From Acetomicrobium flavidum (lineage in GTDB: Bacteria > Synergistota > Synergistia > Synergistales > Acetomicrobiaceae), in NCBI RefSeq assembly GCF_900129645.1, contig NZ_FSQZ01000001.1, positions 1,302,001 through 1,366,000 of the forward strand: a stretch of 64,000 nt of DNA, given 5' to 3'. Position 1 is the first letter of the stretch, and each line of letters starts with the position of its first letter. The notes below the pieces were generated by a model, which saw only the letters and a list, made by a program, of their open reading frames with translations, had not been told where the DNA came from and did no database searches. Below, in pieces: positions 1-64,000 of this stretch. Both the position numbers and the translations under genes were made by a program.

Positions 1-87
1 GTTATCTTGAACTTGATATAGCGAAATGCCCCTTCCTCTGGCATTACGAGTCTTAGTAGTCCTGCAACCGACATACACATATTTCAT
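1..87 (-). CDS. Lactonase-family beta-propeller protein, 5' fragment
   Basis: Only the first 29 codons lie in the window. The start is an ATG at 87 behind a good ribosome site (GAGGGGGAG, seven bases upstream) that overlaps the aconitase stop codon. The visible N terminus (MKYVYVGCRTTKTRNARG, then GISLYQV) resembles the first blade of 6-phosphogluconolactonase-type seven-bladed propellers, which begin with a YVYVG strand and a GxGI-xxY strand. Only five bases separate it from the aconitase, so the two are probably co-transcribed. The family call rests on a short stretch and could be wrong. Confidence 0.5.
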   Translation of the reverse strand, partial: MKYVYVGCRTTKTRNARGRGISLYQVQDN

Positions 88-91
88 GGAA

Positions 92-2041
92 TTACTCCCC
101 CTCGCGCAATTGAGCCTTTATGAACAACAGTAAGCCACCGTGTAGCAAAATATCTACATAATAATCTGATATATCTAAATTTACAGCAAAATTCCTTCTC
201 TTTGTCAGATTGTTAATTGTAATTTTTTTATTTTTTATCTGTTGTAGCAAATTTTCAATATTTAATTCATCTTCTTGGTCTATAAAATCATAATCACTTG
301 GATCTTCAAAAACAGTCGGAATAACGCCATGATTTATGAGATTGCTTTTATGAATTCGCGCGAAGGATTTTGCAATGACCATCTTGACACCCAAAAACAT
401 ACAGGTGATGGCAGCGTGTTCACGCGACGATCCCTGTCCGTAGTTGACGCCACCGACTATAATGCTTTGTCCATAAGCTTTAGCGCGTGATACAAAGTCA
501 GGAGCATATCTGTTAAAGGCGAACTCTGCCAGGGCCGGTATGTTTGAGCGCATTGACGAAAACTCGGCACTTGCTGGGGTTATGTCATCCGTGGAGACAT
601 TATCGCCAGCTTTTAGGCTAACCTTGCAGGTAAGGTTATTGCTGGGTGGGGTATTGACCGGAAGAGGCTTAATGTTTGGACCGCGCGTAATTTCAACTTC
701 ACTTCCATCTTTCGCAAAAGGAATCAGCAAATTATCGTTAACGGGGTATTCGTTCGGTTCATGTACATATGCAAGAACAGAAAGATCTCCCATAACCTCG
801 TCCGGGGTAGCAAGTGTTCCCTTAATAGCTGTAGCTGCAGCCACCTCCGGGCTTACCAAATATAGCTCTGCGTCGGAGGTGCCACTTCGACCCTTGAAGT
901 TACGATTACATGTCCTGACGGAGATTCCCTTGGATGGAGGCGCTATGCCTATACCGCAACAGGGGCCACAGGCAAATTCTGTGAAACGAGCCCCTGCGTT
1001 CAGCAATTCTGATATGTATCCATCCTCCAGCAACTTTAAGTAAATCTGACGGGAAGTTATGCCGAAGACCAGGCTGACGTTTTCGTCGACCTTTTCCTCT
1101 CTCAATACCAGTGCAGCTTTCTTGAAGTCACTATATGAGCCATTCGTACAACTCCCTATAAATACCTGTTGAACGGGTTTTTTCTCCGCTTCGCGGACAG
1201 TTTTTACATTATCTGGAAGATGAGGGCAGGCCACAAGGGGTACAAGGGCCCTTAAATCGATGGTTATCTCCTCATCGTACTTGCAACCACTATCGGGCAA
1301 TATTTCTTTATAGTCGGTTTCCCTTTTCTGTGCTTTCAGGAATTCCCTTACTGTTTCGTCTGCCGGGAAAATGGCTGTGGTTGCGCCCAATTCTGCACTC
1401 ATGTTGGCTATGGTCACGCGCTCCGGGACGGAAAGTGTTTTGACGCCGTCGCCAGTAAACTCAAATATCTTACCTATTCCGCCTTTGACGGTAAGCCTTC
1501 TGAGCATTTCTAAAATTACATCCTTAGCCGAAACGCCTGGATTAAGGTTGCCCTCTAGGTTAACCTTAACTATTGCCGGCATCTCTAGTCTAAAAGGGAA
1601 CCCTGCCATGGCTGTGGTGATGTCCATCCCCCCTACGCCTATAGCCAACATTCCTAAAGCCCCACAGCTAGGAGTGTGACTATCTCCTCCTAAAAGAAAC
1701 TCACCAGGTTTGCCAAGTCGGGTGTAATGGATAGTATGGCAAATGCCATTACCTGCCTTCGAAAGGTATACTCCAAACTTTTTGGCGACAGATTGTAAAT
1801 AGATGTGATCATCCGGGGTCTTATTATCGATTTGAAGTAAGTTATGATCGATGTAGCTGACGGATAGTTTAGTTCGCACCCTTGGCAAATCCAGGGATTC
1901 AAAAGCCAGATAGGTCATGACGGCATTTATATCGTGCGTAAGCGTTTGGTCAACTTTCAGCAATAGCTCCTGTCCAATAATCAAATCTGCTGGTCTGCAC
2001 AGATGTGAAGTAATTAACTTTTGTGCCATGTTCTGTTTCAT
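92..2041 (-). CDS. Aconitate hydratase, single-chain LeuCD-like type
   Basis: Interconverts citrate and isocitrate through a 4Fe-4S cluster. In the longest reading frame (start 2080, 662 residues) the cluster cysteines are C311 in GSCTNG and C371/C374 in ACGPCCGIG. The substrate motif GGDSHTP lies near residue 131. The C-terminal swivel domain carries GDNVSTDDITPA and YGQGSSREHAA. The length fits the compact roughly 640-residue bacterial aconitases and is too long for LeuC alone. Several in-frame ATGs crowd the start. I chose 2041 because AAGGAGG lies upstream of it; 2080 and 2029 remain possible. It is divergent from a LysR regulator, which suggests control by that protein. A homoaconitase or methylcitrate role cannot be excluded. 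Confidence 0.85.
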   Translation of the reverse strand: MKQNMAQKLITSHLCRPADLIIGQELLLKVDQTLTHDINAVMTYLAFESLDLPRVRTKLSVSYIDHNLLQIDNKTPDDHIYLQSVAKKFGVYLSKAGNGICHTIHYTRLGKPGEFLLGGDSHTPSCGALGMLAIGVGGMDITTAMAGFPFRLEMPAIVKVNLEGNLNPGVSAKDVILEMLRRLTVKGGIGKIFEFTGDGVKTLSVPERVTIANMSAELGATTAIFPADETVREFLKAQKRETDYKEILPDSGCKYDEEITIDLRALVPLVACPHLPDNVKTVREAEKKPVQQVFIGSCTNGSYSDFKKAALVLREEKVDENVSLVFGITSRQIYLKLLEDGYISELLNAGARFTEFACGPCCGIGIAPPSKGISVRTCNRNFKGRSGTSDAELYLVSPEVAAATAIKGTLATPDEVMGDLSVLAYVHEPNEYPVNDNLLIPFAKDGSEVEITRGPNIKPLPVNTPPSNNLTCKVSLKAGDNVSTDDITPASAEFSSMRSNIPALAEFAFNRYAPDFVSRAKAYGQSIIVGGVNYGQGSSREHAAITCMFLGVKMVIAKSFARIHKSNLINHGVIPTVFEDPSDYDFIDQEDELNIENLLQQIKNKKITINNLTKRRNFAVNLDISDYYVDILLHGGLLLFIKAQLREGE

Positions 2042-2080
2042 GTTAGCTATCATCCTCCTTGTTTGTTTGGTCTTTTGCAT

Positions 2081-2206
2081 CTTAACAGGAAATATTGTTT
2101 TTTTATAATATTAAGTTATAATTATCTTATAAGAAAATGTTATTATTGAAGGAGCAATATCAATATATTGTAATTGCAGTACGATAAAGAGGGTTAAATA
2201 ACAAAG
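2081..2206. promoter_or_regulatory. Divergent aconitase/LysR control region
   Basis: This AT-rich intergenic region holds the start signals of both divergent genes. An inverted repeat GCAAT-N14-ATTGC at about 2154-2177 is near the typical dimensions of a LysR recognition element. I could not fix a convincing -35/-10 pair for either gene. Confidence 0.35.
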
Positions 2207-3136
2207 ATGGATGAGAAAGTGCTTCAATATGTTTTGGCCATTGCAAAAACAAAGAGTTTCACCCAGGCTGCCGAACAGCTTTATGTCAGCCAACCCGCCC
2301 TTAGTCAAGCCATAAAAAGATTGGAATGTGAACTTGAGGTGGAACTGTTTTATAGGGATCGCACAAAGGTCGTGCTCACGCCTGCCGGAGTCATCTTCGT
2401 GGAAGGGGCCAGGGAGATACTAAAACAGGTGGATAATTTGAAACGCCAAATAAAACATTTTAGAGCAAACCCACAAGATACAATTAGCATAGGTGTTTCC
2501 CAATTTTACGGCAAGCATTTCCTTTATTTCCTTATAGATGGTTTAAAGCAAAACTTACCATCTTATCGAATTAAAATTATTGAAGGTGAGTCAAAATTTC
2601 TTGAAAACCTTATTGATCAAGGAAAATTAGATTTTGGGATATTTCCAGCTCCTATTTACAATAAATCAGTTCATTTTACTCCTATATACATAGAAAAAAT
2701 ATTATTTACTTTTAATAAGAGAAATAAAGATGCATTTTCCTTGTTACCTAATGCTTTTGATGGGAAATATATTAATTTATTTTTATATAAAGAATTTCCA
2801 TTTATATTACTTAAGGAAGGTCTAAAGTTGAGGGTATTGGCGGATAAAATTTGTACATCGTATGGTTTTAAGCCAAAAGCTATCTTAGAGTCCGAAAACC
2901 TGGATACTATCTATTCGTTGGTAACACATAATTATGGGGTTGCTTTTTTGCCTAGCACTATATTCCAAAGCATTAATATCGAAAAATCAGAAGTTAGTTT
3001 CTATCCGCTGAAATCTAAACTTAGTAAACGAGACATCGGCATTGCCTATAAGGAAGGATACCTTGACAAGAATCTTGTAAGTAAAGTTGTTCAAAGCATA
3101 GGCAATAAGGTTAGCACGAATAAGAACTTGAAATGA
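2207..3136 (+). CDS. LysR-family transcriptional regulator
   Basis: A 309-residue LysR regulator. Residues 1-60 form the winged helix-turn-helix (FTQAAEQLYVSQPALSQAIK recognition region, then LFYRDR and LTPAG). Residues 90-300 are the periplasmic-binding-protein-like effector domain. It diverges from the aconitase across 126 bp, the usual arrangement for a LysR protein controlling its neighbour, so tricarboxylate or a related acid is a plausible co-inducer (inference). The effector-domain DNA from about 2550 to 2850 is much more AT-rich than the HTH part and the rest of the window. This may reflect a different origin or relaxed codon use. The ribosome site is weak (GAGGG, 13 bases away). Confidence 0.85.
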   Translation: MDEKVLQYVLAIAKTKSFTQAAEQLYVSQPALSQAIKRLECELEVELFYRDRTKVVLTPAGVIFVEGAREILKQVDNLKRQIKHFRANPQDTISIGVSQFYGKHFLYFLIDGLKQNLPSYRIKIIEGESKFLENLIDQGKLDFGIFPAPIYNKSVHFTPIYIEKILFTFNKRNKDAFSLLPNAFDGKYINLFLYKEFPFILLKEGLKLRVLADKICTSYGFKPKAILESENLDTIYSLVTHNYGVAFLPSTIFQSINIEKSEVSFYPLKSKLSKRDIGIAYKEGYLDKNLVSKVVQSIGNKVSTNKNLK

Positions 3137-3191
3137 CGGAGGTCAAAAAATAACTGTGAGTGAAAGACTTTCATGACCTAGTTTACGGGCT

Positions 3192-4160
3192 TTAGTTTTC
3201 TTGCCACCCTTTACTATATGTACTACTATAAATCGCCTCATACAGCCTTTCTCCCAGCCGAATTATTTCATCGACTTTGGCGATCTTCTCTATCCATTCC
3301 TTGGGGATGCCTTCATAGCCGTAGTATATTCCGGCCAATCCGCCGGCAAGGGCGCCAATGGTGTCCGTATCTCCACCGAGATTTACTGCCGTTATGACAG
3401 TGTCTCTGTAGGAATCGTTATTTAGGAAGCACCATAGACAGGCCTCCAGTGAATCTACGACATAACCGCTTGATTTTATGGAATCAATCGGCAGAGATGA
3501 AATATCGGATGCAAGGATTCTGCTAAAATGACTCAACTCCTCAATGTATGGCTCTTTAGAATAATATTTCAAAACGGCATCTTTCATCTTCTCGTAAGCT
3601 GCTTCAGGAGCGTCGCCATTAAACAAATTGATCCCGAATTGAACGTATATTCCGCATGCCATTTGCGATCTTATATGTCCGTGTGTTATGCGCGAGACCT
3701 GGTGAGTGATTTCAAATTGCTCTTCTTCATCCATTTTCTCTACATAAAATATCAACGGCAAAATTCTCATGAGCGACCCGTTGCCGTTGCTGCGTTCATC
3801 CGTAGGTCCAGCTTCTAGGGGATCAACTCCTTTCTTTAAGCGTGAGATGGCGATTTGAGTTGTACCTCCAATATCAAAGGCCTCGCCCCATGGTGTCCAG
3901 TAACCTTCATACATCCATTTGACGAATTTGTCAGCGATATCTCGAAGGTCAAAGCCATTGCAAAGCGATTCGGCCAAACAAAAGGTAAGAGAGCTGTCGT
4001 CTGACCACGTGCCCGGCGGCTGGTTGTGAGTTCCGTATCCCATCATGTCTTTGACGGGATTTCTTCTAAGCTTTTCCCTTGATTGAAACTCCACGGGCAC
4101 GCCTAAAGCATCTCCGATGCATAATCCAAGCAAACCGCCTATGACCTTATCTTTTTTCAT
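3192..4160 (-). CDS. ADP-ribosylglycohydrolase family protein
   Basis: A 322-residue all-alpha, di-magnesium hydrolase of the DraG/ARH type, which removes ADP-ribose from proteins or hydrolyses related N- and O-glycosides. Metal and substrate motifs are in place: GDALG at residues 16-20, WSDDSSLT at about 52-59 and GGDTDT at 262-267. It stands alone, convergent with the LysR gene. There are no nitrogenase or DraT genes nearby, so DraG itself is unlikely. A macrodomain protein at 48.5 kb is a second ADP-ribose-related gene in the window. The substrate is unknown. Confidence 0.85.
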   Translation of the reverse strand: MKKDKVIGGLLGLCIGDALGVPVEFQSREKLRRNPVKDMMGYGTHNQPPGTWSDDSSLTFCLAESLCNGFDLRDIADKFVKWMYEGYWTPWGEAFDIGGTTQIAISRLKKGVDPLEAGPTDERSNGNGSLMRILPLIFYVEKMDEEEQFEITHQVSRITHGHIRSQMACGIYVQFGINLFNGDAPEAAYEKMKDAVLKYYSKEPYIEELSHFSRILASDISSLPIDSIKSSGYVVDSLEACLWCFLNNDSYRDTVITAVNLGGDTDTIGALAGGLAGIYYGYEGIPKEWIEKIAKVDEIIRLGERLYEAIYSSTYSKGWQEN

Positions 4161-4187
4161 GGATGCTCACTTCCTAATTTATGATAA

Positions 4188-4228
4188 AGGCCAGGGTAGT
4201 CTTCGAGGTGGAAGACTTAACCTGGCCT
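4188..4228 (-). terminator. Terminator after the kamA operon
   Basis: A perfect 8-bp stem (AGGCCAGG / CCTGGCCT) is extended by an inner GTCTTC/GAAGAC pairing. On the minus strand it is followed by TTTATCAT. It lies 17 bases past the kamA stop and before the ADP-ribosylglycohydrolase start. Confidence 0.65.
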
Positions 4229-4244
4229 AGTGTTGTTTATTGAT

Positions 4245-5561
4245 CTAAAGGAACGGGCATTCTGGCTTAGAGGTGTTAAGGGACTGATCTTTCTTTTCCT
4301 CCATCCACTGATGCCTCCGTTCCTCCCTCTTGAGTACTTGCGGCTCAAGCTGCAGCCTGCTTCCTTCGAGCAACTCCGAGACGCCTCCGCCTGAAGACAT
4401 CGACTGCCTCATGCATATCTCCTTGCAGCCATGGCAGTGGGAGCTGGCGTCTTCCGGCTCGGTATATACCGTGATGGTCCCTTCGAAGTTCCTGAGCACA
4501 ACCCTTCGCTCGCCCTGGGCCAGCAGGTAGTTTGGCATGAGCGGTATCTTGCCGCCTCCCCCGGGGGCATCTACAACGAAGGTGGGAACGGCCATGCCTG
4601 TCGTATGTCCGCGCAGGAATTCTATGATCTCGATGCCCTTGCCGACGGAGGTGCGAAAATGAGATATTCCTCGAGACAAATCGCATTGGTAAATGTAGTA
4701 TGGACGAACCCTGTTCACCAAAAGCTTGTGAAACAGCTCCTTGAAGATGTATGGGCAGTCGTTGATGCCACGAAGCAGCACGGATTGGTTGCCAAGCGGT
4801 ATACCTGCGTCGGCGAGCATGTTTAAGGCTCTGGTCGAATAGGGCGTAATTTCCTTAGGATGGTTGAAGTGGACGTTGATCCACAGCGGATGAAACTGCC
4901 TTAACATGGAGACCAAAGACCTCGTGATCCTCTGGGGCATCACTGCCGGAACACGCGTCCCTATCCTTATGATCTCGACGTGAGGTATTCGGCGCAAGCT
5001 CATCAAAAGCCACTCCAGGTTTTCGTCTTCCATGGTCAGAGGATCTCCGCCGGTGATCAGTATATCTCTAAGCACGGGGGTCCTTTCGATGTAATCTATG
5101 GCTGCCTGAATTTCCTCCCGGCTTTTCGGCCTGTCCACCTCGCCCGCAAATCGCCTCCTGGTGCAGAACCTGCAGTACATGGAGCACTGGTCGGTCACCA
5201 AAAGTATTCCCCTATCAGGATATCTGTGCACGAACCCAGGGACCGGCGCGTATCTGTCTTCCGCCAAGGGGTCGTAGAAGTCCTCTTCCGCGGTGTATCT
5301 TTCCTTGGAAGTCGGGACGGCCTGCATGCGGATGGGGCAGTTGACGTCGTTTGGATCCATCAGGGTGGCATAGTAGGGGGTGATCGCCATTCGCAGTTCC
5401 AAAAGGTCGTCGTTTAGGGCCTTTTTCTCCTCAGGTGTAAGGGTGATGATCTCGCTTAAAGCCTCAATATCGGTGATGCGGTTGGAGAGCTGCCAATGCC
5501 AATCGTTCCACTCTTCCGGCGTTACGTTCTTCCACAGGGATATTTCCCTATAGTCTCTCAT
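4245..5561 (-). CDS. kamA: Lysine 2,3-aminomutase (radical SAM, PLP)
   Basis: Converts L-lysine to L-beta-lysine. The radical-SAM cluster motif is C126-x3-C130-x2-C133. The PLP lysine is K338 in DAPGGGGK. Both aspartates that hold the lysine side chain in the clostridial enzyme (D293 and D330 there) are present as D294 (YQCDLS) and D331 (FVVDAP); glutamate 2,3-aminomutases replace these. C269 with C376/C379/C383 matches the structural zinc set. So lysine, not glutamate, is the predicted substrate. It is the last gene of a four-gene operon and overlaps the acetyltransferase gene by 14 bases. None of the beta-lysine fermentation genes (kamDE, kdd, kce, kal) is adjacent, which argues for a biosynthetic role. 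Confidence 0.93.
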   Translation of the reverse strand: MRDYREISLWKNVTPEEWNDWHWQLSNRITDIEALSEIITLTPEEKKALNDDLLELRMAITPYYATLMDPNDVNCPIRMQAVPTSKERYTAEEDFYDPLAEDRYAPVPGFVHRYPDRGILLVTDQCSMYCRFCTRRRFAGEVDRPKSREEIQAAIDYIERTPVLRDILITGGDPLTMEDENLEWLLMSLRRIPHVEIIRIGTRVPAVMPQRITRSLVSMLRQFHPLWINVHFNHPKEITPYSTRALNMLADAGIPLGNQSVLLRGINDCPYIFKELFHKLLVNRVRPYYIYQCDLSRGISHFRTSVGKGIEIIEFLRGHTTGMAVPTFVVDAPGGGGKIPLMPNYLLAQGERRVVLRNFEGTITVYTEPEDASSHCHGCKEICMRQSMSSGGGVSELLEGSRLQLEPQVLKREERRHQWMEEKKDQSLNTSKPECPFL

Positions 5562-6057
5562 TGCCTTCTTTGCCTCCCGAAGGATTATTTTTTGATATAA
5601 ATTTATAGAAAGTTACTAAATCATCGCCTTCCCTGTAAAAGGAAGGGATGCGACCGCATACGCGGAAACCCAAGGCCTCATAAAAGGACCTTTGGCCGCT
5701 ATAAGCCTTGCTGCCCGAGGTCTCCAGCCTTATGTTTGCCTTCTCCCTTTTTGCCAGGATCAGAGATTCCATTCTGTTCACCAAGCGTCTGCCGATTCCC
5801 TTGCCCTGATATGAAGGGGATACGACGATCCAATAAAGGTCATAAGTGAACTCGGTCATAGGCGTTTTGCCGTATATCAAAAAGGCGACGTCTTCCCCCT
5901 TATCCTGTTCGGCAAGCAGTATATAGCCTTCCTCGCTTTGCTCGACGAGGCAGTCTTGAAGCACCTCTTCTAGCACTCCTATCTCTGCCTCGTTGAATGC
6001 CTTAGTAGCCCGCGCTATCTCTAAGTACTTCGCATACCGTCTCTCTTGCGAGTCCAT
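5548..6057 (-). CDS. GNAT acetyltransferase, candidate beta-lysine acetyltransferase
   Basis: A 169-residue Gcn5-related N-acetyltransferase with the acetyl-CoA loop QGKGIG at residues 84-89 and the C-terminal FYEALGF motif. The ATG at 6057 has a strong ribosome site (GGGAGG) inside the end of the upstream ATP-grasp gene. This gives a 56-base overlap and probable translational coupling. In methanogens and Bacillus, kamA-type genes pair with an acetyltransferase (AblB/YodP) that makes N-epsilon-acetyl-beta-lysine. This protein is shorter than AblB, so the same reaction is only an inference. The alternative is acetylation of a peptide made by the two ligases. Confidence 0.75.
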   Translation of the reverse strand: MDSQERRYAKYLEIARATKAFNEAEIGVLEEVLQDCLVEQSEEGYILLAEQDKGEDVAFLIYGKTPMTEFTYDLYWIVVSPSYQGKGIGRRLVNRMESLILAKREKANIRLETSGSKAYSGQRSFYEALGFRVCGRIPSFYREGDDLVTFYKFISKNNPSGGKEGNERL

Positions 6058-7039
6058 GATTATCCTCCCTTAATGCTATATCGACTATGTAGGAGACGAG
6101 GGCGTCGTAAGGCAAGCCGCTTCTTTTGCATTGATTCGCAAGGCCACTGTCGATGTTTAAATCGGGGTTGGGGTTTACGTCGATGATGCAAATGCGCCCG
6201 TCCTTTTCCCTCATGTCGACCCTGAAATAGCCCTTGCATGAAAGCGCAATACCTGCACGCCTGGCGATCCAAATCAGATGCTGCCTCATCTCTTCTGTGA
6301 TGAACTTCGGGTTTTCAGGGGTGATCTTGTAGCTTTGGCTTGACTCATCCCACTTGGATCTGTAGTCCAAAAAAGGCATGATTCCCGGATAGTCCTTGTA
6401 ATCTATCATCGATATGCCCAGCACTTCGTATGGCGGGTGTCCTACCAATCCAACGTTAAATTCGCGTCCTTCCAAAAACTCTTCGACTATCACGCCGGCA
6501 GGAAAGGCCGACAATTTGTGCGGCAGGACCTCAGCAAACTGTTCCCTGGAGACGATCAGCGAATTGTCGTCAATGCCAACGCTACCGTCTTCAAAGCGCG
6601 GCTTAACAAAAGCAGGGCAGGGCAACTTATCTAAGTCGTAAAGGATTGACTTTATGCACTTGCCTCGCGGTACGGGCACGCCTTCGCTTGCCAAGAGCTG
6701 CTTTGCCAGGAATTTGTCCAAGGACGAATAAAGGGCGGTCGAGCCGTTGCCGGTAAAGGGAATGTTTAAAGATTCCAAAAACATGGCAAAGGAGACTTCC
6801 TTCATGCTGTCGTCGGAAAATCCTTCAAACAGGTTGAATATGCAGTCCGGGCCATGGCGTAATATCTTTCTTTCAAGTTTGTCCGGATCGCCAAAATCTT
6901 CTTTGGTGATCTCCAGAGTATCGACGATGTAGCCGTTGGATGCTAAAGCACCAGCCACCGAGTCCCTACACCTGAGCGTATCCAACACATCTGGCCTGTC
7001 TGTATCTTCTTTGGCCGTAACAATCAACACTCTCATCAC
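6002..7039 (-). CDS. ATP-grasp ligase, D-Ala-D-Ala-ligase-like (copy 2)
   Basis: A 345-residue ATP-grasp enzyme of the D-alanine-D-alanine ligase superfamily, which joins a carboxylate to an amine through an acyl phosphate. Visible parts are the N-terminal fold with TAKEDTDRPDV, the ATP-binding FVKPRFEDGSVGI and EEFLEGREFNVG, and the magnesium segment DVNPNPDLN. The last segment differs from the NxSPGxT loop of true Ddl enzymes, so peptidoglycan D-Ala-D-Ala is unlikely. It lies three bases behind a second, divergent copy and upstream of GNAT and kamA. I infer that it ligates lysine, beta-lysine or a partner amino acid. Confidence 0.8.
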   Translation of the reverse strand: MMRVLIVTAKEDTDRPDVLDTLRCRDSVAGALASNGYIVDTLEITKEDFGDPDKLERKILRHGPDCIFNLFEGFSDDSMKEVSFAMFLESLNIPFTGNGSTALYSSLDKFLAKQLLASEGVPVPRGKCIKSILYDLDKLPCPAFVKPRFEDGSVGIDDNSLIVSREQFAEVLPHKLSAFPAGVIVEEFLEGREFNVGLVGHPPYEVLGISMIDYKDYPGIMPFLDYRSKWDESSQSYKITPENPKFITEEMRQHLIWIARRAGIALSCKGYFRVDMREKDGRICIIDVNPNPDLNIDSGLANQCKRSGLPYDALVSYIVDIALREDNHGLARETVCEVLRDSAGY

Positions 7040-7042
7040 ACC

Positions 7043-8104
7043 TCACGCTCCCTCATGAAAGAGTCGGTAGCGCTTAAAAGCAGCCTCCAGGATTTTCGAT
7101 ACGAGGTCGTGATAGTTGCCCCCGCTTAACGAATAAAGTATGGGTAGGTCGCTGTAGTAGGGGGAAAGGCCCGGCAAAGGATTGATATCGATGACTCGAA
7201 GGATGCCTGATTCATCCATGCGCATGTCTATGCGAGCGACATCCCGAAGCTCCAGTGCGCGAAATGCATCGATCGCGACGGAAGCAGCCTGTTTGCGGAC
7301 GTTCTCGTCGATGGCCTCCGGTCCTTCGTAGAGTATCTTTTCCTGCCAATCCCTTTTGTGCTCCAGCGAATACAGAAAAATACCATCATTTGAAGGCTTG
7401 CGTTCGGTTATCTTCATCATGCCGATGGCACGGGCATCGCTACCGTTACCGATAACTCCAACGGTTATCTCAACGCCGGGTAGAAAGGCCTCAGCGACAG
7501 CTGGCTGTTTGTATCGCTCAAATATCCTTAAGACGTTTTTGCGTAGCTCCTCTGTGTTCCTGCACAGAGAGTCCTTGAACACGCCTTTGGATGAGCCTTC
7601 CCATCGCGGCTTCGCTATGTAGATTTGGCCATCCCTTTGAAATAAGTGATCTGCCTTATCCAGATCGGCTTCGTCGCGGAAAAGCGCCACAGATGGCACG
7701 GGAACGCCCTCGTGCTTCAATACGAGGTTTGTAAGGTATTTGTCGAGCGATATGCCAAGGGATACGGGGTCTGATCCGCTGTAGGGAATGCCAAGGGATT
7801 CAAGGAGACAGGGAATCTGAGATTCTCTTCCTCTGCCGACACCGGTTCCTTCGGCGATGTTGAAGACAAAATCAGGCCTATTTGTAGTTAGCTTACGAAA
7901 CAATTCTTCATTTTGCTCAAAGAGGGTCGTCTTAAAACCAAAGCTCTCAATTTCGCTAGCCAGGGCATCTACGGTGCTCTGAGAGTCGTACTCTTCGTAT
8001 AGATCATCGGGATCACCTTCGGAGGTAGGTTTTCTTAAATTGAAGATAATGCCGATGACCCTAACTGGTAGGGGTACCTCTTGACTCGATTCTTTATCAT
8101 CCAT
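7043..8104 (-). CDS. ATP-grasp ligase, D-Ala-D-Ala-ligase-like (copy 1)
   Basis: The first gene of the operon, 353 residues, with the same superfamily architecture as its neighbour: YIAKPRWEGSSKGV for ATP binding, AEAFLPGVEITVGV, and DINPLPGLSP for magnesium. The two copies are clearly diverged, so they probably act on different substrates or in consecutive steps. No cell-wall genes (mur, vanX or alr) are nearby, which argues against a plain ddl role. The ATG at 8104 has GAGGTG upstream, part of a small hairpin that could hide the ribosome site. Confidence 0.8.
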   Translation of the reverse strand: MDDKESSQEVPLPVRVIGIIFNLRKPTSEGDPDDLYEEYDSQSTVDALASEIESFGFKTTLFEQNEELFRKLTTNRPDFVFNIAEGTGVGRGRESQIPCLLESLGIPYSGSDPVSLGISLDKYLTNLVLKHEGVPVPSVALFRDEADLDKADHLFQRDGQIYIAKPRWEGSSKGVFKDSLCRNTEELRKNVLRIFERYKQPAVAEAFLPGVEITVGVIGNGSDARAIGMMKITERKPSNDGIFLYSLEHKRDWQEKILYEGPEAIDENVRKQAASVAIDAFRALELRDVARIDMRMDESGILRVIDINPLPGLSPYYSDLPILYSLSGGNYHDLVSKILEAAFKRYRLFHEGA

Positions 8105-8115
8105 CCTTTAAATTC

Positions 8116-8157
8116 ACCTCTTCTTGAGGTTTAAGGTACAGCCCCTTAAAGGGACTG
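8116..8157 (-). promoter_or_regulatory. Leader hairpins over the ATP-grasp ribosome site
   Basis: On the minus strand a 7-bp hairpin (arms 8139-8145 and 8151-8157) is followed by ACCTC-N5-GAGGT (8116-8130). The 3' arm of the second hairpin is the Shine-Dalgarno sequence of the first ligase gene. It could modulate translation; this is seen in sequence only. Confidence 0.35.
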
Positions 8158-8257
8158 CTAAAAAGCTTGAGATCTCATTATTGTAAAGTTTTATGAAACT
8201 GTTCCTTTTTAAGATCGCCTCCTTCGTCGGTTTTATGAATAATTTCTTTGAAACGAA

Positions 8258-8286
8258 ATTATAATAAAAGATGTTAAAATATACAA
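8258..8286 (-). promoter_or_regulatory. Promoter of the ATP-grasp/GNAT/kamA operon
   Basis: On the minus strand, -35 TTGTAT (8281-8286), a 17-base spacer and a perfect -10 TATAAT (8258-8263). The predicted transcript starts near 8251 and has a leader of about 147 nt. Confidence 0.7.
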
Positions 8287-8300
8287 GGCGAATCTCAAGT

Positions 8301-8326
8301 AAAAAATTCCCTCGCTTTTGAGGGAA
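8301..8326 (-). terminator. Minus-strand terminator upstream of the operon promoter
   Basis: A 7-bp perfect stem TTCCCTC/GAGGGAA (8307-8313, 8320-8326) is followed on the minus strand by six T residues (8301-8306). It sits just upstream of the operon promoter, so it would insulate the operon from minus-strand readthrough coming from the DedA side. The rest of the 8105-8413 gap holds the promoter and leader hairpins listed separately. Confidence 0.55.
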
Positions 8327-8413
8327 CATGCCGTATTTAGCGATATATTTGTTTTTCAGCGAGAATTATAGAACCTATCTTCAAAATTTGCAACGGGTTT
8401 ATGGGAGGATTTT

Positions 8414-9016
8414 ATGGAAGAATCGAGGATAATAAAGGTAAGATCGTTCTTCGATGTGGCAGTTGCGACGAAGGCCTTTGCCATAGCTTCGTCAAAACCT
8501 GTCGCCTTGTTGCCCATAGGTCCTCAGGGGTGTGGAAAGACCACCCTTGGGCTGTATCTGGCTTGCAGGCTTCGCGATTATGAGGTAATTTCCCAAGACG
8601 AGATTAGAAAGGCCATGTTTCGCGAGCTGTACCCGCAAGTGGGCGACGTTGGCTTCGATAAGATATACGAAGCCCTTAAGCCGAAGGAACCTCATGTTCG
8701 AAGTAAGGCCATAGAGATGTTAAAGTCAAGCACCAAGCACGTAGTTTACGTGGATAGGATGAACTTAACGAGCCTGTCCAGGGCCGACTTCATCCTGCCT
8801 TCAAGGTTCAACGTGGCCATATTTTTTGCGCTGCCGTTGGAAGAGATCTTACATAGACATAAAAACAGGCCGGATAAGGCCTTAGCCATCCCTGACCACG
8901 TGGTCATAAGCTGCTTCAGCAAGGTCGAATTTCCAAGACGAGACGAGTTTGACGCCATCGTGATCATAAGACAGAAAGTGCCAAAAGCAGGCGACCAGGC
9001 CTTTCAAAGGTCTTGA
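8414..9016 (+). CDS. P-loop kinase / AAA-type ATPase of unknown role
   Basis: A 200-residue protein with a Walker A motif GPQGCGKTT near residue 36 and a Walker-B-like hydrophobic strand VVYVDRMNL near residue 115. The layout resembles small polynucleotide- or nucleoside-kinase-like proteins (AAA_33 type), including a C-terminal arginine-rich lid with LHRHKNRPD. A clear GGGAGG ribosome site precedes the ATG. It is divergent from the kamA operon, and no partner gene is evident. I do not recognise a specific function. Confidence 0.6.
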   Translation: MEESRIIKVRSFFDVAVATKAFAIASSKPVALLPIGPQGCGKTTLGLYLACRLRDYEVISQDEIRKAMFRELYPQVGDVGFDKIYEALKPKEPHVRSKAIEMLKSSTKHVVYVDRMNLTSLSRADFILPSRFNVAIFFALPLEEILHRHKNRPDKALAIPDHVVISCFSKVEFPRRDEFDAIVIIRQKVPKAGDQAFQRS

Positions 9017-9156
9017 ACAACGCGATAAAGCATAATGTAGAATCAGGTTTGGGGCCCATCATAGCCAAAAGGTAGTTGACCTTTACAAAGAAAAGGTAAA
9101 GCTTGAGAGTTTGCGGGGCAAATACATGCCTGCCTCATGGTGTAGTTTTTCAGATC

Positions 9157-9765
9157 TTAGCTTTTTCTGTTTTTTGCCCTGTATCTTAATGCATATATTA
9201 CTATTATTGTGCTGCAGAATAATATCAAACCAATCGAGACTGAATGAAGCGCCTCGTTTAATACCTCCTTGTTGTTGCCTATGTAGTATCCTAGAAGCGC
9301 AAGGATTATCACCCATATGCCGGCCCCTAGTGACGTATAAAGGCAAAACACGTCTATCCTCATTCTCGCTATGCCGGCAGGAAGGGATATATATTGCCTG
9401 ATGCCGGGCAGTAACCTCCCGACAAAGGTGCTAATGGCTCCGTGTCGCTTGAAGAAGCGTTCGGCTTTGGACAAGCTTTTTTCGCTCACGAAGAAGTACT
9501 TGCCGTATTTTATGAAGAAATACCTTCCCACCTTAAGGGCAAAATAGTAGTTGAAGATCGCCCCCAGCAAGCTTCCAAGGATGCCACATGCGATCACTGC
9601 TATAAGCGACATCTTCCCTTCCGCGGCTAGATATCCTGCCGGCGGTATCACGACCTCGCTTGGAAAGGGGAAAAAGGATGACTCCAAGAACATCAGGGCT
9701 ATTATTCCGGGATAGCCGAGATGACCTATGGTATTTACCAAGAAGTTGACGATGGACTCAAGCAT
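9157..9765 (-). CDS. DedA-family membrane protein
   Basis: A 202-residue inner-membrane protein with the DedA/SNARE-associated fold: an N-terminal re-entrant segment, [22 protein letters not shown] at the first conserved turn, and [18 protein letters not shown] (the F/Y-x-R-x-P-x-x-R motif) near residue 117. DedA proteins are tied to undecaprenyl-phosphate or phospholipid flipping and envelope homeostasis. It is ten bases downstream of an aminotransferase and probably co-transcribed with it. A GAGGTAAGGGG ribosome site supports the start. Confidence 0.88.
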
Positions 9766-9775
9766 TCCCCTTACC

Positions 9776-10597
9776 TCATTCGAGGTAATCCTCGATCCTT
9801 TGGGCGTAAAGATGTTGTAGGTATTGGCTAATGGGCCCGTTCACCTGGGATATTCGCTGGCTGCCGATCCTTCTTACGGGAAGTATTTCCTTGATGCTGC
9901 CCGTTATGAACGCCTCCTGAGCCATTGGGACCTCCGAAAGCAGCGGGCAACGCATCTCGACGGCTAATCCCGCTTCCCTGGCAAGCTTTATTACGATTTG
10001 GCGCATCACACCGTCTAAAACCCTTTCTGTCGGAGCGGTGACTATCTTGCCGTCGATCACCATGAAAAAGCTGCTGCTTGAGGACTCCGTTATTTCTCCC
10101 GCGGGGCAGTATAAGGCCTCCATGGCATCCTTGTCCTGTCTTCGTCCTATGTAGGCGGGCAGGTAGAATATGCTTTTAATGTGCGGGAACGGCCTTTCCA
10201 TGTCGATAGGATGTAACACCACTCCATTGACGTAATCTTCCTTTGGGGCTTTCTCCAAGGGCTCAAATATTATGAAATACCTTGGGTGCGGGAATATGCC
10301 GTCAGCAAAGACATCTCCGCCGGTGACATACACCCGCATTTGAACCTCGCCTTCCATCCTGTCTATGCCCTCGCGGATAATCTCGGCAAGTCGCTTCTTG
10401 CCCACGGGCAGTTCGATACCTATGGATTTGGCGGACTCCTCTAACCTTTTCAAGTGGATCGACAAGGCATGCGGCCTTTTTCTGTATGTCCTTATTGTGT
10501 CGAAAACTCCGACTCCCCTCTGTATCATCAAGTCGCTCACTGGCAAACTCATTTCTTCAATGGATTTAAATTCGTCATTGTAATAACACAGCTTCAA
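9776..10597 (-). CDS. Class IV aminotransferase (D-amino-acid transaminase/ADC-lyase-like)
   Basis: A fold-type IV PLP enzyme. The PLP lysine is in [10 protein letters not shown], followed by [13 protein letters not shown] and [11 protein letters not shown], the usual phosphate-cup segments. I start it at a TTG (10597) because GAGGGG lies seven bases upstream and the family begins just before YYNDEF; a longer frame begins with ATG at 10618. The neighbouring ilvE is a related but separate enzyme. Possible roles are D-amino-acid transamination, aminodeoxychorismate lyase or branched-chain transamination, which cannot be separated from motifs alone. Confidence 0.8.
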
Positions 10598-10732
10598 TTC
10601 GATTCCCCTCTTTTGCATGCGATATAATTAGGTTATCCTTGCCAAAGGCTATTGTAGCTAATAACGGCCCTTTTGAACATCGCCAAAAGGTCATGATTTG
10701 GAGCATCTGGCGACTTTTTTAGCAAACTTTAT

Positions 10733-10738
10733 TATAAT
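10733..10738 (+). promoter_or_regulatory. Probable -10 box of ilvE
   Basis: A consensus TATAAT lies 53 bases upstream of the ilvE start, without a convincing -35 element. It marks the likely start of the ilvE transcript. Confidence 0.4.
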
Positions 10739-10791
10739 ATATAGATCGTAGTTCCTTTGATTCTACCAAATTTGAAGGAGGGAGCAGAGAA

Positions 10792-11667
10792 ATGACCGTA
10801 GTTTATGTAAATGGCGAGTTTTTGCCCAAAGAAGAAGCCAAGGTATCCGTATTTGACCATGGATTTTTGTATGGTGATGGAGTGTTTGAGGGCATAAGGG
10901 CTTATGCCGGTCGGATATTCAGGCTGGAGGAACACATCGACAGGTTGTACGATTCGGCAAAGGCAATATGGTTGGACATCCCCATATCAAAAAAGGAAAT
11001 GATGGAAGTCTGTGCCGAGACCTGCAGGAGAAACCAGCTCAAGGATGCCTATATAAGGCTAGTCGTGAGCAGGGGCGTAGGAGACCTGGGACTGGATCCT
11101 AGAAATTGTAAAAAGACCACTATAGTATGCATAGCCGATCAGATTGCCCTTTATCCCGAGGAGTTTTACAAGAAAGGCCTCAAAGCCGCGACAGCCGCGA
11201 CTAGAAAAAACTATGGCGAGGTGCTTCCTCCTCAAGTTAAGACCTGCAACTACCTGCCTAACATAATGGCCAAGATAGAGTCCGTAGTTGCCGGCGCACA
11301 GGAGTGCTTCTGCATGAGCCGCGAAGGATATTTGACAGAAGGCTCCGGCGACAACGTCTTTTTGGTCAAAAAGGGCGTTGTAAAGACGCCTCATCCGGCG
11401 ACGGGAATATTGATAGGCGTCACGAGGAATGCCATCATAGAGCTGGCGAAGAAGTTGGGCTATCCCGTCGAAGAGACCTTCCTTACGAGATATGACGTCT
11501 ACACTGCCGACGAGGCCTTTGTGACCGGAACCGCTGCAGAAATGGTCGCCGTAGTCGAGGTTGACGGCAGAAAGATCGGCGACGGCAAACCCGGGCCTGT
11601 TACCGAAAAGCTCAGAGAGGAATTTCGCAAACTGGTGCTCTCGGAAGGATATCCCATATACAAATAA
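10792..11667 (+). CDS. ilvE: Branched-chain amino-acid aminotransferase
   Basis: A 291-residue fold-type IV transaminase that exchanges amino groups between Leu/Ile/Val and 2-oxoglutarate. It has FEGIRAY at residues 32-38, the PLP lysine K150 in QVKTCNYLPN, EGSGDNVFLV and TGTAAEM. A GAAGGAGGG ribosome site precedes the ATG. It lies just upstream of the butyrate-kinase block. This could link branched-chain amino-acid oxidation to acyl-CoA and acyl-phosphate disposal, since the kinases may accept isobutyrate or isovalerate (inference). A terminator hairpin separates it from that block. Confidence 0.92.
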   Translation: MTVVYVNGEFLPKEEAKVSVFDHGFLYGDGVFEGIRAYAGRIFRLEEHIDRLYDSAKAIWLDIPISKKEMMEVCAETCRRNQLKDAYIRLVVSRGVGDLGLDPRNCKKTTIVCIADQIALYPEEFYKKGLKAATAATRKNYGEVLPPQVKTCNYLPNIMAKIESVVAGAQECFCMSREGYLTEGSGDNVFLVKKGVVKTPHPATGILIGVTRNAIIELAKKLGYPVEETFLTRYDVYTADEAFVTGTAAEMVAVVEVDGRKIGDGKPGPVTEKLREEFRKLVLSEGYPIYK

Positions 11668-11685
11668 ACCGTAGGCGCTTAAAGC

Positions 11686-11720
11686 AGGCAAGGCTCCCCG
11701 CCGGGTGGCCTTGCCTTTTT
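11686..11720 (+). terminator. Terminator/attenuator between ilvE and buk
   Basis: A perfect 9-bp stem AGGCAAGGC/GCCTTGCCT (11686-11694, 11708-11716) is followed by TTTT. It ends only about 20 bases before the butyrate-kinase start, leaving no room for a separate promoter. It therefore probably acts as a partial terminator inside one transcript. Confidence 0.75.
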
Positions 11721-11740
11721 GGCGAGAGAGGGGGATGGTT

Positions 11741-12847
11741 TTGGCCTTCAATATATTAGTAATAAATCCTGGGTCCACTAGCACGAAGATAGCCTGGTAT
11801 GAGGATGATTTGGAAGTATGGAGAAAGAGCATATCCCACCGTCCCGAAGAGCTATCCCGCTTTGAGAATGTGATACAACAGCTGGATTATAGGTTGGATG
11901 CCGTTGAAAAGGCCGTCACAGAAATGGGGTATTCCTACGACAATCTCGATGCCGTGATAGGGCGTGGAGGCATAGTGGATCCACCCATGCCGGGAGGAGT
12001 TTACGAGGTTGACGATGTATTGATAGAGTACTTGAGGCGGTGTAAGCCCTGGGAACACGCCTCCAACCTTGGCGGCCTTATGGCGAGCGCTATAGCGCGG
12101 CCAAGGAAAATTCCTGCCTTCATAGCGGATTCCGTGGCGACCGATGAACTTGACGATATCGCCCGGATTACCGGCTTGCCTGAGCTTCCCAAGTATTCGT
12201 TGGCTCATACCTTGAATGTCAAGTCCGTTGCGCGCAAGGCGGCCAAGGAATTGGGCGGCGATTGGCGAAAATTTCGATTTATAGTTGCCCATTTGGGCGG
12301 AGGCTTTACCATATGCGCCCATAAGGACGGCAGGATGGTTGACTTGAATAATGCAAACGAAAACGGACCCTTTTCACCTGAACGTGCCGGAACGGTACCG
12401 ACAGGTGATCTGGTAAGGCTGTGCTATAGCGGCAAGTACAACGTGAAGGAGCTTCGCAGAAAATTAGCCGGAGGCTCGGGATTTGTGGGGTATTTAGGGA
12501 CCAACGATGTCCGAGAGGTCAAAAAATTCATCGCCCAAGGCGACGAAAGGGCCAGCCTAATTTTTCGGGCCATGGCATGGCAGGTCTCCAAGGAGATCGC
12601 TTCTTATTCTGCTGTGCTTGAGGGCAAGGTGGACGCCATCATCCTGACCGGGGGCGTAGCTTACGATGAGGACTTCGTAGCCATGGTCACCGAAAGAGTT
12701 CAGTGGATAGCGCCAGTACTGGTATACCCGGGGGAAAACGAGATGAAGTCATTGGCTGAAAATGCCCTAAGGGTCTTAAGGGGCGAAGAAAAAGCTGCCT
12801 CCTACGCTCAAGTTGTGGAAAATTACAGCAAGAAGGAGGTGGTCTAA
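11741..12847 (+). CDS. buk: Butyrate kinase (first copy)
   Basis: Makes ATP from butyryl- or branched acyl-phosphate; a member of the acetate/butyrate kinase ASKHA fold. Motifs are NPGSTSTKIA near the N terminus, HLGGGFTI, NNANENGPFSPERAGTVP and ILTGGVAYD. I prefer the TTG at 11741, spaced six bases from GAGAGGGGG, because it gives the family N terminus MAFNILVINPGS. The ATG at 11735 abuts the ribosome site. The stop overlaps the next start (TAATG), so it is coupled to ptb. It differs clearly from the second copy at 14.7 kb. Confidence 0.9.
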   Translation: MAFNILVINPGSTSTKIAWYEDDLEVWRKSISHRPEELSRFENVIQQLDYRLDAVEKAVTEMGYSYDNLDAVIGRGGIVDPPMPGGVYEVDDVLIEYLRRCKPWEHASNLGGLMASAIARPRKIPAFIADSVATDELDDIARITGLPELPKYSLAHTLNVKSVARKAAKELGGDWRKFRFIVAHLGGGFTICAHKDGRMVDLNNANENGPFSPERAGTVPTGDLVRLCYSGKYNVKELRRKLAGGSGFVGYLGTNDVREVKKFIAQGDERASLIFRAMAWQVSKEIASYSAVLEGKVDAIILTGGVAYDEDFVAMVTERVQWIAPVLVYPGENEMKSLAENALRVLRGEEKAASYAQVVENYSKKEVV

Positions 12848-13752
12848 TGTCGTTTAAAGATCTGAACTTTTTGTTCGAAAGGGCTCAAAGTGGCAAGGTG
12901 ATGAAGATTGTCATCGCTGCTGCCGAAGACGGTGAGGTGTTGGAGGCCGTCAAGCAGGCCAGCAGCGAAGGAATCGTCGACGCGGTATTGGTCGGTGATC
13001 CCAATAAAATATCCGAAGTTGCCAAAAGCAGGAACATCGACGTCTCCTCCTTTGAGGTCATTCCGGCTACAAACGATGAAGAAGCGGCGATGAAAGCAGT
13101 TCAGGCCGTATCCTCCGGCAAGGGAGATCTATTGATGAAGGGATTCATAAAGACGTCTACCCTTCTTAAAGCGGTCTTGAACAAGGAGTGGGGCCTTAGG
13201 ACCGGCAATTTGCTGTCTCACCTGTTCTTGTTTGAGGTACCAAGGCTAGGCAAAGTTATAGGATTGACGGATGGTGGGCTAAACACTTATCCGGGGCTTC
13301 AGGAAAAGCTAGCCATAGTGAACAACGCGGTTTCCTGTTATCATGCCTTGGGGGTTGACACTCCCAAGGTCGCGGCATTGGCCGCCGTCGAAGTGGTCAA
13401 CCCCGACATGCCCTGCACCTTGGACGCCGCAGCGTTGGTTCAGATGAACAGGCGAAACCAGATAAAGGGATGCATCATAGACGGTCCTTTGGCGCTGGAT
13501 AATGCCTTGAGCGTAGAGGCGGCGAAGCACAAGGGTATTGTCTCGGAGGTGGCAGGCTCCCCAGACATACTGCTTGTTCCGGATATAGAGGCCGGCAATC
13601 TCCTTGGAAAGGTAATCTTGTTCATGGCAAACGGTGCGGGTGCGGGCGTCGTGTTGGGCGCAAAGGTTCCGGTGGTGCTGACCAGCCGTGGAGATACTGC
13701 CAGGACGAAGGCGCTGTCAATAGCCTTGGGTGCGGTCTTGGCTAAAAATTAA
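12847..13752 (+). CDS. ptb: Phosphate butyryltransferase (first copy)
   Basis: A 301-residue phosphate acyltransferase that converts butyryl-CoA and phosphate to butyryl-phosphate and CoA, feeding the adjacent kinase. Family features include LLMKGFIKTSTLLKAVL and a C-terminal ANGAGAGVVLGAKVPVVLTSR. Its central third (DNA 13360-13556) is almost identical to the second ptb copy, while both flanks are strongly diverged. This is the signature of recent gene conversion. It shares a one-base overlap with buk. Confidence 0.9.
   Translation: MSFKDLNFLFERAQSGKVMKIVIAAAEDGEVLEAVKQASSEGIVDAVLVGDPNKISEVAKSRNIDVSSFEVIPATNDEEAAMKAVQAVSSGKGDLLMKGFIKTSTLLKAVLNKEWGLRTGNLLSHLFLFEVPRLGKVIGLTDGGLNTYPGLQEKLAIVNNAVSCYHALGVDTPKVAALAAVEVVNPDMPCTLDAAALVQMNRRNQIKGCIIDGPLALDNALSVEAAKHKGIVSEVAGSPDILLVPDIEAGNLLGKVILFMANGAGAGVVLGAKVPVVLTSRGDTARTKALSIALGAVLAKN
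13360..13556 (+). repeat. Gene-conversion tract, copy A (in ptb 1)
   Basis: A 197-bp block that matches 14295-14491 with three differences, all at third codon positions (GAA/GAG, GCC/GCT, CTG/CTC). The encoded 65 or so residues are identical between the two genes, although the surrounding sequence is only moderately similar. Confidence 0.9.
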
Positions 13753-13775
13753 GCATAAATAGGGGGTTTGTCGAG

Positions 13776-14699
13776 TTGAAACAGTTACGTTCTCTAACAG
13801 AGCTTTTGTCCTATGCGAGGGAAGTAGGTCCCAAAAGGGTAAGTGTTGCTTTGGCCGAGGACAGCGAGGTCTTGGAGGCTGTCGATCATGCCCGCAAAGA
13901 GGGCATCGCGGATTGCATACTTGTCGGAAATACCGACAAGATGAAGAGCATTGCCGAAGAGATTGGGGTCGACCTTTCTAAGTTCCAGCTGGAAGACGTT
14001 CGCGGCAGCGAAGAAAGTGTTGCCCTTGCGGCAGTGGAGATAGTTTCATCAGGCAAGGCCGATATACTCATGAAGGGCATGATATCGACTGCCAATTTCT
14101 TAAGAGGCGTGTTGAACAAGGAAAAGGGATTGAGGACCGGCTCACTGCTTTCGCACGTTTATATCCATGAGGTTGAAGGTCTGGATCGCATTCTTTTTGT
14201 TTGCGACCCGGCATTCAACATAGCTCCCGACCTTAACGCCAAGGTCAAGATCGTCGAAAACACCGTGGAGTTGGCCAAGTCCTTTGGAGTAGAAACTCCC
14301 AAGGTCGCGGCATTGGCCGCCGTCGAGGTGGTCAACCCCGACATGCCCTGCACCTTGGACGCTGCAGCGTTGGTTCAGATGAACAGGCGAAACCAGATAA
14401 AGGGATGCATCATAGACGGTCCTTTGGCGCTCGATAATGCCTTGAGCGTAGAGGCGGCGAAGCACAAGGGTATTGTCTCGGAGGTGGCAGGGCATGCCGA
14501 AGTCTTATTGGTTCCCGACATCGAGGCGGGCAATATCTTCGCAAAGGGGATAGTTTACCTGACGAAGAACAGGACGGCAGGCTTGGTCCTGGGAGCCAAA
14601 GCGCCGATAGTGCTTACAAGCCGTGCCGACAGCGCTGAGACGAAGCTGTTGTCCATAGCCTCTGCTGTGGCATTGGCTGCCTATAAAGGTCGAAAATAG
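13776..14699 (+). CDS. ptb: Phosphate butyryltransferase (second copy)
   Basis: A 307-residue paralogue of the upstream gene, starting at a TTG with AGGGGG nine bases upstream. It keeps the family segments LMKGMISTANFLRGVLNKEKGLRTGSL and LVLGAKAPIVLTSR. Except for the converted middle tract it differs from copy 1 throughout, which suggests a different acyl preference (for example straight versus branched chains; inference). It lies 23 bases after ptb 1 and 14 bases before the second kinase start. Confidence 0.9.
   Translation: MKQLRSLTELLSYAREVGPKRVSVALAEDSEVLEAVDHARKEGIADCILVGNTDKMKSIAEEIGVDLSKFQLEDVRGSEESVALAAVEIVSSGKADILMKGMISTANFLRGVLNKEKGLRTGSLLSHVYIHEVEGLDRILFVCDPAFNIAPDLNAKVKIVENTVELAKSFGVETPKVAALAAVEVVNPDMPCTLDAAALVQMNRRNQIKGCIIDGPLALDNALSVEAAKHKGIVSEVAGHAEVLLVPDIEAGNIFAKGIVYLTKNRTAGLVLGAKAPIVLTSRADSAETKLLSIASAVALAAYKGRK
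14295..14491 (+). repeat. Gene-conversion tract, copy B (in ptb 2)
   Basis: The partner of 13360-13556 in the second ptb gene, in the same orientation and 935 bp downstream. Direct repeats this close could also recombine to delete one ptb and fuse the other. Confidence 0.9.
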
Positions 14700-14713
14700 G
14701 GGGACGTGACGTG

Positions 14714-15793
14714 ATGGGATTGCCTAGGATATTGGCCATCAACCCGGGGTCGACGAGCACTAAAATTGCATACTTCGAAGGAGATAGGGAGTGCTGGCGT
14801 GATACCCAGAGATATGACATAGATGTGTTGAAAAATTTTAGCAACATAATAGAGCAGGAAGGCTTTAGGTTAGAGGAGATAAAGAGAGCGCTTCGTGCGC
14901 ACGGCACCAAGCTCGAGGATATAGACGCCTTTGTGGGGCGTGGCGGCCTGCTACACCCCATTCCTGCGGGGACGTATCGCATTAACGATCTCATGCTAGA
15001 GGAGATGCGCGCCTGCAAATACGGCGTCCATGCCAGTAACTTAGGGGCAATACTTGCCCACAGGTTAGCCAAAGAAGCCGGTGGAAAGCCCTGCTTCATA
15101 GTTGACCCTGTCGTGGTCGATGAGCTGTGCGATGAGGCCAGGATATCGGGTTTTCCCGAGATAGAGAGGAAATCCATATTCCATGCCCTGAACCAAAAGG
15201 CTACCGCCAGAAGGGTAGCCAAGGAGCTGGGGAAAAAGTACGAGGAGCTTAGGCTTGTAGTCGCCCATATGGGCGGTGGCATCTCTGTAGGTGCACACCT
15301 GTACGGCAAAGTGGTCGATGTAAATAACGCCTTAGATGGCGAGGGTCCTTTTTCGCCCGAGCGCTCTGGAACGCTGCCTGCCGGTCAGTTGGTGAATTAC
15401 TGTTACAGCGGCAAGGTAACGTTGGATGAGATGCTGAAGAAATTGGTGGGCCAGGGGGGCATGGTCGCTCATCTCGGCACTAACGACGTGCGCGAGGTGG
15501 AAAAAAGGATAGCTGCCGGAGACAAAAAGGCCGAGTTGGTCTATAATGCCATGGCATACCAAGTTGCTAAGGCTATAGCAGAGTACTCAGCAGTGCTCTC
15601 GGGGCAGGTAGACGCGATAGTCATAACCGGAAGCATCGCCTACAGCGATCGCTTCGTGGACCTGGTAACCAGGCGCGTGAGCTTTATAGCTCCTATATTC
15701 GTGTATCCGGGCGAGGACGAGATGCTCGCCTTGGCACAAGGAGCTTTAAGGGTATTGACGGGCGAGGAAGAAGCGAAAGAGTATGCCTACTAG
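14714..15793 (+). CDS. buk: Butyrate kinase (second copy)
   Basis: A 359-residue acyl-phosphate kinase with NPGSTSTKIA, HMGGGISVGAH, NNALDGEGPFSPERSGTLP and VITGSIAYS. The frame opens with GTG at 14711 and ATG at 14714; AGGGGG upstream serves either. It closes a mirrored buk-ptb-ptb-buk block and probably pairs with ptb 2, giving two substrate-level phosphorylation modules in one operon. Confidence 0.9.
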   Translation: MGLPRILAINPGSTSTKIAYFEGDRECWRDTQRYDIDVLKNFSNIIEQEGFRLEEIKRALRAHGTKLEDIDAFVGRGGLLHPIPAGTYRINDLMLEEMRACKYGVHASNLGAILAHRLAKEAGGKPCFIVDPVVVDELCDEARISGFPEIERKSIFHALNQKATARRVAKELGKKYEELRLVVAHMGGGISVGAHLYGKVVDVNNALDGEGPFSPERSGTLPAGQLVNYCYSGKVTLDEMLKKLVGQGGMVAHLGTNDVREVEKRIAAGDKKAELVYNAMAYQVAKAIAEYSAVLSGQVDAIVITGSIAYSDRFVDLVTRRVSFIAPIFVYPGEDEMLALAQGALRVLTGEEEAKEYAY

Positions 15794-15821
15794 TGCTGAA
15801 AATACTTAGGAGGGCTGGGCC

Positions 15822-16277
15822 ATGCCAGCCATGGTGAAGTTTTTGGCCGTGATGTTGATGTATTCCTTTATATTTCCAAAGGCCTACGTTGCCGTGATCC
15901 CACGAAGCGTCCTTTGGCTTAAAAAGCACTTTTATGACGAAGTGCCTGCGGATGTAAAGTGGGCTGTGACGTATCAAAAGTTCTTGCTGGGGTTGCTGTT
16001 TGTATTTGAGGTGTTCATTCAATCTTCCTGGTCTGCATGGGTTGCATATAAGATCTTCGAATACTCGACGCAATCGGAGCTGCATGGATGGGCTTATATG
16101 GGGTTGGGCTTCATCTGTGGAGAGGGAGCGCTTGGCTATATTGCCAGAAAAGAAGAAGCGATAGACCTTTGGGTTGCCTTAAGGTCGATAATTCCGATGG
16201 GGTTACTTGCGGAATTCATCATTAACCCGCGATTTTTGGATACACTTTTTGGCTGGCTGGTACGGATTACCCTTTAA
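15822..16277 (+). CDS. Hypothetical membrane protein
   Basis: A 151-residue protein with about three or four hydrophobic segments (residues 4-22, 48-70, 88-105, 118-147), separated by a charged loop WLKKHFYDEVPADVKW. An AGGAGG ribosome site supports the ATG. It lies 28 bases after the second butyrate kinase and before a strong terminator, so it is the last gene of the acyl-phosphate operon. I do not recognise the family. Its position suggests a role with short-chain fatty acids, for instance export, but nothing in the sequence shows this. Confidence 0.6.
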   Translation: MPAMVKFLAVMLMYSFIFPKAYVAVIPRSVLWLKKHFYDEVPADVKWAVTYQKFLLGLLFVFEVFIQSSWSAWVAYKIFEYSTQSELHGWAYMGLGFICGEGALGYIARKEEAIDLWVALRSIIPMGLLAEFIINPRFLDTLFGWLVRITL

Positions 16278-16284
16278 ACTAGAA

Positions 16285-16331
16285 AGCGACGTAAGCTCCA
16301 CATTTGATCCGTGGGCTTACGTCGCTCTTTT
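16285..16331. terminator. Bidirectional terminator, butyrate block / tpx
   Basis: A perfect 12-bp stem AGCGACGTAAGC/GCTTACGTCGCT (16285-16296, 16315-16326) with an inner CCAC/GTGG is followed by CTTTT on the plus strand. It lies between convergent genes. Confidence 0.85.
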
Positions 16332-16358
16332 ATCGCTGTTTGTTTGTCGCAAAAATGT

Positions 16359-16874
16359 TTATTTTATCAAGCTTTTTAGGACGTTTAAGGCAGCATCGTA
16401 GTCCGGCTGATGTGTCGCTTCTGGCACTATCTGTAGGTAGCGTATGGTATCGTCCTTGTCCACTATGAACACGGCCCTTGCGAGGAGCCTGAGCTCTTTC
16501 ATCAAAACCCCCCAATTGGTCCCAAAGGAGGCATCCCGATGATCGGATAGCGCGATGACCTTCTTTATGTTGCCGCTGGTGCAGAACCTCTTTATCGCAA
16601 AGGGTAAGTCCATGGATATGTTTAATACCACTACGTCTTCTGGCAGTGACGTGGCCTCGTCTTCAAACTTGTGGGCCTGCATGTCGCATACCGGAGTATC
16701 CAACGAAGGCGTGACGGATATGACCTTGATCTTGTTTGCAAAGTCCGATTTTTTGACCTCTCGCATGTCTTGATCCAAGACAACAAAATCCGGGGCTTTA
16801 TCCCCAACCTTTAATTCGGGACCTATCAAGGTCACGGGATTGCCGTGCATGGTGACTATTCCCCTTCTCTCCAA
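16359..16874 (-). CDS. tpx: Thiol peroxidase
   Basis: An atypical 2-Cys peroxiredoxin that reduces lipid and hydrogen peroxides using thioredoxin. The peroxidatic cysteine is in TPVCDMQAHKF and the resolving cysteine in RFCTSGNIKKV, the standard Tpx pair. I start it at TTG 16874, seven bases after GGAGGT. This gives the family N terminus MERRGIVTMHGNPVTLIG and 171 residues. The ATG at 16910 would add an unconserved extension. It is an expected oxygen-defence enzyme in an anaerobe. Confidence 0.9.
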   Translation of the reverse strand: MERRGIVTMHGNPVTLIGPELKVGDKAPDFVVLDQDMREVKKSDFANKIKVISVTPSLDTPVCDMQAHKFEDEATSLPEDVVVLNISMDLPFAIKRFCTSGNIKKVIALSDHRDASFGTNWGVLMKELRLLARAVFIVDKDDTIRYLQIVPEATHQPDYDAALNVLKSLIK

Positions 16875-16966
16875 TTGAATCACCTCCACGTTATGTGAAT
16901 TCCAATTCAAGTTAAATTATAAAGGTTTTTAATTAAATGGTCCAGGCAAATTTCTTGCATACCCAC

Positions 16967-16995
16967 TTGACGAAAGCGCAGGACTTAAGTTAAAT
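16967..16995 (+). promoter_or_regulatory. Promoter of the cys leader and cysE-cysK
   Basis: -35 TTGACG (16967-16972), 17 bases, -10 TTAAAT (16990-16995). It is placed so that transcription starts about 30 bases before the tri-cysteine uORF. Confidence 0.6.
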
Positions 16996-17034
16996 TTAAA
17001 CTCAGAATTAAGCTTAGGAGCAAGGGAGATAGAA

Positions 17035-17091
17035 ATGGGTAAGAATAGCTTGTTTTTCGGCGTTTGTTGTTGTCGGTGGATCGCTTCCTGA
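17035..17091 (+). CDS. Cysteine leader peptide (uORF with three Cys codons)
   Basis: An 18-codon reading frame MGKNSLFFGVCCCRWIAS, with three consecutive TGT codons at 17065-17073 and a good ribosome site (AAGGGAG, six bases upstream). Immediately after the Cys codons a 9-bp hairpin begins, and a Rho-independent terminator follows before cysE. This is the arrangement of ribosome-stalling attenuators: low cysteine would stall the ribosome on TGT TGT TGT and change the downstream fold. Poly-cysteine leader peptides are known from mycobacteria. This one has its own Shine-Dalgarno sequence. The role is inferred. Confidence 0.65.
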   Translation: MGKNSLFFGVCCCRWIAS

Positions 17092-17115
17092 TCTACCGCG
17101 GCGTGGTGGCCGCGG
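17074..17115 (+). promoter_or_regulatory. Competing hairpins in the cys leader
   Basis: Hairpin 1 is CGGTGGATC/GATCTACCG (17074-17082, 17090-17098), with one G-T pair and a 7-nt loop. Hairpin 2 is CCGCGG/CCGCGG (17096-17101, 17110-17115). They share bases 17096-17098, so they are mutually exclusive. The segment AAAGCC at 17135-17140 can pair with GGCTTT in the terminator's 5' arm. Confidence 0.5.
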
Positions 17116-17184
17116 CAATATGAGCGCTGTGGCCAAAGCCGAAGACAAGCTTTAATTATATTACAAAGATAGATAGACCTGTAT

Positions 17185-17225
17185 AAGAGGGCTTTCGCGC
17201 CATAGCGAAAGCCCTCTTAATTTTT
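17185..17225 (+). terminator. Attenuator terminator before cysE
   Basis: A perfect 14-bp stem (arms 17185-17198 and 17205-17218, loop GCCATA) is followed by AATTTTT. It ends about 27 bases before the cysE ATG, with only a ribosome site between. No promoter fits there, so it must work as a conditional terminator. Confidence 0.85.
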
Positions 17226-17251
17226 GAGTTTGCAGGAGGTATTGATAGACG

Positions 17252-17944
17252 ATGGGGAAGATATGGCAAACCGTAAAATCTGATTTTCAGGCTGTTAAGG
17301 ATAGAGACCCCGCCATACCCGACGGACTTAGAGGATTCTTTGAGGTTATCTTGTGCACGCCGGGCTTTCAGGCGATACTTGCGCATAGGTTAATACATTT
17401 TTTACATACAAGGCTTCGCATACCCATCTTGCCCAGGTTTTTGGGGTTGATCGTTCGCTGGTGGACCGGAATAGAGATACATCCGGGAGCACAAATAGGT
17501 AAAGGGGTATTTATAGACCATGGCATGGGAGTGGTGATAGGCGAGACCGCCATCGTGAAGGACAACGTAACGTTATTTCATGGAGTAACGCTGGGCGGTA
17601 CCGGCAAGGAAAAGGGGAAACGCCACCCCACCGTCGAGGAGGGAGCCTTCATAGGTGCGGGAGCTAAAATACTTGGGAATATAACTATCGGCAAAAATTC
17701 CAAGATCGGTGCCGGCAGCGTGGTCGTAAAGGATGTTCCGCCGGACAGCACTGTCGTTGGAATTCCTGCCTTCATGGTCAAGCATAAGGGATTTAAGCTG
17801 CGCGAAGCCACGGCTAATGTCCAGTTGGCGAATACCATTTTGAGGCGAATAGAGGAGATGGAACAGGAGCTGAAGCTGTTGAAAGAGGAGCTTAGAAATG
17901 TGCAAGATCAGCTCAGCATACAAAATAAACAGGAGGTTGCATGA
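17252..17944 (+). CDS. cysE: Serine O-acetyltransferase
   Basis: Makes O-acetyl-L-serine from serine and acetyl-CoA, the first step of cysteine synthesis. The left-handed beta-helix has hexapeptide repeats from residue 75 on, with the catalytic segment IDHGMGVVIGETA and FHGVTLGGTGK. The C-terminal 40 residues are a charged coiled helix (RRIEEMEQELKLLKEEL) rather than the classic CysE tail. GCAGGAGGT precedes the ATG. The last four bases overlap cysK (ATGA). Expression is probably set by the Cys-codon leader. Confidence 0.93.
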   Translation: MGKIWQTVKSDFQAVKDRDPAIPDGLRGFFEVILCTPGFQAILAHRLIHFLHTRLRIPILPRFLGLIVRWWTGIEIHPGAQIGKGVFIDHGMGVVIGETAIVKDNVTLFHGVTLGGTGKEKGKRHPTVEEGAFIGAGAKILGNITIGKNSKIGAGSVVVKDVPPDSTVVGIPAFMVKHKGFKLREATANVQLANTILRRIEEMEQELKLLKEELRNVQDQLSIQNKQEVA

Positions 17945-18861
17945 TGATATCAGTGGATGATGTTTTCTTTAGAAAGTTAATCGGCCGCACCCCTTCAGTT
18001 AAATTATCACACGTCAAGGGGAATGTACTTTTGAAGCTTGAGGGCAGCAACGTGGGAGGGTCCATAAAGGACAGGGCTGTATGGGGAATGCTCAAGCATT
18101 TTGAGCGTTCCGGGAAACTGAAAGAAAATGCCGTCATCGTTGAACCAACCTCGGGCAATACAGGTATCGCCCTGGCTATGTTTGGAGCTGCCTTGAACCT
18201 CCAAGTCATACTGACCATGCCTGAATCCATGTCCCTGGAAAGGAGGGCAACTTTAGCCGCCTACGGAGCAAAACTAGAGCTGACGCCTGCGTCAGAGGGC
18301 ATGGCAGGAGCCATAAGGAGGGCCGAAGAGATAGTGAAAGAACTTCCCGGCGCAGTCATGCTCGACCAGTTCTCAAATCCCGGCAATCCCTGGGCCCACA
18401 TGGTTACGACCGCGCCGGAAATAATCATGGAAACGGAGGGCCGGGAGATAGCGGCCTTTGTCGCTGGAGTAGGGACGGGAGGCACTTTGACGGGTATCGG
18501 CAAGGTACTAAAGAAGGTATTTCCTGACATGCAGGTCATTGCCGTAGAACCCGCCGGATCCTCTGTACTAAGCGGAGGTTGCAGCGGTCCTCACTTAATA
18601 CAGGGCATAGGAGCCGGCTTCGTGCCTAAAAATCTGGACCTCTCTCTAGTTGATAGGGTCATAAAGGTTTCAGATGAGGATGCCTTGGAGATGACGAGAT
18701 ATTTAGCGCGAAGCAAAGGCCTGTTTTTGGGCATCTCCAGCGGTGCAAATGTCTGGGCGGCAATGGAGGTCTTAAAAGGTCTGAAGGAAGGTTCTATTGT
18801 GGCGACCGTTGCACCCGATAGAGGCGACAAGTATTTGAGCACTCCCGCGTATAGGGGATGA
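17941..18861 (+). CDS. cysK: Cysteine synthase (O-acetylserine sulfhydrylase)
   Basis: A PLP enzyme of fold type II that makes cysteine from O-acetylserine and sulfide. The PLP lysine is K43 in GGSIKDR. The phosphate and substrate loops are PTSGNTGI (69-76) and GVGTGGTLTG. Its 306 residues fit CysK/CysM. It is translationally coupled to cysE, forming the two-step pathway and possibly the cysteine synthase complex. CysM (thiosulfate-using) cannot be excluded. Confidence 0.92.
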   Translation: MMISVDDVFFRKLIGRTPSVKLSHVKGNVLLKLEGSNVGGSIKDRAVWGMLKHFERSGKLKENAVIVEPTSGNTGIALAMFGAALNLQVILTMPESMSLERRATLAAYGAKLELTPASEGMAGAIRRAEEIVKELPGAVMLDQFSNPGNPWAHMVTTAPEIIMETEGREIAAFVAGVGTGGTLTGIGKVLKKVFPDMQVIAVEPAGSSVLSGGCSGPHLIQGIGAGFVPKNLDLSLVDRVIKVSDEDALEMTRYLARSKGLFLGISSGANVWAAMEVLKGLKEGSIVATVAPDRGDKYLSTPAYRG

Positions 18862-18894
18862 AATAATTAGGTTGCACTAAAATATGCGTTTCAC

Positions 18895-18923
18895 TTGCAC
18901 GGGGAATATATATTTGTTATATT
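18895..18923 (+). promoter_or_regulatory. Promoter of brnQ
   Basis: -35 TTGCAC (18895-18900), 17 bases, -10 TATATT (18918-18923). Just downstream lies a 10-bp palindrome TGTATATACA (18938-18947) that could be an operator. Confidence 0.5.
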
Positions 18924-19003
18924 GAGTGCAGTATGCATGTATATACAATTCATGCCTTTCGGTCAATTGAAATTAATTTTTCTACAAGGGGGTCTTATGG
19001 TAA

Positions 19004-20317
19004 ATGGAGAGAATCAAAATGAGAGACGTAATCGTGACCGGCTTTGCCTTGTTTGCCATGTTTTTTGGGGCGGGTAACCTCATCTTTCCGCCGTATCTCG
19101 GGTCTTTATACGGGACAAAGTGGATGATTGCGATGTTGGGCTTCTGCATCACTGGCATAGGTCTTCCCTTATTGGGAGTCATGGTCATGTCGCAATACGA
19201 TGGTTCCTTCGAAAAGTTTGCGGGCAAAGGCGGCAAGATGTTTAGTCTCTTGCTGGGAAGCTTGGTGGTCCTCTGCATCGGCCCGCTTCTTGCCATTCCA
19301 CGTACCGGCGCGACTACCTTTGAGATCGCCATAAAACCATTTTTCCCCGGCATAAATCCCTATATTCCGATCATTGGTTATTTTGCATTGACGTTTTATT
19401 TCTCCATGAGGCAGTCCTCGGTTATAGATGTAATAGGAAAGATACTGACACCTGGCCTGCTCATTTTATTGCTTTTCATCATAATTGCAGGAGTTCTTCA
19501 CCCCATAAGCGCACCTTTGTCTCCTAAAGTTTTGAATAACCCGTTCACCTCTTGTTTCGTCGAAGGATACCAAACTATGGACGCCCTGGCAGCTGTCATA
19601 TTTGCGGGAATCATAGTACAAAGCATAAAGGCAAAAGGCTATGGCGTCGGTTCATCCACCAAGATCACTATCTTATCGGGCATGATAGCAGCTTTGGGAC
19701 TTTTAGTAGTATATGGCGGATTGATGTACCTTGGAGCGACTGTGTCCTTTATGCCCAAGGATGTATCCAGGACTACCTTACTTATCACGATAGTGGCTGA
19801 AATTGCGGGCGATTTTGGGCTGGTGGCTTTGGGCATAGTTGTAGCTCTTGCCTGCTTGACGACGGCCGTGGGGTTGACTGCTGCAACTGGCGAGTTTTTC
19901 AGCAAGCTGTCGGGAAATAGGGTAACCTACCTTCAGGTGGTAATCATGTCTACAATTTTTAGTGCTTTATTTGCCGGCATAGGAGTAGACGGGATAATAA
20001 AGTTCGCTGTGCCAATTCTAGTGGTTGTATATCCCATCGTCATAGTATTGTTGTTCATGAACCTGCTTTCTCCAGTGTTTAACGACTCCTGCAGATATGC
20101 CTATATCGCTGCCCTGGCTGGCACCTTGCTGGTAAGCCTGCATGACGGCCTTTCTGCGATAGGCGTTAACTTCTCCTTCTGGGAAGACATGATTTCCCTG
20201 ATACCTCTTGTGGGTGATGGATTCGGTTGGTTGGTATCCGCTACGTTAGGATTTTCGATAGGCTTGATCATAGACAGGATTGTCTTGGCCATAAAAGGTT
20301 CCGAAAGCTGTGCCTAA
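19004..20317 (+). CDS. brnQ: Branched-chain amino-acid carrier BrnQ
   Basis: A 437-residue LIVCS-family sodium- or proton-coupled carrier for Leu/Ile/Val, with about 12 membrane segments. The N-terminal signature FALFAMFFGAGNLIFPPYLG is clear. A later in-frame ATG at 19019, preceded by GGAG, is an alternative start. It is transcribed from its own promoter after cysK. With ilvE and the buk/ptb block it fits fermentation of branched-chain amino acids. Confidence 0.92.
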   Translation: MERIKMRDVIVTGFALFAMFFGAGNLIFPPYLGSLYGTKWMIAMLGFCITGIGLPLLGVMVMSQYDGSFEKFAGKGGKMFSLLLGSLVVLCIGPLLAIPRTGATTFEIAIKPFFPGINPYIPIIGYFALTFYFSMRQSSVIDVIGKILTPGLLILLLFIIIAGVLHPISAPLSPKVLNNPFTSCFVEGYQTMDALAAVIFAGIIVQSIKAKGYGVGSSTKITILSGMIAALGLLVVYGGLMYLGATVSFMPKDVSRTTLLITIVAEIAGDFGLVALGIVVALACLTTAVGLTAATGEFFSKLSGNRVTYLQVVIMSTIFSALFAGIGVDGIIKFAVPILVVVYPIVIVLLFMNLLSPVFNDSCRYAYIAALAGTLLVSLHDGLSAIGVNFSFWEDMISLIPLVGDGFGWLVSATLGFSIGLIIDRIVLAIKGSESCA

Positions 20318-20337
20318 AATGCCGAAAAATTGAATAG

Positions 20338-20392
20338 CCACTCACAAACAAACTCCCAAGGATAGAATCTTTGGGGGTTTGTTTGTGAGTGG
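20338..20392 (+). other. Very stable intergenic hairpin between brnQ and the NSS carrier
   Basis: A 16-bp perfect stem (20338-20353 with 20377-20392) is extended inward by CCCAA/TTGGG. There is no U-tract on the plus strand. It could be a processing or stability element separating two transporter messages, or a terminator of unusual type. Confidence 0.6.
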
Positions 20393-20425
20393 AGATAAGT
20401 ATCTCTAAAGTAAGGAGTGAGTTTT

Positions 20426-21790
20426 TTGGCTGAAAGGGAGCAGTTGGCAACAAGGTTGGGTTTCATCCTCGTGTCTGCTGGTTGTGCGGTTGGCTTGGGT
20501 AACGTATGGAGGTTTCCCTACATTACGGGTCGTTACGGCGGGGCGATATTCGTGCTTTTTTACGTCATCTTTCTCATGGTCATGGGGCTTCCAATCATGG
20601 TGTGCGAGTATTCAATGGGACGGGCAAGCAGAAGGAACTTGGCTGGAGCAATGCTGACACTTGAGCCTGCAGGTACAAAGTGGCATATCTATGGCTACGT
20701 GGGCGTTTTGGGCAATTTAATCTTGATGATGTTTTATACGACTGTTTCGGGATGGGGTATGGCTTATATCTATTATTCAGCCGCAGGCCGTCTTTCAGGG
20801 CTCACACCGCAGGAGGTAGGAGCCTTCTTTAATTCCTTTATCTCAAATGTCCCGGAAGTGACCATCTGGATGGCCTTGACGGTGGTATTGGGTTTTATGG
20901 TGTGTTCGATAGGATTGCAGGCAGGAGTAGAGCGGGCAAGCAAAGTATTGATGTCAGGCCTTTTCCTGCTCTTGATAGTTCTCATTGTGCGTTCTGTTAC
21001 GCTGCCAGGCGCAGAAAAAGGACTGGCTTTTTATCTTAAGCCGGATTTTTCCAAGCTGAATTGGGAAGCGGTCTATGCAGCGATGAGCCAGGCGTTCTTC
21101 TCCCTGAGCTTAGGGATAGGAAGCATGACGATTTTCGGAAGTTATCTGAGCAAGGATCGTGCCCTTATGGGCGAATCGATATACGTCATATTTTTTGGAG
21201 CCCTATCGGCCCTGATGTCTGGCTTAGTGATCTTTCCTGCCTGTTTTGCCTTTGGAGTGGACGCCGGGGCAGGGCCTGGATTGATATTCGTGACACTTCC
21301 CAACGTGTTCAACTCGATGGTGGGAGGAAGGTTGTGGGGGACGCTCTTTTTCATCTTCTTATCCTTTGCCTCGTTGACCACTGTGATAGCAGTATTTGAG
21401 CACCTCATAGCCTTCGCCATGGACGAGTGGAAGTGGAGCAGGAAGAAGGCCTCTTACGTGGGCATCGTGGTCCTGTTCATCGCCTCATTGCCTTGCGTCT
21501 TGGGATTCGGGCCTTGGAGCGGATTTCACCCACTTGGCGGCAATACGGGAATACTTGATCTGGAGGACTTCATTGTCGGTTTCAACCTGCTTCCGTTGGG
21601 GTCCCTCATATTTGTATTGTTTTGCACACTTAAGCGAGGATGGGGATGGCATAACTTTATTAGGGAGGCCAACATTGGCATAGGGCCAAAGTTTCCAGAG
21701 ACTCTTAGGGGCTACATGACCCATGTATTGCCCTTCGCGATCCTTTTTATATTCGTGATGGGTTATTATCAATTTTTCAGGGTGGGCTAA
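20426..21790 (+). CDS. Sodium-dependent amino-acid transporter, NSS/SNF family
   Basis: A LeuT-fold neurotransmitter:sodium symporter of 454 residues with about 11-12 membrane segments. The TM1 sodium/substrate motif reads GCAVGLGNVWRFPYI, and the TM6 and TM8 regions contain SLSLGIGSM and FASLTTVIAVFEH. I start at TTG 20426, eight bases after AAGGAG; the GTG at 20417 is too close to that site. The substrate is not predictable, though amino acids such as Leu, Ala or Trp are typical. Confidence 0.9.
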   Translation: MAEREQLATRLGFILVSAGCAVGLGNVWRFPYITGRYGGAIFVLFYVIFLMVMGLPIMVCEYSMGRASRRNLAGAMLTLEPAGTKWHIYGYVGVLGNLILMMFYTTVSGWGMAYIYYSAAGRLSGLTPQEVGAFFNSFISNVPEVTIWMALTVVLGFMVCSIGLQAGVERASKVLMSGLFLLLIVLIVRSVTLPGAEKGLAFYLKPDFSKLNWEAVYAAMSQAFFSLSLGIGSMTIFGSYLSKDRALMGESIYVIFFGALSALMSGLVIFPACFAFGVDAGAGPGLIFVTLPNVFNSMVGGRLWGTLFFIFLSFASLTTVIAVFEHLIAFAMDEWKWSRKKASYVGIVVLFIASLPCVLGFGPWSGFHPLGGNTGILDLEDFIVGFNLLPLGSLIFVLFCTLKRGWGWHNFIREANIGIGPKFPETLRGYMTHVLPFAILFIFVMGYYQFFRVG

Positions 21791-21810
21791 GGCCGGACTT
21801 ATTTCCGCTA

Positions 21811-21839
21811 TTGATGATATTTGCCGTGTGGGATATTAT
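21811..21839 (+). promoter_or_regulatory. Promoter of iclR-uxaA
   Basis: -35 TTGATG (21811-21816), 17 bases, -10 TATTAT (21834-21839). The leader then contains TATCATAAATGAAATAA, partly like the operator half-site at 31.95 kb. Confidence 0.55.
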
Positions 21840-21885
21840 ATAACTATATCATAAATGAAATAATTTTCCATGTGGAGGAATCTAA

Positions 21886-22653
21886 ATGCCTGGCGTTGTC
21901 AACATACGAGTCTTGGACCGAGCAGTGGATGTCATGAACTGTCTTGCCGATATCGGACAACCTGTCGGCCTGTCGGATATTGTCGATAGGATCTCCCTGC
22001 CTAAGACCACCGTCTTTCGGATCTTGAACACCTTGGAAGGACATTCCTTGGTGGTTCGCTACAACGGCCAATACGCAATCGGGCCTGCCGTGCTCTTTTG
22101 GGCGAGCGCCTATAAGGCGCAAAATGTGCTGCTTGAGATGGCTAAGCCTTATTTAGTGGAACTTTGGGACTTCACGAGGGAGACGGTGCATCTTATATCC
22201 TTCGACGGAGAAGAGGCTTACTACATAGAAAAATTGGATACGCCTCATCCTGTCAGAATGCATTCTCGCATAGGGGCTCACTTAATCCTTTATAGCACCG
22301 CAGCAGGCAAGGCAATTTTGTCCGCCTTGACCAAGGAAGAGATTGACGAATATTTGAATAAAGTAACTCTCGTTCCTAGAACTCCCAATACCATTGTCGA
22401 CAAGGAAAGGTTGCTCGAGGAGTTGTCTAAGATCCGGCAGGAAGGATTTGCCAAGGACCTGCAGGAAAATGAAGAGGGGATTTGTTGCGTTGGTGCAGCC
22501 GTATTACAAAACGGGCGCCCAGTGGGAGCCATAAGCGTTTCCGCCCCGGCTTACAGATTCACCGCGGAAAAGATGCTTGAAGCCGGAAGGAAGGTCCAGG
22601 AAGTGGCGGCAAAGGTCTCGGAGGCGTTGAGCTCGATCCCAAGCATTCGTTAA
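21886..22653 (+). CDS. IclR-family regulator, probably of uronate catabolism
   Basis: A 255-residue IclR/KdgR-type regulator. Residues 5-70 are the winged helix (LSDIVDRISLPKTTVFRIL), and residues 85-250 are the GAF-like effector domain with STAAGKAIL and KDLQENEEGICCVGA. It lies 13 bases before uxaA and faces the galacturonate operon. KDG or a uronate intermediate is a plausible ligand, as for KdgR. A GGAGG ribosome site supports the ATG. Confidence 0.88.
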   Translation: MPGVVNIRVLDRAVDVMNCLADIGQPVGLSDIVDRISLPKTTVFRILNTLEGHSLVVRYNGQYAIGPAVLFWASAYKAQNVLLEMAKPYLVELWDFTRETVHLISFDGEEAYYIEKLDTPHPVRMHSRIGAHLILYSTAAGKAILSALTKEEIDEYLNKVTLVPRTPNTIVDKERLLEELSKIRQEGFAKDLQENEEGICCVGAAVLQNGRPVGAISVSAPAYRFTAEKMLEAGRKVQEVAAKVSEALSSIPSIR

Positions 22654-22666
22654 AAGGTGGATGACA

Positions 22667-24166
22667 ATGTCAGTATTGCGAATCACTGGAAATGATAATG
22701 TCGCAGTTGCATTGAAAGGGTTGAACATCGATGACGTCGTCGAGATCGACGGGCAAAGCCTCCTTATCAAAGATGAGATACCCCCTGCTCATAAGGTGGC
22801 CATCAAGCTCATAAGGCAGGGCGAAGACGTCATCAAGTACGGATTTTCCATTGGAAGGGCGACGCAGGAGATCCAGCCGGGGAAACATGTTCATACCCAT
22901 AATCTTAAGACCAACCTGGAAGGCGTAGAAGAATATGTCTATGAACCAAAACAATATTTACATTGTCCCGACTCTTTTGCTACACCAAATTTTAAAGCTT
23001 TCATTCGTAAAAACGGTTGTATAGGAATAAGAAACGAGATATGTATAGTACCAACGGTCGGTTGCATAAATGAAGTAGGTCATCTCATCCTGAACGAAGC
23101 CAAACGCCGTCTTAAAGGGAGCCCCTATGCAAGCTTGCTCGATGATTTTAATGTAATGGCTCATCCCTTTGGTTGTTCGCAGCTGGGTGGAGATTTAGAA
23201 AAAACGCAAAAGATACTTTCATCAATTGTTAAGCATCCAAATGCAGGCGGAGTTTTGGTATTAGGATTGGGATGTGAGAACAATACCCTGGAGTCCTTTT
23301 CGGAACACCTAAATGGTATTGACGAGGAACGAGTTCGTTTCCTTATAGCACAGGAAGTAGACGATGAAGTTGATGCTGGCGCTGCGATCATTTGTGAGCT
23401 TGTCGAGAAGGCGTATTCAGACAAGCGTGAAGATGTACCACTTTCGTCTTTAGTTGTAGGATTAAAATGTGGTGGCTCTGACGGATTTTCGGGCATAACC
23501 GCCAACCCTTTGCTTGGAGCGTTTTCTGATCTCCTCATCTGCTCAGGCGGTAGCTCTGTCCTTACGGAAGTTCCGGAGATGTTTGGCGCCGAAAGGCTTT
23601 TGATGGAAAGGGCGGAAAGCGAGGAGGTCTTTCAAAAGATCGTCAAGCTGATCAACGGATTTAAAGAATATTTCATCTCCCATGGGCAGCCTGTTTACGA
23701 AAACCCATCTCCCGGCAATAAAGCAGGAGGCATAACGACCTTGGAAGAAAAATCCTTGGGTTGCGTCCAAAAGGGCGGCAGAGCGCCTGTCGTGGACGTA
23801 CTATTTTATGGTGATCGCGTTAAAAAGAATGGATTAAACCTGCTTGAAAGTCCTGGAAATGACCTTGTATCTTCAACGGCTCTTGGCGCTGCAGGATGTC
23901 ATATGATCCTTTTTTCGACAGGCAGAGGTACGCCTTTCGGTACATTTGTGCCTACCGTCAAGGTATCCACCAACAGCGATCTATACCGCAGAAAAGAAAG
24001 ATGGATAGACTTTAACGCGGGATCACTTTTGGAAGGGGTTGCGATGGAGGAACTTTTGCGCGATTTTCTTCGTAAGGTGATAGATATTGCAAGTGGAGAG
24101 AGGACAAAAAGCGAAGAAAATGGCTTCAAGCAAATAGCCATTTGGAAGGATGGAGTAACGTTATAG
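22667..24166 (+). CDS. uxaA: Altronate dehydratase
   Basis: Dehydrates D-altronate to 2-keto-3-deoxygluconate. The N-terminal 90 residues form the SAF-type small domain (DNVAVALKGLN, GKHVHTHNL). The rest is the large UxaA domain with HPFGCSQLGGD, LKCGGSDGFSG and GRGTPFGTFVPTVKV. I chose the ATG at 22667 because the one at 22661 abuts the GGTGG ribosome site. It follows the IclR gene on the plus strand, while the other pathway genes are on the minus strand. Confidence 0.93.
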   Translation: MSVLRITGNDNVAVALKGLNIDDVVEIDGQSLLIKDEIPPAHKVAIKLIRQGEDVIKYGFSIGRATQEIQPGKHVHTHNLKTNLEGVEEYVYEPKQYLHCPDSFATPNFKAFIRKNGCIGIRNEICIVPTVGCINEVGHLILNEAKRRLKGSPYASLLDDFNVMAHPFGCSQLGGDLEKTQKILSSIVKHPNAGGVLVLGLGCENNTLESFSEHLNGIDEERVRFLIAQEVDDEVDAGAAIICELVEKAYSDKREDVPLSSLVVGLKCGGSDGFSGITANPLLGAFSDLLICSGGSSVLTEVPEMFGAERLLMERAESEEVFQKIVKLINGFKEYFISHGQPVYENPSPGNKAGGITTLEEKSLGCVQKGGRAPVVDVLFYGDRVKKNGLNLLESPGNDLVSSTALGAAGCHMILFSTGRGTPFGTFVPTVKVSTNSDLYRRKERWIDFNAGSLLEGVAMEELLRDFLRKVIDIASGERTKSEENGFKQIAIWKDGVTL

Positions 24167-24182
24167 TTGGGGAGAAAATGGA

Positions 24183-24215
24183 AGGCGGGAGATGCAATAT
24201 TCTCCCGCCTCTAGT
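24183..24215. terminator. Bidirectional terminator, uxaA / uxaB
   Basis: A perfect 10-bp stem AGGCGGGAGA/TCTCCCGCCT (24183-24192, 24201-24210) is followed by CTAGTTTT. It separates the convergent ends of the two uronate transcripts. Confidence 0.8.
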
Positions 24216-24216
24216 T

Positions 24217-25740
24217 TTAATCAATATCGAGGATCGTGCTTATTGCCCCTTTAGTTAAAAGGTTGTGTAGATATGTGGCGATTTTCTCAGCAGCCGAGGG
24301 TATTTCCAGCAAATGTTGAGCTTCTAGTTTTGGATGGGACAAAGCTTCTTTTGTGAGAGAGAGGCACTGATCTAAAGTTAACGATCCATCATATTTGCCC
24401 CATGTATTCTTCATATGCTCCAGTATCTCACGATCGTCCCTGATGGGATACTCCTCGCCGTTGTCGCGCCTGCCGAAAAAGGCCTTTCCGTCCGCCCTGG
24501 TTATTTTATAAAAGCGCAAATACCCAGCAATTGACAAGAGAAGGCGGTTGGGTAATTTTTTGCGCATGGAGTAAAAATCGATGATGCTCGGTAGAATTCT
24601 AACGGTTAGCTTGCTAGTAGAGTTTAGGGTAATGTCGATCAAGGCATGCTTTATGAAGGGATTTTTAAACCTTTCTAGCACTTCGTGTGTGAATTCCATG
24701 ATCTCCGATCTATCGCCGGGTATCGTGGGTACAACCTCTTCGAAAAGCAGGTCTTTCAAATATTTGCCTATAATGGGATGTTCTACCATTTCCTTTACGT
24801 AGTTTAATCCGGCAAGATAGGCTAAAGTAACGGTGGATGTGTGTCCCCCATTTAAGATTCGGACTTTCCTCGTTCTGTAGGGAGCAATATCGTCGGTGAA
24901 GACGACGTTTAACCCTACCCTATCTAAGGGAAGAATTTCCTTTAGATAACTTGGCCCTTCTATGACCCAAAGGTGAAATAATTCGGATACCACAAGGTTC
25001 TTGTCCTCATACCCTAGTCGTTTTTCGAGGTCCTCTATCTCATCCTTTGGATAACCCGTTACAATCCTGTCTACCAGCGAACAGCAGAAAATGCATTCAG
25101 TGCTGACCCAATCGATAAACTCTCTTTCTAATCCGAAGATGTGACACAACTTCAATACGCATTGTTTTAGGATGTCGCCATTGCGGTCTATAAGCTCGCA
25201 GGGGATAAAAATAAGTTTAGCCTTATCTTTTCCTAACGCCTTATATCGTTCATAAAGTAACCTTGTTACCTTGGCGGGGAATGAACAGGGCGGATCATCG
25301 TCAAAGCGATCATCGGGCGATATGCTTATGCCAGCTTCGGTGGTATTTGATACCACAATGCCGATGTTGGGATCCTTAATTACATGAAGGACTTTGTCCC
25401 ATTCGTCATTTGATTTGAGGACCTTGTCGATAGTTCCTACGATCCTTATCTCCTCTTTTGGTTGTCCCTTATATATGCCGCGGGCTATGTGTGTAAAAAG
25501 GCCATTTGCCTCATTTAACAGATCCGCCCTGCCTTCAGATGTGGATTGAATTACGACAACACGGCCGTTGAATAAGCCTTTGTTGTTTGCAATTTGTAGA
25601 AGCGAATCGACAAATGCCCTTAAGAAATTGCCTGTGCCGAATTGTAAGACCTTTACTGGCAAATTGAGAGTTTTTTCATCGGGTAAAATTATTTCATCAG
25701 AATGTATGCTTTTTAATAGGTTACGTGTAAGCTTATGCAT
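24217..25740 (-). CDS. uxaB: Tagaturonate reductase (altronate oxidoreductase)
   Basis: A 507-residue member of the mannitol dehydrogenase family that reduces D-tagaturonate to D-altronate with NADH. The N-terminal nucleotide fold has VLQFGTGNFLRAFVD. The catalytic region shows RIVTGYPKDEIEDLE and the family segment RVRILNGGHTSTVTLAYLAG, with the lysine/histidine pair. It is the last gene of the eda-kdgK-uxaC-dctPQM-uxaB operon. Fructuronate reductase (UxuB) is a relative, but pairing with UxaA and the absence of UxuA favour UxaB. Confidence 0.9.
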   Translation of the reverse strand: MHKLTRNLLKSIHSDEIILPDEKTLNLPVKVLQFGTGNFLRAFVDSLLQIANNKGLFNGRVVVIQSTSEGRADLLNEANGLFTHIARGIYKGQPKEEIRIVGTIDKVLKSNDEWDKVLHVIKDPNIGIVVSNTTEAGISISPDDRFDDDPPCSFPAKVTRLLYERYKALGKDKAKLIFIPCELIDRNGDILKQCVLKLCHIFGLEREFIDWVSTECIFCCSLVDRIVTGYPKDEIEDLEKRLGYEDKNLVVSELFHLWVIEGPSYLKEILPLDRVGLNVVFTDDIAPYRTRKVRILNGGHTSTVTLAYLAGLNYVKEMVEHPIIGKYLKDLLFEEVVPTIPGDRSEIMEFTHEVLERFKNPFIKHALIDITLNSTSKLTVRILPSIIDFYSMRKKLPNRLLLSIAGYLRFYKITRADGKAFFGRRDNGEEYPIRDDREILEHMKNTWGKYDGSLTLDQCLSLTKEALSHPKLEAQHLLEIPSAAEKIATYLHNLLTKGAISTILDID

Positions 25741-25767
25741 CTTTATCCTCCGTATAAATTATGGCAA

Positions 25768-27066
25768 TTATGGCATGAGCAGGTTTGGGATAAACATGCT
25801 CATGGCCGGCATAAATGTGACGAACATTAAAACCACAATCATGCCTAAATAAAAGGGCAGCATCGCTATTGTGGCCCGTTCAATGGGGATTTTACCAATG
25901 GCGCAACCGACAAAAAGAGCAGAGCCCACCGGTGGAGTACAAAGGCCTATTGCCAAGTTAAGCATCATCATTATCCCGAATTGCACCGGATCCATCCCCA
26001 AACTATTTACCACTATTGGATATAAAATTGGAGTTGTAATTAATATAAGAGGAGCCATATCCATTATGCATCCTAATAGCAACAGCAGTCCATTGATAAG
26101 TAGCAATAGTAGAATTGGATTGGAAGTTATGTTCAATAGAGATGCGGTAACAAGGGCTGGAATTTTTAAATATGCCAGCAACCATCCAAAGGCTTTTGCT
26201 GAAGCAATAAGGCTCATAACCATGGCAAGCGTTCTCAAGGAAGAGTAAAGTATTTTGCTCATTCGCGATATGGGTATTTCCCTATATACGAAGAATGTGA
26301 TTATAAAGGCATATACGCAGGCGATAGCTGCCGATTCCGTCGCCGTGAAGATGCCAGAAATGACGCCGCCAAGTATGATAACAGCCGTAAATATGCCAAG
26401 CAAAGCATCCTTGGTGACTAAAATCGCTTCCTTAAAGGAATAGGTTCTTCCGGTAGGATAATTGCGTCTGACAGCTATTATGTAACTTAGAATCATCAGA
26501 ACTATCCCTAATGTTATTCCAGGGATAAATCCACCTAAAAATAGACGCCCTACAGACACGCCGCCAGCAGCAAGTGAATATATTATCATATTATGGCTTG
26601 GTGGGATTAGAATGCCCTGGCATGCTCCAGTGACTGTGACCGCGACAGAGTAGTCGGAGTCATATCCTTCTTTTTTCATCATTGGTATGAGAATAGCTCC
26701 TATAGAGGATACATCGGCTACAGCTGATCCAGAAATTCCACCAAAGAACATACTCGCTAATACATTGACCAGCGCCAGTCCTCCCCGAAATCTTCCAACA
26801 ATGAGATTTGCAAAGTTGATCAAGCGTTGAGAGATACCGCCTTCACCCATGATCTCTCCCGATATTATGAAAAATGGAATTGCAAGGAGCGAAAAGGAGT
26901 TAACACCTTGTACCATCTGTTGGATAATTGCCATAAGGGGGATCTTAAGATATATAGCTGTAAAGATAGATGATGCAGCAAGGGCAAATGTAATAGGAAC
27001 TCTGAGGATCAACAATAATGCGAAGGACCCGAGTAAAATCCACGCGGCTATTGTCAATTCTGGCAT
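25768..27066 (-). CDS. dctM: TRAP transporter large permease (DctM)
   Basis: A 432-residue membrane subunit with about 12 segments, the ion-coupled translocation channel of a tripartite ATP-independent periplasmic transporter. Family segments are GISGSAVADVSSIGAILIPMM, GILIPPSHNMIIYSLAAGGVS and NLAIGLCTPPVGSALFVG. It shares one base with dctQ. The operon context predicts uptake of D-galacturonate or another hexuronate. Confidence 0.93.
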   Translation of the reverse strand: MPELTIAAWILLGSFALLLILRVPITFALAASSIFTAIYLKIPLMAIIQQMVQGVNSFSLLAIPFFIISGEIMGEGGISQRLINFANLIVGRFRGGLALVNVLASMFFGGISGSAVADVSSIGAILIPMMKKEGYDSDYSVAVTVTGACQGILIPPSHNMIIYSLAAGGVSVGRLFLGGFIPGITLGIVLMILSYIIAVRRNYPTGRTYSFKEAILVTKDALLGIFTAVIILGGVISGIFTATESAAIACVYAFIITFFVYREIPISRMSKILYSSLRTLAMVMSLIASAKAFGWLLAYLKIPALVTASLLNITSNPILLLLLINGLLLLLGCIMDMAPLILITTPILYPIVVNSLGMDPVQFGIMMMLNLAIGLCTPPVGSALFVGCAIGKIPIERATIAMLPFYLGMIVVLMFVTFMPAMSMFIPNLLMP

Positions 27067-27551
27067 TAGTTGCGACCTCCCTCTGGTTTATTAAGGCCTA
27101 AAATATCGAGTAGGCAGTTCAGGATAACTAATATCCCAGATATGATTAATGGGAAATAAAGTATCGCTGCAGGCAAATTTGACGCAGGAAGTATTGAATG
27201 GGAAGTGACTTCTACCAACTTTATCCCATAATAAAGCATCACATATCCTACAAATAAAATTACAATGTCAGTGAACTTGTTGAGAAGTGCTTCATATTTT
27301 TTTGCTATGCGAGAAGGCAGCAAATTCATGTTAATATGCAGTTTTTCTTTAACGCCATGAGCCAAAGCGATAAAAGTAAACCAGACCACGGAAACTAATG
27401 ATATTTCCTCTGTCCACCTTATTCCTGTATTTAAGGCATACCGCATAAAAACATTTATGGAGACGATTACAACCATGAAGGCAAGCAGGATCTTAGCTAA
27501 TAATATTAATATGTTATCAACAAACCCGAATATCTTACTGACTTTATCCAT
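27066..27551 (-). CDS. dctQ: TRAP transporter small permease (DctQ)
   Basis: A 161-residue protein with four membrane helices, including the family segment FMRYALNTGIRWTEEISLVSVVWFTF-like region around residues 35-60. It bridges the binding protein and DctM. It overlaps dctM by one base and is separated from dctP by a stable hairpin. Confidence 0.9.
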   Translation of the reverse strand: MDKVSKIFGFVDNILILLAKILLAFMVVIVSINVFMRYALNTGIRWTEEISLVSVVWFTFIALAHGVKEKLHINMNLLPSRIAKKYEALLNKFTDIVILFVGYVMLYYGIKLVEVTSHSILPASNLPAAILYFPLIISGILVILNCLLDILGLNKPEGGRN

Positions 27552-27645
27552 TTATCGATGCTAACCTCCCTGATTTTGACATGGTGTCCATAAAACCCTC
27601 TTGATGGTTGCATCATTCACTTTATGTGACTACTTGTCCGGCACT

Positions 27646-27689
27646 CCAGAGCAAATCTCTCGTCTATCATGACAAGAGATTTGCTCTGG
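27646..27689 (-). other. Stable hairpin between dctP and dctQ
   Basis: A perfect 15-bp stem (27646-27660 with 27675-27689) without a U-tract. Such hairpins after binding-protein genes usually protect the upstream message, so that more binding protein than permease is made. Confidence 0.65.
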
Positions 27690-27708
27690 AAGTCTTTCGT
27701 TTATTCGG

Positions 27709-28704
27709 TTATTTAACGTTCTTGATCTGGGATATTACTTCTTTTACCTCGGGGCTTAATTTATCATACATTGGTTGTACGGCCTTCTGAAATCCCGCAA
27801 GGGCTTCAGGGGTCAATACAGTGTAGATGCTTCCTGCTTTCTTTGTCTTTTCTTGTGCCGTCTTCTCAAATTCCTTCCATAGCTTGATTTGATATTGAGT
27901 GGAATCCTTAGCAGCCTGTCGGATTATCTCCTGGTCTTCTTTCGAAAGCTTATTCCAGGAGGATTTGCTCGCTATTATTATTTCCGGAATTCGGCTGTGA
28001 CCGTCTAAAGTTATATATTTTGCAACTTCGTAATGGCTGGTGGAATAGTAGCTCGGTATATTGTTCTCGGCACCGTCTATTACCCCTGTTTGCAACGCAC
28101 TATATACCTCACCGAATGGCATAGGCGTAGGGACGGCCCCAAGGAAGGAAACCAGATCGGTCATCAACTTACTTTCCTGAACGCGAATCTTCATTCCCTT
28201 CAAATCTGACACAGACTTAATCTCTTTCTTGGAGTTGTAGAAATGTCTTGTGCCTCCGTCATACCATCCAAGCCCGATTAAATTGAATGCATCTAATGAT
28301 TTCAAGAAATTCTCTCCAATTGGCCCGTTGAGAACTTTCCACATATGCTCGTCATCTCTGTACAGGTAGGGCATTTGAAGAGCGATTAAATTTGGAGCAA
28401 AAGCTGAAAGGGGTGATATGCTAGTGCGATTGAAATCTATGGCGCCAAATTGTACTGCCTCTATTGCGGCCTTTTCCTCACCTAGCTGAGCACTTGGATA
28501 AACCTCGATCTTGATCCTGCCTCCAGTCCTTTCTTCAACTAAGCGAGCAAATTCATAGTCGGCCTTTGTGGTGGGATAATCAGGGGCGTGTGTTTCTGCA
28601 AGGCGCATTACGATCTGCTTTTGAGCTGCCAATGCTGGACTGCAACTGAATACAAGGGCCACTATCGCTATTGCGACACCAAATATAACAAACTTTTTCA
28701 TCAT
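27709..28704 (-). CDS. dctP: TRAP transporter substrate-binding protein (DctP)
   Basis: A 331-residue periplasmic protein with a signal peptide of about 27 residues (hydrophobic core, SPALAA cleavage site, then QKQIVMRLAETH). The ligand arginine region MKIRVQESKLM near residue 172 and the GAVPTPMPFGEVYSALQTG motif are typical of uronate-type DctP proteins. It is placed between uxaC and dctQM, which supports hexuronate as ligand. Confidence 0.93.
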   Translation of the reverse strand: MMKKFVIFGVAIAIVALVFSCSPALAAQKQIVMRLAETHAPDYPTTKADYEFARLVEERTGGRIKIEVYPSAQLGEEKAAIEAVQFGAIDFNRTSISPLSAFAPNLIALQMPYLYRDDEHMWKVLNGPIGENFLKSLDAFNLIGLGWYDGGTRHFYNSKKEIKSVSDLKGMKIRVQESKLMTDLVSFLGAVPTPMPFGEVYSALQTGVIDGAENNIPSYYSTSHYEVAKYITLDGHSRIPEIIIASKSSWNKLSKEDQEIIRQAAKDSTQYQIKLWKEFEKTAQEKTKKAGSIYTVLTPEALAGFQKAVQPMYDKLSPEVKEVISQIKNVK

Positions 28705-28730
28705 AACAATCCCTCCTATCTTATATTTTT

Positions 28731-30164
28731 TTATTTTTTTATGGTATTATATGCTTCATGCAACTGAAAATATCTTTTTGCATTGAAATAACATATATCT
28801 TGTACTATACTCCCAATATGTTCATAGTCCTCCGGCAGTTCACCTGAAGTCATCTCTTTCCCCAAAATATTACACAATATTCGCCTGAAATATTCATGCC
28901 TTGGATATGACAAAAAACTACGGGAGTCGGTCAGCATTCCAACAAAGGTTGACAAGACGCCGATAGAGGAGAGGGCTTCTATCTGCTTGGTCATGCCATC
29001 TTTGTGATCATTGAACCACCATGCTGATCCCATTTGAATTTTGCCTGGCGTGATGCCATCTTGAAAACATCCGATTATCGATGCAATGAGATCGTTATCC
29101 CTCGGGTTCAAGCAGTAGATTATGGTTTTGCCAAGATGGCCCGATTTCTCAAGCTTGTCTAATAGGCGAACCAGAGGCGTCCCCTGTTCGAAATCCCCAA
29201 TAGAATCGTATCCACTATCAGGGCCAAGCAGGGTCATCATTTTCGAGTTATTATTTCGCATTGCTCCAAGGTGAAGTTGTTGTACCCATCCTTGTTCATA
29301 ATCCATCAAAAGAAGCTCATAGAGCACCGCGGAACGAAATTTCAGAAGAGTCTCTCCCTCTAACGGGTGACCAGATCGAACGTGGGTGAAGGCTTTATTT
29401 ACCTCATCCTGGGTCCAATTAGCAGAGTACACTGTTTCTATGCCGTAATCGGATATTCGACAGCCATTCTCGTGGAAAAATTGGTGCCTCTTCCAAAGCG
29501 ATTCGATAAAACTTTCGAAGGAGTTGATGGAAAGGTTTGTCAATCTCTCTAAGGAGTCCACGAGATCATTGAACTCCTTTGGACAATCGGCGTTTAAGGC
29601 CTTGTCAGGTCTAAAGCATGGAAGCACCATAGTCTTACAATGAGTATCTCGAATGGTCTTATGGTGTTTCAAATCCTCGGTTGGAAAATTTGTAGTACAC
29701 AGTGCTTCAACTCTGAACCTTTCCAGGATAGACCGCGTTGAAAAAACTTTTTGGCGTAATAATTCGTTGCACTGCCTGTAGATGTTGGGAGCTGTATCTG
29801 GATTGAGCAATTCGTCGATGCCAAATATTCGTTTTAATTCGAGATGGGTCCAATGATATAGTGGATTGCGTATGAGCTTGGGAACCACTGTAGCCCAGGC
29901 TTTAAACTTTTCCTCGTCAGAGGCATCTCCCGTTATATATTTTTCATTGATGCCGCACGTTCTCATCGCTCGCCACTTATAGTGATCGCCGCCTAACCAT
30001 ACATGAGTGATGCTTTCAAATGTTCTGTCAGTTGCGATGTCCTCGGCTGGGAGGTGGCAGTGATAATCGATGATCGGCATTGACTCTGCATACTCATGAT
30101 AAAGCTTTCGTGCCGCCTTTGTTTCCAGCAAGAAATCTTCGTTAATGAAAATTTTGCTTGTCAT
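28731..30164 (-). CDS. uxaC: Uronate isomerase
   Basis: A 477-residue amidohydrolase-superfamily enzyme that isomerises D-galacturonate to D-tagaturonate and D-glucuronate to D-fructuronate. The N-terminal metal motif is IIDYHCHLP near residue 31, and LTDSRSFLSYPRHEYFRR lies near the C terminus. The family begins with NEDFLLxxxxARxLYHEYA, as here. An AGAGGTAGAAGG ribosome site supports the start. It is the first step after TRAP uptake. Confidence 0.95.
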   Translation of the reverse strand: MTSKIFINEDFLLETKAARKLYHEYAESMPIIDYHCHLPAEDIATDRTFESITHVWLGGDHYKWRAMRTCGINEKYITGDASDEEKFKAWATVVPKLIRNPLYHWTHLELKRIFGIDELLNPDTAPNIYRQCNELLRQKVFSTRSILERFRVEALCTTNFPTEDLKHHKTIRDTHCKTMVLPCFRPDKALNADCPKEFNDLVDSLERLTNLSINSFESFIESLWKRHQFFHENGCRISDYGIETVYSANWTQDEVNKAFTHVRSGHPLEGETLLKFRSAVLYELLLMDYEQGWVQQLHLGAMRNNNSKMMTLLGPDSGYDSIGDFEQGTPLVRLLDKLEKSGHLGKTIIYCLNPRDNDLIASIIGCFQDGITPGKIQMGSAWWFNDHKDGMTKQIEALSSIGVLSTFVGMLTDSRSFLSYPRHEYFRRILCNILGKEMTSGELPEDYEHIGSIVQDICYFNAKRYFQLHEAYNTIKK

Positions 30165-30185
30165 GTCAGCCTTCTACCTCTTTTC

Positions 30186-31214
30186 TTATCTTTGCACCCT
30201 TCCGCTAACGTCTCCGCCCATGAGGCTGAATACTTCTTCCTTGGTAACCCTGTTGAAATCGCCAGGTATGGTATGCTTCAGGGCTGAAGCTGCCACCGCA
30301 AATTCCAGGGCATCCTTAGGTTCCTTGAAATGTCTTAGCCCGTATATGAGCCCAGCGCCAAAGGAGTCACCGCCTCCAACTCTATCTACGATGTCCGTGA
30401 TTTGGTATTTGCGGCTCACCAGGAAGGAATTTTTTGTCGCAAGGATCGCAGACCAGTTGTTATGGTCAGCACTTACGCTTTCGCGTAGTGTCGTAGCCAT
30501 GTAGCTGAGTTGAGGGTATAGCTCGAAGACCGTATTTATTATCCCCTTGTAGGCCTCGGGATCCAGAGCACCTTTTGTGACATCGATATGGGCATCGAGC
30601 CCAAGGGCCAGTTGACAGTCCTCCTCGTTAGCTATCATGACGTCAAGGTACTTAGACAACTCCCTCATGACTTCGGGTGCCTGTTTGCCCCATTTCCATA
30701 GTTTTTTCCTGTAGTTTAGATCGCATGAAACAGTTATGCCCATTTCCTTTGCCTTTTTTACGGCATCCAATGTGGCTTGGGCTGCGCCTTCTGAGACGGC
30801 TGGAGTGATGCCCGTAACGTGAAACCAGTCGGCATCTTTGAATATAACATCCCAATTCAGGTCTTCGCTCTTGATTTCGGAAAATGCGGAATGGGCGCGA
30901 TCGTAGATGACTTGCGACGGTCTAAAGCATGATCCCTTTTGTGCGTAATATATGCCTATCCTTTCGCCCTTGAATATTATGTGAGACGTGTCGACACCGA
31001 AGGAGCGCAAATTCATGACGGCGGCCCGTCCGATGGGGTTACTCGGCAATGCCGTTACAAAGCTCGTACATTCGCCGTAGTTAGCTAAGGATACTGCAAC
31101 GTTTGCCTCTGCTCCGCCAAAGGTAGCTTCTAAAACGGGACTTTGCAGCAAAACTTCATGATCTGGAGGTGATAGGCGAAGCATTATCTCGCCGAAGGTG
31201 ACTATTTTTTTCAT
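30186..31214 (-). CDS. kdgK: 2-keto-3-deoxygluconate kinase
   Basis: A 342-residue PfkB-family sugar kinase that phosphorylates KDG to KDPG. The N-terminal [12 protein letters not shown] and [12 protein letters not shown] are substrate segments. The catalytic [16 protein letters not shown] motif lies near residue 285. Between eda and uxaC, it completes the route from galacturonate to KDPG. Confidence 0.93.
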
Positions 31215-31231
31215 AATATGTGCTGCCCTCC

Positions 31232-31897
31232 TTAAGATTTATTTTTTTTCTTTCTGATCTCGGCTATTTTTTCCACAACTTCCTTTGCCACTCGCTTTAC
31301 GGCTTCATAATCGCCCTCGACCCCAAAAGGCTTGGTAATGCCTGATCCCATGCCAACCGCAAAAGCACCAGCGCTAAACCATTTTTCTAAATTGTCGATG
31401 CTTACGCCGCCGGTCGGCATAATTTTGGCGTTGGGGATTGGTCCCAATACAGCCTTTATAAAATCTGGCCCCAGCACTTCTCCCGGGAACAGTTTTACTA
31501 CGTCTACCCCAAGCTCCATGGCTCTTAACATTTCCGTGACGCTTCCCACGCCGGGCATGCAGGGCACAGAATAGCGGTTGCAAAGCTTTATGAGATCTTC
31601 ATTGAGGTTGGGAGCCACGATGTACTCGGCTCCAGCTAGTATGCAGGCGCGAGCTGTTTCGGGATCCAGGACAGTACCTGCACCCAATATTAGCCCCTTC
31701 GTGCCATATTCTTTGGCGAGGTCCCGCATGATATCGATGGCGTTTGGGACTGTCATTGTTATCTCTATTGCAGGGATACCTGCTTCAAATATGGCGTTGG
31801 CTAGTTTCAAGCCCTCTTCGCCATTCCTTGCACGCACAATGGCCACTATGCCCTTCTCATGAATTTTTTCCAAAATAGTATATTTCTTGATGAACAA
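31232..31897 (-). CDS. eda: KDPG/KHG aldolase
   Basis: A 221-residue class I aldolase that splits KDPG into pyruvate and glyceraldehyde-3-phosphate. The Schiff-base lysine is in VVKLFPGE. The catalytic glutamate is in [13 protein letters not shown], and [12 protein letters not shown] follows. The start is a TTG at 31897 with TAAGGAGGT upstream. It is the first gene of the uronate operon, directly behind the operator-promoter. Confidence 0.94.
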
Positions 31898-31950
31898 TTT
31901 AAATACCTCCTTAATTTTTTACGATATTTCATACTATGGTACATAAAACC

Positions 31951-31997
31951 TTATCATGAAACAACATCATGATAAATAAATTTACTATATATGTCAA
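31951..31997 (-). promoter_or_regulatory. Promoter and palindromic operator of the uronate operon
   Basis: On the minus strand, -35 TTGACA (31992-31997), 17 bases, -10 TATCAT (31969-31974). A perfect 9-bp inverted repeat TTATCATGA-N7-TCATGATAA (31951-31975) covers the -10 box, the expected position for a repressor site. The adjacent IclR regulator is the natural candidate. The site contains TGTTTCAT, like half of a KdgR box. The rest of the 31898-32206 gap holds a small ORF upstream of hom. Confidence 0.75.
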
Positions 31998-32074
31998 GCT
32001 AAATAGGGTATTAGATAAATGATCCCAAATAGAAGTTATGTGGAGCCATTGAGCGATGAGGCATAGGAGCTGAG

Positions 32075-32158
32075 ATGTCGCAAAATGCTTTGGGGAGGTT
32101 GGTCGACGAAATCATCGCCATTTATTTTGCTTTTATTGTGTTTCTTGAGTTAATATAA
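32075..32158 (+). CDS. Possible 27-residue hydrophobic peptide upstream of hom
   Basis: A short frame starting MSQNALGRLVDEIIAIYF, with AGGAG five bases before the ATG and a hydrophobic, isoleucine-rich C-terminal half. It ends 48 bases before the homoserine dehydrogenase start. It could be a small membrane protein or a leader peptide sensing an aspartate-family amino acid. I see no terminator hairpin after it, so the evidence is thin. Confidence 0.3.
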   Translation: MSQNALGRLVDEIIAIYFAFIVFLELI

Positions 32159-32206
32159 ACAATAATGTTAGTTATCATTAAGTTTCGAGTGCAGGGGGTG
32201 CGTGCT

Positions 32207-33238
32207 TTGCTTTGGAAGATCGGGATCATAGGATTTGGAAACGTGGGCCAAGGTTTGGCTCATATATTGAATCGCAAGAAAGAGATCCTTAAACGACGAT
32301 ACGACTTCGAATTCATCGTAAGTTTCATAGCCGATCCCGTTCGAGGTTCGCTATACAATGAAGAGGGGTTAGACTTAGATGCCATCTTGAAAGAAATGGC
32401 CCAAAAGGGGTCATTGAAGAATAGACCCGAGTTTACAGACAAGGGCACCTTGGAATTGATAGAGTTGGCAAAAGCGGATATTGTTGCCGAGGCGACAATC
32501 ACCAATCTTGAGACGGGAGAACCAGGATTATCTCATATACGAAAGGCGTTATCCGTCGGGTCCCACGTCGTGACGTCAAACAAGGGCCCAATAGCGTTGG
32601 CAGTAGATGAGTTGGAGCAGATTGCCAAAAACAATAACGTTTACCTAAGGTACGAAGCCGTAGTGCTTTCCGGGACGCCTTGCATAAATATGGTCATGGA
32701 ATGCATGAGTGGATGTGATGTAAAATCGGTTGCCGGGATAGTAAACGGTACGACAAATTTCATCCTGAGCAAGATGGAAGAGGGATACGATTATCCCGAA
32801 GCCCTGGTGGAGGCGCAAAAGCTTGGATATGCTGAAGCCGATCCTACTTCCGATGTGGAGGGGTGGGATTCTGCCGTAAAAGCAGCCATAATGGCCAATC
32901 TCTTTTTTGGAGCCAAGATTAAGATCACGGATGTCTCAAGACAGGGCATAACCAAGATCACGAGGGAAGACGTATTGAAAGCGAAAAATGAGGGCAAGAG
33001 AATTAAGTTGATTGCAGAAGTGAAAAGACAAGGTAACGATGTCATAGCCAGCGTTTCTCCGCACCTTATTCCCATGACGCATCCGTTGGGCAACGTAATG
33101 GGGCCTACAAATGCCTTGACGATAGCCACTGACCATTTGGGGGAAGTGACGATAATCGGTCCCGGAGCGGGAAGGATCGAGACGGGGCAAGCCCTTTTAT
33201 CCGATATGCTGGCAATACACAGGTTTAAAAATGCGTAG
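32207..33238 (+). CDS. hom: Homoserine dehydrogenase
   Basis: Reduces aspartate semialdehyde to homoserine with NAD(P)H. The N-terminal Rossmann motif is GIIGFGNVGQGL. The catalytic region has VTSNKGPIAL, VNGTTNFILSKM and GYAEADPTSDVEGWDSAVK, with the conserved lysine. At about 343 residues it lacks the C-terminal ACT domain, so threonine feedback is not expected. I start at TTG 32207 because AGGGGG lies eight bases upstream; the ATG at 32165 has no ribosome site. Confidence 0.92.
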   Translation: MLWKIGIIGFGNVGQGLAHILNRKKEILKRRYDFEFIVSFIADPVRGSLYNEEGLDLDAILKEMAQKGSLKNRPEFTDKGTLELIELAKADIVAEATITNLETGEPGLSHIRKALSVGSHVVTSNKGPIALAVDELEQIAKNNNVYLRYEAVVLSGTPCINMVMECMSGCDVKSVAGIVNGTTNFILSKMEEGYDYPEALVEAQKLGYAEADPTSDVEGWDSAVKAAIMANLFFGAKIKITDVSRQGITKITREDVLKAKNEGKRIKLIAEVKRQGNDVIASVSPHLIPMTHPLGNVMGPTNALTIATDHLGEVTIIGPGAGRIETGQALLSDMLAIHRFKNA

Positions 33239-33386
33239 TACTTAAATACGTTATCATATAACGGCAGGCAATCCATTAAGTATTTTTACCAGGTAGGGTA
33301 TACCGCATAATGCTGAGGCCTCCCGAGACACAGTTGCTATCATATAAGCGGACAATTAAAGATCGATTAAACGGAGGTGTTGGATC

Positions 33387-33848
33387 GTGAAGAGATTTTG
33401 GATTCCCGTGATGGGGGCTTTGCTTCTGGTATTGGTTGGAAGCTCGGCTTTCGCTTTCTATGGTTCTGGGCCAAGGCATATGTGGGGTGCCGGTTGGGGA
33501 GGACCGATGATGTGGGATGGCTGGTGCGCCGGGCCGGGTTACATGTTTGAAGGTCCCGGTTGGTATGGGGATGGCAATGTGGGTCCTAAAGGCGAATTTA
33601 GGAAGTTTCCATCGAGGGTAGAAGTTCCGGCGGAGATTGCTCAGAAGATGCGCGACCTTGAGCGTGCTCAACTGGAGCTGAGGATGCTCTTCTTGGAAGA
33701 CAAGGTCGACCAAAAGAAAGCCAAGGAGCTCCACGAGAAGATGATTTCCCTTAGGACGGACATTTCAAGGTGGCAATTTGAACAGTGGCTAAAACAAATA
33801 GATGAATGGCAGAAGAAATCGACTTCAAGCGGTAGCAAAGCTCAATAA
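33387..33848 (+). CDS. Secreted Met/Trp/Gly-rich protein, CpxP/ZraP-like helical domain
   Basis: A 153-residue protein starting at GTG with CGGAGGTG upstream. Residues 1-23 are a signal peptide ending in SSAFA. Residues 24-62 are rich in Gly, Trp, Met and His with one Cys (MWGAGWGGPMMWDGW), a composition suited to binding copper or other soft metals. Residues 75-145 are a charged helical hairpin like the Spy/CpxP/ZraP periplasmic metal-sensor chaperones. It lies upstream of copA and copZ. A role in envelope metal handling is inferred. Confidence 0.6.
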   Translation: MKRFWIPVMGALLLVLVGSSAFAFYGSGPRHMWGAGWGGPMMWDGWCAGPGYMFEGPGWYGDGNVGPKGEFRKFPSRVEVPAEIAQKMRDLERAQLELRMLFLEDKVDQKKAKELHEKMISLRTDISRWQFEQWLKQIDEWQKKSTSSGSKAQ

Positions 33849-33867
33849 AGGATTATAATTAAGGTAC

Positions 33868-33896
33868 TTGGATAATTTCCGAATCTAGGTTACTAT
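33868..33896 (+). promoter_or_regulatory. Promoter of the structured leader
   Basis: -35 TTGGAT (33868-33873), 17 bases, -10 TACTAT (33891-33896). It drives a transcript starting near 33903. Confidence 0.5.
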
Positions 33897-33902
33897 ATTG
33901 TC

Positions 33903-34070
33903 AGAGGTTACCTTAGGAGGCGTTTGAATGAAGGAGGCGTTACTGACGTTTAAAAAAGCTTTTAACGCATCCAAGAGGAGCGGATGCAAGGGCGTTGGTA
34001 GCGCCTTAGGAAATACAAAGGTAGATGTGTGTGCATGGAGAGGGCAGACGATTGCCCTCTCCAATTTTTT
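33903..34070 (+). ncRNA. Structured leader or small RNA with terminator
   Basis: About 168 nt lie between a promoter and an intrinsic terminator. Visible hairpins are GCATCC/GGATGC (about 33966-33986), GGCG/CGCC (about 33989-34004) and the terminator. A 49-codon frame (33928-34077, starting MKEALLTFKKAFNASKR) with a strong AGGAGG ribosome site runs through it and past the terminator. The element may thus be a cis-acting leader, a small RNA or a small-protein gene. I match it to no known riboswitch class. Confidence 0.4.
34037..34070 (+). terminator. Intrinsic terminator before the OB-fold-like gene
   Basis: A perfect 10-bp stem GGAGAGGGCA/TGCCCTCTCC (34037-34046, 34053-34062) is followed by AATTTTTT. 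It ends 21 bases before the GTG start of the next gene, with only the ribosome site between. Confidence 0.85.
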
Positions 34071-34091
34071 ATCATGAAGGAGGGGTTAAAG

Positions 34092-34412
34092 GTGGAGAAT
34101 TTAACGCTCAAGGAAAAAATGGACGTAAATGAGGTCAAAATATCGGGGTATTTGCATTTCCTCAGCGGCGAATCAATCAAAGAAAATCGGTGTGGCAGGT
34201 ATTTTCAATGTTCCATCAGAAGGGATTTCATCGACATTAACGGCGAGCCTAGACATGACTACCTTCTTCTTCGCACTTATGATCCGAGGATAGAAGAAAT
34301 TTTATGCTCTCTTGAGGATGGTGCTCCAATTTATGTTGAGGGGGAGGCACGATCTTCCCTTGGAAGCGGAAAGATGTACATATTAATAAAAAACGTAGAG
34401 CCTCTTTCTTAA
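34092..34412 (+). CDS. Small protein with possible OB-fold
   Basis: A 106-residue protein. I start it at GTG 34092, seven bases after AAGGAGGGG. The upstream in-frame ATG at 34074 has no ribosome site, and the one at 34029 precedes the terminator. The pattern of strands (VKISGYLHFL, YFQCSIRRDFI, HDYLLLRTYD, PIYVEGEARS, MYILIKNVEP) looks like the five-stranded OB-fold of SSB/PriB-type nucleic-acid binders. Sequence support is weak. A leader terminator directly precedes it, so its expression is probably attenuated. Confidence 0.45.
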   Translation: MENLTLKEKMDVNEVKISGYLHFLSGESIKENRCGRYFQCSIRRDFIDINGEPRHDYLLLRTYDPRIEEILCSLEDGAPIYVEGEARSSLGSGKMYILIKNVEPLS

Positions 34413-34425
34413 GGTTTTCTCAAGG

Positions 34426-34458
34426 AAGGCAAGCTTGAAAGAGATCCAAGCTTGCCTT
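34426..34458. other. Stable hairpin upstream of copA
   Basis: A perfect 12-bp stem AAGGCAAGCTTG/CAAGCTTGCCTT (34426-34437, 34447-34458) has no U-tract on the plus strand. It probably marks the 3' end of the preceding message. Confidence 0.55.
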
Positions 34459-34539
34459 AAAATCTGATGAATAGTTAGGCATATCTAATAATGTTAAACT
34501 ATCCTATAAACTTTAAATACTAATTGGAGGTATCTTTCG

Positions 34540-36699
34540 ATGATATCGACAACATCGACCGAAGAAAAAAAGAGGAGCTTCCGCATAACTGGCATGACCT
34601 GCGCCACATGCGCGATGATAGTCGAAAGGGCGCTGATGAAGGTCGACGGTGTCAAATTTGCCGCCGTCAACCTTGCTACTGAGACGGCGTTCGTGATCCT
34701 TGAAAAAGATGTACCTCAGGTAATTTTAGAGGAAGCCGTCAAGAAAGCAGGTTACGGCGTTTCCTACGAATCTCGGGAGGACTTTGAAGTTCGCCGTTTT
34801 TTAGCCTTTAAACGAAGCGTAATCTTGGCTTGGTCGCTGACAGCGCCATTGATGATGCTCATGTTTTTGCACATGGCCGGCCACCACATGCCATGGTTTT
34901 CCTTCATTGAGGTGTTGGCTTCGGCTTTGGTGGTATTCGTTGCCGGGCGGAGAACCATCAAGGGAGCATGGATCGCCTTGACTCATTTTCATGCCAACAT
35001 GGACGTGCTTGTATTTTTGGGATCCGTCATGTCTTTTCTAACTGCATTGCTAGCTATGGCAGGGCTGTTTGAAGTCTCCTTTGGAAGCGTAGGTGCAATG
35101 ATCATGTCCATTCATCTTACGGGACGTTACATAGAATCGCGCCTGAGGGACAGGGCGACTAAGGAAATAAAGTCATTGCTCAAGCTTAAGGCACAGGAAG
35201 CACTGTTGTTGACCGACGATGGAAGCGAAATTACAGTTCCGATTGAGGCGGTTAAAGAGGGGTCTTTCGTATTGGTGAAACCTGGCGAACGCGTACCTGT
35301 GGATGGGGAGATTGTAGACGGCATCTCTTCGGTCGATGAGTCAATGATAACCGGGGAACCCGTCCCCGCATTAAAAAGGTCTGGCGACAGGTTGATTTCG
35401 GGATCGCTTAACCTTTCGGGCTTGCTTAAGGTACGAGTTGATCGGGTAGGAGAAGACACTTTTTTGTCGCAGATGATATCGCTGATTCAGGAGGCACAGG
35501 GTTCTAAAGTCCCGATTCAAGCCTTTGCGGACAGGGTCACAAATGTGTTTGTACCGGTAGTGGTGATGCTTGCCGTCATATCCAGCGTATTATGGGCATT
35601 TAATATGGATAAGTGGGCTGGCTTTTTGGATATGGCACGTCAAATTTTGCCCTGGGTTACCAGGGTAGATGATCCTTTATCCTTTGGCGTATTCGTATTC
35701 GTTACGACGATAGTAATTGCCTGCCCTTGCGCCCTGGGACTTGCCACTCCTATGGCATTGGTAACGGGCACCAGCAAGGCCATGCGTCATGGCCTTGTAA
35801 TACGCAATGGTGAGGCCATACAGACGACTAAAGACATCGGCATAGTCATGTTCGATAAGACGGGCACTCTCACGTTGGGGTCCCCGAAGGTGGTAGACCA
35901 TAACCTAGAGGATGAAGCGGCCAACATCGCAGGAGCTTTGGAGTCCTTGTCCAACCATCCTCTGGGCAAGGCCATTTCGGAACTTAAAAAGTTCGACGTA
36001 AAAATTGAGGAATTTGAAGAGATAGTTGGCGAGGGCGTAAAAGGCAAGGTTGACGGTCGTGTTTACGAAGTGGGCAGGCCCGCAGATGCAAGCGTCTATG
36101 AGGCTTTGCTCGAAAAGGGCTATATTGTCGTCGAGGTTAAAAGGGATGGCTTTATAATGGGATATATAGCTATTTTCGATCCCATTAGGGAGGATTCCTT
36201 CGAGGCGGTAAAATGTCTAAAGGACATGGGCATCGAAGTGGTCCTGGTGACGGGGGATAATGAGATCACCGCCAAAACGGTGGCAAAGGCGTTGGGCATA
36301 GATGAGGTCCATTGGGGCGTTCGCCCCGAAGATAAGATGAGCATCGTAAGAGATTATCAGGCAACCGGCAAGAAGGTCATGATGACAGGAGATGGCATGA
36401 ACGACGCTGCAGCTTTGAAGGCTGCGGATGTCGGCGTGGCCATGGGAAGCGGGACCGACCTTGCCATCGATAGTGCCGACGTAGTGATATTGCAGGGCGG
36501 TGCAGCCAAAGTCGTGAGCCTTATCGAGATCTCTAAGGAGACGTTTAGGGTTATCAGGCAAAACCTTAAATGGGCCTTTGGATATAATGTAGTGGCTATA
36601 CCTTTAGCCATGTCGGGCTTGCTTCATCCGATAATTGCCGAAGGAGCTATGGCTTTAAGTTCCATATCCGTGATAATTAATTCCCTGAGGATTAAGTAG
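34540..36699 (+). CDS. copA: Copper-translocating P1B-type ATPase
   Basis: A 719-residue copper(I) export pump. A single N-terminal HMA domain has GMTCATC (C21, C24). The membrane CPC motif is CPCALGLATP, the phosphorylation site is DKTGTLT, and the HP motif is NHPLGKAI. The hinge is GDGMNDAAAL. TM7/8 residues FGYNVVAIP and GAMALSSISV match copper(I) pumps. Copper chaperone copZ lies 1.9 kb downstream. The ribosome site is GGAGGT. Confidence 0.95.
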   Translation: MISTTSTEEKKRSFRITGMTCATCAMIVERALMKVDGVKFAAVNLATETAFVILEKDVPQVILEEAVKKAGYGVSYESREDFEVRRFLAFKRSVILAWSLTAPLMMLMFLHMAGHHMPWFSFIEVLASALVVFVAGRRTIKGAWIALTHFHANMDVLVFLGSVMSFLTALLAMAGLFEVSFGSVGAMIMSIHLTGRYIESRLRDRATKEIKSLLKLKAQEALLLTDDGSEITVPIEAVKEGSFVLVKPGERVPVDGEIVDGISSVDESMITGEPVPALKRSGDRLISGSLNLSGLLKVRVDRVGEDTFLSQMISLIQEAQGSKVPIQAFADRVTNVFVPVVVMLAVISSVLWAFNMDKWAGFLDMARQILPWVTRVDDPLSFGVFVFVTTIVIACPCALGLATPMALVTGTSKAMRHGLVIRNGEAIQTTKDIGIVMFDKTGTLTLGSPKVVDHNLEDEAANIAGALESLSNHPLGKAISELKKFDVKIEEFEEIVGEGVKGKVDGRVYEVGRPADASVYEALLEKGYIVVEVKRDGFIMGYIAIFDPIREDSFEAVKCLKDMGIEVVLVTGDNEITAKTVAKALGIDEVHWGVRPEDKMSIVRDYQATGKKVMMTGDGMNDAAALKAADVGVAMGSGTDLAIDSADVVILQGGAAKVVSLIEISKETFRVIRQNLKWAFGYNVVAIPLAMSGLLHPIIAEGAMALSSISVIINSLRIK

Positions 36700-36722
36700 C
36701 ATCGAAGGAAAGGGGCATAGCA

Positions 36723-38534
36723 ATGAGCGAGAAAAGAAGCGTTACGGTACCGGAAAGAAATGAGATAGAAGAAAAGTACAAGTGGAGATTGGAAGATTTA
36801 TATCCCGATAATGATGCATGGGGCGAGGAGGCGCGTTGTCTAGAAAGTGCTATCGAAAATTTAAAGGAGATGGGTACAGCCTTGACGTCTTCTGCGCAAT
36901 CCCTTTTGAGAGGATTGCAAACGAGGGATGAAATAGCTGAAAGGCTTGGTAGGCTTTATGCCTATGCTTCCTTTAAAAGCCATGAAGACGCACGGAATCT
37001 CGAGGCCCAGGCCATGGTGCAGCGGGCATCGACTGTGTACCTTCATTTTGCGGAGGCAGTCTCGTCATTTGTGCCCAGCATATTGGAGTTGGGCAAAGAG
37101 GGAATAGACGAGTTTATGAAGGAAGAAAGCGGACTCGAGCTTTACAGGGTCGAGATTGAGAGGATAATGCGGTTAAAGGAACACATCCTGTCATACGAGG
37201 GTGAAAAGCTTCTTGCAATGTCGGTGGACGTTGGCGAAGTGCCGGAAAAGGTATTTTCATTGCTCACTAATGCCGATATGAAGTTTCCTAAGATCAAGGA
37301 TGAAAAGGGCGAAGAAGTGGAGCTGTCCGAGGAAAGATATTCTTACTTTTTGCACAGCAGCGACAGGCGCGTTCGTCGCGACGCCTTTAAAGGCCTTTTT
37401 TCAAGTTACGGGAATGTTAAAAACACATTATCGGCCACTTACCTGGGCAGTTTGAAGAAGGACGTATTTTACTCCAAGGCCAGGAAATACGAAAATACTC
37501 TCCAGGCTTCTTTGTATCCTCAAAACATCCCTATAGTAGTCTACGAAAAAGCAATAGAAACGATAAACCAGTGGCTTGATCCCTTGCGCAGATATGTGAC
37601 ATTTAAGAGGAAGGCCTTAAACTTAGATGCGATGCACTTTTACGACCTCTACGTGCAGCTTTTGCCGGAACCGAAGGCCCACTTTAGCTATGATGATGCC
37701 AAAAGCATCATCATCGAGGGACTTGCCCCCTTGGGTGAAGAATACAGCCGGGTGCTTCTTGAGGCATTCGAGAACAGGTGGATAGACGTCTACGAAAATA
37801 AAGGCAAGAGGAGCGGGGCTTATTCGTGGGGGGTTTATGGTGTGCACCCTTACGTGCTTTTGAACTTCAATGGTACCTTAAGAGATGTATTTACCCTAGG
37901 TCACGAGATGGGGCATGCCATGCATTCGCATTTTACCTTTAAAAGCCAGCCTTACGTATATTCCGGGGTCAGCATATTTACGGCGGAGGTAGCTTCGACG
38001 ACCAACGAGATATTGCTTCTTGAACATCTCATAAAAAGGGCAGCGGATAAGGCCGAAAAGGCCTACCTCGTAAACTATGGCTTGGAACAGGTGCGCACGA
38101 CCGTGTATCGACAGCTGCTGTTTGCCGAATTTGAGCTTGAAGTGCATAAACGCATCGAGAAGGGTAATCCTCTTACAAGCGAGGATTTTAGCGCTATATG
38201 GAAGAGTTTGTATGAAAAACATTACGGCGATACGCTGTTTATTGATGAGGAATTGCCGCTTGAATGGGCCAGGATACCACACTTTTACACCGCTTACTAC
38301 GTCTATCAGTATGCTACGGGCTATTCGGCTGCCAGAGCAATAGCTACTGCCATATTGTCAGAGGGAAAGCCTGCCGTGGACAGGTACTTGCGGTTTCTTT
38401 CTTTGGGGGATTCCATGGACCCCGTGGATGCCCTAAAAGTTGCAGGAGTGGACATGACGTCGCCTAGGCCGCTAGAGTTGACGTGCAAAAAGTTCGAGGA
38501 AGATCTGGATGTTTTAATGGGCCTTATAGGCTAA
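36723..38534 (+). CDS. pepF: Oligoendopeptidase F
   Basis: A 603-residue M3B zinc metallopeptidase that cuts peptides of about 7-17 residues in the cytoplasm. The zinc motif is HEMGH at residues 394-398, with the third ligand in the following TNEILLLEH helix. It is 23 bases after copA and 30 bases before copZ, so it shares their transcript. This is an odd partner. It may supply amino acids during peptide growth, or it may be a passenger in the copper operon. Confidence 0.93.
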   Translation: MSEKRSVTVPERNEIEEKYKWRLEDLYPDNDAWGEEARCLESAIENLKEMGTALTSSAQSLLRGLQTRDEIAERLGRLYAYASFKSHEDARNLEAQAMVQRASTVYLHFAEAVSSFVPSILELGKEGIDEFMKEESGLELYRVEIERIMRLKEHILSYEGEKLLAMSVDVGEVPEKVFSLLTNADMKFPKIKDEKGEEVELSEERYSYFLHSSDRRVRRDAFKGLFSSYGNVKNTLSATYLGSLKKDVFYSKARKYENTLQASLYPQNIPIVVYEKAIETINQWLDPLRRYVTFKRKALNLDAMHFYDLYVQLLPEPKAHFSYDDAKSIIIEGLAPLGEEYSRVLLEAFENRWIDVYENKGKRSGAYSWGVYGVHPYVLLNFNGTLRDVFTLGHEMGHAMHSHFTFKSQPYVYSGVSIFTAEVASTTNEILLLEHLIKRAADKAEKAYLVNYGLEQVRTTVYRQLLFAEFELEVHKRIEKGNPLTSEDFSAIWKSLYEKHYGDTLFIDEELPLEWARIPHFYTAYYVYQYATGYSAARAIATAILSEGKPAVDRYLRFLSLGDSMDPVDALKVAGVDMTSPRPLELTCKKFEEDLDVLMGLIG

Positions 38535-38564
38535 TAATTTTATTAAAAAGAGGAGCGTTGAATC

Positions 38565-38765
38565 ATGGCACAATTTGCGTTGAATGTCCCGGACATGTCC
38601 TGTCAGCATTGCGTTAAACGCATATCTGGGGCGCTGGAAGAGCTTGGCATTTCCAAATTTAGGGTGGACCTTGACAACAAAGAGGTACTCGTAGAAACGG
38701 ACGACATCGAAAGCGTCATAAGAGCCTTAGATGAGGTGGGCTATAAGGCTACGCTAAAACGCTAA
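38565..38765 (+). CDS. copZ: Copper chaperone, HMA domain
   Basis: A 66-residue heavy-metal-associated domain with the copper motif MSCQHC at residues 11-16 and the betaalphabeta-betaalphabeta pattern. It would carry copper(I) to CopA. Its end overlaps the convergent YkuK-family gene by four bases, with no terminator between them. An AGGAG ribosome site precedes the ATG. Confidence 0.9.
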   Translation: MAQFALNVPDMSCQHCVKRISGALEELGISKFRVDLDNKEVLVETDDIESVIRALDEVGYKATLKR

Positions 38766-39244
38766 CCGCTTTTTGTATGTTTGTCTGCCACGCAGGAAGC
38801 GGCGAATGCCTCTGGCTTAATATGGGCTATATAGCCGCTTCCTTTCACCATGCCCACAACCATGTTGAGAATTTCCCTCGTAAGTCCCTTTTCTCCCACG
38901 TCGAGATGGATCTCTAGAAGCTGTCTGTAGTGCTCAAAAAGCACCACGTCCTGCGAAAGAAGATGCAAGACTTCGCTTGCCAAAGTTAAGCTCATGGAAG
39001 TCTCTGTTAAAATGCGCTCCTTGACGGAGTAAGGCCTTTGTTCGTAGGTTTTTCGATAAAAGTAAATGCCACCTCGACCAATTCGGTGAACAACGATGGC
39101 AGAGACAAAGAGCGTTCCTTCCGATAAAGGTTGAGAGTCTGTCCCTACAATTATGCGATACGATCCCTCCTTTGCCATAAATGTGCAAATGCGCTGTATT
39201 ACCTGCTCTATTTTGAGGGGGCCATAAGTAGGGCTGATGAACAA
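38762..39244 (-). CDS. YkuK-family RNase H-like protein (DUF458)
   Basis: A 160-residue protein with the YkuK family pattern: an N-terminal SPTYGPLKIEQVIQRI, IIVGTDSQP (an acidic RNase H-like strand near residue 36), FVSAIVVHRIGRGGIYFYRK and ILTETSMSLTLA. The biochemical function is unestablished. The fold suggests a nuclease or a nucleic-acid-binding role. It stands alone, divergent from larA. Confidence 0.8.
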   Translation of the reverse strand: MFISPTYGPLKIEQVIQRICTFMAKEGSYRIIVGTDSQPLSEGTLFVSAIVVHRIGRGGIYFYRKTYEQRPYSVKERILTETSMSLTLASEVLHLLSQDVVLFEHYRQLLEIHLDVGEKGLTREILNMVVGMVKGSGYIAHIKPEAFAASCVADKHTKSG

Positions 39245-39400
39245 TCTTACCCATCTCCTTTGATTTGTTCCTCTCGGCCATTAATTATACCTTAAACGCA
39301 CCTCGATGAGTTGGATGACATCAACCAGGGACAACGGTCTTACAAAATATGCAGACGGCCCTTTTTATGTTAATCTAATAGTGCTCGGAGGTGAACGAAC

Positions 39401-40660
39401 ATGACGACGTTGAATTTAAAAACTGGTAGGGAGGAGATTTCGTGGGAGTGCCCTATCCAATTGCTTAAAACCGCAACTTTAGCAGGAGAAATAAGAGCGG
39501 TTAGCGCTAGCGATGCACTGAATTGTCCCACAGGTTCTTTAGACCTTAAAGAGCTTGCAGAAGATGCTGATAATGTTGCTATATTAGTGCCGGATATAAC
39601 TAGATCATGGCAGGATATACCTGCCATGTGTAGTGCCATTCGGAAAGGTCTTGAAGAGACAGGGATAGATAAGGTGACATGGGTCATCGCTGCCGGCCAG
39701 CACAGGAAGATGTCCGTAGCGGAAGAAGAGACAGTCTTAGGCAAGGGCAGAAGGCCAAACGATAATGTCTTTTGCCACGTATCTAGGGAAAATATCGTTG
39801 ATACGGGAAAAATCACAAGTCGAGGTACCCCCGTAAAGGTAGAAAGACATGTCTTTGAGGCGGACCTTGTAGTCCTGTTGGGGGGCATTTGCTATCATGA
39901 TTTGGCAGGCTTTGCGGGCGGCAGAAAAATTATAATTCCAGGCGTAAGCGCAAGGGAGTCCGTGCAAGCCAATCATAGGTTGGGATTGGTTGAAAAAAGG
40001 TTTCACGAGAAGGTTAAAGTTGGCGAGTTGGAAGAAAATCCTGTAGCGTTGGATATGGAGGAGTATGCCAGGATTTTTTTGGCTGACAAAAAATCATTTC
40101 TTTTAAACGTTGTAACGGATGCAATGGGAAGGCCCTATTCATACGTGACAGGAGATGCGTTTAAAGCGTGGGAAAGGGGTGTCAGGGAGGCGGAAGCTCT
40201 TCAAACGATATGGATCGACGAGCTTGCAGATGTCGCTATCGTGTCCTGCGGAGGGTATCCCTACGACCTGGATCTCTATCAGGCGACCAAGGCTTTGACT
40301 GCGGTTTACGATGGCTTAAGACAAAGCGGGGGAATAGTTCTTGTAGCCGGCCTAGAAGAAGGAATGGGAACGCCCGTATTTGACCGTTTCATGCGTCTTG
40401 CCATGGATAACTTCGATGCAGCCATAGATGAACTCGAGGAGGATTTCACGATACCTGCTTATATAGCCACAAAGACCGTTTACGAACTTAAAAACAGAAA
40501 ATGTGCCTTAGTTACCCAAAACAAAGACGTTGCATTTCCGGGGCTCATTACGAACGACGTAAAAGAGGCTTTAAGGCATGTTGCGGGAACGAATTTTGAG
40601 GGAAAGGCTTTATTTGTTCCAACGGGGAACGCGGTCCATGTAAAAATAAAGGAGGTGTGA
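39401..40660 (+). CDS. larA: Nickel-pincer racemase, LarA family
   Basis: A 419-residue LarA-type 2-hydroxyacid racemase/epimerase. All key residues align with lactate racemase spacing: H101 (AAGQHRK), H166 (YHDLAG), K176 (GGRK, which binds the nickel-pincer cofactor) and H192 (NH). VPDITR near residue 63 is the DxTR segment. The substrate may be lactate or another 2-hydroxyacid, since the family is diverse. The cofactor genes larB, larC and larE are not in the window. It is followed four bases later by a symporter. Confidence 0.85.
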   Translation: MTTLNLKTGREEISWECPIQLLKTATLAGEIRAVSASDALNCPTGSLDLKELAEDADNVAILVPDITRSWQDIPAMCSAIRKGLEETGIDKVTWVIAAGQHRKMSVAEEETVLGKGRRPNDNVFCHVSRENIVDTGKITSRGTPVKVERHVFEADLVVLLGGICYHDLAGFAGGRKIIIPGVSARESVQANHRLGLVEKRFHEKVKVGELEENPVALDMEEYARIFLADKKSFLLNVVTDAMGRPYSYVTGDAFKAWERGVREAEALQTIWIDELADVAIVSCGGYPYDLDLYQATKALTAVYDGLRQSGGIVLVAGLEEGMGTPVFDRFMRLAMDNFDAAIDELEEDFTIPAYIATKTVYELKNRKCALVTQNKDVAFPGLITNDVKEALRHVAGTNFEGKALFVPTGNAVHVKIKEV

Positions 40661-40664
40661 GATT

Positions 40665-42044
40665 GTGCTATTGATAGTCATCGCTTATATGGCCTTGATG
40701 TTGTTGGTTGGTTGGTGGGCTGGCAAGTTTTACGTAAAGGGAATGACCGATTTCTTGCTGGCCGGTAGGAGGCTTGGTGTTATTTTATGCTCGGCCACAC
40801 TTGCGGCTACTCATTTTGGTGGCGGTGCGGTGATGGGCGGTGGAGAGTATGGTTTTAAGTATGGCCTGTCAGGTGCGTGGTACGGCGTTTCTTGCGGCAT
40901 AGGCTTGATCATCCTTGGTTTAGTGACTGCAAGGAGATTTCGAGATCTTGCCTTCTATACTGTCCCCGATTATTTAGAGAGACGCTATGGCGGAAAGACG
41001 ATTCGTGTCTTGGGATCGCTTCTTTCATTAGTCGCTTTAGTTGGCATATTGGCTGCCCAAGTCCTATCGGCAAGAGGGGCCTTGGGCATTTTGGGAATAA
41101 CCGGAAACACCGGTGCTGTTGTGGCGACTCTTGTCTTTATAATTTACACGACTTCCGGCGGACTTTGGGCCGTGACTTTAACTGATTTAATACAGATGAC
41201 TTGGGCAGCTGTGGGCGTGATACTCGCTTCAAACATGGTTCTTGGCCATACTGGAGGATATGAGGGGTTAAAAGCGCTTCTTCAGGCGAAGGCAGTTGGG
41301 CCGGAATACATGAGCTTCTGGGGCATGGGGACGGCAGGCATTATGTGGTTACTCCTGCCGACAGTAATGTACACTTTAATTGGGCAGGATTTTTATCAAA
41401 GGTTGTTTGCTGCTAAGGATGGTAAAACAGCCAAGGTTTCGTCTTTGGTTGGCGGCATCGTTCTGGTGATAGTAAGCTTCTTCCCAGCCCTTATGGGCAT
41501 GGGCGCGAGGGCCCTGGCGAATTTAGAGGATCCCTCTATGGCAGTTCCATGGGTCCTTCAAAATTTGATGGGTCCACTTCTTGGAGGGTTAATTTTAGCA
41601 GCTATCTTGGCGGCAATAATGTCTACGGCCGATTCGCTCCTGTCTGCGGCGACGTCTCATATAGTTAAAGATTTTTGGATAGAAATATTTCATCTTAGTG
41701 AAGTGGACCATGAGAAAGAGCTTCTCAGGGTATCGCGCATATTTACCTTTGTCATTGGTGTTTTGGCGCTTATCATTGCGCTTATAGTTCCGGGCATCAT
41801 TGATGCCTTGATATACTCCTATACGATGTATACTGCTGGTGTATTCGTCCCCGTCATCGGGGGATTCTTGTGGAAGGGGGCTACACGCACAGGGGCTTTT
41901 GCATCTCTTATAATTGGATCGATAGTGGCTTTGTGGGGAATTCTTAGCGGAGTTTCGCTTTTTGGAGCTCCCGTCGAGATATTCGCGGCACTTATATCCC
42001 TCGTGATATTTGTGGTGGTTTCCTTGATCACAAAAAGTAAATAG
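40665..42044 (+). CDS. Sodium:solute symporter (SSS family)
   Basis: A 459-residue LeuT-fold carrier with about 13 membrane segments, starting at GTG behind AAAGGAGGTG. The family segments are FLLAGRRLG near residue 30, FYTVPDYLERRYG, and AILAAIMSTADSLLSAATSHIVKD, the sodium-site motif. The immediate coupling to larA suggests uptake of the racemase substrate, such as lactate or another hydroxyacid (inference). Confidence 0.88.
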   Translation: MLLIVIAYMALMLLVGWWAGKFYVKGMTDFLLAGRRLGVILCSATLAATHFGGGAVMGGGEYGFKYGLSGAWYGVSCGIGLIILGLVTARRFRDLAFYTVPDYLERRYGGKTIRVLGSLLSLVALVGILAAQVLSARGALGILGITGNTGAVVATLVFIIYTTSGGLWAVTLTDLIQMTWAAVGVILASNMVLGHTGGYEGLKALLQAKAVGPEYMSFWGMGTAGIMWLLLPTVMYTLIGQDFYQRLFAAKDGKTAKVSSLVGGIVLVIVSFFPALMGMGARALANLEDPSMAVPWVLQNLMGPLLGGLILAAILAAIMSTADSLLSAATSHIVKDFWIEIFHLSEVDHEKELLRVSRIFTFVIGVLALIIALIVPGIIDALIYSYTMYTAGVFVPVIGGFLWKGATRTGAFASLIIGSIVALWGILSGVSLFGAPVEIFAALISLVIFVVVSLITKSK

Positions 42045-42065
42045 ATCTTGATGCACTAAAAGAGG

Positions 42066-42097
42066 AGAGGCCCCATTTTTGGGGTCTCTTATTTTTT
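42066..42097 (+). terminator. Terminator after the larA operon
   Basis: The stem AGAGGCCCC/GGGGTCTCT (42066-42074, 42081-42089) is followed by TATTTTTT. It lies between the convergent symporter and mrfB genes. Confidence 0.85.
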
Positions 42098-42116
42098 GTG
42101 ATTCTAGTTCATCTAA

Positions 42117-43271
42117 TCAAGACGCACCCAGTCTCCTTTTCAAGCGCTCTAGGCGCTTTGAGAGATCAGGCAGTCTATTTTGCCATGTCAGAGCAAGGGG
42201 ACGATATTGGAGGAAATCCATCATAGCCTTGTCGGCCCACGATAGGGCTGCCTTTGCGTCCTTCAGTTGATGTTCGTATATCTTTGAGATCTCCACGGCT
42301 ACGTCTATCTTTCTATAACCCATGCCGTAGAGCTTCGTGAGTAATGATAGTGCCTCATGATAATTGTTCCGTCTTTTATTTTCCATGGCTAATTTCCAAA
42401 GGGCCTCCGTAGCCGGAGGCTCCAGCTGTGCTGCTTTTGCCCAAAGTAATTTTGCCTGGTCTAGATTATGGCGGTACCAGGCATCTCCAGCGCAATTTAC
42501 CTCATAGGGGTCATGGCTTTGCCCGGAAAGGACAAAGGCAACCTTGTAAAATAAATTACACAAGGAGAGTATATCCATCTCGTTGTGGTAAAAGACACCG
42601 TTAAGCATGGTAGCATCGCCCGTCTTGAGAAATGTCATGTAGAGATCCGGTATAAAGCGACCTGGAATATCGTCGCTTTCTCGTCCGATATTTAAGATTT
42701 GCCTTTCGACGTTGGAGAGGGAACAGGAACCTATGCGTCTCTTCCAAAGCCTTCTTACAAGATAAAGCAGATCCAGATGTTTTGTCTCTTCAAAGGGTTT
42801 CATCCTAGATAACAAAAGCCTGGTGTTGATCAACGGGAGGTCAAAGTTTTTCCCGTTGTATGTAACGAAGGCCGGTTTATTGGGAATTATGTCCAGCAAC
42901 CTCGAGAGCCAAGCCTGCTCATATTTTGGTGAGCACAGGAACAGTTGACGTACAATGAAGCTGTCCTCTTGGTAAATTCCTATGCCTGCCAAAAAGGCAT
43001 AAGTCCCTGTTCCTCCGGATAACCCCGTGGTCTCCAGGTCAAAAAAGACCAAAGGTTCTCCGCCTCCCCATGAAGATAGCGTTTCTATGCATCTTTTCCG
43101 TTCGCATTCGTCAACTATGCTAGTAGTATCGTGTATTGCCTCGCAAAGATATACGCCTTCATCTAGGAAGCGACCGGGAGGAAGATTTAATACTTCTTTC
43201 GGTTCATCCCTTTTATTGACCTTTAACCTGGCAAATATTTCTTCAAGGTTAAATGGCTTACTCGCGTTCAT
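42117..43271 (-). CDS. mrfB: DEDD exonuclease, MrfB/YprB family
   Basis: A 384-residue RNase H-like 3'-5' exonuclease. Metal motifs are FFDLETTGLSGG near residue 76, TYNGKNFDLPLI near 137 and HNEMDILSL near 227. The C-terminal 120 residues form TPR-like helices. In Bacillus the pair MrfA/MrfB repairs mitomycin-type DNA adducts. It overlaps mrfA by four bases, which confirms the pairing. Confidence 0.88.
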   Translation of the reverse strand: MNASKPFNLEEIFARLKVNKRDEPKEVLNLPPGRFLDEGVYLCEAIHDTTSIVDECERKRCIETLSSWGGGEPLVFFDLETTGLSGGTGTYAFLAGIGIYQEDSFIVRQLFLCSPKYEQAWLSRLLDIIPNKPAFVTYNGKNFDLPLINTRLLLSRMKPFEETKHLDLLYLVRRLWKRRIGSCSLSNVERQILNIGRESDDIPGRFIPDLYMTFLKTGDATMLNGVFYHNEMDILSLCNLFYKVAFVLSGQSHDPYEVNCAGDAWYRHNLDQAKLLWAKAAQLEPPATEALWKLAMENKRRNNYHEALSLLTKLYGMGYRKIDVAVEISKIYEHQLKDAKAALSWADKAMMDFLQYRPLALTWQNRLPDLSKRLERLKRRLGAS

Positions 43272-45541
43272 TTGACATCAGCCTGCGATCTTAAGATATT
43301 TAGTAAGGTTTTTGTTGGGGTTTTCGCCCTGATCGTTGCACCCAATGCACCCGTACAAGCAGGGCAGCCGTTCTCACAAGGGCAGCTTTCTATGGCCTCA
43401 AGGGCAGCATTTATCAGTTTTTGCCTTAGCATAAATGCTCCTTCGGCAAGCCCAACGCCACCGGGGACGTTATCTGCTATGTAAATGACCGGTTTCTCGA
43501 ACATCGGGTCGCGCACCATGTGATGGACGCTAATATCGCCTCGGTCACACATTAGAAAAAGCGGCGCGATCGCCCTAAATAGATGGGATACCCCAAGTAA
43601 ACCAGAGCTTAAATTTTCCTCTCCTAATGCCTCGCTGTATTGTTTTTCCAACTTGAGCCAGCAGGCCGTGGTGTGCATCTCCTCTTCGTCCATATGGATT
43701 TGGCCGTATCCCACATTCTCATGCGTCATGAGCTTGATCTTTTTATACACCGTTGGACGAAAGCTTAGCAATACCTCGCCCAATCCCCATTGGTCCTCTT
43801 CCTTGAAGACATCCAAGACTTGCAATCGGACTGCCAAATCTGCATCAGTATAGTAATCTACAGAGACTTGCTTTACATAACAGCGCAAACCCTTGGTGTC
43901 CAGCTCGATGACCTGATACGGCTTGCCGTCATGAAAGTATATAGCCTCGGGGTGTATTAACATGGGAGCACTAGGTCTATCGACCTCCCCGATGACTTTG
44001 GGCTTGTGGTTTTCAGTCACGTCTATCACTGTGTAATTTTCGTTCGTGGCGCTTCGTAGCGATATCCCTTGCGCGGGGAATGAATCCGACTGCCAAAAGT
44101 ATCGCGATCCGGCAAAATGCAAGACGTCATATTGTGTAAGGTATTCAAGGACTTCTCTGGGGTTGGTCTTCCCAAACGGTTCATCTTGGGCGAAGTTTAG
44201 CTCAAAGGCTGAACATTTGACGTGATCAACGTATATGTAGAGGTTGTTGGGGTTGATCCTGGCCAATTCGGGAGAGCCTCCAAAGAAGTAGTCCGGCTTT
44301 GCAGCTATGAATTGGTCAAGGGGATTGGATGAGGCGACTAAAATTGCAGCCGAACCTCCAGAGCGCCTGCCTGCTCTTCCGATCTGTTGCCAAGCCGACG
44401 ATATGCTGCCAGGATATCCGTGTATGACGGCCAAAGACAGGCTTCCTATGTCTATCCCCAGCTCTAGGGCACTTGTGCTCACTACGCCGAGGATGTTCCC
44501 GTTTTTAAGGTCTTTCTCAATTTTCCTGCGCTCATTGGGGAGGTAGCCCCCGCGATAGCCACTTACAAGGTTCTCGTCCATACGTAGGTCCCTTAAGTTG
44601 TTTCTGATGTATGTCAGCAGGAGCTCCACGTTAAGCCTTGACCTGGTAAAGACTATAGTGCTGATGCCATTTGTTATTGCTTGCGCTGCGATCTCTGCCG
44701 TGGCCAATAAGGAAGAACCTCTTATGCCGAGTTCTTTGCTGATGAGAGGAGGATTGTAAATTAATACCTGTTTTTCAGCCCTAGGCGCACCATCTTCCGC
44801 AACCAGCTCGACATGTTCTTCTATGAGGGCTTCGGCCAGCTCTAAAGGGTTTGAGATGGTTGCAGAACACAATATGAATGTGGGGCTGGAACCGTAAAAG
44901 GAACATATCCTCTTGAGCCTCCTTATGACGTTTGATAGATGCGACCCAAATATACCTTTGTAGGTATGAAGCTCATCTATGACTATATACCGCAAGTTCT
45001 CGAACAACTTTATCCACTTCGTATGGTGTGGCAAGATGCCCGTGTGCAACATGTCGGGATTGGTCACGACGACATGTCCCGCGGCCCTGACCTTTGCACG
45101 CTCCTGTGGTGGCGTATCGCCATCGTAGGTAAAAGTGGATATGGGCACGCCCAGTTTATTGGTTATTGCGCTAATTTCAGTCAATTGGTCCTGGCTTAGC
45201 GCCTTTGTGGGAAATATGTAAAGCGCTCTGCAAGAGTTATCTTCCATGATCGAATTTATCACCGGCACGTTATAACATAGGGTTTTGCCGGATGCCGTGG
45301 GAGTGACCACGACTACGTTTTTCCCCGATAGGGCAAGGTTTATCGCTCTGGCCTGATGAGAGTAAGGCTTTTCGATGCCAAGCTCGTTTAATGTCGCGAC
45401 TAATTTAGGGTTTACGGCTGGCCACGAGTCAAATTTGGCTTGTTTTGCGGACAAAGTCACGCAACTGGTGATCTCGCCCGGAAAGGTTTTTAACGTTTCT
45501 AGGAATGCCGCTAAATCTTTCTTACGGAACAAAGCCTCCAA
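43268..45541 (-). CDS. mrfA: DEAD/DEAH helicase with zinc motif, MrfA/YprA family
   Basis: A 757-residue superfamily 2 helicase. Walker A is TPTASGKTL near residue 80, the DEXH motif is DELH, and motif VI is QQIGRAGRRSG. The C terminus has the four-cysteine cluster CPCENGCPAC that binds zinc in MrfA, plus the DUF1998-type region. The start is TTG (45541). With mrfB it forms a UvrABC-independent excision repair system in Bacillus; the same role is likely here. Confidence 0.9.
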   Translation of the reverse strand: MEALFRKKDLAAFLETLKTFPGEITSCVTLSAKQAKFDSWPAVNPKLVATLNELGIEKPYSHQARAINLALSGKNVVVVTPTASGKTLCYNVPVINSIMEDNSCRALYIFPTKALSQDQLTEISAITNKLGVPISTFTYDGDTPPQERAKVRAAGHVVVTNPDMLHTGILPHHTKWIKLFENLRYIVIDELHTYKGIFGSHLSNVIRRLKRICSFYGSSPTFILCSATISNPLELAEALIEEHVELVAEDGAPRAEKQVLIYNPPLISKELGIRGSSLLATAEIAAQAITNGISTIVFTRSRLNVELLLTYIRNNLRDLRMDENLVSGYRGGYLPNERRKIEKDLKNGNILGVVSTSALELGIDIGSLSLAVIHGYPGSISSAWQQIGRAGRRSGGSAAILVASSNPLDQFIAAKPDYFFGGSPELARINPNNLYIYVDHVKCSAFELNFAQDEPFGKTNPREVLEYLTQYDVLHFAGSRYFWQSDSFPAQGISLRSATNENYTVIDVTENHKPKVIGEVDRPSAPMLIHPEAIYFHDGKPYQVIELDTKGLRCYVKQVSVDYYTDADLAVRLQVLDVFKEEDQWGLGEVLLSFRPTVYKKIKLMTHENVGYGQIHMDEEEMHTTACWLKLEKQYSEALGEENLSSGLLGVSHLFRAIAPLFLMCDRGDISVHHMVRDPMFEKPVIYIADNVPGGVGLAEGAFMLRQKLINAALEAIESCPCENGCPACTGALGATIRAKTPTKTLLNILRSQADVK

Positions 45542-45662
45542 AATGCTTCCACCCCCTTATAGAAGTTTAGCATTAGTTGGCGATTGATTAAATTTATTTC
45601 GCAAAGGTACACTATAATTTCTAACGTGAGCCTTATTTGTACTTGAGAGGAGACGATATTGC

Positions 45663-46580
45663 ATGCAATACGTGACTGTCGTTTTACCTTTGATCGTCAT
45701 CATGGGCGTAGGATGGACTTTGCGCCGCCTTAGAGTCATCAAGGGCGACAACAGCAACCTGGAGGGCATGCTTTACTGGGTAGTTTTGCCAGCCCTTATC
45801 TTCAGGAGCATATTTTATTCAGGGGGATTTGCTAAAGAAGATGTTAATTTGATATATGCTGTATATCTGTCCTTTTTGATAATGCCTTTCATATCTTTTG
45901 TAGCGTCTCCGTGGAAAAAAAATCCAGCAAGGCTTGGGGTTTCTCTCCTCACCTGCATGAGATCTAACAACATTTACATGGGCATTCCGGTTGTTTCTTT
46001 AACAATGGGAGACGTGGGCGTTACGGCTGTGTCCAAATATCTTGGCCTGTCGCTAGTTGGCTACCATATTTTGTCAGTTGCCTTTGGGCAAATAGGTTTT
46101 TACAGGAAATTAAATCTCGATACTCTTTTTGGGACGCTTAAAGAGCTGTCGAAAAATCCCCTTATAATTTCAAGCATCCTTGCTTTATTTTGTGCCGAAG
46201 TGCTACAAATTAAATTGCCGTTATGGGTGGATGAATCGCTTAAGATGTTGAGCGAGGCCGCCACGGGGCTTGCGTTAATAGCATTGGGTGCGGGCATACA
46301 ATTGGGAGAGATGGTGACATCCATAAAATATACTTGGGTAGATGTGCTGATGAAGGTGGCTGTTTATCCGCTTTTGGTAATGTCGTTGTTTTTTGTGTGG
46401 CCGGTTGCCCATAACGTCCGAAACGCTGTTATACTAGTTTCTGCCATGCCCGTGGCTGTTAATACGTTTATCGTAGCCAAGGGGATGGGTATGGATCATA
46501 AGTACGCAGCAGAACTTATTGCTACAAGTACATTTATCTCCATATTGGTAGTTCCCATATGGGTTTACATTTTATTTTAG
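45663..46580 (+). CDS. AEC-family transporter (auxin-efflux-carrier type)
   Basis: A 305-residue membrane protein with about ten segments, beginning with the family pattern VVLPLIVIMGVGWTLRR. RSNNIYMGIPVV near residue 100 and the C-terminal AMPVAVNTFIVAKGMG are typical. Bacterial members move organic acids such as malate, or amino acids. The substrate is unknown here. GAGAGGAG precedes the ATG. Confidence 0.85.
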   Translation: MQYVTVVLPLIVIMGVGWTLRRLRVIKGDNSNLEGMLYWVVLPALIFRSIFYSGGFAKEDVNLIYAVYLSFLIMPFISFVASPWKKNPARLGVSLLTCMRSNNIYMGIPVVSLTMGDVGVTAVSKYLGLSLVGYHILSVAFGQIGFYRKLNLDTLFGTLKELSKNPLIISSILALFCAEVLQIKLPLWVDESLKMLSEAATGLALIALGAGIQLGEMVTSIKYTWVDVLMKVAVYPLLVMSLFFVWPVAHNVRNAVILVSAMPVAVNTFIVAKGMGMDHKYAAELIATSTFISILVVPIWVYILF

Positions 46581-46608
46581 GACAATAAAAACGAGGAGTG
46601 ATTTTGCA

Positions 46609-46857
46609 ATGCATGTCAAGGTTTACACCAGTCCGACATGTCCTGCCTGCGAGAAGGTCAAGGAAATCTTATCGGAAAAAGGAATTGAGTATCAGGTTGT
46701 TGATATAAGCCGCGATAGAGAGGCAGCCATGGAATTGGTCAGGCGTACCCATCAATTGAGCGTTCCCGTAGTTCAGGTGGGAGATAGGTTTGTAGTCGGA
46801 TTTAACAAGGAACGCCTCATCGACCTTTTGGAGGACGAGGGAATCGCAAGTCTATAG
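46609..46857 (+). CDS. Glutaredoxin-like protein
   Basis: An 82-residue thioredoxin-fold protein with the CPAC redox motif at residues 11-14 and the cis-proline segment SVPVVQVGD. The size fits NrdH/glutaredoxin-3-like proteins. It reduces disulfides using glutathione or thioredoxin reductase. It lies 29 bases after the AEC carrier and 23 bases before proS, so these are probably co-transcribed. Confidence 0.85.
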   Translation: MHVKVYTSPTCPACEKVKEILSEKGIEYQVVDISRDREAAMELVRRTHQLSVPVVQVGDRFVVGFNKERLIDLLEDEGIASL

Positions 46858-46880
46858 CGCTAAATTACGGAGGGATGGAG

Positions 46881-48320
46881 ATGGCACGAAATATAACGCC
46901 CCGCGAAAAGGATTATTCGCAGTGGTATTTGGATGTGATAAAGGCTGCCGAGATGGCCGACTATGCCCCCGTACGCGGGTGCATGGTCATTCGCCCCACC
47001 GGATATGCCATTTGGGAATCGATACAAAGCCAGCTCGACGAACGTTTTAAAGCAACTGGACATGTGAATGCCTACTTTCCGCTATTGATCCCAAGCTCCT
47101 TTCTGGAAAAGGAAGCAAAACACGTCGAGGGTTTTTCGCCGGAATGTGCCGTTGTTACCCATGCGGGAGGCGAAGAACTGGAAGAACCATTGGTTATAAG
47201 GCCCACCTCGGAAACGGTAATAGGCTACATGTACAGCAAATGGGTTCAGTCCTGGAGAGATCTTCCTATATTAATTAACCAATGGTGTAATGTGCTGCGT
47301 TGGGAGAAGAGGCCCAGGCTGTTCTTAAGGACATCGGAGTTCCTTTGGCAGGAAGGCCACACAGCCCATGCCACTAGAGAAGAGGCCATGGAAGAGACTC
47401 TCAGGATGCTTGAGGTATATCGATCCTTCATGGAAGAGGTGTTAGCCCTCCCCGTGGTAGTTGGAGAAAAGTCGGAAGGAGAAAGATTTCCTGGTGCCGA
47501 AAACACATATACCTGTGAGGCGATGATGACCGATAAGCGTGCCCTACAGGCCGGCACTAGCCATTTCTTGGGCCAAAACTTTGCTAAGGCTTTCGACATA
47601 AAGTTTCAAAATAGAGACGGAGAGCTTGAATACGCATGGACGACAAGCTGGGGGGCATCGACTCGCCTGATAGGTGCCATCATAATGACTCACGCCGATA
47701 ACGACGGCCTTGTGCTCCCTCCCAATGTTGCACCGATAAAGGTGGTCGTCATACCAATGAGCCCCGATCAAAATCGATTGCAAGATATCATGTTGCCGGA
47801 GGCTCAAAAGATCGTAGACAAGCTGACAGCTTTATTGGGGAGAAACCGGGTCATACTGGATACACAATTTCATATGAGGCCGGGCGATAGGTTCTTTTAT
47901 CATTTACAGAGGGGCGTGCCTCTACGGTTAGAGCTGGGCGAGGCCGAGATGAGCTCTTCGTGTCTTCGCGCCGTCAGGCGGGATACGGCAGAGGTCCTAA
48001 ATATATCATTCGATGCCGTGGAGCGCGAAGTGCCCAAGCTTTTAGACGAAATTCAGCGGTCATTATTTGAAAGGGCAAAAGCTTTCCGCGAGAGCAATAC
48101 ATATCAGGTAAGTTCCTTTGATGAGTTTAAGGAAGTATTAAATAAAAAGGGAGGCTTCATAAAGGCCTATTTTGCCGGAACTCCGGAGGACGAAAGGGCA
48201 ATCAAGGAGGCCACGACGGCTACCGTTCGATGCTTTTTATTGGACGATTCAAGCGAAGGGACTTGCTTTTACACGAAAAAGCCCGGAGGCAGGCTCGCCA
48301 TATTTGCCAAGGCATATTAG
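46881..48320 (+). CDS. proS: Prolyl-tRNA synthetase, short (archaeal-type) form
   Basis: A class II aminoacyl-tRNA synthetase of 479 residues that lacks the editing insertion of the long bacterial ProS. It has motif 2 RPTSETVIG, TSEFLWQEGHTAH, and the C-terminal zinc-type domain ending in AKAY. I start at 46881 because the ATG at 46875 abuts the GGAGGG ribosome site. This form is found in archaea, eukaryotes and a subset of bacteria. Confidence 0.93.
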   Translation: MARNITPREKDYSQWYLDVIKAAEMADYAPVRGCMVIRPTGYAIWESIQSQLDERFKATGHVNAYFPLLIPSSFLEKEAKHVEGFSPECAVVTHAGGEELEEPLVIRPTSETVIGYMYSKWVQSWRDLPILINQWCNVLRWEKRPRLFLRTSEFLWQEGHTAHATREEAMEETLRMLEVYRSFMEEVLALPVVVGEKSEGERFPGAENTYTCEAMMTDKRALQAGTSHFLGQNFAKAFDIKFQNRDGELEYAWTTSWGASTRLIGAIIMTHADNDGLVLPPNVAPIKVVVIPMSPDQNRLQDIMLPEAQKIVDKLTALLGRNRVILDTQFHMRPGDRFFYHLQRGVPLRLELGEAEMSSSCLRAVRRDTAEVLNISFDAVEREVPKLLDEIQRSLFERAKAFRESNTYQVSSFDEFKEVLNKKGGFIKAYFAGTPEDERAIKEATTATVRCFLLDDSSEGTCFYTKKPGGRLAIFAKAY

Positions 48321-48471
48321 GTTAACACACGTCAAACTTGGTTGGCTAAATTTGGCTAAAACCTGATTCGCCTACGCTGTTCCTTCGAAATGCACTATCA
48401 TATATATATATGCATGGTAGCGTCTTGATAGCACGAAGAATAGTTTGTTTCCCTTGGGGAGGGATAGAAGC

Positions 48472-49017
48472 ATGATAACGGAGGCTAAGCTTAAGGGAGT
48501 TACAATAAAGCTTTATAAGGGTGATATAACCACCTATGATGGCGATGCGATCGTCAACGCTGCCAATAACCATCTCTGGATGGGTTCCGGCGTGGCTGGG
48601 GCCATAAAAAAGAAAGGAGGTGACGAGATAGAAAAGGAAGCGATGTCGATTGGCCCTGTCAAAGTGGGAGAAGCCGTAGTGACGGGTGCCGGAAAGCTGG
48701 ATGTCGATTACGTCATCCATGCGGTCGTGATGGGTCAGGATCTCAAGACCAGCGAGAAGATGATTAGGGAAGCGACCCAAAGTGCTTTGATGCGATGCGA
48801 TGAGTTAAAGATAGAGCGCATTGCCTTTCCTGCCCTCGGCACAGGTGCCGGATCGATTCCCTATGATGCATGTGCATTAGCGATGTTGGAGGAGATATTC
48901 TACTACATCGAGGAGGAAGACACGTCCTTGAAAGAAATAGTCATTTACTTATACGACGACGATGCCCTTCGATCGTTTGGACGTGTTCTTGAGCAAATTG
49001 TTGCCAAGAAGGCGTGA
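48472..49017 (+). CDS. Macrodomain protein
   Basis: A 181-residue macrodomain. The ADP-ribose loops are GDITTYDGDAIVNAANNHLWMGSGVAGAI and FPALGTGAGSIPYDACA (parts shown are the conserved ones), with NAAN at residues 29-32. Such proteins bind ADP-ribose and often remove it from protein side chains. I start at ATG 48472 with GGGAGGG upstream. Together with the ADP-ribosylglycohydrolase at 3.2 kb it suggests active ADP-ribose turnover. Confidence 0.85.
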   Translation: MITEAKLKGVTIKLYKGDITTYDGDAIVNAANNHLWMGSGVAGAIKKKGGDEIEKEAMSIGPVKVGEAVVTGAGKLDVDYVIHAVVMGQDLKTSEKMIREATQSALMRCDELKIERIAFPALGTGAGSIPYDACALAMLEEIFYYIEEEDTSLKEIVIYLYDDDALRSFGRVLEQIVAKKA

Positions 49018-49042
49018 TCGAAATCTGCAGGAGGTGGATCTT

Positions 49043-50275
49043 GTGTCTAAGCAGGAATCTAGGAATAGCATGACCAGTAAGGAGCAGAAGAGCAGAAAAG
49101 AAACGTTAAGCGTCTTGCTAGGAGCAGCGTTTTTGATGGCTACATCTTCGATAGGGCCTGGCTTTTTGACGCAGACAGCCGTTTTTACCGAAAAGCTGAA
49201 GGCCTCATTTGCCTTCGCGATTTTGCTTTCGATTATCGTGAGCTTGATCGTTCAATTGAACGTTTGGCGGATATTGGCCGTTTCAAAGATGCGTGCTCAA
49301 GATGTGGCCAATAAAGTCTTCCCTGGCCTAGGATATTTCATCGCCTTTTTAGTCGCCATCGGAGGATTGGTGTTTAACATCGGCAACGTTGGCGGGGCGG
49401 CTATGGGCTTAAAGGTGATAGCCGGCATACCAATAACGTGGGGCGCTATCATTAGCGCGCTCATAGCCATTATTTTGTTCCTATATAAGGAAATGGGTCG
49501 GGCGATGGATCAGTTCACTAAAATACTTGGCTTTATCATGATAGCCCTGGTCTTATACACGGCCATTGTCACCAAGCCCCCTGTCGGCGTAGCCGTAAAG
49601 GAAGCCTTCATACCGTCTCAGATAGATTGGATGGTTATCATAACTTTGATAGGGGGTACGGTCGGAGGTTACATCACCTTTTCCGGAGCCCATAGGCTTT
49701 TGGACGCCGGAATTTGTGGTCCAGAACAGGTCAAAGACGTCACACGCGGAGCAATGAACGGTGTCATCATAACGGGAGTTATGCGTATACTTCTTTTCCT
49801 GGCCATCCTGGGCGTTGTGTGGGCAGGCCATTCCCTAGACCCTTCAAACCCTCCTGCTTCTGCCTTTAGGCTTGGTGCTGGAGAGATCGGATATAGGATA
49901 TTTGGCGTTATATTGTGGGCTGCCGCTATAACATCGGTTGTTGGTGCTTCATTTACGTCCATATCCTTCTTGCAAACCCTGTTTAAGCATATTCAAAGAA
50001 ATAACCGATGGTGGATCATCGGGTTCATCATAATTTCTACGGCAATCCTGATCACGATCGGCCAGCCTGTTACTTTGCTCATCTTCGCCGGCTCGGTAAA
50101 TGGGCTTATACTTCCCTTGGCCCTTCTGTCCATCCTGCTGGCGGCACATAAAAAAGAGGTCGTAGGAGATTACAAGCATCCCATCTGGCTCACTATTACC
50201 GGATATTTCATGGTGGCAATTACTCTATGGATGGGCATTATATCGCTCGGGAAGATATTTACTATGTTTAAGTAA
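49043..50275 (+). CDS. NRAMP-fold transporter without metal-site motifs (YcsG-like)
   Basis: A 410-residue, roughly 11-segment protein of the NRAMP/SLC11 superfamily. I start at GTG 49043, six bases after AGGAGGTG; the longer frame overlaps the macrodomain gene. The TM1 DPGN metal motif is replaced by SIGPGFLTQ, and the TM6 MPHN-type motif by SGAHRLLDAG. Divalent-metal transport is therefore unlikely. Its place before pxpBCA, as ycsG is in Bacillus, suggests uptake of 5-oxoproline or a related amino acid (inference). Confidence 0.8.
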   Translation: MSKQESRNSMTSKEQKSRKETLSVLLGAAFLMATSSIGPGFLTQTAVFTEKLKASFAFAILLSIIVSLIVQLNVWRILAVSKMRAQDVANKVFPGLGYFIAFLVAIGGLVFNIGNVGGAAMGLKVIAGIPITWGAIISALIAIILFLYKEMGRAMDQFTKILGFIMIALVLYTAIVTKPPVGVAVKEAFIPSQIDWMVIITLIGGTVGGYITFSGAHRLLDAGICGPEQVKDVTRGAMNGVIITGVMRILLFLAILGVVWAGHSLDPSNPPASAFRLGAGEIGYRIFGVILWAAAITSVVGASFTSISFLQTLFKHIQRNNRWWIIGFIIISTAILITIGQPVTLLIFAGSVNGLILPLALLSILLAAHKKEVVGDYKHPIWLTITGYFMVAITLWMGIISLGKIFTMFK

Positions 50276-50281
50276 AATGTT

Positions 50282-50322
50282 TAGGGGTAAGGGATGTTAT
50301 AAACGCCTCCTTACCCCTATTT
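50282..50322 (+). terminator. Hairpin/weak terminator between the transporter and pxpB
   Basis: A perfect 11-bp stem TAGGGGTAAGG/CCTTACCCCTA (50282-50292, 50309-50319) is followed by only three T residues. It may reduce rather than stop transcription into pxpB. Confidence 0.5.
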
Positions 50323-50344
50323 GATGAAGTAAGGGGTGTGTAAA

Positions 50345-51095
50345 TTGGCTGAATATCTAGAACCTAAGGTCTTGTATGCTGGCGATAGCGCTGTGACCAT
50401 AGAGTTTGGTGACAGTATAGATATAAAGGTCAACGCAAGAGTACAACAGCTTCGTCAGTTCATAGACCGCGGACAGTTTAACGGTGTTGTGGAACTGGTC
50501 CCCACCTATCGCTCCTTAACGGTTTATTTTGACCCCGTTAGGGTAGGAGATGTAGCTCCTTTCTTTGAAAGGCTTAAAAAATTAGCGGCAGACACCAAAG
50601 GAGAGGTCCCCAAGGGTGGGCTGATCATAGTAATCCCCGTATGCTATGGCGGCGAATTTGGCCCCGATATGCAAAACGTGATCGACCACACGGGGCTTTC
50701 TGAAGAGGAAATAATAAAGCGTCATACCGCGGTGGATTACTATTGCTACATGTTGGGTTTTACGCCCGGTTTTTCCTACTTGGGCGGGATGGATGAGAGC
50801 CTTGCCACGCCAAGGTTGAAGGAGCCTCGAAAGGTAATACCCGCTGGAAGCGTTGGCATAGCGGGAAAACAAACCGGCATATATCCCATAGATAGCCCGG
50901 GCGGTTGGCAGCTGATAGGCCGAACGCCCTTGAAGCTCTTTGATCCGGAAGGTCAGCCCCCCCTTTTTGATCGACGCGGGAATGTGGGTGCGCTTTCGGA
51001 GTATAGACCGCAAGGAATACGATGAAATAGCATCGCAGGTTGCCGCCAGAACATATAAGCCGGAAATCTTGACGAAAAGCGGTGATGCCAAGTGA
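50345..51095 (+). CDS. pxpB: 5-oxoprolinase subunit B (KipI), frameshifted near its C terminus
   Basis: A subunit of the ATP-dependent 5-oxoprolinase PxpABC. It starts at TTG 50345 behind AAGGGG. The family segments GDSAVTIEFG, YMLGFTPGFSYLGGMDESL, and TGIYPIDSPGGWQLIGRTP are intact. After LFDPEGQPP a run of seven C (50957-50963) before five T shifts the frame, and the protein stops at 51025. Removing one C restores FLIDAGMWVRFRSID and a frame ending at TGA 51093-51095, which overlaps the pxpC start (GTGA). This is either a real mutation, slippage or a sequencing error. Confidence 0.85.
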
Positions 51096-52159
51096 TCTTT
51101 GAAGTTTTATCCGCAGGGCTCCTTACGACCGTTCAGGACCTGGGCCGCTGGGGTTACCAGGGCAAGGGCATGCCCGTGGCGGGAGCTATGGATCCTCAGG
51201 CTTTAAAGATAGGCAATATATTGGTGGGAAATGATCCCGGTGAAGCGGCCTTTGAGATAACTTTAATGGGCCCGACCCTAGCAGTGCTCGAGGGCGAAGG
51301 GCTCATTGCCGTGACTGGAGCAGAAATAAATTTTACCATAAATGATGTTGAAGCGCCGCTGTGGCAATCTGTTAAGGTGCAAGCCGGAGATACCATTGCG
51401 CTGTCTGCTCCAAAGGGGCATGGGTGTAGGGCCTATTTGTGCGTTTCAGGAAGTCTGGACGTGCCGATAGTGATGGGAAGTAAGTCGACGTATTTGAGAG
51501 CGGGGGTAGGAGGGTTTAACGGTAGGGCACTCAAGGCTGGAGATCGCATCTCTACAGGACCGCTTAAACCGTTGACATGGCTTTCAGTAGGCCTTGCCTG
51601 CCCTGAGCGCTTAAGGCCCAAGAGGGAATTAGAACTGCCTTTGCGGGTGGTGTTAGGCCCCCAGGACGACGCCTTTACCGAGAAGGGATTAAAGACGTTT
51701 CTTGAATCTGAATATACGATAACTAATGAGGCTGACAGGATGGGCTACAGGCTTGAGGGGCCGGTGATAGAACACAAAGCAGGAGCAGATATCATTTCCG
51801 ATGCCATACCCTTGGGCGCCGTTCAGGTACCCGGCCATGGCAAGCCCATATGCATGTTGGCCGACAGGCAAACTACTGGAGGCTATACCAAGATAGCGGT
51901 CCTTAGCACGCCCGATATAGCCGTCCTTGCCCAGCGCATTCCAGGGCAGACCGTACGATTTAAGGCCATATCCCTGGAGGAGTCCATCGCTGCGACAAAG
52001 GCAGAAAGAGAGCAAATTGAAGAGTTGCTAAGGTTACGTGCCTCTTACAGGTCCCGCCGGGTTGTTCCCGTAGGGTCGCCAAAGCCCAGGGTTAGCGAAC
52101 GCTGGGCATTAAGGGTGGACGGGAGAACCTACGATGTGATCGTGGAGGAACTCGACTAA
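51092..52159 (+). CDS. pxpC: 5-oxoprolinase subunit C (KipA)
   Basis: A 355-residue biotin-dependent-carboxylase-like domain protein (KipA/AHS2). It starts at GTG 51092 and opens with VLSAGLLTTVQDLGRWG. GVPVxGAMD-type and GSKSTYLRAGVGGFNGRALK-type segments and PDIAVLAQR follow. With PxpA and PxpB it cleaves 5-oxo-L-proline to glutamate using ATP. The four-base overlap with the repaired pxpB frame shows that the two were translationally coupled. Confidence 0.92.
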   Translation: MIFEVLSAGLLTTVQDLGRWGYQGKGMPVAGAMDPQALKIGNILVGNDPGEAAFEITLMGPTLAVLEGEGLIAVTGAEINFTINDVEAPLWQSVKVQAGDTIALSAPKGHGCRAYLCVSGSLDVPIVMGSKSTYLRAGVGGFNGRALKAGDRISTGPLKPLTWLSVGLACPERLRPKRELELPLRVVLGPQDDAFTEKGLKTFLESEYTITNEADRMGYRLEGPVIEHKAGADIISDAIPLGAVQVPGHGKPICMLADRQTTGGYTKIAVLSTPDIAVLAQRIPGQTVRFKAISLEESIAATKAEREQIEELLRLRASYRSRRVVPVGSPKPRVSERWALRVDGRTYDVIVEELD

Positions 52160-52178
52160 AATTAAGGAGGTGTTTTCG

Positions 52179-52952
52179 ATGTATTTCATAGATTTGAACA
52201 GCGATTTAGGTGAAAGCTTTGGCGCATGGAAGATGGGAAATGATGAAGCTGTATTGGACTTTGTGAGCTCTGCCAACGTAGCCTGTGGATTTCATGCCGG
52301 CGATCCGATGGTCATGCTTGCCACTGTAAGGGCGGCCAAGGAAAAGGGAGTGGCCGTAGGAGCCCATCCCGGTTATCCCGACTTAATGGGTTTTGGCAGA
52401 AGGAACATGGATGTGACGCCTGACGAAGCTTATGCCTACACGCTATATCAGATAGGGGCAATGCAGGCGGCATGCAATGCAGTGGGAGTTAAGCTCCAGC
52501 ACGTCAAAGCTCACGGGGCCCTTTATAACCAGGCTGCCAAAAATCACGCCTTGGCTGTAGCAATTGCACAGGCCGTAAAGGATGCCGGCCAAGGTTTGAT
52601 CCTGCTGGGGTTGGCAAATTCTGAGTTCGACAAAGCTGCGGCTGAAGTTGGTGTGCCTTACGCTGCGGAGGCCTTTGCCGACAGGGCTTACCAGGCGGAT
52701 GGTACGTTAGTCCCGCGTAAGGTCCAAGGTTCCATGATACATGACGTCAGCTTGGCAGTGGCCAGGGTGGTTCGCATGGTTAAGGAAGGCAAAGTCGAGA
52801 CCATTGATGGTAAGATCATAGATCTCAAGCCGCATTCCATCTGTCTGCACGGCGATTCTCCCAAAGCTGTTCAGATGGCCACCGAAATCAGAAAGGGCTT
52901 GCAAGCAGCAGGTATAAAGATAGTGCCCATATCAGAGGTGATAAAACAATGA
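52179..52952 (+). CDS. pxpA: 5-oxoprolinase subunit A (LamB/YcsF)
   Basis: A 257-residue LamB/YcsF protein with the signature [13 protein letters not shown] at the N terminus. [11 protein letters not shown] and [12 protein letters not shown] mark the barrel's active site, and [11 protein letters not shown] lies near the end. ATG 52179 has AAGGAGG eight bases upstream; the GTG at 52170 overlaps that site. It overlaps the next gene by four bases. Confidence 0.94.
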
Positions 52953-53746
52953 GGGCCGTAGATTACGCTCAAAGGACCCCTCAGGAGGTAAGGCTGGCAA
53001 TAAGGAATAAGGAGTGGAAAGGCCCTACCGCAGGTATGGCCAAGGGCCACGTGCAGGCAAATTTGGTCATATTGCCCAAAGATTGGGCTTACGATTTTCT
53101 GGTGTTTGCGCAGCGCAATCCGAAGCCTTGTCCAGTGCTTGATATAACGGAACCGGGGGACCCCGAGCCTAGGCTTGTGGCCAGGGGGGCTGACCTTCGC
53201 ACCGACCTGCCCAAGTACAGAGTTTGGAAAGACGGCGAGCTTATAGATGAGCCTACGGATATAGTCTCTTACTGGCGCGATGACCTTGTGGCCTTTTTGC
53301 TGGGGTGTTCCTTTACCTTTGAATCCGCATTGCTCGATGCCGGGATACCCGTTCGTCATATCGAATGCGGTTGCAACGTCCCCATGTACATAACTAACAT
53401 TCAATGCATTCCGGCTGGAAGGCTTTCCGGCCCCATGGTGGTGAGCATGAGGCCAATCCCTGCTTGTCAGGTGCCCAAGGCCGTATTGACGACGGGACGA
53501 TTTCCAGCAGTGCACGGCTCTCCCGTGCACATCGGAGATCCGTCGATCATAGGCATCAAGGACGTCAATAAACCGGATTTCGGCGATTCCGTTCCAATTA
53601 ATGATGGCGAAGTCCCGGTGTTTTGGGCCTGTGGGGTGACGCCGCAGGCAGCCTTGATGGCAAGCAAGCCACCCTTCGCGATAACCCATGCGCCGGGCCA
53701 TATGTTCGTATGCGACCCCAAGGACTCAGACTACGCCATATTTTGA
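52949..53746 (+). CDS. DUF1445 family protein (YcsI-like, putative hydro-lyase)
   Basis: A 265-residue DUF1445 protein. Segments [52 protein letters not shown] and [12 protein letters not shown] (listed in part) match the family. The Bacillus homologue ycsI lies in the same operon with 5-oxoprolinase. Mammalian D-glutamate cyclase, which forms 5-oxo-D-proline, carries a related domain. A role in supplying or handling 5-oxoproline is therefore likely, but the reaction here is unproven. Confidence 0.85.
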
Positions 53747-53753
53747 TGATTTT

Positions 53754-53786
53754 AAAGGCGAGGGGAAACCCTCGCCTTTGCTTTTA
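53754..53786. terminator. Bidirectional terminator, 5-oxoproline / trp operons
   Basis: A perfect 11-bp stem AAAGGCGAGGG/CCCTCGCCTTT (53754-53764, 53769-53779) with a GAAA tetraloop is followed by GCTTTT. It lies between convergent operons. Confidence 0.85.
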
Positions 53787-54572
53787 CTGTTCCCTTAGGG
53801 CCCTTAAAAAACTTGACACGAAGGTGGATACCTCGTCTTTAATTGCCCTTTCCCCAAGGGCTGATTTTTCGGCAATTATCTTTACGATCGCGCTTCCGAC
53901 GACTATGCCGTCTACGTAAGGTTTTACGGCCTTTACTTTTTCTGGGCTATCTATCCCAAAGCCAAGGGCAAGCGGGACGGATGTGTGCGTCCTGACGCTT
54001 TCCATGTACGACTTTATTTCATCGATGGGCCCTCTCGCATCTCCCGTTATGCCAAGGAGGGATACGCAGTACAAGAAACCTTTGGCTACCCTTCCGATTT
54101 GACCCAGCCTTTCGTCGTCCGTGTTGGGCGTGACCATGTAGATCGGACATAAACCTTCGCTTGCACACATATCGTAAAATTCCTTGCCTTCGTCGAAGGG
54201 GAGATCCGGTATGAGGACGCCAGAAACATTGCAGGCCAGTGCGTCTCTTACAAATGAGCTTTCACCGTATTTCATTATTGGGTTAATATATCCCATTAAC
54301 ACGATAGGTGCGCTGAGGCCCTTTATTTCGCTCAGCATCTTGAATATCTTCGGCATGGTCGTTCCGCTGGCTAGGGCCCGTTGGGATGCCGCCTGAATGA
54401 CGGGACCGTCTGCCAAGGGGTCAGAAAAGGGCATGCCTACCTCTATTATCCCTGCTCCGAGTTTATCAAGCTCCTTTATGATCTGTGCCGTCGTGTGAAG
54501 GTTTGGGTCGCCGGCACAGATGTAAGGGATGAGAAGTTTACCACTATCAAAAGCTTCGGCTATCGTCCTCAT
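53784..54572 (-). CDS. trpA: Tryptophan synthase alpha subunit
   Basis: A 262-residue TIM barrel that splits indole-3-glycerol phosphate into indole and glyceraldehyde-3-phosphate. The catalytic glutamate is in IIEVGMPFSDPLADGPVIQ, the aspartate in GVLIPDLPFDE, and the phosphate loop is GFGIDSPEKVK. It is the last gene of the trp operon, two bases after trpB. Confidence 0.95.
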   Translation of the reverse strand: MRTIAEAFDSGKLLIPYICAGDPNLHTTAQIIKELDKLGAGIIEVGMPFSDPLADGPVIQAASQRALASGTTMPKIFKMLSEIKGLSAPIVLMGYINPIMKYGESSFVRDALACNVSGVLIPDLPFDEGKEFYDMCASEGLCPIYMVTPNTDDERLGQIGRVAKGFLYCVSLLGITGDARGPIDEIKSYMESVRTHTSVPLALGFGIDSPEKVKAVKPYVDGIVVGSAIVKIIAEKSALGERAIKDEVSTFVSSFLRALREQ

Positions 54573-54574
54573 GG

Positions 54575-55759
54575 TTACTCTTCCTCCTTAAAAAGTTTTC
54601 CCTTCAATGCCTCCATATCCTTGTCTCCCCTTCCCGAAAGACACAAGACGACCAACGAACCTGGCTTGATGTTCCTATGCTCGCGCATCAGGTAAGCAAG
54701 GGCATGAGCGCTTTCAAGTGCCGGGATTATGCCTTCAGTCTCGCATAGGAGCTTGAAGGCCTCTATGGCTTCGTCGTCTGAGGCGTAGGTGTAATACACT
54801 CTACCAGTCTCGTGATAGAAGCTGTGCTCAGGCCCAACGCCTGGGTAGTCAAGCCCCGCCGATATGGATACGGCAGGCACTATCTGGCCGTATTCGTCCT
54901 GGAGGATGTAGGATTTGGATCCATGCAACACGCCTATGCTTCCTCCCGTAAGTGCTGCGGCGTGCTTGCCCGTCTCTATGCCGTATCCTGCTGCCTCTAC
55001 GCCCACCATCTTCACCTCTTTGTCGTCAACGAAGGGATAAAACATGCCCATGGAGTTGCTCCCTCCGCCCACGCAGGCCACCAACATGTCGGGAAGACGG
55101 CCTTCCTTCTCAAGGATTTGTTCCTTCGTCTCATCGCCTATGATGCGCTGGAAATCGCGCACCATCATTGGGTACGGATGGGGGCCAACGACCGAGCCTA
55201 TCACGTAATGGGTGGTCGATACGTTGGTCACCCAGTCCCTTATGGCCTCATTGGTGGCATCCTTAAGCGTCATGCTGCCTGAGGCGACGGGTATTACCTC
55301 TGCCCCCAGCGTCCTCATCTTATATACGTTTAAGGCCTGCCTGTGTATGTCCTCGACTCCCATGTAGATGTGGCATTCCAATCCAAACTTGGCCGCAGCA
55401 GTGGCGGTGGCTAAACCGTGCTGGCCCGCCCCAGTCTCGGCTATGATCCTCTTTTTGCCCATGCGCATGGCAAGGAGTATCTGGCCGATCACATTATTGA
55501 TCTTATGTGCGCCAGTATGATTTAAGTCCTCACGCTTCAGGTAAAGCTTTATGCCCCCAAGGCAGGTGGAAAGGCGATCGGCATAGTAAAGCGGCGTCGG
55601 TCTTCCTGAGTATTCCTTCAATAAATAGTTATACTGTGATATAAAGGACGGGTCGTCTTTCGCCTCCAGGTAAGCCTTTTCCAGTTCTTCCAGTGCCGGC
55701 ATTAAAGTTTCGGGCACGAATCTCCCGCCGAATTTGCCAAAATATCCCTTAACTTTCAA
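54575..55759 (-). CDS. trpB: Tryptophan synthase beta subunit
   Basis: A 394-residue PLP enzyme that joins indole and serine. The PLP lysine is in HTGAHKINN near residue 86, the substrate loop is [12 protein letters not shown], and the phosphate loop is [10 protein letters not shown]. The N-terminal [17 protein letters not shown] is standard for the TrpB1 form, which works with TrpA. Confidence 0.96.
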
Positions 55760-55782
55760 TTTATATCCCTCCCGTTTCTGTT

Positions 55783-56409
55783 TTAAAATTCGTTGAGTTT
55801 TCTAACTTTTTTCATTAAGTCCACTATCTTTGATTCATCTTTTACTCCTGGCGATACCTCAAGCGAGCTGTTTACATCTATTGCGCTTGGACTTAAAAGC
55901 TTTACCGCCTGCTCGACGTTTTCCGGGCCGATCCCGCCGGCCAAGATGAAGGGCTTTTTGAAGTTAAAATTCCTTATCAACTGCCAGTTGAAGGTAGTAC
56001 CTGTGCCCCCTCTTAGCTTTCCCCGTTTAGCGTCAAGCATTATGAAATTTGCAACTTCTTCGTAGCGACTAATGAGCTTCAGGTCTTCCTCTCCCTCTAT
56101 GGCAATTGCCTTTATGGACCTTAAAGGACAGTTCGATATGAAGCCTGGTTCTTCTTTGCCATGAAATTGGATCAAGTCAAACGCTTTGCTACTTATTATT
56201 TCATCCATTAGTTCGAAGGAAGGGTCACTTACCACTGCCACGACGACAACCAAGGGAGGAACGGAACTTGCAAGCTTTTTTGCCCTGTCAACGTCAACCC
56301 TCCTGGGGCTGGGAGCCAAAACGAAGCCCACGGCATCAGCTCCTGCCATTACTGCCGCTGTTACATCCCTTTCTCTGGTCAGTCCGCATATTTTCACCCT
56401 TAACCTCAT
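55783..56409 (-). CDS. trpF: Phosphoribosylanthranilate isomerase
   Basis: A 208-residue TIM barrel with the catalytic cysteine in [11 protein letters not shown] and the aspartate in [21 protein letters not shown] and [16 protein letters not shown] form the phosphate site. It overlaps trpC by four bases. Separate trpF and trpC genes, unlike the E. coli fusion, are the common state. Confidence 0.95.
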
Positions 56410-57155
56410 CTAGTATCACCTAATAATTCCTTTAGCAGACTTGTCGGATTAGATGAACGCATGAGCGTCTCGCCGATGAGAATTCCATCGAAGCCCAACT
56501 CCTGCAGCCTTTTTACGTCCTCTTTGGTCCTTACCCCGCTTTCGGCGACCAGCTTCCTTTCGCTTCCCGGTTCTAGCAAGTGAAAGGCCTTTATCAGGGA
56601 TTCACACCTTCCCATATCGACGGTCATGGTCTTTAAATCTCTGTTGTTGAAACCTATGGCCTTTGCATCGCTTTTCAGTGCCTCTGTAAGCTCATCTTCG
56701 TCATGCACTTCTACTAAGGTTTCCATGCCCAGGTCTTGAGCAAGCTTAACTAAGTCGCATAACTTATTGCCCTTCAAGATGGAAACTATAAAAAGCACGG
56801 CGTCGGCTCCGGCAAAGAGGCTTTCGTATATCTGAAGCTCATCAAACATGAAGTCCTTTCGCAGTATCGGAAGGTTGGAGCTTTCCTTTGCCAATTGAAG
56901 CATCTTCAGGTCCCCTTTAAAGAAATGCCTCTCCGTCACAACCGATATGGCCCTGGCTCCGCCTGCTTCGTACTGCCTTGCCCTATTTGCCGCATCTACG
57001 TCTTCGGCTATTGCACCGGCACTTGGGGAAGCCCTTTTTATCTCTGCGATTATCGAGATGTCGTCACAAGACAAAGCGTCGTAGAGGGACCTTTTTGGGG
57101 CCTTGATGTTCATTAGCTCCTCGTATTTTTTGCTTACTATTTGATCCAGTATCAT
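56406..57155 (-). CDS. trpC: Indole-3-glycerol phosphate synthase
   Basis: A 249-residue TIM barrel with IIAEIKRASPSAGAI (catalytic lysine), LRKDFMFDELQIYES and VAESGVRTKEDVKRL. It closes the indole ring. It overlaps trpD and trpF by four bases each. Confidence 0.96.
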   Translation of the reverse strand: MILDQIVSKKYEELMNIKAPKRSLYDALSCDDISIIAEIKRASPSAGAIAEDVDAANRARQYEAGGARAISVVTERHFFKGDLKMLQLAKESSNLPILRKDFMFDELQIYESLFAGADAVLFIVSILKGNKLCDLVKLAQDLGMETLVEVHDEDELTEALKSDAKAIGFNNRDLKTMTVDMGRCESLIKAFHLLEPGSERKLVAESGVRTKEDVKRLQELGFDGILIGETLMRSSNPTSLLKELLGDTR

Positions 57156-58177
57156 GCCGCTTCACCTATACCATTTGTGAACTTAACAATTCTATAAAGG
57201 GCGTCAGCGGCAAGGCCTTCTTCGATGACGCGAAGGGCAAGTTTGACCCCTTCGGCCAAGTCTTTCGCCGCTCCAACGACCAGGAATGCAGCTCCTGCAT
57301 TTAAGGCCACTACGTCCCTTTTTGGCCCTTTTTCTTTTCCGTTTACTATCTCCAGGGCGATCTTCGCGTTTTCCTGCGGCGAGCCTGCAAGCAGGCTGGA
57401 TATTGGGGCTTGCCTTAAGCCGACGTCTTCGGGCGATATGTAGAACTCCTGCATTTCTCCTTCCTTGAAGAATACGACGTGATTAGGCCCACTCAAGGAA
57501 AGCTCGTCCAATCCTCCGTGACCATGCAGTACCATGGCGCTCTTCAGGCCGAGGTTCATCAGCACCTCTGCAAGAGGCCTTATCAGGGAGTCGTCATATA
57601 CGCCCATTATTTGGTAATTGACGAAGGCGGGGTTGCTTAAAGGCCCAAGCAGGTTAAAAAGCGTCCTTACGCCCAGCTCCTTTCTGGTCCTTGCCACGTT
57701 TTTCATGGCCTTATGAAAGTGCGGCGCAAAGAGAAAACCGAAATTGACATGTGATAGAGATGCATTTGCCTCCTCGGGAGACGACAAGATCCTTACTCCC
57801 AAGGCCTCCATTAGATCGGCGCTGCCGCTTTTGCTCGATATGGAGCGATTGCCGTGTTTTGCCACCGGTATTCCTGCGCCTGCGACAACCAGGGAGGCTA
57901 TAGTGGATATATTAAACGTCCCCACCCCGTCTCCGCCCGTACCGCAAGTATCTATGGCCGTCGAAGGTGCCTTGACCTTGATTGCCTTTTGTCGCATGAC
58001 GTTTGCTGCGGCAGTGATTTCCTCGACGGTCTCTTTCTTGCTTTTGAGCGCCACCAAAAAGCCTGCCGCCTCTATCTCCGTGGCGGTCCCCTCTAAGATC
58101 TCCATCATGGCCTCGTGCATTTCCTCGTAAGATAAATCTTGTCTTGCCGCAAGTTTTTCTATATAGCCCCTAAGCAT
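57152..58177 (-). CDS. trpD: Anthranilate phosphoribosyltransferase
   Basis: A 341-residue transferase with the PRPP loop DTCGTGGDGVGTFNIST, GIPVAKHGNRSISSKSGSADLMEALG (in part) and LFNLLGPLSNPA. There is no fused TrpG glutaminase domain at the N terminus. It overlaps trpE by eight bases. Confidence 0.96.
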   Translation of the reverse strand: MLRGYIEKLAARQDLSYEEMHEAMMEILEGTATEIEAAGFLVALKSKKETVEEITAAANVMRQKAIKVKAPSTAIDTCGTGGDGVGTFNISTIASLVVAGAGIPVAKHGNRSISSKSGSADLMEALGVRILSSPEEANASLSHVNFGFLFAPHFHKAMKNVARTRKELGVRTLFNLLGPLSNPAFVNYQIMGVYDDSLIRPLAEVLMNLGLKSAMVLHGHGGLDELSLSGPNHVVFFKEGEMQEFYISPEDVGLRQAPISSLLAGSPQENAKIALEIVNGKEKGPKRDVVALNAGAAFLVVGAAKDLAEGVKLALRVIEEGLAADALYRIVKFTNGIGEAA

Positions 58178-59558
58178 TGTTATCCCTCCTGTTTTTTGCG
58201 ACTTTTAAGGCTTGTATCAAGGCTCTAGCCTTGTTTTGAGTTTCCATAAATTCCCTTTCCGGATTGGAGCCGGCGACTATCCCTGCTCCGGCCTGAATTG
58301 TCAAACCTTCGTCGTTTTGCATGAAGGTCCTGATCAGGATGCTCATCTCCAAATTGCCGTTAAATCCGATGTAGCCTATAGCTCCACCGTAAGGGCCTCT
58401 TGGAATAAACTCCATTTCGTCGATGATCTTCATGGCCGCATCCTTAGGGGTTCCCGTTACTGTGCCGGCGGGGAAGGACGCCTTTAACGCCTGCGTTGCC
58501 GTAACGTTTGGCATGAGCCTTCCCTCGACTTGAGATACCAGGTGCATGACATTGCTGTACCTTTCCACTTCGAAATATTTAGATACTTTGATGCTTTCAG
58601 GCGAGCACATATTTTCGAACTCCTTCATGGAAAGCTCAAGTAAAAGCAAATGTTCTTGGCGTTCCTTGTCGTCGAAGAGCATCTCCATCTCAAAAAAATC
58701 GTCCTCGCCCTGGTCCTTTCCGCGACGCCTCGTGCCGGCAATGGGCCTGGTAAGAGCTTGGCCATCCCTTACCCCTAGAAGAAGCTCGGGAGATGAGCCT
58801 ACTAGACATTTTCCGTCGAATTCCATGATGAACATGTATGGAGAGGGGTTGACTTGCCTTAAGGCCTCATATAACGTCATGGGGTTTACGTACTCCTTCG
58901 TCCTAATCTGCCTGGACAGGACTACCTGCGTTGCCTCGCCATCTCCAATGCGCTTAAGCGCTTTTGCAACCATGGATGTGAAATCGTCCTTGGGTGGGAA
59001 AGACTCGATCTCCACAGGGCTCTTGCCGTCAAGCTGGCCGGTAAGAAGAGCATTTGCGGATTTATCGCCTGCCTGCAGCGGTTCAACGGGAGCGTCATCG
59101 AATAAGCCGGTTTGGTTGCAGTGGATTATCCTTCCGGTGGATCTCTCTAAAACGCAATAAACGGAAGGCTCGAACAAAAAAGCGCCAGGATAGGCAGATA
59201 GGTGGGCATTAGATGCGATGTCGTAACCTATGTAGCCTAAAAGACCACCGTTAAAGGGCAAAAGCTCGTCATCCGCAACTTTGTGTTCCTGCATGTAATT
59301 GTCGACTGCTTCAAAGAAATCCTCCTTAGGCAGTTTTCTTGTATGGCCATCTTGATCCGTTACGATGGTCACATCGCCTTCTACCTGAAATATCTTTTTA
59401 GGTTTGGCCCCCAAAAGCGCGAAATCGCCTAACTCCATGAGAAAAGAAGGTCCGTTGCCTCTCAATGTCCTGTAAAGGCTTACAGCTCTTGTTGATCCTA
59501 AACTGCATGAGCAGGTCGTTTCGATCTTTTCTTTCTTTGCATTTTGCGTCTGCATCAA
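58170..59558 (-). CDS. trpE: Anthranilate synthase component I
   Basis: A 462-residue chorismate-using enzyme. The anthranilate-type signature PIAGTRRRG, FPAGTVTGTPKDAAMKI and the C-terminal IQAGAGIVAGSNPEREF are clear. The usual LLES tryptophan-feedback motif near the N terminus reads FLMELGD, so feedback sensitivity may be changed. No trpG follows; trpD overlaps directly. The glutaminase is perhaps encoded elsewhere (a shared PabA), or ammonia is used. The leader peptide and terminator upstream control expression. Confidence 0.93.
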   Translation of the reverse strand: MMQTQNAKKEKIETTCSCSLGSTRAVSLYRTLRGNGPSFLMELGDFALLGAKPKKIFQVEGDVTIVTDQDGHTRKLPKEDFFEAVDNYMQEHKVADDELLPFNGGLLGYIGYDIASNAHLSAYPGAFLFEPSVYCVLERSTGRIIHCNQTGLFDDAPVEPLQAGDKSANALLTGQLDGKSPVEIESFPPKDDFTSMVAKALKRIGDGEATQVVLSRQIRTKEYVNPMTLYEALRQVNPSPYMFIMEFDGKCLVGSSPELLLGVRDGQALTRPIAGTRRRGKDQGEDDFFEMEMLFDDKERQEHLLLLELSMKEFENMCSPESIKVSKYFEVERYSNVMHLVSQVEGRLMPNVTATQALKASFPAGTVTGTPKDAAMKIIDEMEFIPRGPYGGAIGYIGFNGNLEMSILIRTFMQNDEGLTIQAGAGIVAGSNPEREFMETQNKARALIQALKVAKNRRDNNA

Positions 59559-59590
59559 TCGTCACTCCTTATTTGCCAAATTTTTGTCTA

Positions 59591-59630
59591 AAAATAAAAC
59601 CGGAGGGTCCTTTAGACGAGCCCTCCGGTT
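59591..59630 (-). terminator. trp attenuator terminator
   Basis: A perfect 10-bp stem AACCGGAGGG/CCCTCCGGTT (59598-59607, 59621-59630) is followed on the minus strand by TTATTTTT. It lies about 33 bases before the trpE start. Confidence 0.9.
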
Positions 59631-59650
59631 ATCGAACTTTGGGTATAAAC

Positions 59651-59746
59651 AGAGGGCCAAGAAGACCGATCCTTTAGGGATCTGCCTCCCTGGCCCTCTT
59701 AAAATCTATTTAGGCCGCGGGTGGCAGACTCAGTGAGCCTGCCACC
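59651..59746 (-). promoter_or_regulatory. trp leader alternative hairpins
   Basis: The first hairpin, GGTGGCAG/CTGCCACC (59720-59727, 59739-59746), includes Trp codons of the leader peptide. The second, AGAGGGCCA/TGGCCCTCT (59651-59659, 59691-59699), follows. The CCCTC of its 3' side can compete for GAGGG of the terminator. This is the classic pause/antiterminator/terminator layout. Confidence 0.65.
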
Positions 59747-59789
59747 ACCAATTATTGTTCTTTTTATTAAAACTATCGATCATGGACAT
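59730..59789 (-). CDS. trpL: trp operon leader peptide
   Basis: A 19-residue peptide, MSMIDSFNKK followed by three Asn, three Trp and QAH, ending in TGA. The three TGG codons (59742-59750) lie inside the 5' arm of the first leader hairpin. When charged tRNA-Trp is scarce, the ribosome would stall there and prevent formation of the terminator at 59598-59630. AAAGGGG lies upstream of the ATG. The gene, hairpins, terminator and promoter together make the call strong. Confidence 0.88.
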   Translation of the reverse strand: MSMIDSFNKKNNNWWWQAH

Positions 59790-59823
59790 ATTTGCTATTG
59801 CCCCTTTCGTCAGGTTGGGTAAA

Positions 59824-59852
59824 ATTTATCATGGTCCCGTTATATTTGTCAA
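59824..59852 (-). promoter_or_regulatory. trp operon promoter
   Basis: On the minus strand, a perfect -35 TTGACA (59847-59852), 17 bases and -10 ATAAAT (59824-59829). It lies 35 bases before the leader-peptide ATG. The 59559-59929 gap is accounted for by this promoter, the trp leader and the upstream region of the MFS gene. Confidence 0.75.
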
Positions 59853-59929
59853 GGCCAAATTTGTTTTCAAGCGTAATTCATGACGAATTATGCAGTGTTA
59901 TTTTTTTATTTTGCGTTGGAGGTGTAGTG

Positions 59930-61150
59930 TTGCGCAAAAGAAAAGAGATATTGTTGGTGTTGTGTACCATAGCCATGATCATGATGATAGGCATCGGCAT
60001 TGTAAGCCCCATATTGCCTCACTATGCCAGATCGTTTGGCGTCAATATAACCATGGTCGGCCTATTGATAACGGTTTTCGGTCTGGCAAGAATAGCGATT
60101 GACGTACCTGCCGGTTCCCTGGTTGAGATCTTTGGCAGACGATCCATGTTGGTGCTGGGGCCTGCCTTATTGGGGGTCGCATCCTTCTGCTGTAGCATGG
60201 CAAGAAGCTACTTACAGCTTTTATGTTTTAGGTTCCTGCAGGGATTGGGATCGGGTTTATATACGACTGCCGCGATGGTCATGCTCGCCGATATTAGCAA
60301 TGTAAGGACACGGGGACCCATGATGAGCTTTTATCAGGGAGCAATCCTTATCGGGGCGGGATTAGGTCCAACGGTAGGCGGTTATATAGCCGATGCATGG
60401 GGAATTAGGGCCCCGTTTATCGTATATTCATTTATGGCTGCTTTGGCGACCATTTGGGCTTACGTGAAGCTGCCTGAGACGAAGTCGCCCAAGGCAGCAA
60501 AGGCAATATCTAATGATGATATTGAGATTAACGATAAAGAAGACGATGTAAAACAACAAGCGACCATCCTTAAAGGCATAATAAAGCTCTTTAAGAAAAG
60601 GGAATTTCTGCTTGGCTCACTTGTGACCTTTAGCATATTTTTTACTCGCACCGGGACGCAAAATCAGCTCATCCCCTTGCTTGGTGCCGACAGGATTGGC
60701 CTTTCGGCTTCCCTAATAGGGACAGTCCTCACGATCGTCACAATTTTTCAGTTTATAGCCTTGTTTATCGTGGGCAAACTTTCTGTCAGGTTGCCAAGGA
60801 AGACCTTGATAACGCCTGGATGCATCCTTTTGGGCATTGGGCTGGTCTTGGTCGCCTTTAGTAAGAATTACAGCTATTTGCTGATTAGCGCCATGGTTAT
60901 GGGGGTAGGGATAGGGATGGCAGGTCCTGTCATATCTGCTTACGTCGCCGATACTTTGTCTCGCGACGAATACGGCATCGGGATGGGATTATATAGGGCA
61001 ATCAGTGACATTGGGTTTGTGGTAGGCCCTGTCACTTTGGGTTGGTTAGCCGATATCGGGGGATTTATAAGGCCAATCCTCATAAATGCAGCATTCGTGA
61101 TATCTATTGCTTGCATCTTTCACATCTTTGCACGGGAGACGGCTAAGTGA
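59930..61150 (+). CDS. Major facilitator superfamily transporter
   Basis: A 406-residue, 12-segment MFS carrier. The motif-A-like loop is VEIFGRRSMLVLG, and the first segment is VLCTIAMIMMIGIGIVSPILP-like. The central cytoplasmic loop is long and charged (KAISNDDIEINDKEDDVKQQ). I start at TTG 59930, six bases after GGAGGTG, because the longer frame runs into the trp promoter. The drug/H+ antiporter type seems likely, but the substrate is unknown. It is followed 25 bases later by a flavoprotein gene. Confidence 0.85.
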   Translation: MRKRKEILLVLCTIAMIMMIGIGIVSPILPHYARSFGVNITMVGLLITVFGLARIAIDVPAGSLVEIFGRRSMLVLGPALLGVASFCCSMARSYLQLLCFRFLQGLGSGLYTTAAMVMLADISNVRTRGPMMSFYQGAILIGAGLGPTVGGYIADAWGIRAPFIVYSFMAALATIWAYVKLPETKSPKAAKAISNDDIEINDKEDDVKQQATILKGIIKLFKKREFLLGSLVTFSIFFTRTGTQNQLIPLLGADRIGLSASLIGTVLTIVTIFQFIALFIVGKLSVRLPRKTLITPGCILLGIGLVLVAFSKNYSYLLISAMVMGVGIGMAGPVISAYVADTLSRDEYGIGMGLYRAISDIGFVVGPVTLGWLADIGGFIRPILINAAFVISIACIFHIFARETAK

Positions 61151-61175
61151 GCAAGTTCACGGGGGAGGTATTATC

Positions 61176-61706
61176 TTGATAAAGAGGGTAGCATGGGTTG
61201 TCACGGGCGCGGGGCACTTTTTAAGGGAGTGCATTGACGTTATAGCCGAATATAAAAGCGACATAAACCTTTTTGTCTCTAGAGCAGGTCTGGAAGTAAT
61301 CAAGGTGTATGGATTATACGATCACCTGCTCAGAGAAAGTATTGATATAGTAAATGATCAGAGCGCATCCTCTGCAAGCTGTGGTGCCTTTGCTGCGGGT
61401 AGATACAGCGTGTTAGTCATAGCGCCTGCTACTTCAAACACGGTGGCAAAGTGTGCATTGGGCATAGCCGATTCCCTACCCACTAACCTGTTTGCTCAAG
61501 CGGGTAAATCTAAGGTGCCCATAGTCGTATTGCCAAGTGACGTATCCTGCGAGATAGAGTCCGTGACCCCTTCGGGCAAAAGGATAATGGTATATCCGAG
61601 GCCGATAGACATGCGAAACGTAAGTATGCTTAAGGAATTTCCGGGGGTTACGGTGGTAGATGACGTTGAGAAACTGAGATCTAGCTTGGAAATTTATATT
61701 TTATAA
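61176..61706 (+). CDS. AfpA/DmrB-like flavoprotein
   Basis: A 176-residue protein starting at TTG 61176, six bases after GGGGGAGGT. It opens with VAWVVTGAGHFLRECIDVI, very like archaeoflavoprotein AfpA and dihydromethanopterin reductase DmrB. The FMN-binding segments SRAGLEVIKVYGL and IAPATSNTVAKCALGIADSLPTNLF (in part) are of the Dfp/UbiX flavoprotein type. The electron donor and acceptor are unknown in bacteria. Confidence 0.75.
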   Translation: MIKRVAWVVTGAGHFLRECIDVIAEYKSDINLFVSRAGLEVIKVYGLYDHLLRESIDIVNDQSASSASCGAFAAGRYSVLVIAPATSNTVAKCALGIADSLPTNLFAQAGKSKVPIVVLPSDVSCEIESVTPSGKRIMVYPRPIDMRNVSMLKEFPGVTVVDDVEKLRSSLEIYIL

Positions 61707-61726
61707 TTCCTTTGATTTAAAACGAT

Positions 61727-63115
61727 TTACTTGCCGACGCAGAACTGACTGAATATGGCATGAATCAGGTCTTCGTCGAAGCTTCTTCCAAGAAGCCTGT
61801 CCAGATAATATTTGGCCTCAAGCAAATTTGAAGCTATTAATTCTTCAGGCTCTCCTGCATGAAGAGAAGCTATTGCATTGTCAACGCAGGCTTGGACATT
61901 TTTTAGCATGTCTATTTGTCTTGCAGTTGCGTTAAAACCTTCATTTATGGCAGAGTCTTTGATCAGCTTTCTTACAATGCGCTCTTTGAGTTCTACGATG
62001 GCATTTTTGTCGAAGGCAGAAAGAACCACTATCTCGCTATCGGGGAGGATGGCCACCAAGTCTTCTTGCGATATCGCCTGTGGTATATCTGCCTTGTTGA
62101 TGGCTACTATGTGGGGATGGTTTTTTATCTCATCGGCCAAATTTAAATCTTCCTGCATAAGCGATTCGCTGCCGTCAATGATCCATAGCTTCAAATCCGC
62201 TTCCTTGAGGGCCCTTTGTGCCATGCCCACTCCGATGGATTCCACGATATCGTCAGTGACCCTTAATCCGGCAGTATCCATGAAGGTTATGGGGATGCCC
62301 CTGTGAACTATCATGCCTTCTACGATGTCCCTGGTTGTTCCTGGAATCGGCGTTACGATCGCCCGTGTCTCGTCAAGCAAGGCATTGAATATGGAGGATT
62401 TGCCTACGTTCGGGCGCCCCACGATCGCAACTTTTATGCCGTCTCTTAACGTCCTGCCCACCTTGCAGCGTGATGCCAAATCCCTAAGGCTTGCGGATAT
62501 TTCGTTCAGCCTTTTTAAAACCTCGTCAGGTGATAGATAGGGTATGTCCTCCTCGGGGAAATCGAGGTTAGCTTCAAGGTTAGCCGATAGATCGAGCAGA
62601 GAGTCGTAAACGACCTCTATGCGTTTTGACAGCTCCCCGCGAAGGGTCCTTGCGGCGGCACGAAGCGCCTCGTCGCTTTTGGCCTTTATTATGCCTAGCA
62701 CGGCCTCGGCCTGTGTCAGATCTATCCTTCCGTTCAAGAAGGCCCTTTGGGTGAATTCGCCGGGCTCGGCGAGGCGAGCTCCATGGGATAGGAGCATGTC
62801 GAGGCACTTTGATGCAACTAGCAACCCGCCATGGCAGTGTATTTCGACCACATCTTCGGCGGTGTAGCTTTTGGGAGCCCTAAACCAAACCCCCAACACC
62901 TCGTCCAAGCAATCGCCGTTTTCGTCAATCAAAAAACCGTTTCTCATGTATCTTGGGGGAGTATCCTTTAGGGGCTTAATTCCCTTGAAGACCTTCTCTG
63001 CCAAATCTAAGGACTGGGGGCCGGAAAGGCGCACTATCGCTATTCCGGCCTCCCCCCAGGCGGTAGATATGGAAGCAATTGTATCGTTATAATCAAAGAA
63101 GCTGCTTTTAGACAA
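61727..63115 (-). CDS. mnmE: tRNA modification GTPase MnmE
   Basis: A 462-residue GTPase that, with MnmG, adds the carboxymethylaminomethyl group to U34 of certain tRNAs. The N-terminal folate-binding domain has EDVVEIHCHGG and EPGEFTQRAFLNGRIDLTQA. The G domain has GRPNVGKSS, DTAGLR and NKAD. The C terminus ends in CVGK, as required for catalysis. Confidence 0.96.
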   Translation of the reverse strand: MSKSSFFDYNDTIASISTAWGEAGIAIVRLSGPQSLDLAEKVFKGIKPLKDTPPRYMRNGFLIDENGDCLDEVLGVWFRAPKSYTAEDVVEIHCHGGLLVASKCLDMLLSHGARLAEPGEFTQRAFLNGRIDLTQAEAVLGIIKAKSDEALRAAARTLRGELSKRIEVVYDSLLDLSANLEANLDFPEEDIPYLSPDEVLKRLNEISASLRDLASRCKVGRTLRDGIKVAIVGRPNVGKSSIFNALLDETRAIVTPIPGTTRDIVEGMIVHRGIPITFMDTAGLRVTDDIVESIGVGMAQRALKEADLKLWIIDGSESLMQEDLNLADEIKNHPHIVAINKADIPQAISQEDLVAILPDSEIVVLSAFDKNAIVELKERIVRKLIKDSAINEGFNATARQIDMLKNVQACVDNAIASLHAGEPEELIASNLLEAKYYLDRLLGRSFDEDLIHAIFSQFCVGK

Positions 63116-63199
63116 CCGATATACCCTTTTCGCTCGGAAGATTTTTCCTAACGATTATACCGCATGTTTTAAAGTCAGCAATAAACCTTGGGTAATATG

Positions 63200-64000
63200 C
63201 TATTTCTTCAAAAGCTCCCTCATTGCTTCCCCAAGGCGTTTTATCCCTTCGTCCATATCCTTCGGGGATGCAAAGGTAAAGCACATGCGCAACTCATGCT
63301 CTCCGCCATTTTGGTTAGGATAGAACGATTCTCCTGGCACGAAGGCGACCTTTTTCTCCAATGCCTTGGGATACAGATCTGCGGTCTTTATCGTCTTCAT
63401 CTGAAGCCAATAGAAGAAGCCTCCTCCGGGGGTTACCCACGAAACTTCTTCCAGCGGCAGGTGTTTCCTGAGGCATTCTTCCATGTTATCTCTCTTCTTG
63501 CGGTAATGATCTACTATGTGAGGCAGATACTCGTCGATGTATCCCCTCTTGCAATACTCGTAAACCAAAGCCTGAGCTACGACGCTTGTGCACAGATCGG
63601 TGCCCTGCTTAAAGATGGCCATCTTTCTGATGATATCCTTGTTGCCCACCGCCCATGCCACTCGCGTTCCGGGAGCAAGTATCTTCGAGAAGGTACAGGC
63701 GTGTATGACTAGTCCGGAGTCATCCAATGAAAACAGCGTAGGCAGATCTTCTCCTTCGAATCGGATGTATGCGTAAGGATCGTCTTCCAGTATGGCGATT
63801 CCATATTTTTGGGCTATCTCGACCAGTTTTTTCCGTTTCTCTAAGGACATCGTGCAGCCGAGCGGGTTGTGAAAGTTGGGTATGGTATAGATGAACTTTA
63901 CGTGTTTTCCCTGGGATAGGGCCTCCTCTATCTTGTTCGGTAGCTGGTCTACCAACATGCCTTCGGCATCGCATGGAACGGTCAGAAAATGAGCGCCATG
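63200..64000 (-). CDS. Class I aminotransferase, truncated by the window edge
   Basis: The C-terminal 266 residues of a fold-type I PLP aminotransferase of the 2-aminoadipate/aromatic (LysN, MocR-like domain) group. The frame stays open to 64000. YTIPNFHNPLG and LEDDPYAYIRF are substrate and PLP segments, and the PLP lysine is in TFSKILAPGTRVAW. Possible roles are amino-acid fermentation or lysine/aromatic metabolism. Confidence 0.88.
   Translation of the reverse strand, partial: HGAHFLTVPCDAEGMLVDQLPNKIEEALSQGKHVKFIYTIPNFHNPLGCTMSLEKRKKLVEIAQKYGIAILEDDPYAYIRFEGEDLPTLFSLDDSGLVIHACTFSKILAPGTRVAWAVGNKDIIRKMAIFKQGTDLCTSVVAQALVYEYCKRGYIDEYLPHIVDHYRKKRDNMEECLRKHLPLEEVSWVTPGGGFFYWLQMKTIKTADLYPKALEKKVAFVPGESFYPNQNGGEHELRMCFTFASPKDMDEGIKRLGEAMRELLKK

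Follow-up and report, generated by a model that had tools for sequence, protein, structure and literature searches.

The window, by which we mean the whole analysed stretch of 64,000 nucleotides of DNA from the anaerobic bacterium Acetomicrobium flavidum, carries on its forward strand cysE (serine O-acetyltransferase, 17252–17944; NCBIfam TIGR01172 above cut-off) and cysK (cysteine synthase A, 17941–18861; NCBIfam TIGR01139 above cut-off), which overlap by 4 nt and are preceded by a structured leader. The promoter TTGACG-N17-TTAAAT named in an earlier note on this DNA was read at 16967–16995 of the forward strand, with TTGACG at 16967–16972, a 17-nt spacer and TTAAAT at 16990–16995; TAAATT with an 18-nt spacer (promoter 16967–16996) is an alternative −10 element and is the form common to the sister species, TTGAC(G/T)-N17/18-TAAATT being present at the corresponding position in each of the other five Acetomicrobium genomes. 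A purine-rich Shine-Dalgarno region, GGAGCAAGGGAG (17017–17028; sister species have GGAGG or GGAG in the equivalent position), lies upstream of an 18-codon open reading frame (uORF, 17035–17091) consisting of ATG, 17 further codons and TGA. It encodes the peptide MGKNSLFFGVCCCRWIAS and contains TGT TGT TGT at 17065–17073, so that the short frame with its own ribosome site and three cysteine codons was found as the earlier note had described it. Directly 3′ of the cysteine codons, at 17074, begins the expected hairpin, CGGTGGATC/GATCTACCG, and the competing CCGCGG helix was also recovered, CCGCGGC (17096–17102) being complementary to GCCGCGG (17109–17115) within GC-rich segments spanning 17096–17134. 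The intrinsic terminator (17184–17225) has its T-run as claimed, with a stem of 15 bp (17184–17198 with 17205–17219) instead of the 14 bp first given, a 6-nt loop and ATTTTT. Between the T-run and the cysE ATG at 17252 there are 26 nt, containing the cysE Shine-Dalgarno sequence GGAGG (17235–17239), where the earlier note had seen no room for another promoter. The folding energy of the whole leader is far lower than that of shuffled sequence (z = −7.0). A gene that by eye is peroxiredoxin-like (16359–16910, reverse strand) diverges from the cysE leader and has a promoter-like TGGACC-N17-TATAAT at 16944–16916 on the same reverse strand. Elsewhere in the window, a 211-nt block is repeated with 97% identity (13346–13556 and 14281–14491) in two tandem genes named by eye as phosphate butyryltransferase-like; the pair otherwise differs outside the block, and the sequence suggests recent gene conversion.

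CysE was searched in 188 Synergistota genomes, a match at E < 1e-40 being taken as an ortholog; 59 of the 188 carried an orthologous cysE, and the leaders of all 59 were inspected. A short cysteine-rich uORF was present upstream of cysE in 56 of the 59 loci, with cysteine runs of the forms CCC, CCCC, CIC, CACC and CC, and 55 of the 56 leaders could be assigned a terminator, about 14 of them by hand or eye (the 56 leaders and the 56 genomes are not identical sets, one identical leader having been dropped and a second copy in genome G036 added). Loss of the cysteine codons or uORF in relatives had been named as the result that would count against an attenuator, and they are retained in nearly all leaders. 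Flanking residues vary, those upstream of the cysteine run not being conserved, and the uORF and its cysteine codons are the most conserved elements of the leader. With the strict definition of at least three Cys in four residues, 50 of the 56 related leaders have the uORF, compared with 0.4% of dinucleotide-shuffled sequences. The three loci without a leader belong to genome G009 and to both genomes of family f11, which lies outside the order; in G009 and the outgroup genomes a promoter-like site stands directly before cysE. In family f3, genus g3, a cysE from a different subfamily lies immediately after cysK, and no leader was seen there. Weak model matches in two genomes (G018 and G073) were not accompanied by a Cys uORF under the filter used. 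No second copy of the leader was found in the Acetomicrobium genome, where the best other match had E = 0.36. Contig 4 of G036 holds a second, diverged Cys leader (L138, MARLSVRENCCCRWIVN) upstream of a truncated cysE with unrelated sequence adjoining; it may be a duplicate in decay or reflect a mixture of strains. A scan of 84,980 species with the strict DNA pattern returned 58 stretches, with convincing matches only in Synergistota; matches outside the phylum were taken as chance, being without a short reading frame that has a start and a stop soon after the cysteine codons, with one or two doubtful exceptions (L071, L075). A looser pattern of three cysteine codons, run over the phylum, matched nearly everywhere and was uninformative.

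The earlier note had asked for covarying stems among related cysE leaders, and these were found for more helices than it had drawn. Segment 1 (17074–17083) pairs with the 5′ part of segment 2 (17089–17102), the 3′ part of which, CCGCGGC, pairs with segment 3 (17107–17116); segment 3 pairs alternatively with segment 4 (17125–17134). For helices 1:2 and 3:4, 25 leaders were fitted to a model of these helices (alignment A3, which leans towards the model), and 9 of 18 pairs showed two-sided changes, compared with 4.6 in shuffles, none of 500 of which reached 9, and at most 4 in slid controls; the MAFFT alignment A2 gave the same trend, with 4 two-sided pairs, equalled by 52 of 500 shuffles. Helix 2:3, which is no part of the A3 model, was formed in 92% of cells, 13 of them changed on both sides, a count reached by none of 500 shuffles, with slid controls giving at most 3; it was also examined on A2. 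Two mutually exclusive folds 3′ of the regulatory codons, 1:2 with 3:4 on one side and 2:3 on the other, are thus both conserved, each set of helices covarying. A further, long-range helix is predicted between segment 0 (17045–17062), inside the uORF, and segment 0′ (17134–17153), after segment 4, at −20.8 kcal/mol, closing a junction that encloses 1:2 and 3:4. Uninterrupted runs of 10–13 bp occur in this helix in six leaders (L001, L002, L006, L010, L022 and L023). Its duplex energy against shuffles was borderline (p = 0.047), and this comparison was replaced by a non-cognate control, in which cognate pairs came out ahead of non-cognate ones (Fisher p about 0.003); the predicted 0:0′ helix is supported statistically and is less certain than 1:2, 3:4 and 2:3.

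An uORF with tandem codons for the amino acid of its operon (CCC before cysE-cysK) and an intrinsic terminator between the uORF and the first gene are both in place, as in an attenuator, and with the conservation and the covarying helices they make it highly likely that cysE-cysK is under a ribosome-mediated transcription attenuator sensing charged tRNA-Cys. As far as the sequence can tell, the leader very probably lets transcription go on only under cysteine shortage. In the following scheme the stalling, the termination and the cysteine response are inferred. A ribosome would translate the uORF behind RNA polymerase. With Cys-tRNA in short supply, it would stall on the cysteine codons and cover segments 0 and 1, so that 2 would pair with 3, leaving the strand 4/0′ available to capture the terminator 5′ arm, whereupon transcription would enter cysE-cysK. 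With Cys-tRNA plentiful, the ribosome would reach the stop codon, at the edge of segment 2, and depart; 0:0′, 1:2 and 3:4 would then form, the antiterminator strand would be locked, the terminator would fold and transcription would stop. The attenuator proposed in the earlier note is in this way supported by conservation and covariation, and its description is enlarged by helix 3:4, the long-range 0:0′ pairing and a separate antiterminator strand.

That last element, for which segment 0′ with AAAGCC (17135–17140) is the candidate, is clear in some relatives and weak in Acetomicrobium. Apart from segment 0, segment 0′ may tentatively pair with the terminator 5′ arm by 6–8 bp, and in Acetomicrobium this pairing (AAAGCC:GGCTTT plus 2 bp) was no better than in shuffled sequence (p about 0.5); combined tests over the leaders were borderline (p = 0.05–0.07, the duplex energy against shuffles giving p = 0.07). 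The same uORF and terminator could therefore work with no antiterminator hairpin, the position or positions of the ribosome acting on the 0:0′/3:4 fold or on polymerase pausing, and since 0:0′ reaches into the uORF just before the cysteine codons, a stalled ribosome would block it. We regard this version as unlikely but as the most serious of the alternatives. Against it, helix 2:3 covaries across the family, and perfect antiterminator complements of 8–9 bp exist in four distant relatives (L022, L025, L027 and L028), such as AAAGCCCGC:GCGGGCTTT in L022 and L025 and GGGCGGACC:GGTCCGCCC in L027. Leaders were also folded with a ribosome mask placed on the cysteine codons (stalled) or on the stop codon (released), equilibrium folding ignoring kinetics. 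With the ribosome stalled, the terminator 5′ arm was more often paired than with it released in 20 of 26 genus-level groups (Wilcoxon p = 0.0009 against shuffles); compared with ribosome-free RNA, the stalled state again showed more pairing in 20 of 26 (p = 0.0003). The groups are not phylogenetically independent, so these p values are rough. Minimum-energy folds of L022 and L029 switch from 2:3 with the antiterminator when stalled to 1:2, 3:4 and 0:0′ when free. For Acetomicrobium (L001–L005) the stalled and at-stop states did not differ, only stalled versus free RNA doing so; in L001 the paired fraction of the terminator arm was 0.82 at the stop, 0.77 stalled and 0.54 ribosome-free. Taken over the family, these models give good support to a switch in which a stalled ribosome would favour antitermination, and statistical support to the antiterminator pairing; for the Acetomicrobium flavidum leader the switch is plausible.

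The cysteine codons are followed by Arg-Trp codons, and CCCRW is conserved in several families; since cysteines bind metals and can be oxidised, the nascent CCCRW could be an arrest peptide sensing thiol, metal or oxidative stress instead of the supply of Cys-tRNA. This is improbable. The Arg-Trp codons are part of segment 1 and form the covarying helix 1:2, for which reason we reject Arg-Trp as an arrest peptide; in L022 and L025, GGTGGA in segment 1 has become GGCAGA (Arg-Trp to Arg-Gln), segment 2 is altered to match and CCC is kept, and elsewhere RQ, GR, ME, PE or TE replaces Arg-Trp with the cysteine run retained. The variable residues upstream of the run also argue against arrest. Because the stem of the Arg-Trp codons covaries while Cys stays, the cysteine codons look selected as codons and the rest as RNA, and sensing of cysteine supply is favoured since the downstream genes, cysE-cysK, make cysteine.

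A riboswitch or Cys T-box read directly by its ligand or tRNA, the uORF being incidental, is a very improbable reading. In its favour, T-boxes are present in this genome and in most of its relatives. No Rfam family matched the locus above its gathering score, nor did any reach the gathering score in five relatives; there was no credible match at the locus even at a low threshold, and the uORF and cysteine codons remain the most conserved part of the leader. The T-box model in particular gave no match at the cysE leader, though it found three T-boxes elsewhere in the genome. T-boxes are thus present in Synergistota, yet cysE has a leader peptide. The three T-box matches include G000:C1:679304-679534, and one of the three lies just upstream of a PALP-family gene. 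That the terminator is constitutive, the uORF a product of chance and cysE transcribed from another promoter is hardly credible, given the 26 nt between T-run and ATG and a uORF conserved at 56 of 59 loci against 0.4% of shuffles.

The uORFs fall into more than one initiation type. In 21 leaders a Shine-Dalgarno site was present, and 28 of the 56 uORFs look leaderless (L016, L017, L019, L020, L026–L028, L136, L147–L149, L151, L153–L166, L168 and L169), their ATG lying 6–10 nt, mostly 6–7, after a −10 box (usually TAGAAT, TAAAAT or TACAAT) that has a −35 box at 16–18 nt; from this closeness of the ATG to the promoter elements a leaderless mRNA is predicted. The cysteine codons of the uORFs were TGT 152 times and TGC 40 times, compared with 7 and 47 in the cysE genes inspected (p = 4e-19, which is too optimistic because related genes were counted as independent), and the preference for TGT holds even at 68% GC. 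Selection for slow decoding of UGU would account for this bias; alternatively, U-rich sequence may be selected at the RNA level. We lean slightly towards an undescribed, order-wide family of cysteine attenuators that are led by a Shine-Dalgarno sequence or leaderless according to the family, with UGU selected for slow decoding. If so, such a two-way family would be a natural experiment on leaderless initiation driving attenuation, both versions within one order allowing a direct comparison of the modes of leader-peptide initiation. In five leaders (L022, L025, L133, L021 and L167) a second frame with its own Shine-Dalgarno sequence lies between the terminator and cysE. It is cysteine-rich in the first four (ESGCGCC, CPCTCKCK, CDCIYCC) and contains two Cys in L167. 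In L022, L025 and L133 the frame continues in register into cysE, which gives a cysteine-rich N-terminal extension, and that of L021 overlaps cysE out of register. The cysteine-rich second frame is possibly a second level of control.

The remark in the earlier note that no such element is described for this kind of organism agrees with our negatives, which are not proof: no similar element for Synergistota was found in Rfam or in the open-access literature searched, and the main text of PMC6429828, which surveys structured RNAs in the synergistete Thermovirga lienii, has no mention of cysteine.

Ribosome-mediated attenuation of amino-acid operons is known from the trp, his, leu and pheA leaders of Proteobacteria, with which the cysE leader has in common a uORF with many codons for the regulated amino acid, alternative helices, an intrinsic terminator and a biosynthetic operon, with no sequence similarity by Rfam. 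In the his leader, A:B, C:D and E:F alternate with B:C and D:E, and the order 1:2, 3:4, 5:6 versus 2:3, 4:5 in the cysE leader matches that of E. coli his. Two points refine the earlier note: the architecture is nearer to his than to trp, and the antiterminator pairing in Acetomicrobium is weak. Unlike the Trp and His leaders, the cysE leader concerns cysteine, belongs to another phylum and has the additional predicted 0:0′ helix enclosing 1:2 and 3:4. The cysE T-box of Firmicutes senses the charging of tRNA-Cys and controls cysE by termination through direct binding of tRNA, with no uORF; the present leader is likewise proposed as a sensor of tRNA-Cys charging, but one based on a uORF. The uORFC-8-2 motif of Rhodobacterales, described only before cysS (Cys-tRNA synthetase), has two Cys codons with UGC dominant (PMC8632094) and shares with our leaders a conserved uORF, tandem Cys codons, stems, an intrinsic terminator and the inferred logic; the Synergistota leaders stand before cysE-cysK, usually have three or four Cys codons with UGU dominant and form more helices, and are set apart from it by their location. 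Polycysteine leader frames precede sulfur genes in Mycobacterium, Propionibacterium acnes and Bifidobacterium, where no conserved terminator hairpin was found (PMC1262725), and the mycobacterial ones are leaderless attenuators (Canestrari et al. 2020, as cited in PMC13236596). Common to these and to the cysE leaders is a short frame before sulfur genes with a string of Cys codons close to its stop, and the leaderless frame of mycobacteria apparently recurs in half of the Synergistota uORFs; the Acetomicrobium uORF, having a 5′ UTR and a Shine-Dalgarno sequence, differs in this respect. The Synergistota leaders, in another phylum and with other targets, have a strong intrinsic terminator and covarying helices, and so unite with the Cys codons features whose combination is absent from the actinobacterial leaders in PMC1262725. 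Judged from its architecture, the element is almost certainly a cysteine attenuator of a known general type; as far as Rfam and the literature searched show, it appears to be a new RNA family in Synergistota, and it offers a mechanism of cysteine control to a phylum with no such attenuator described in that literature.
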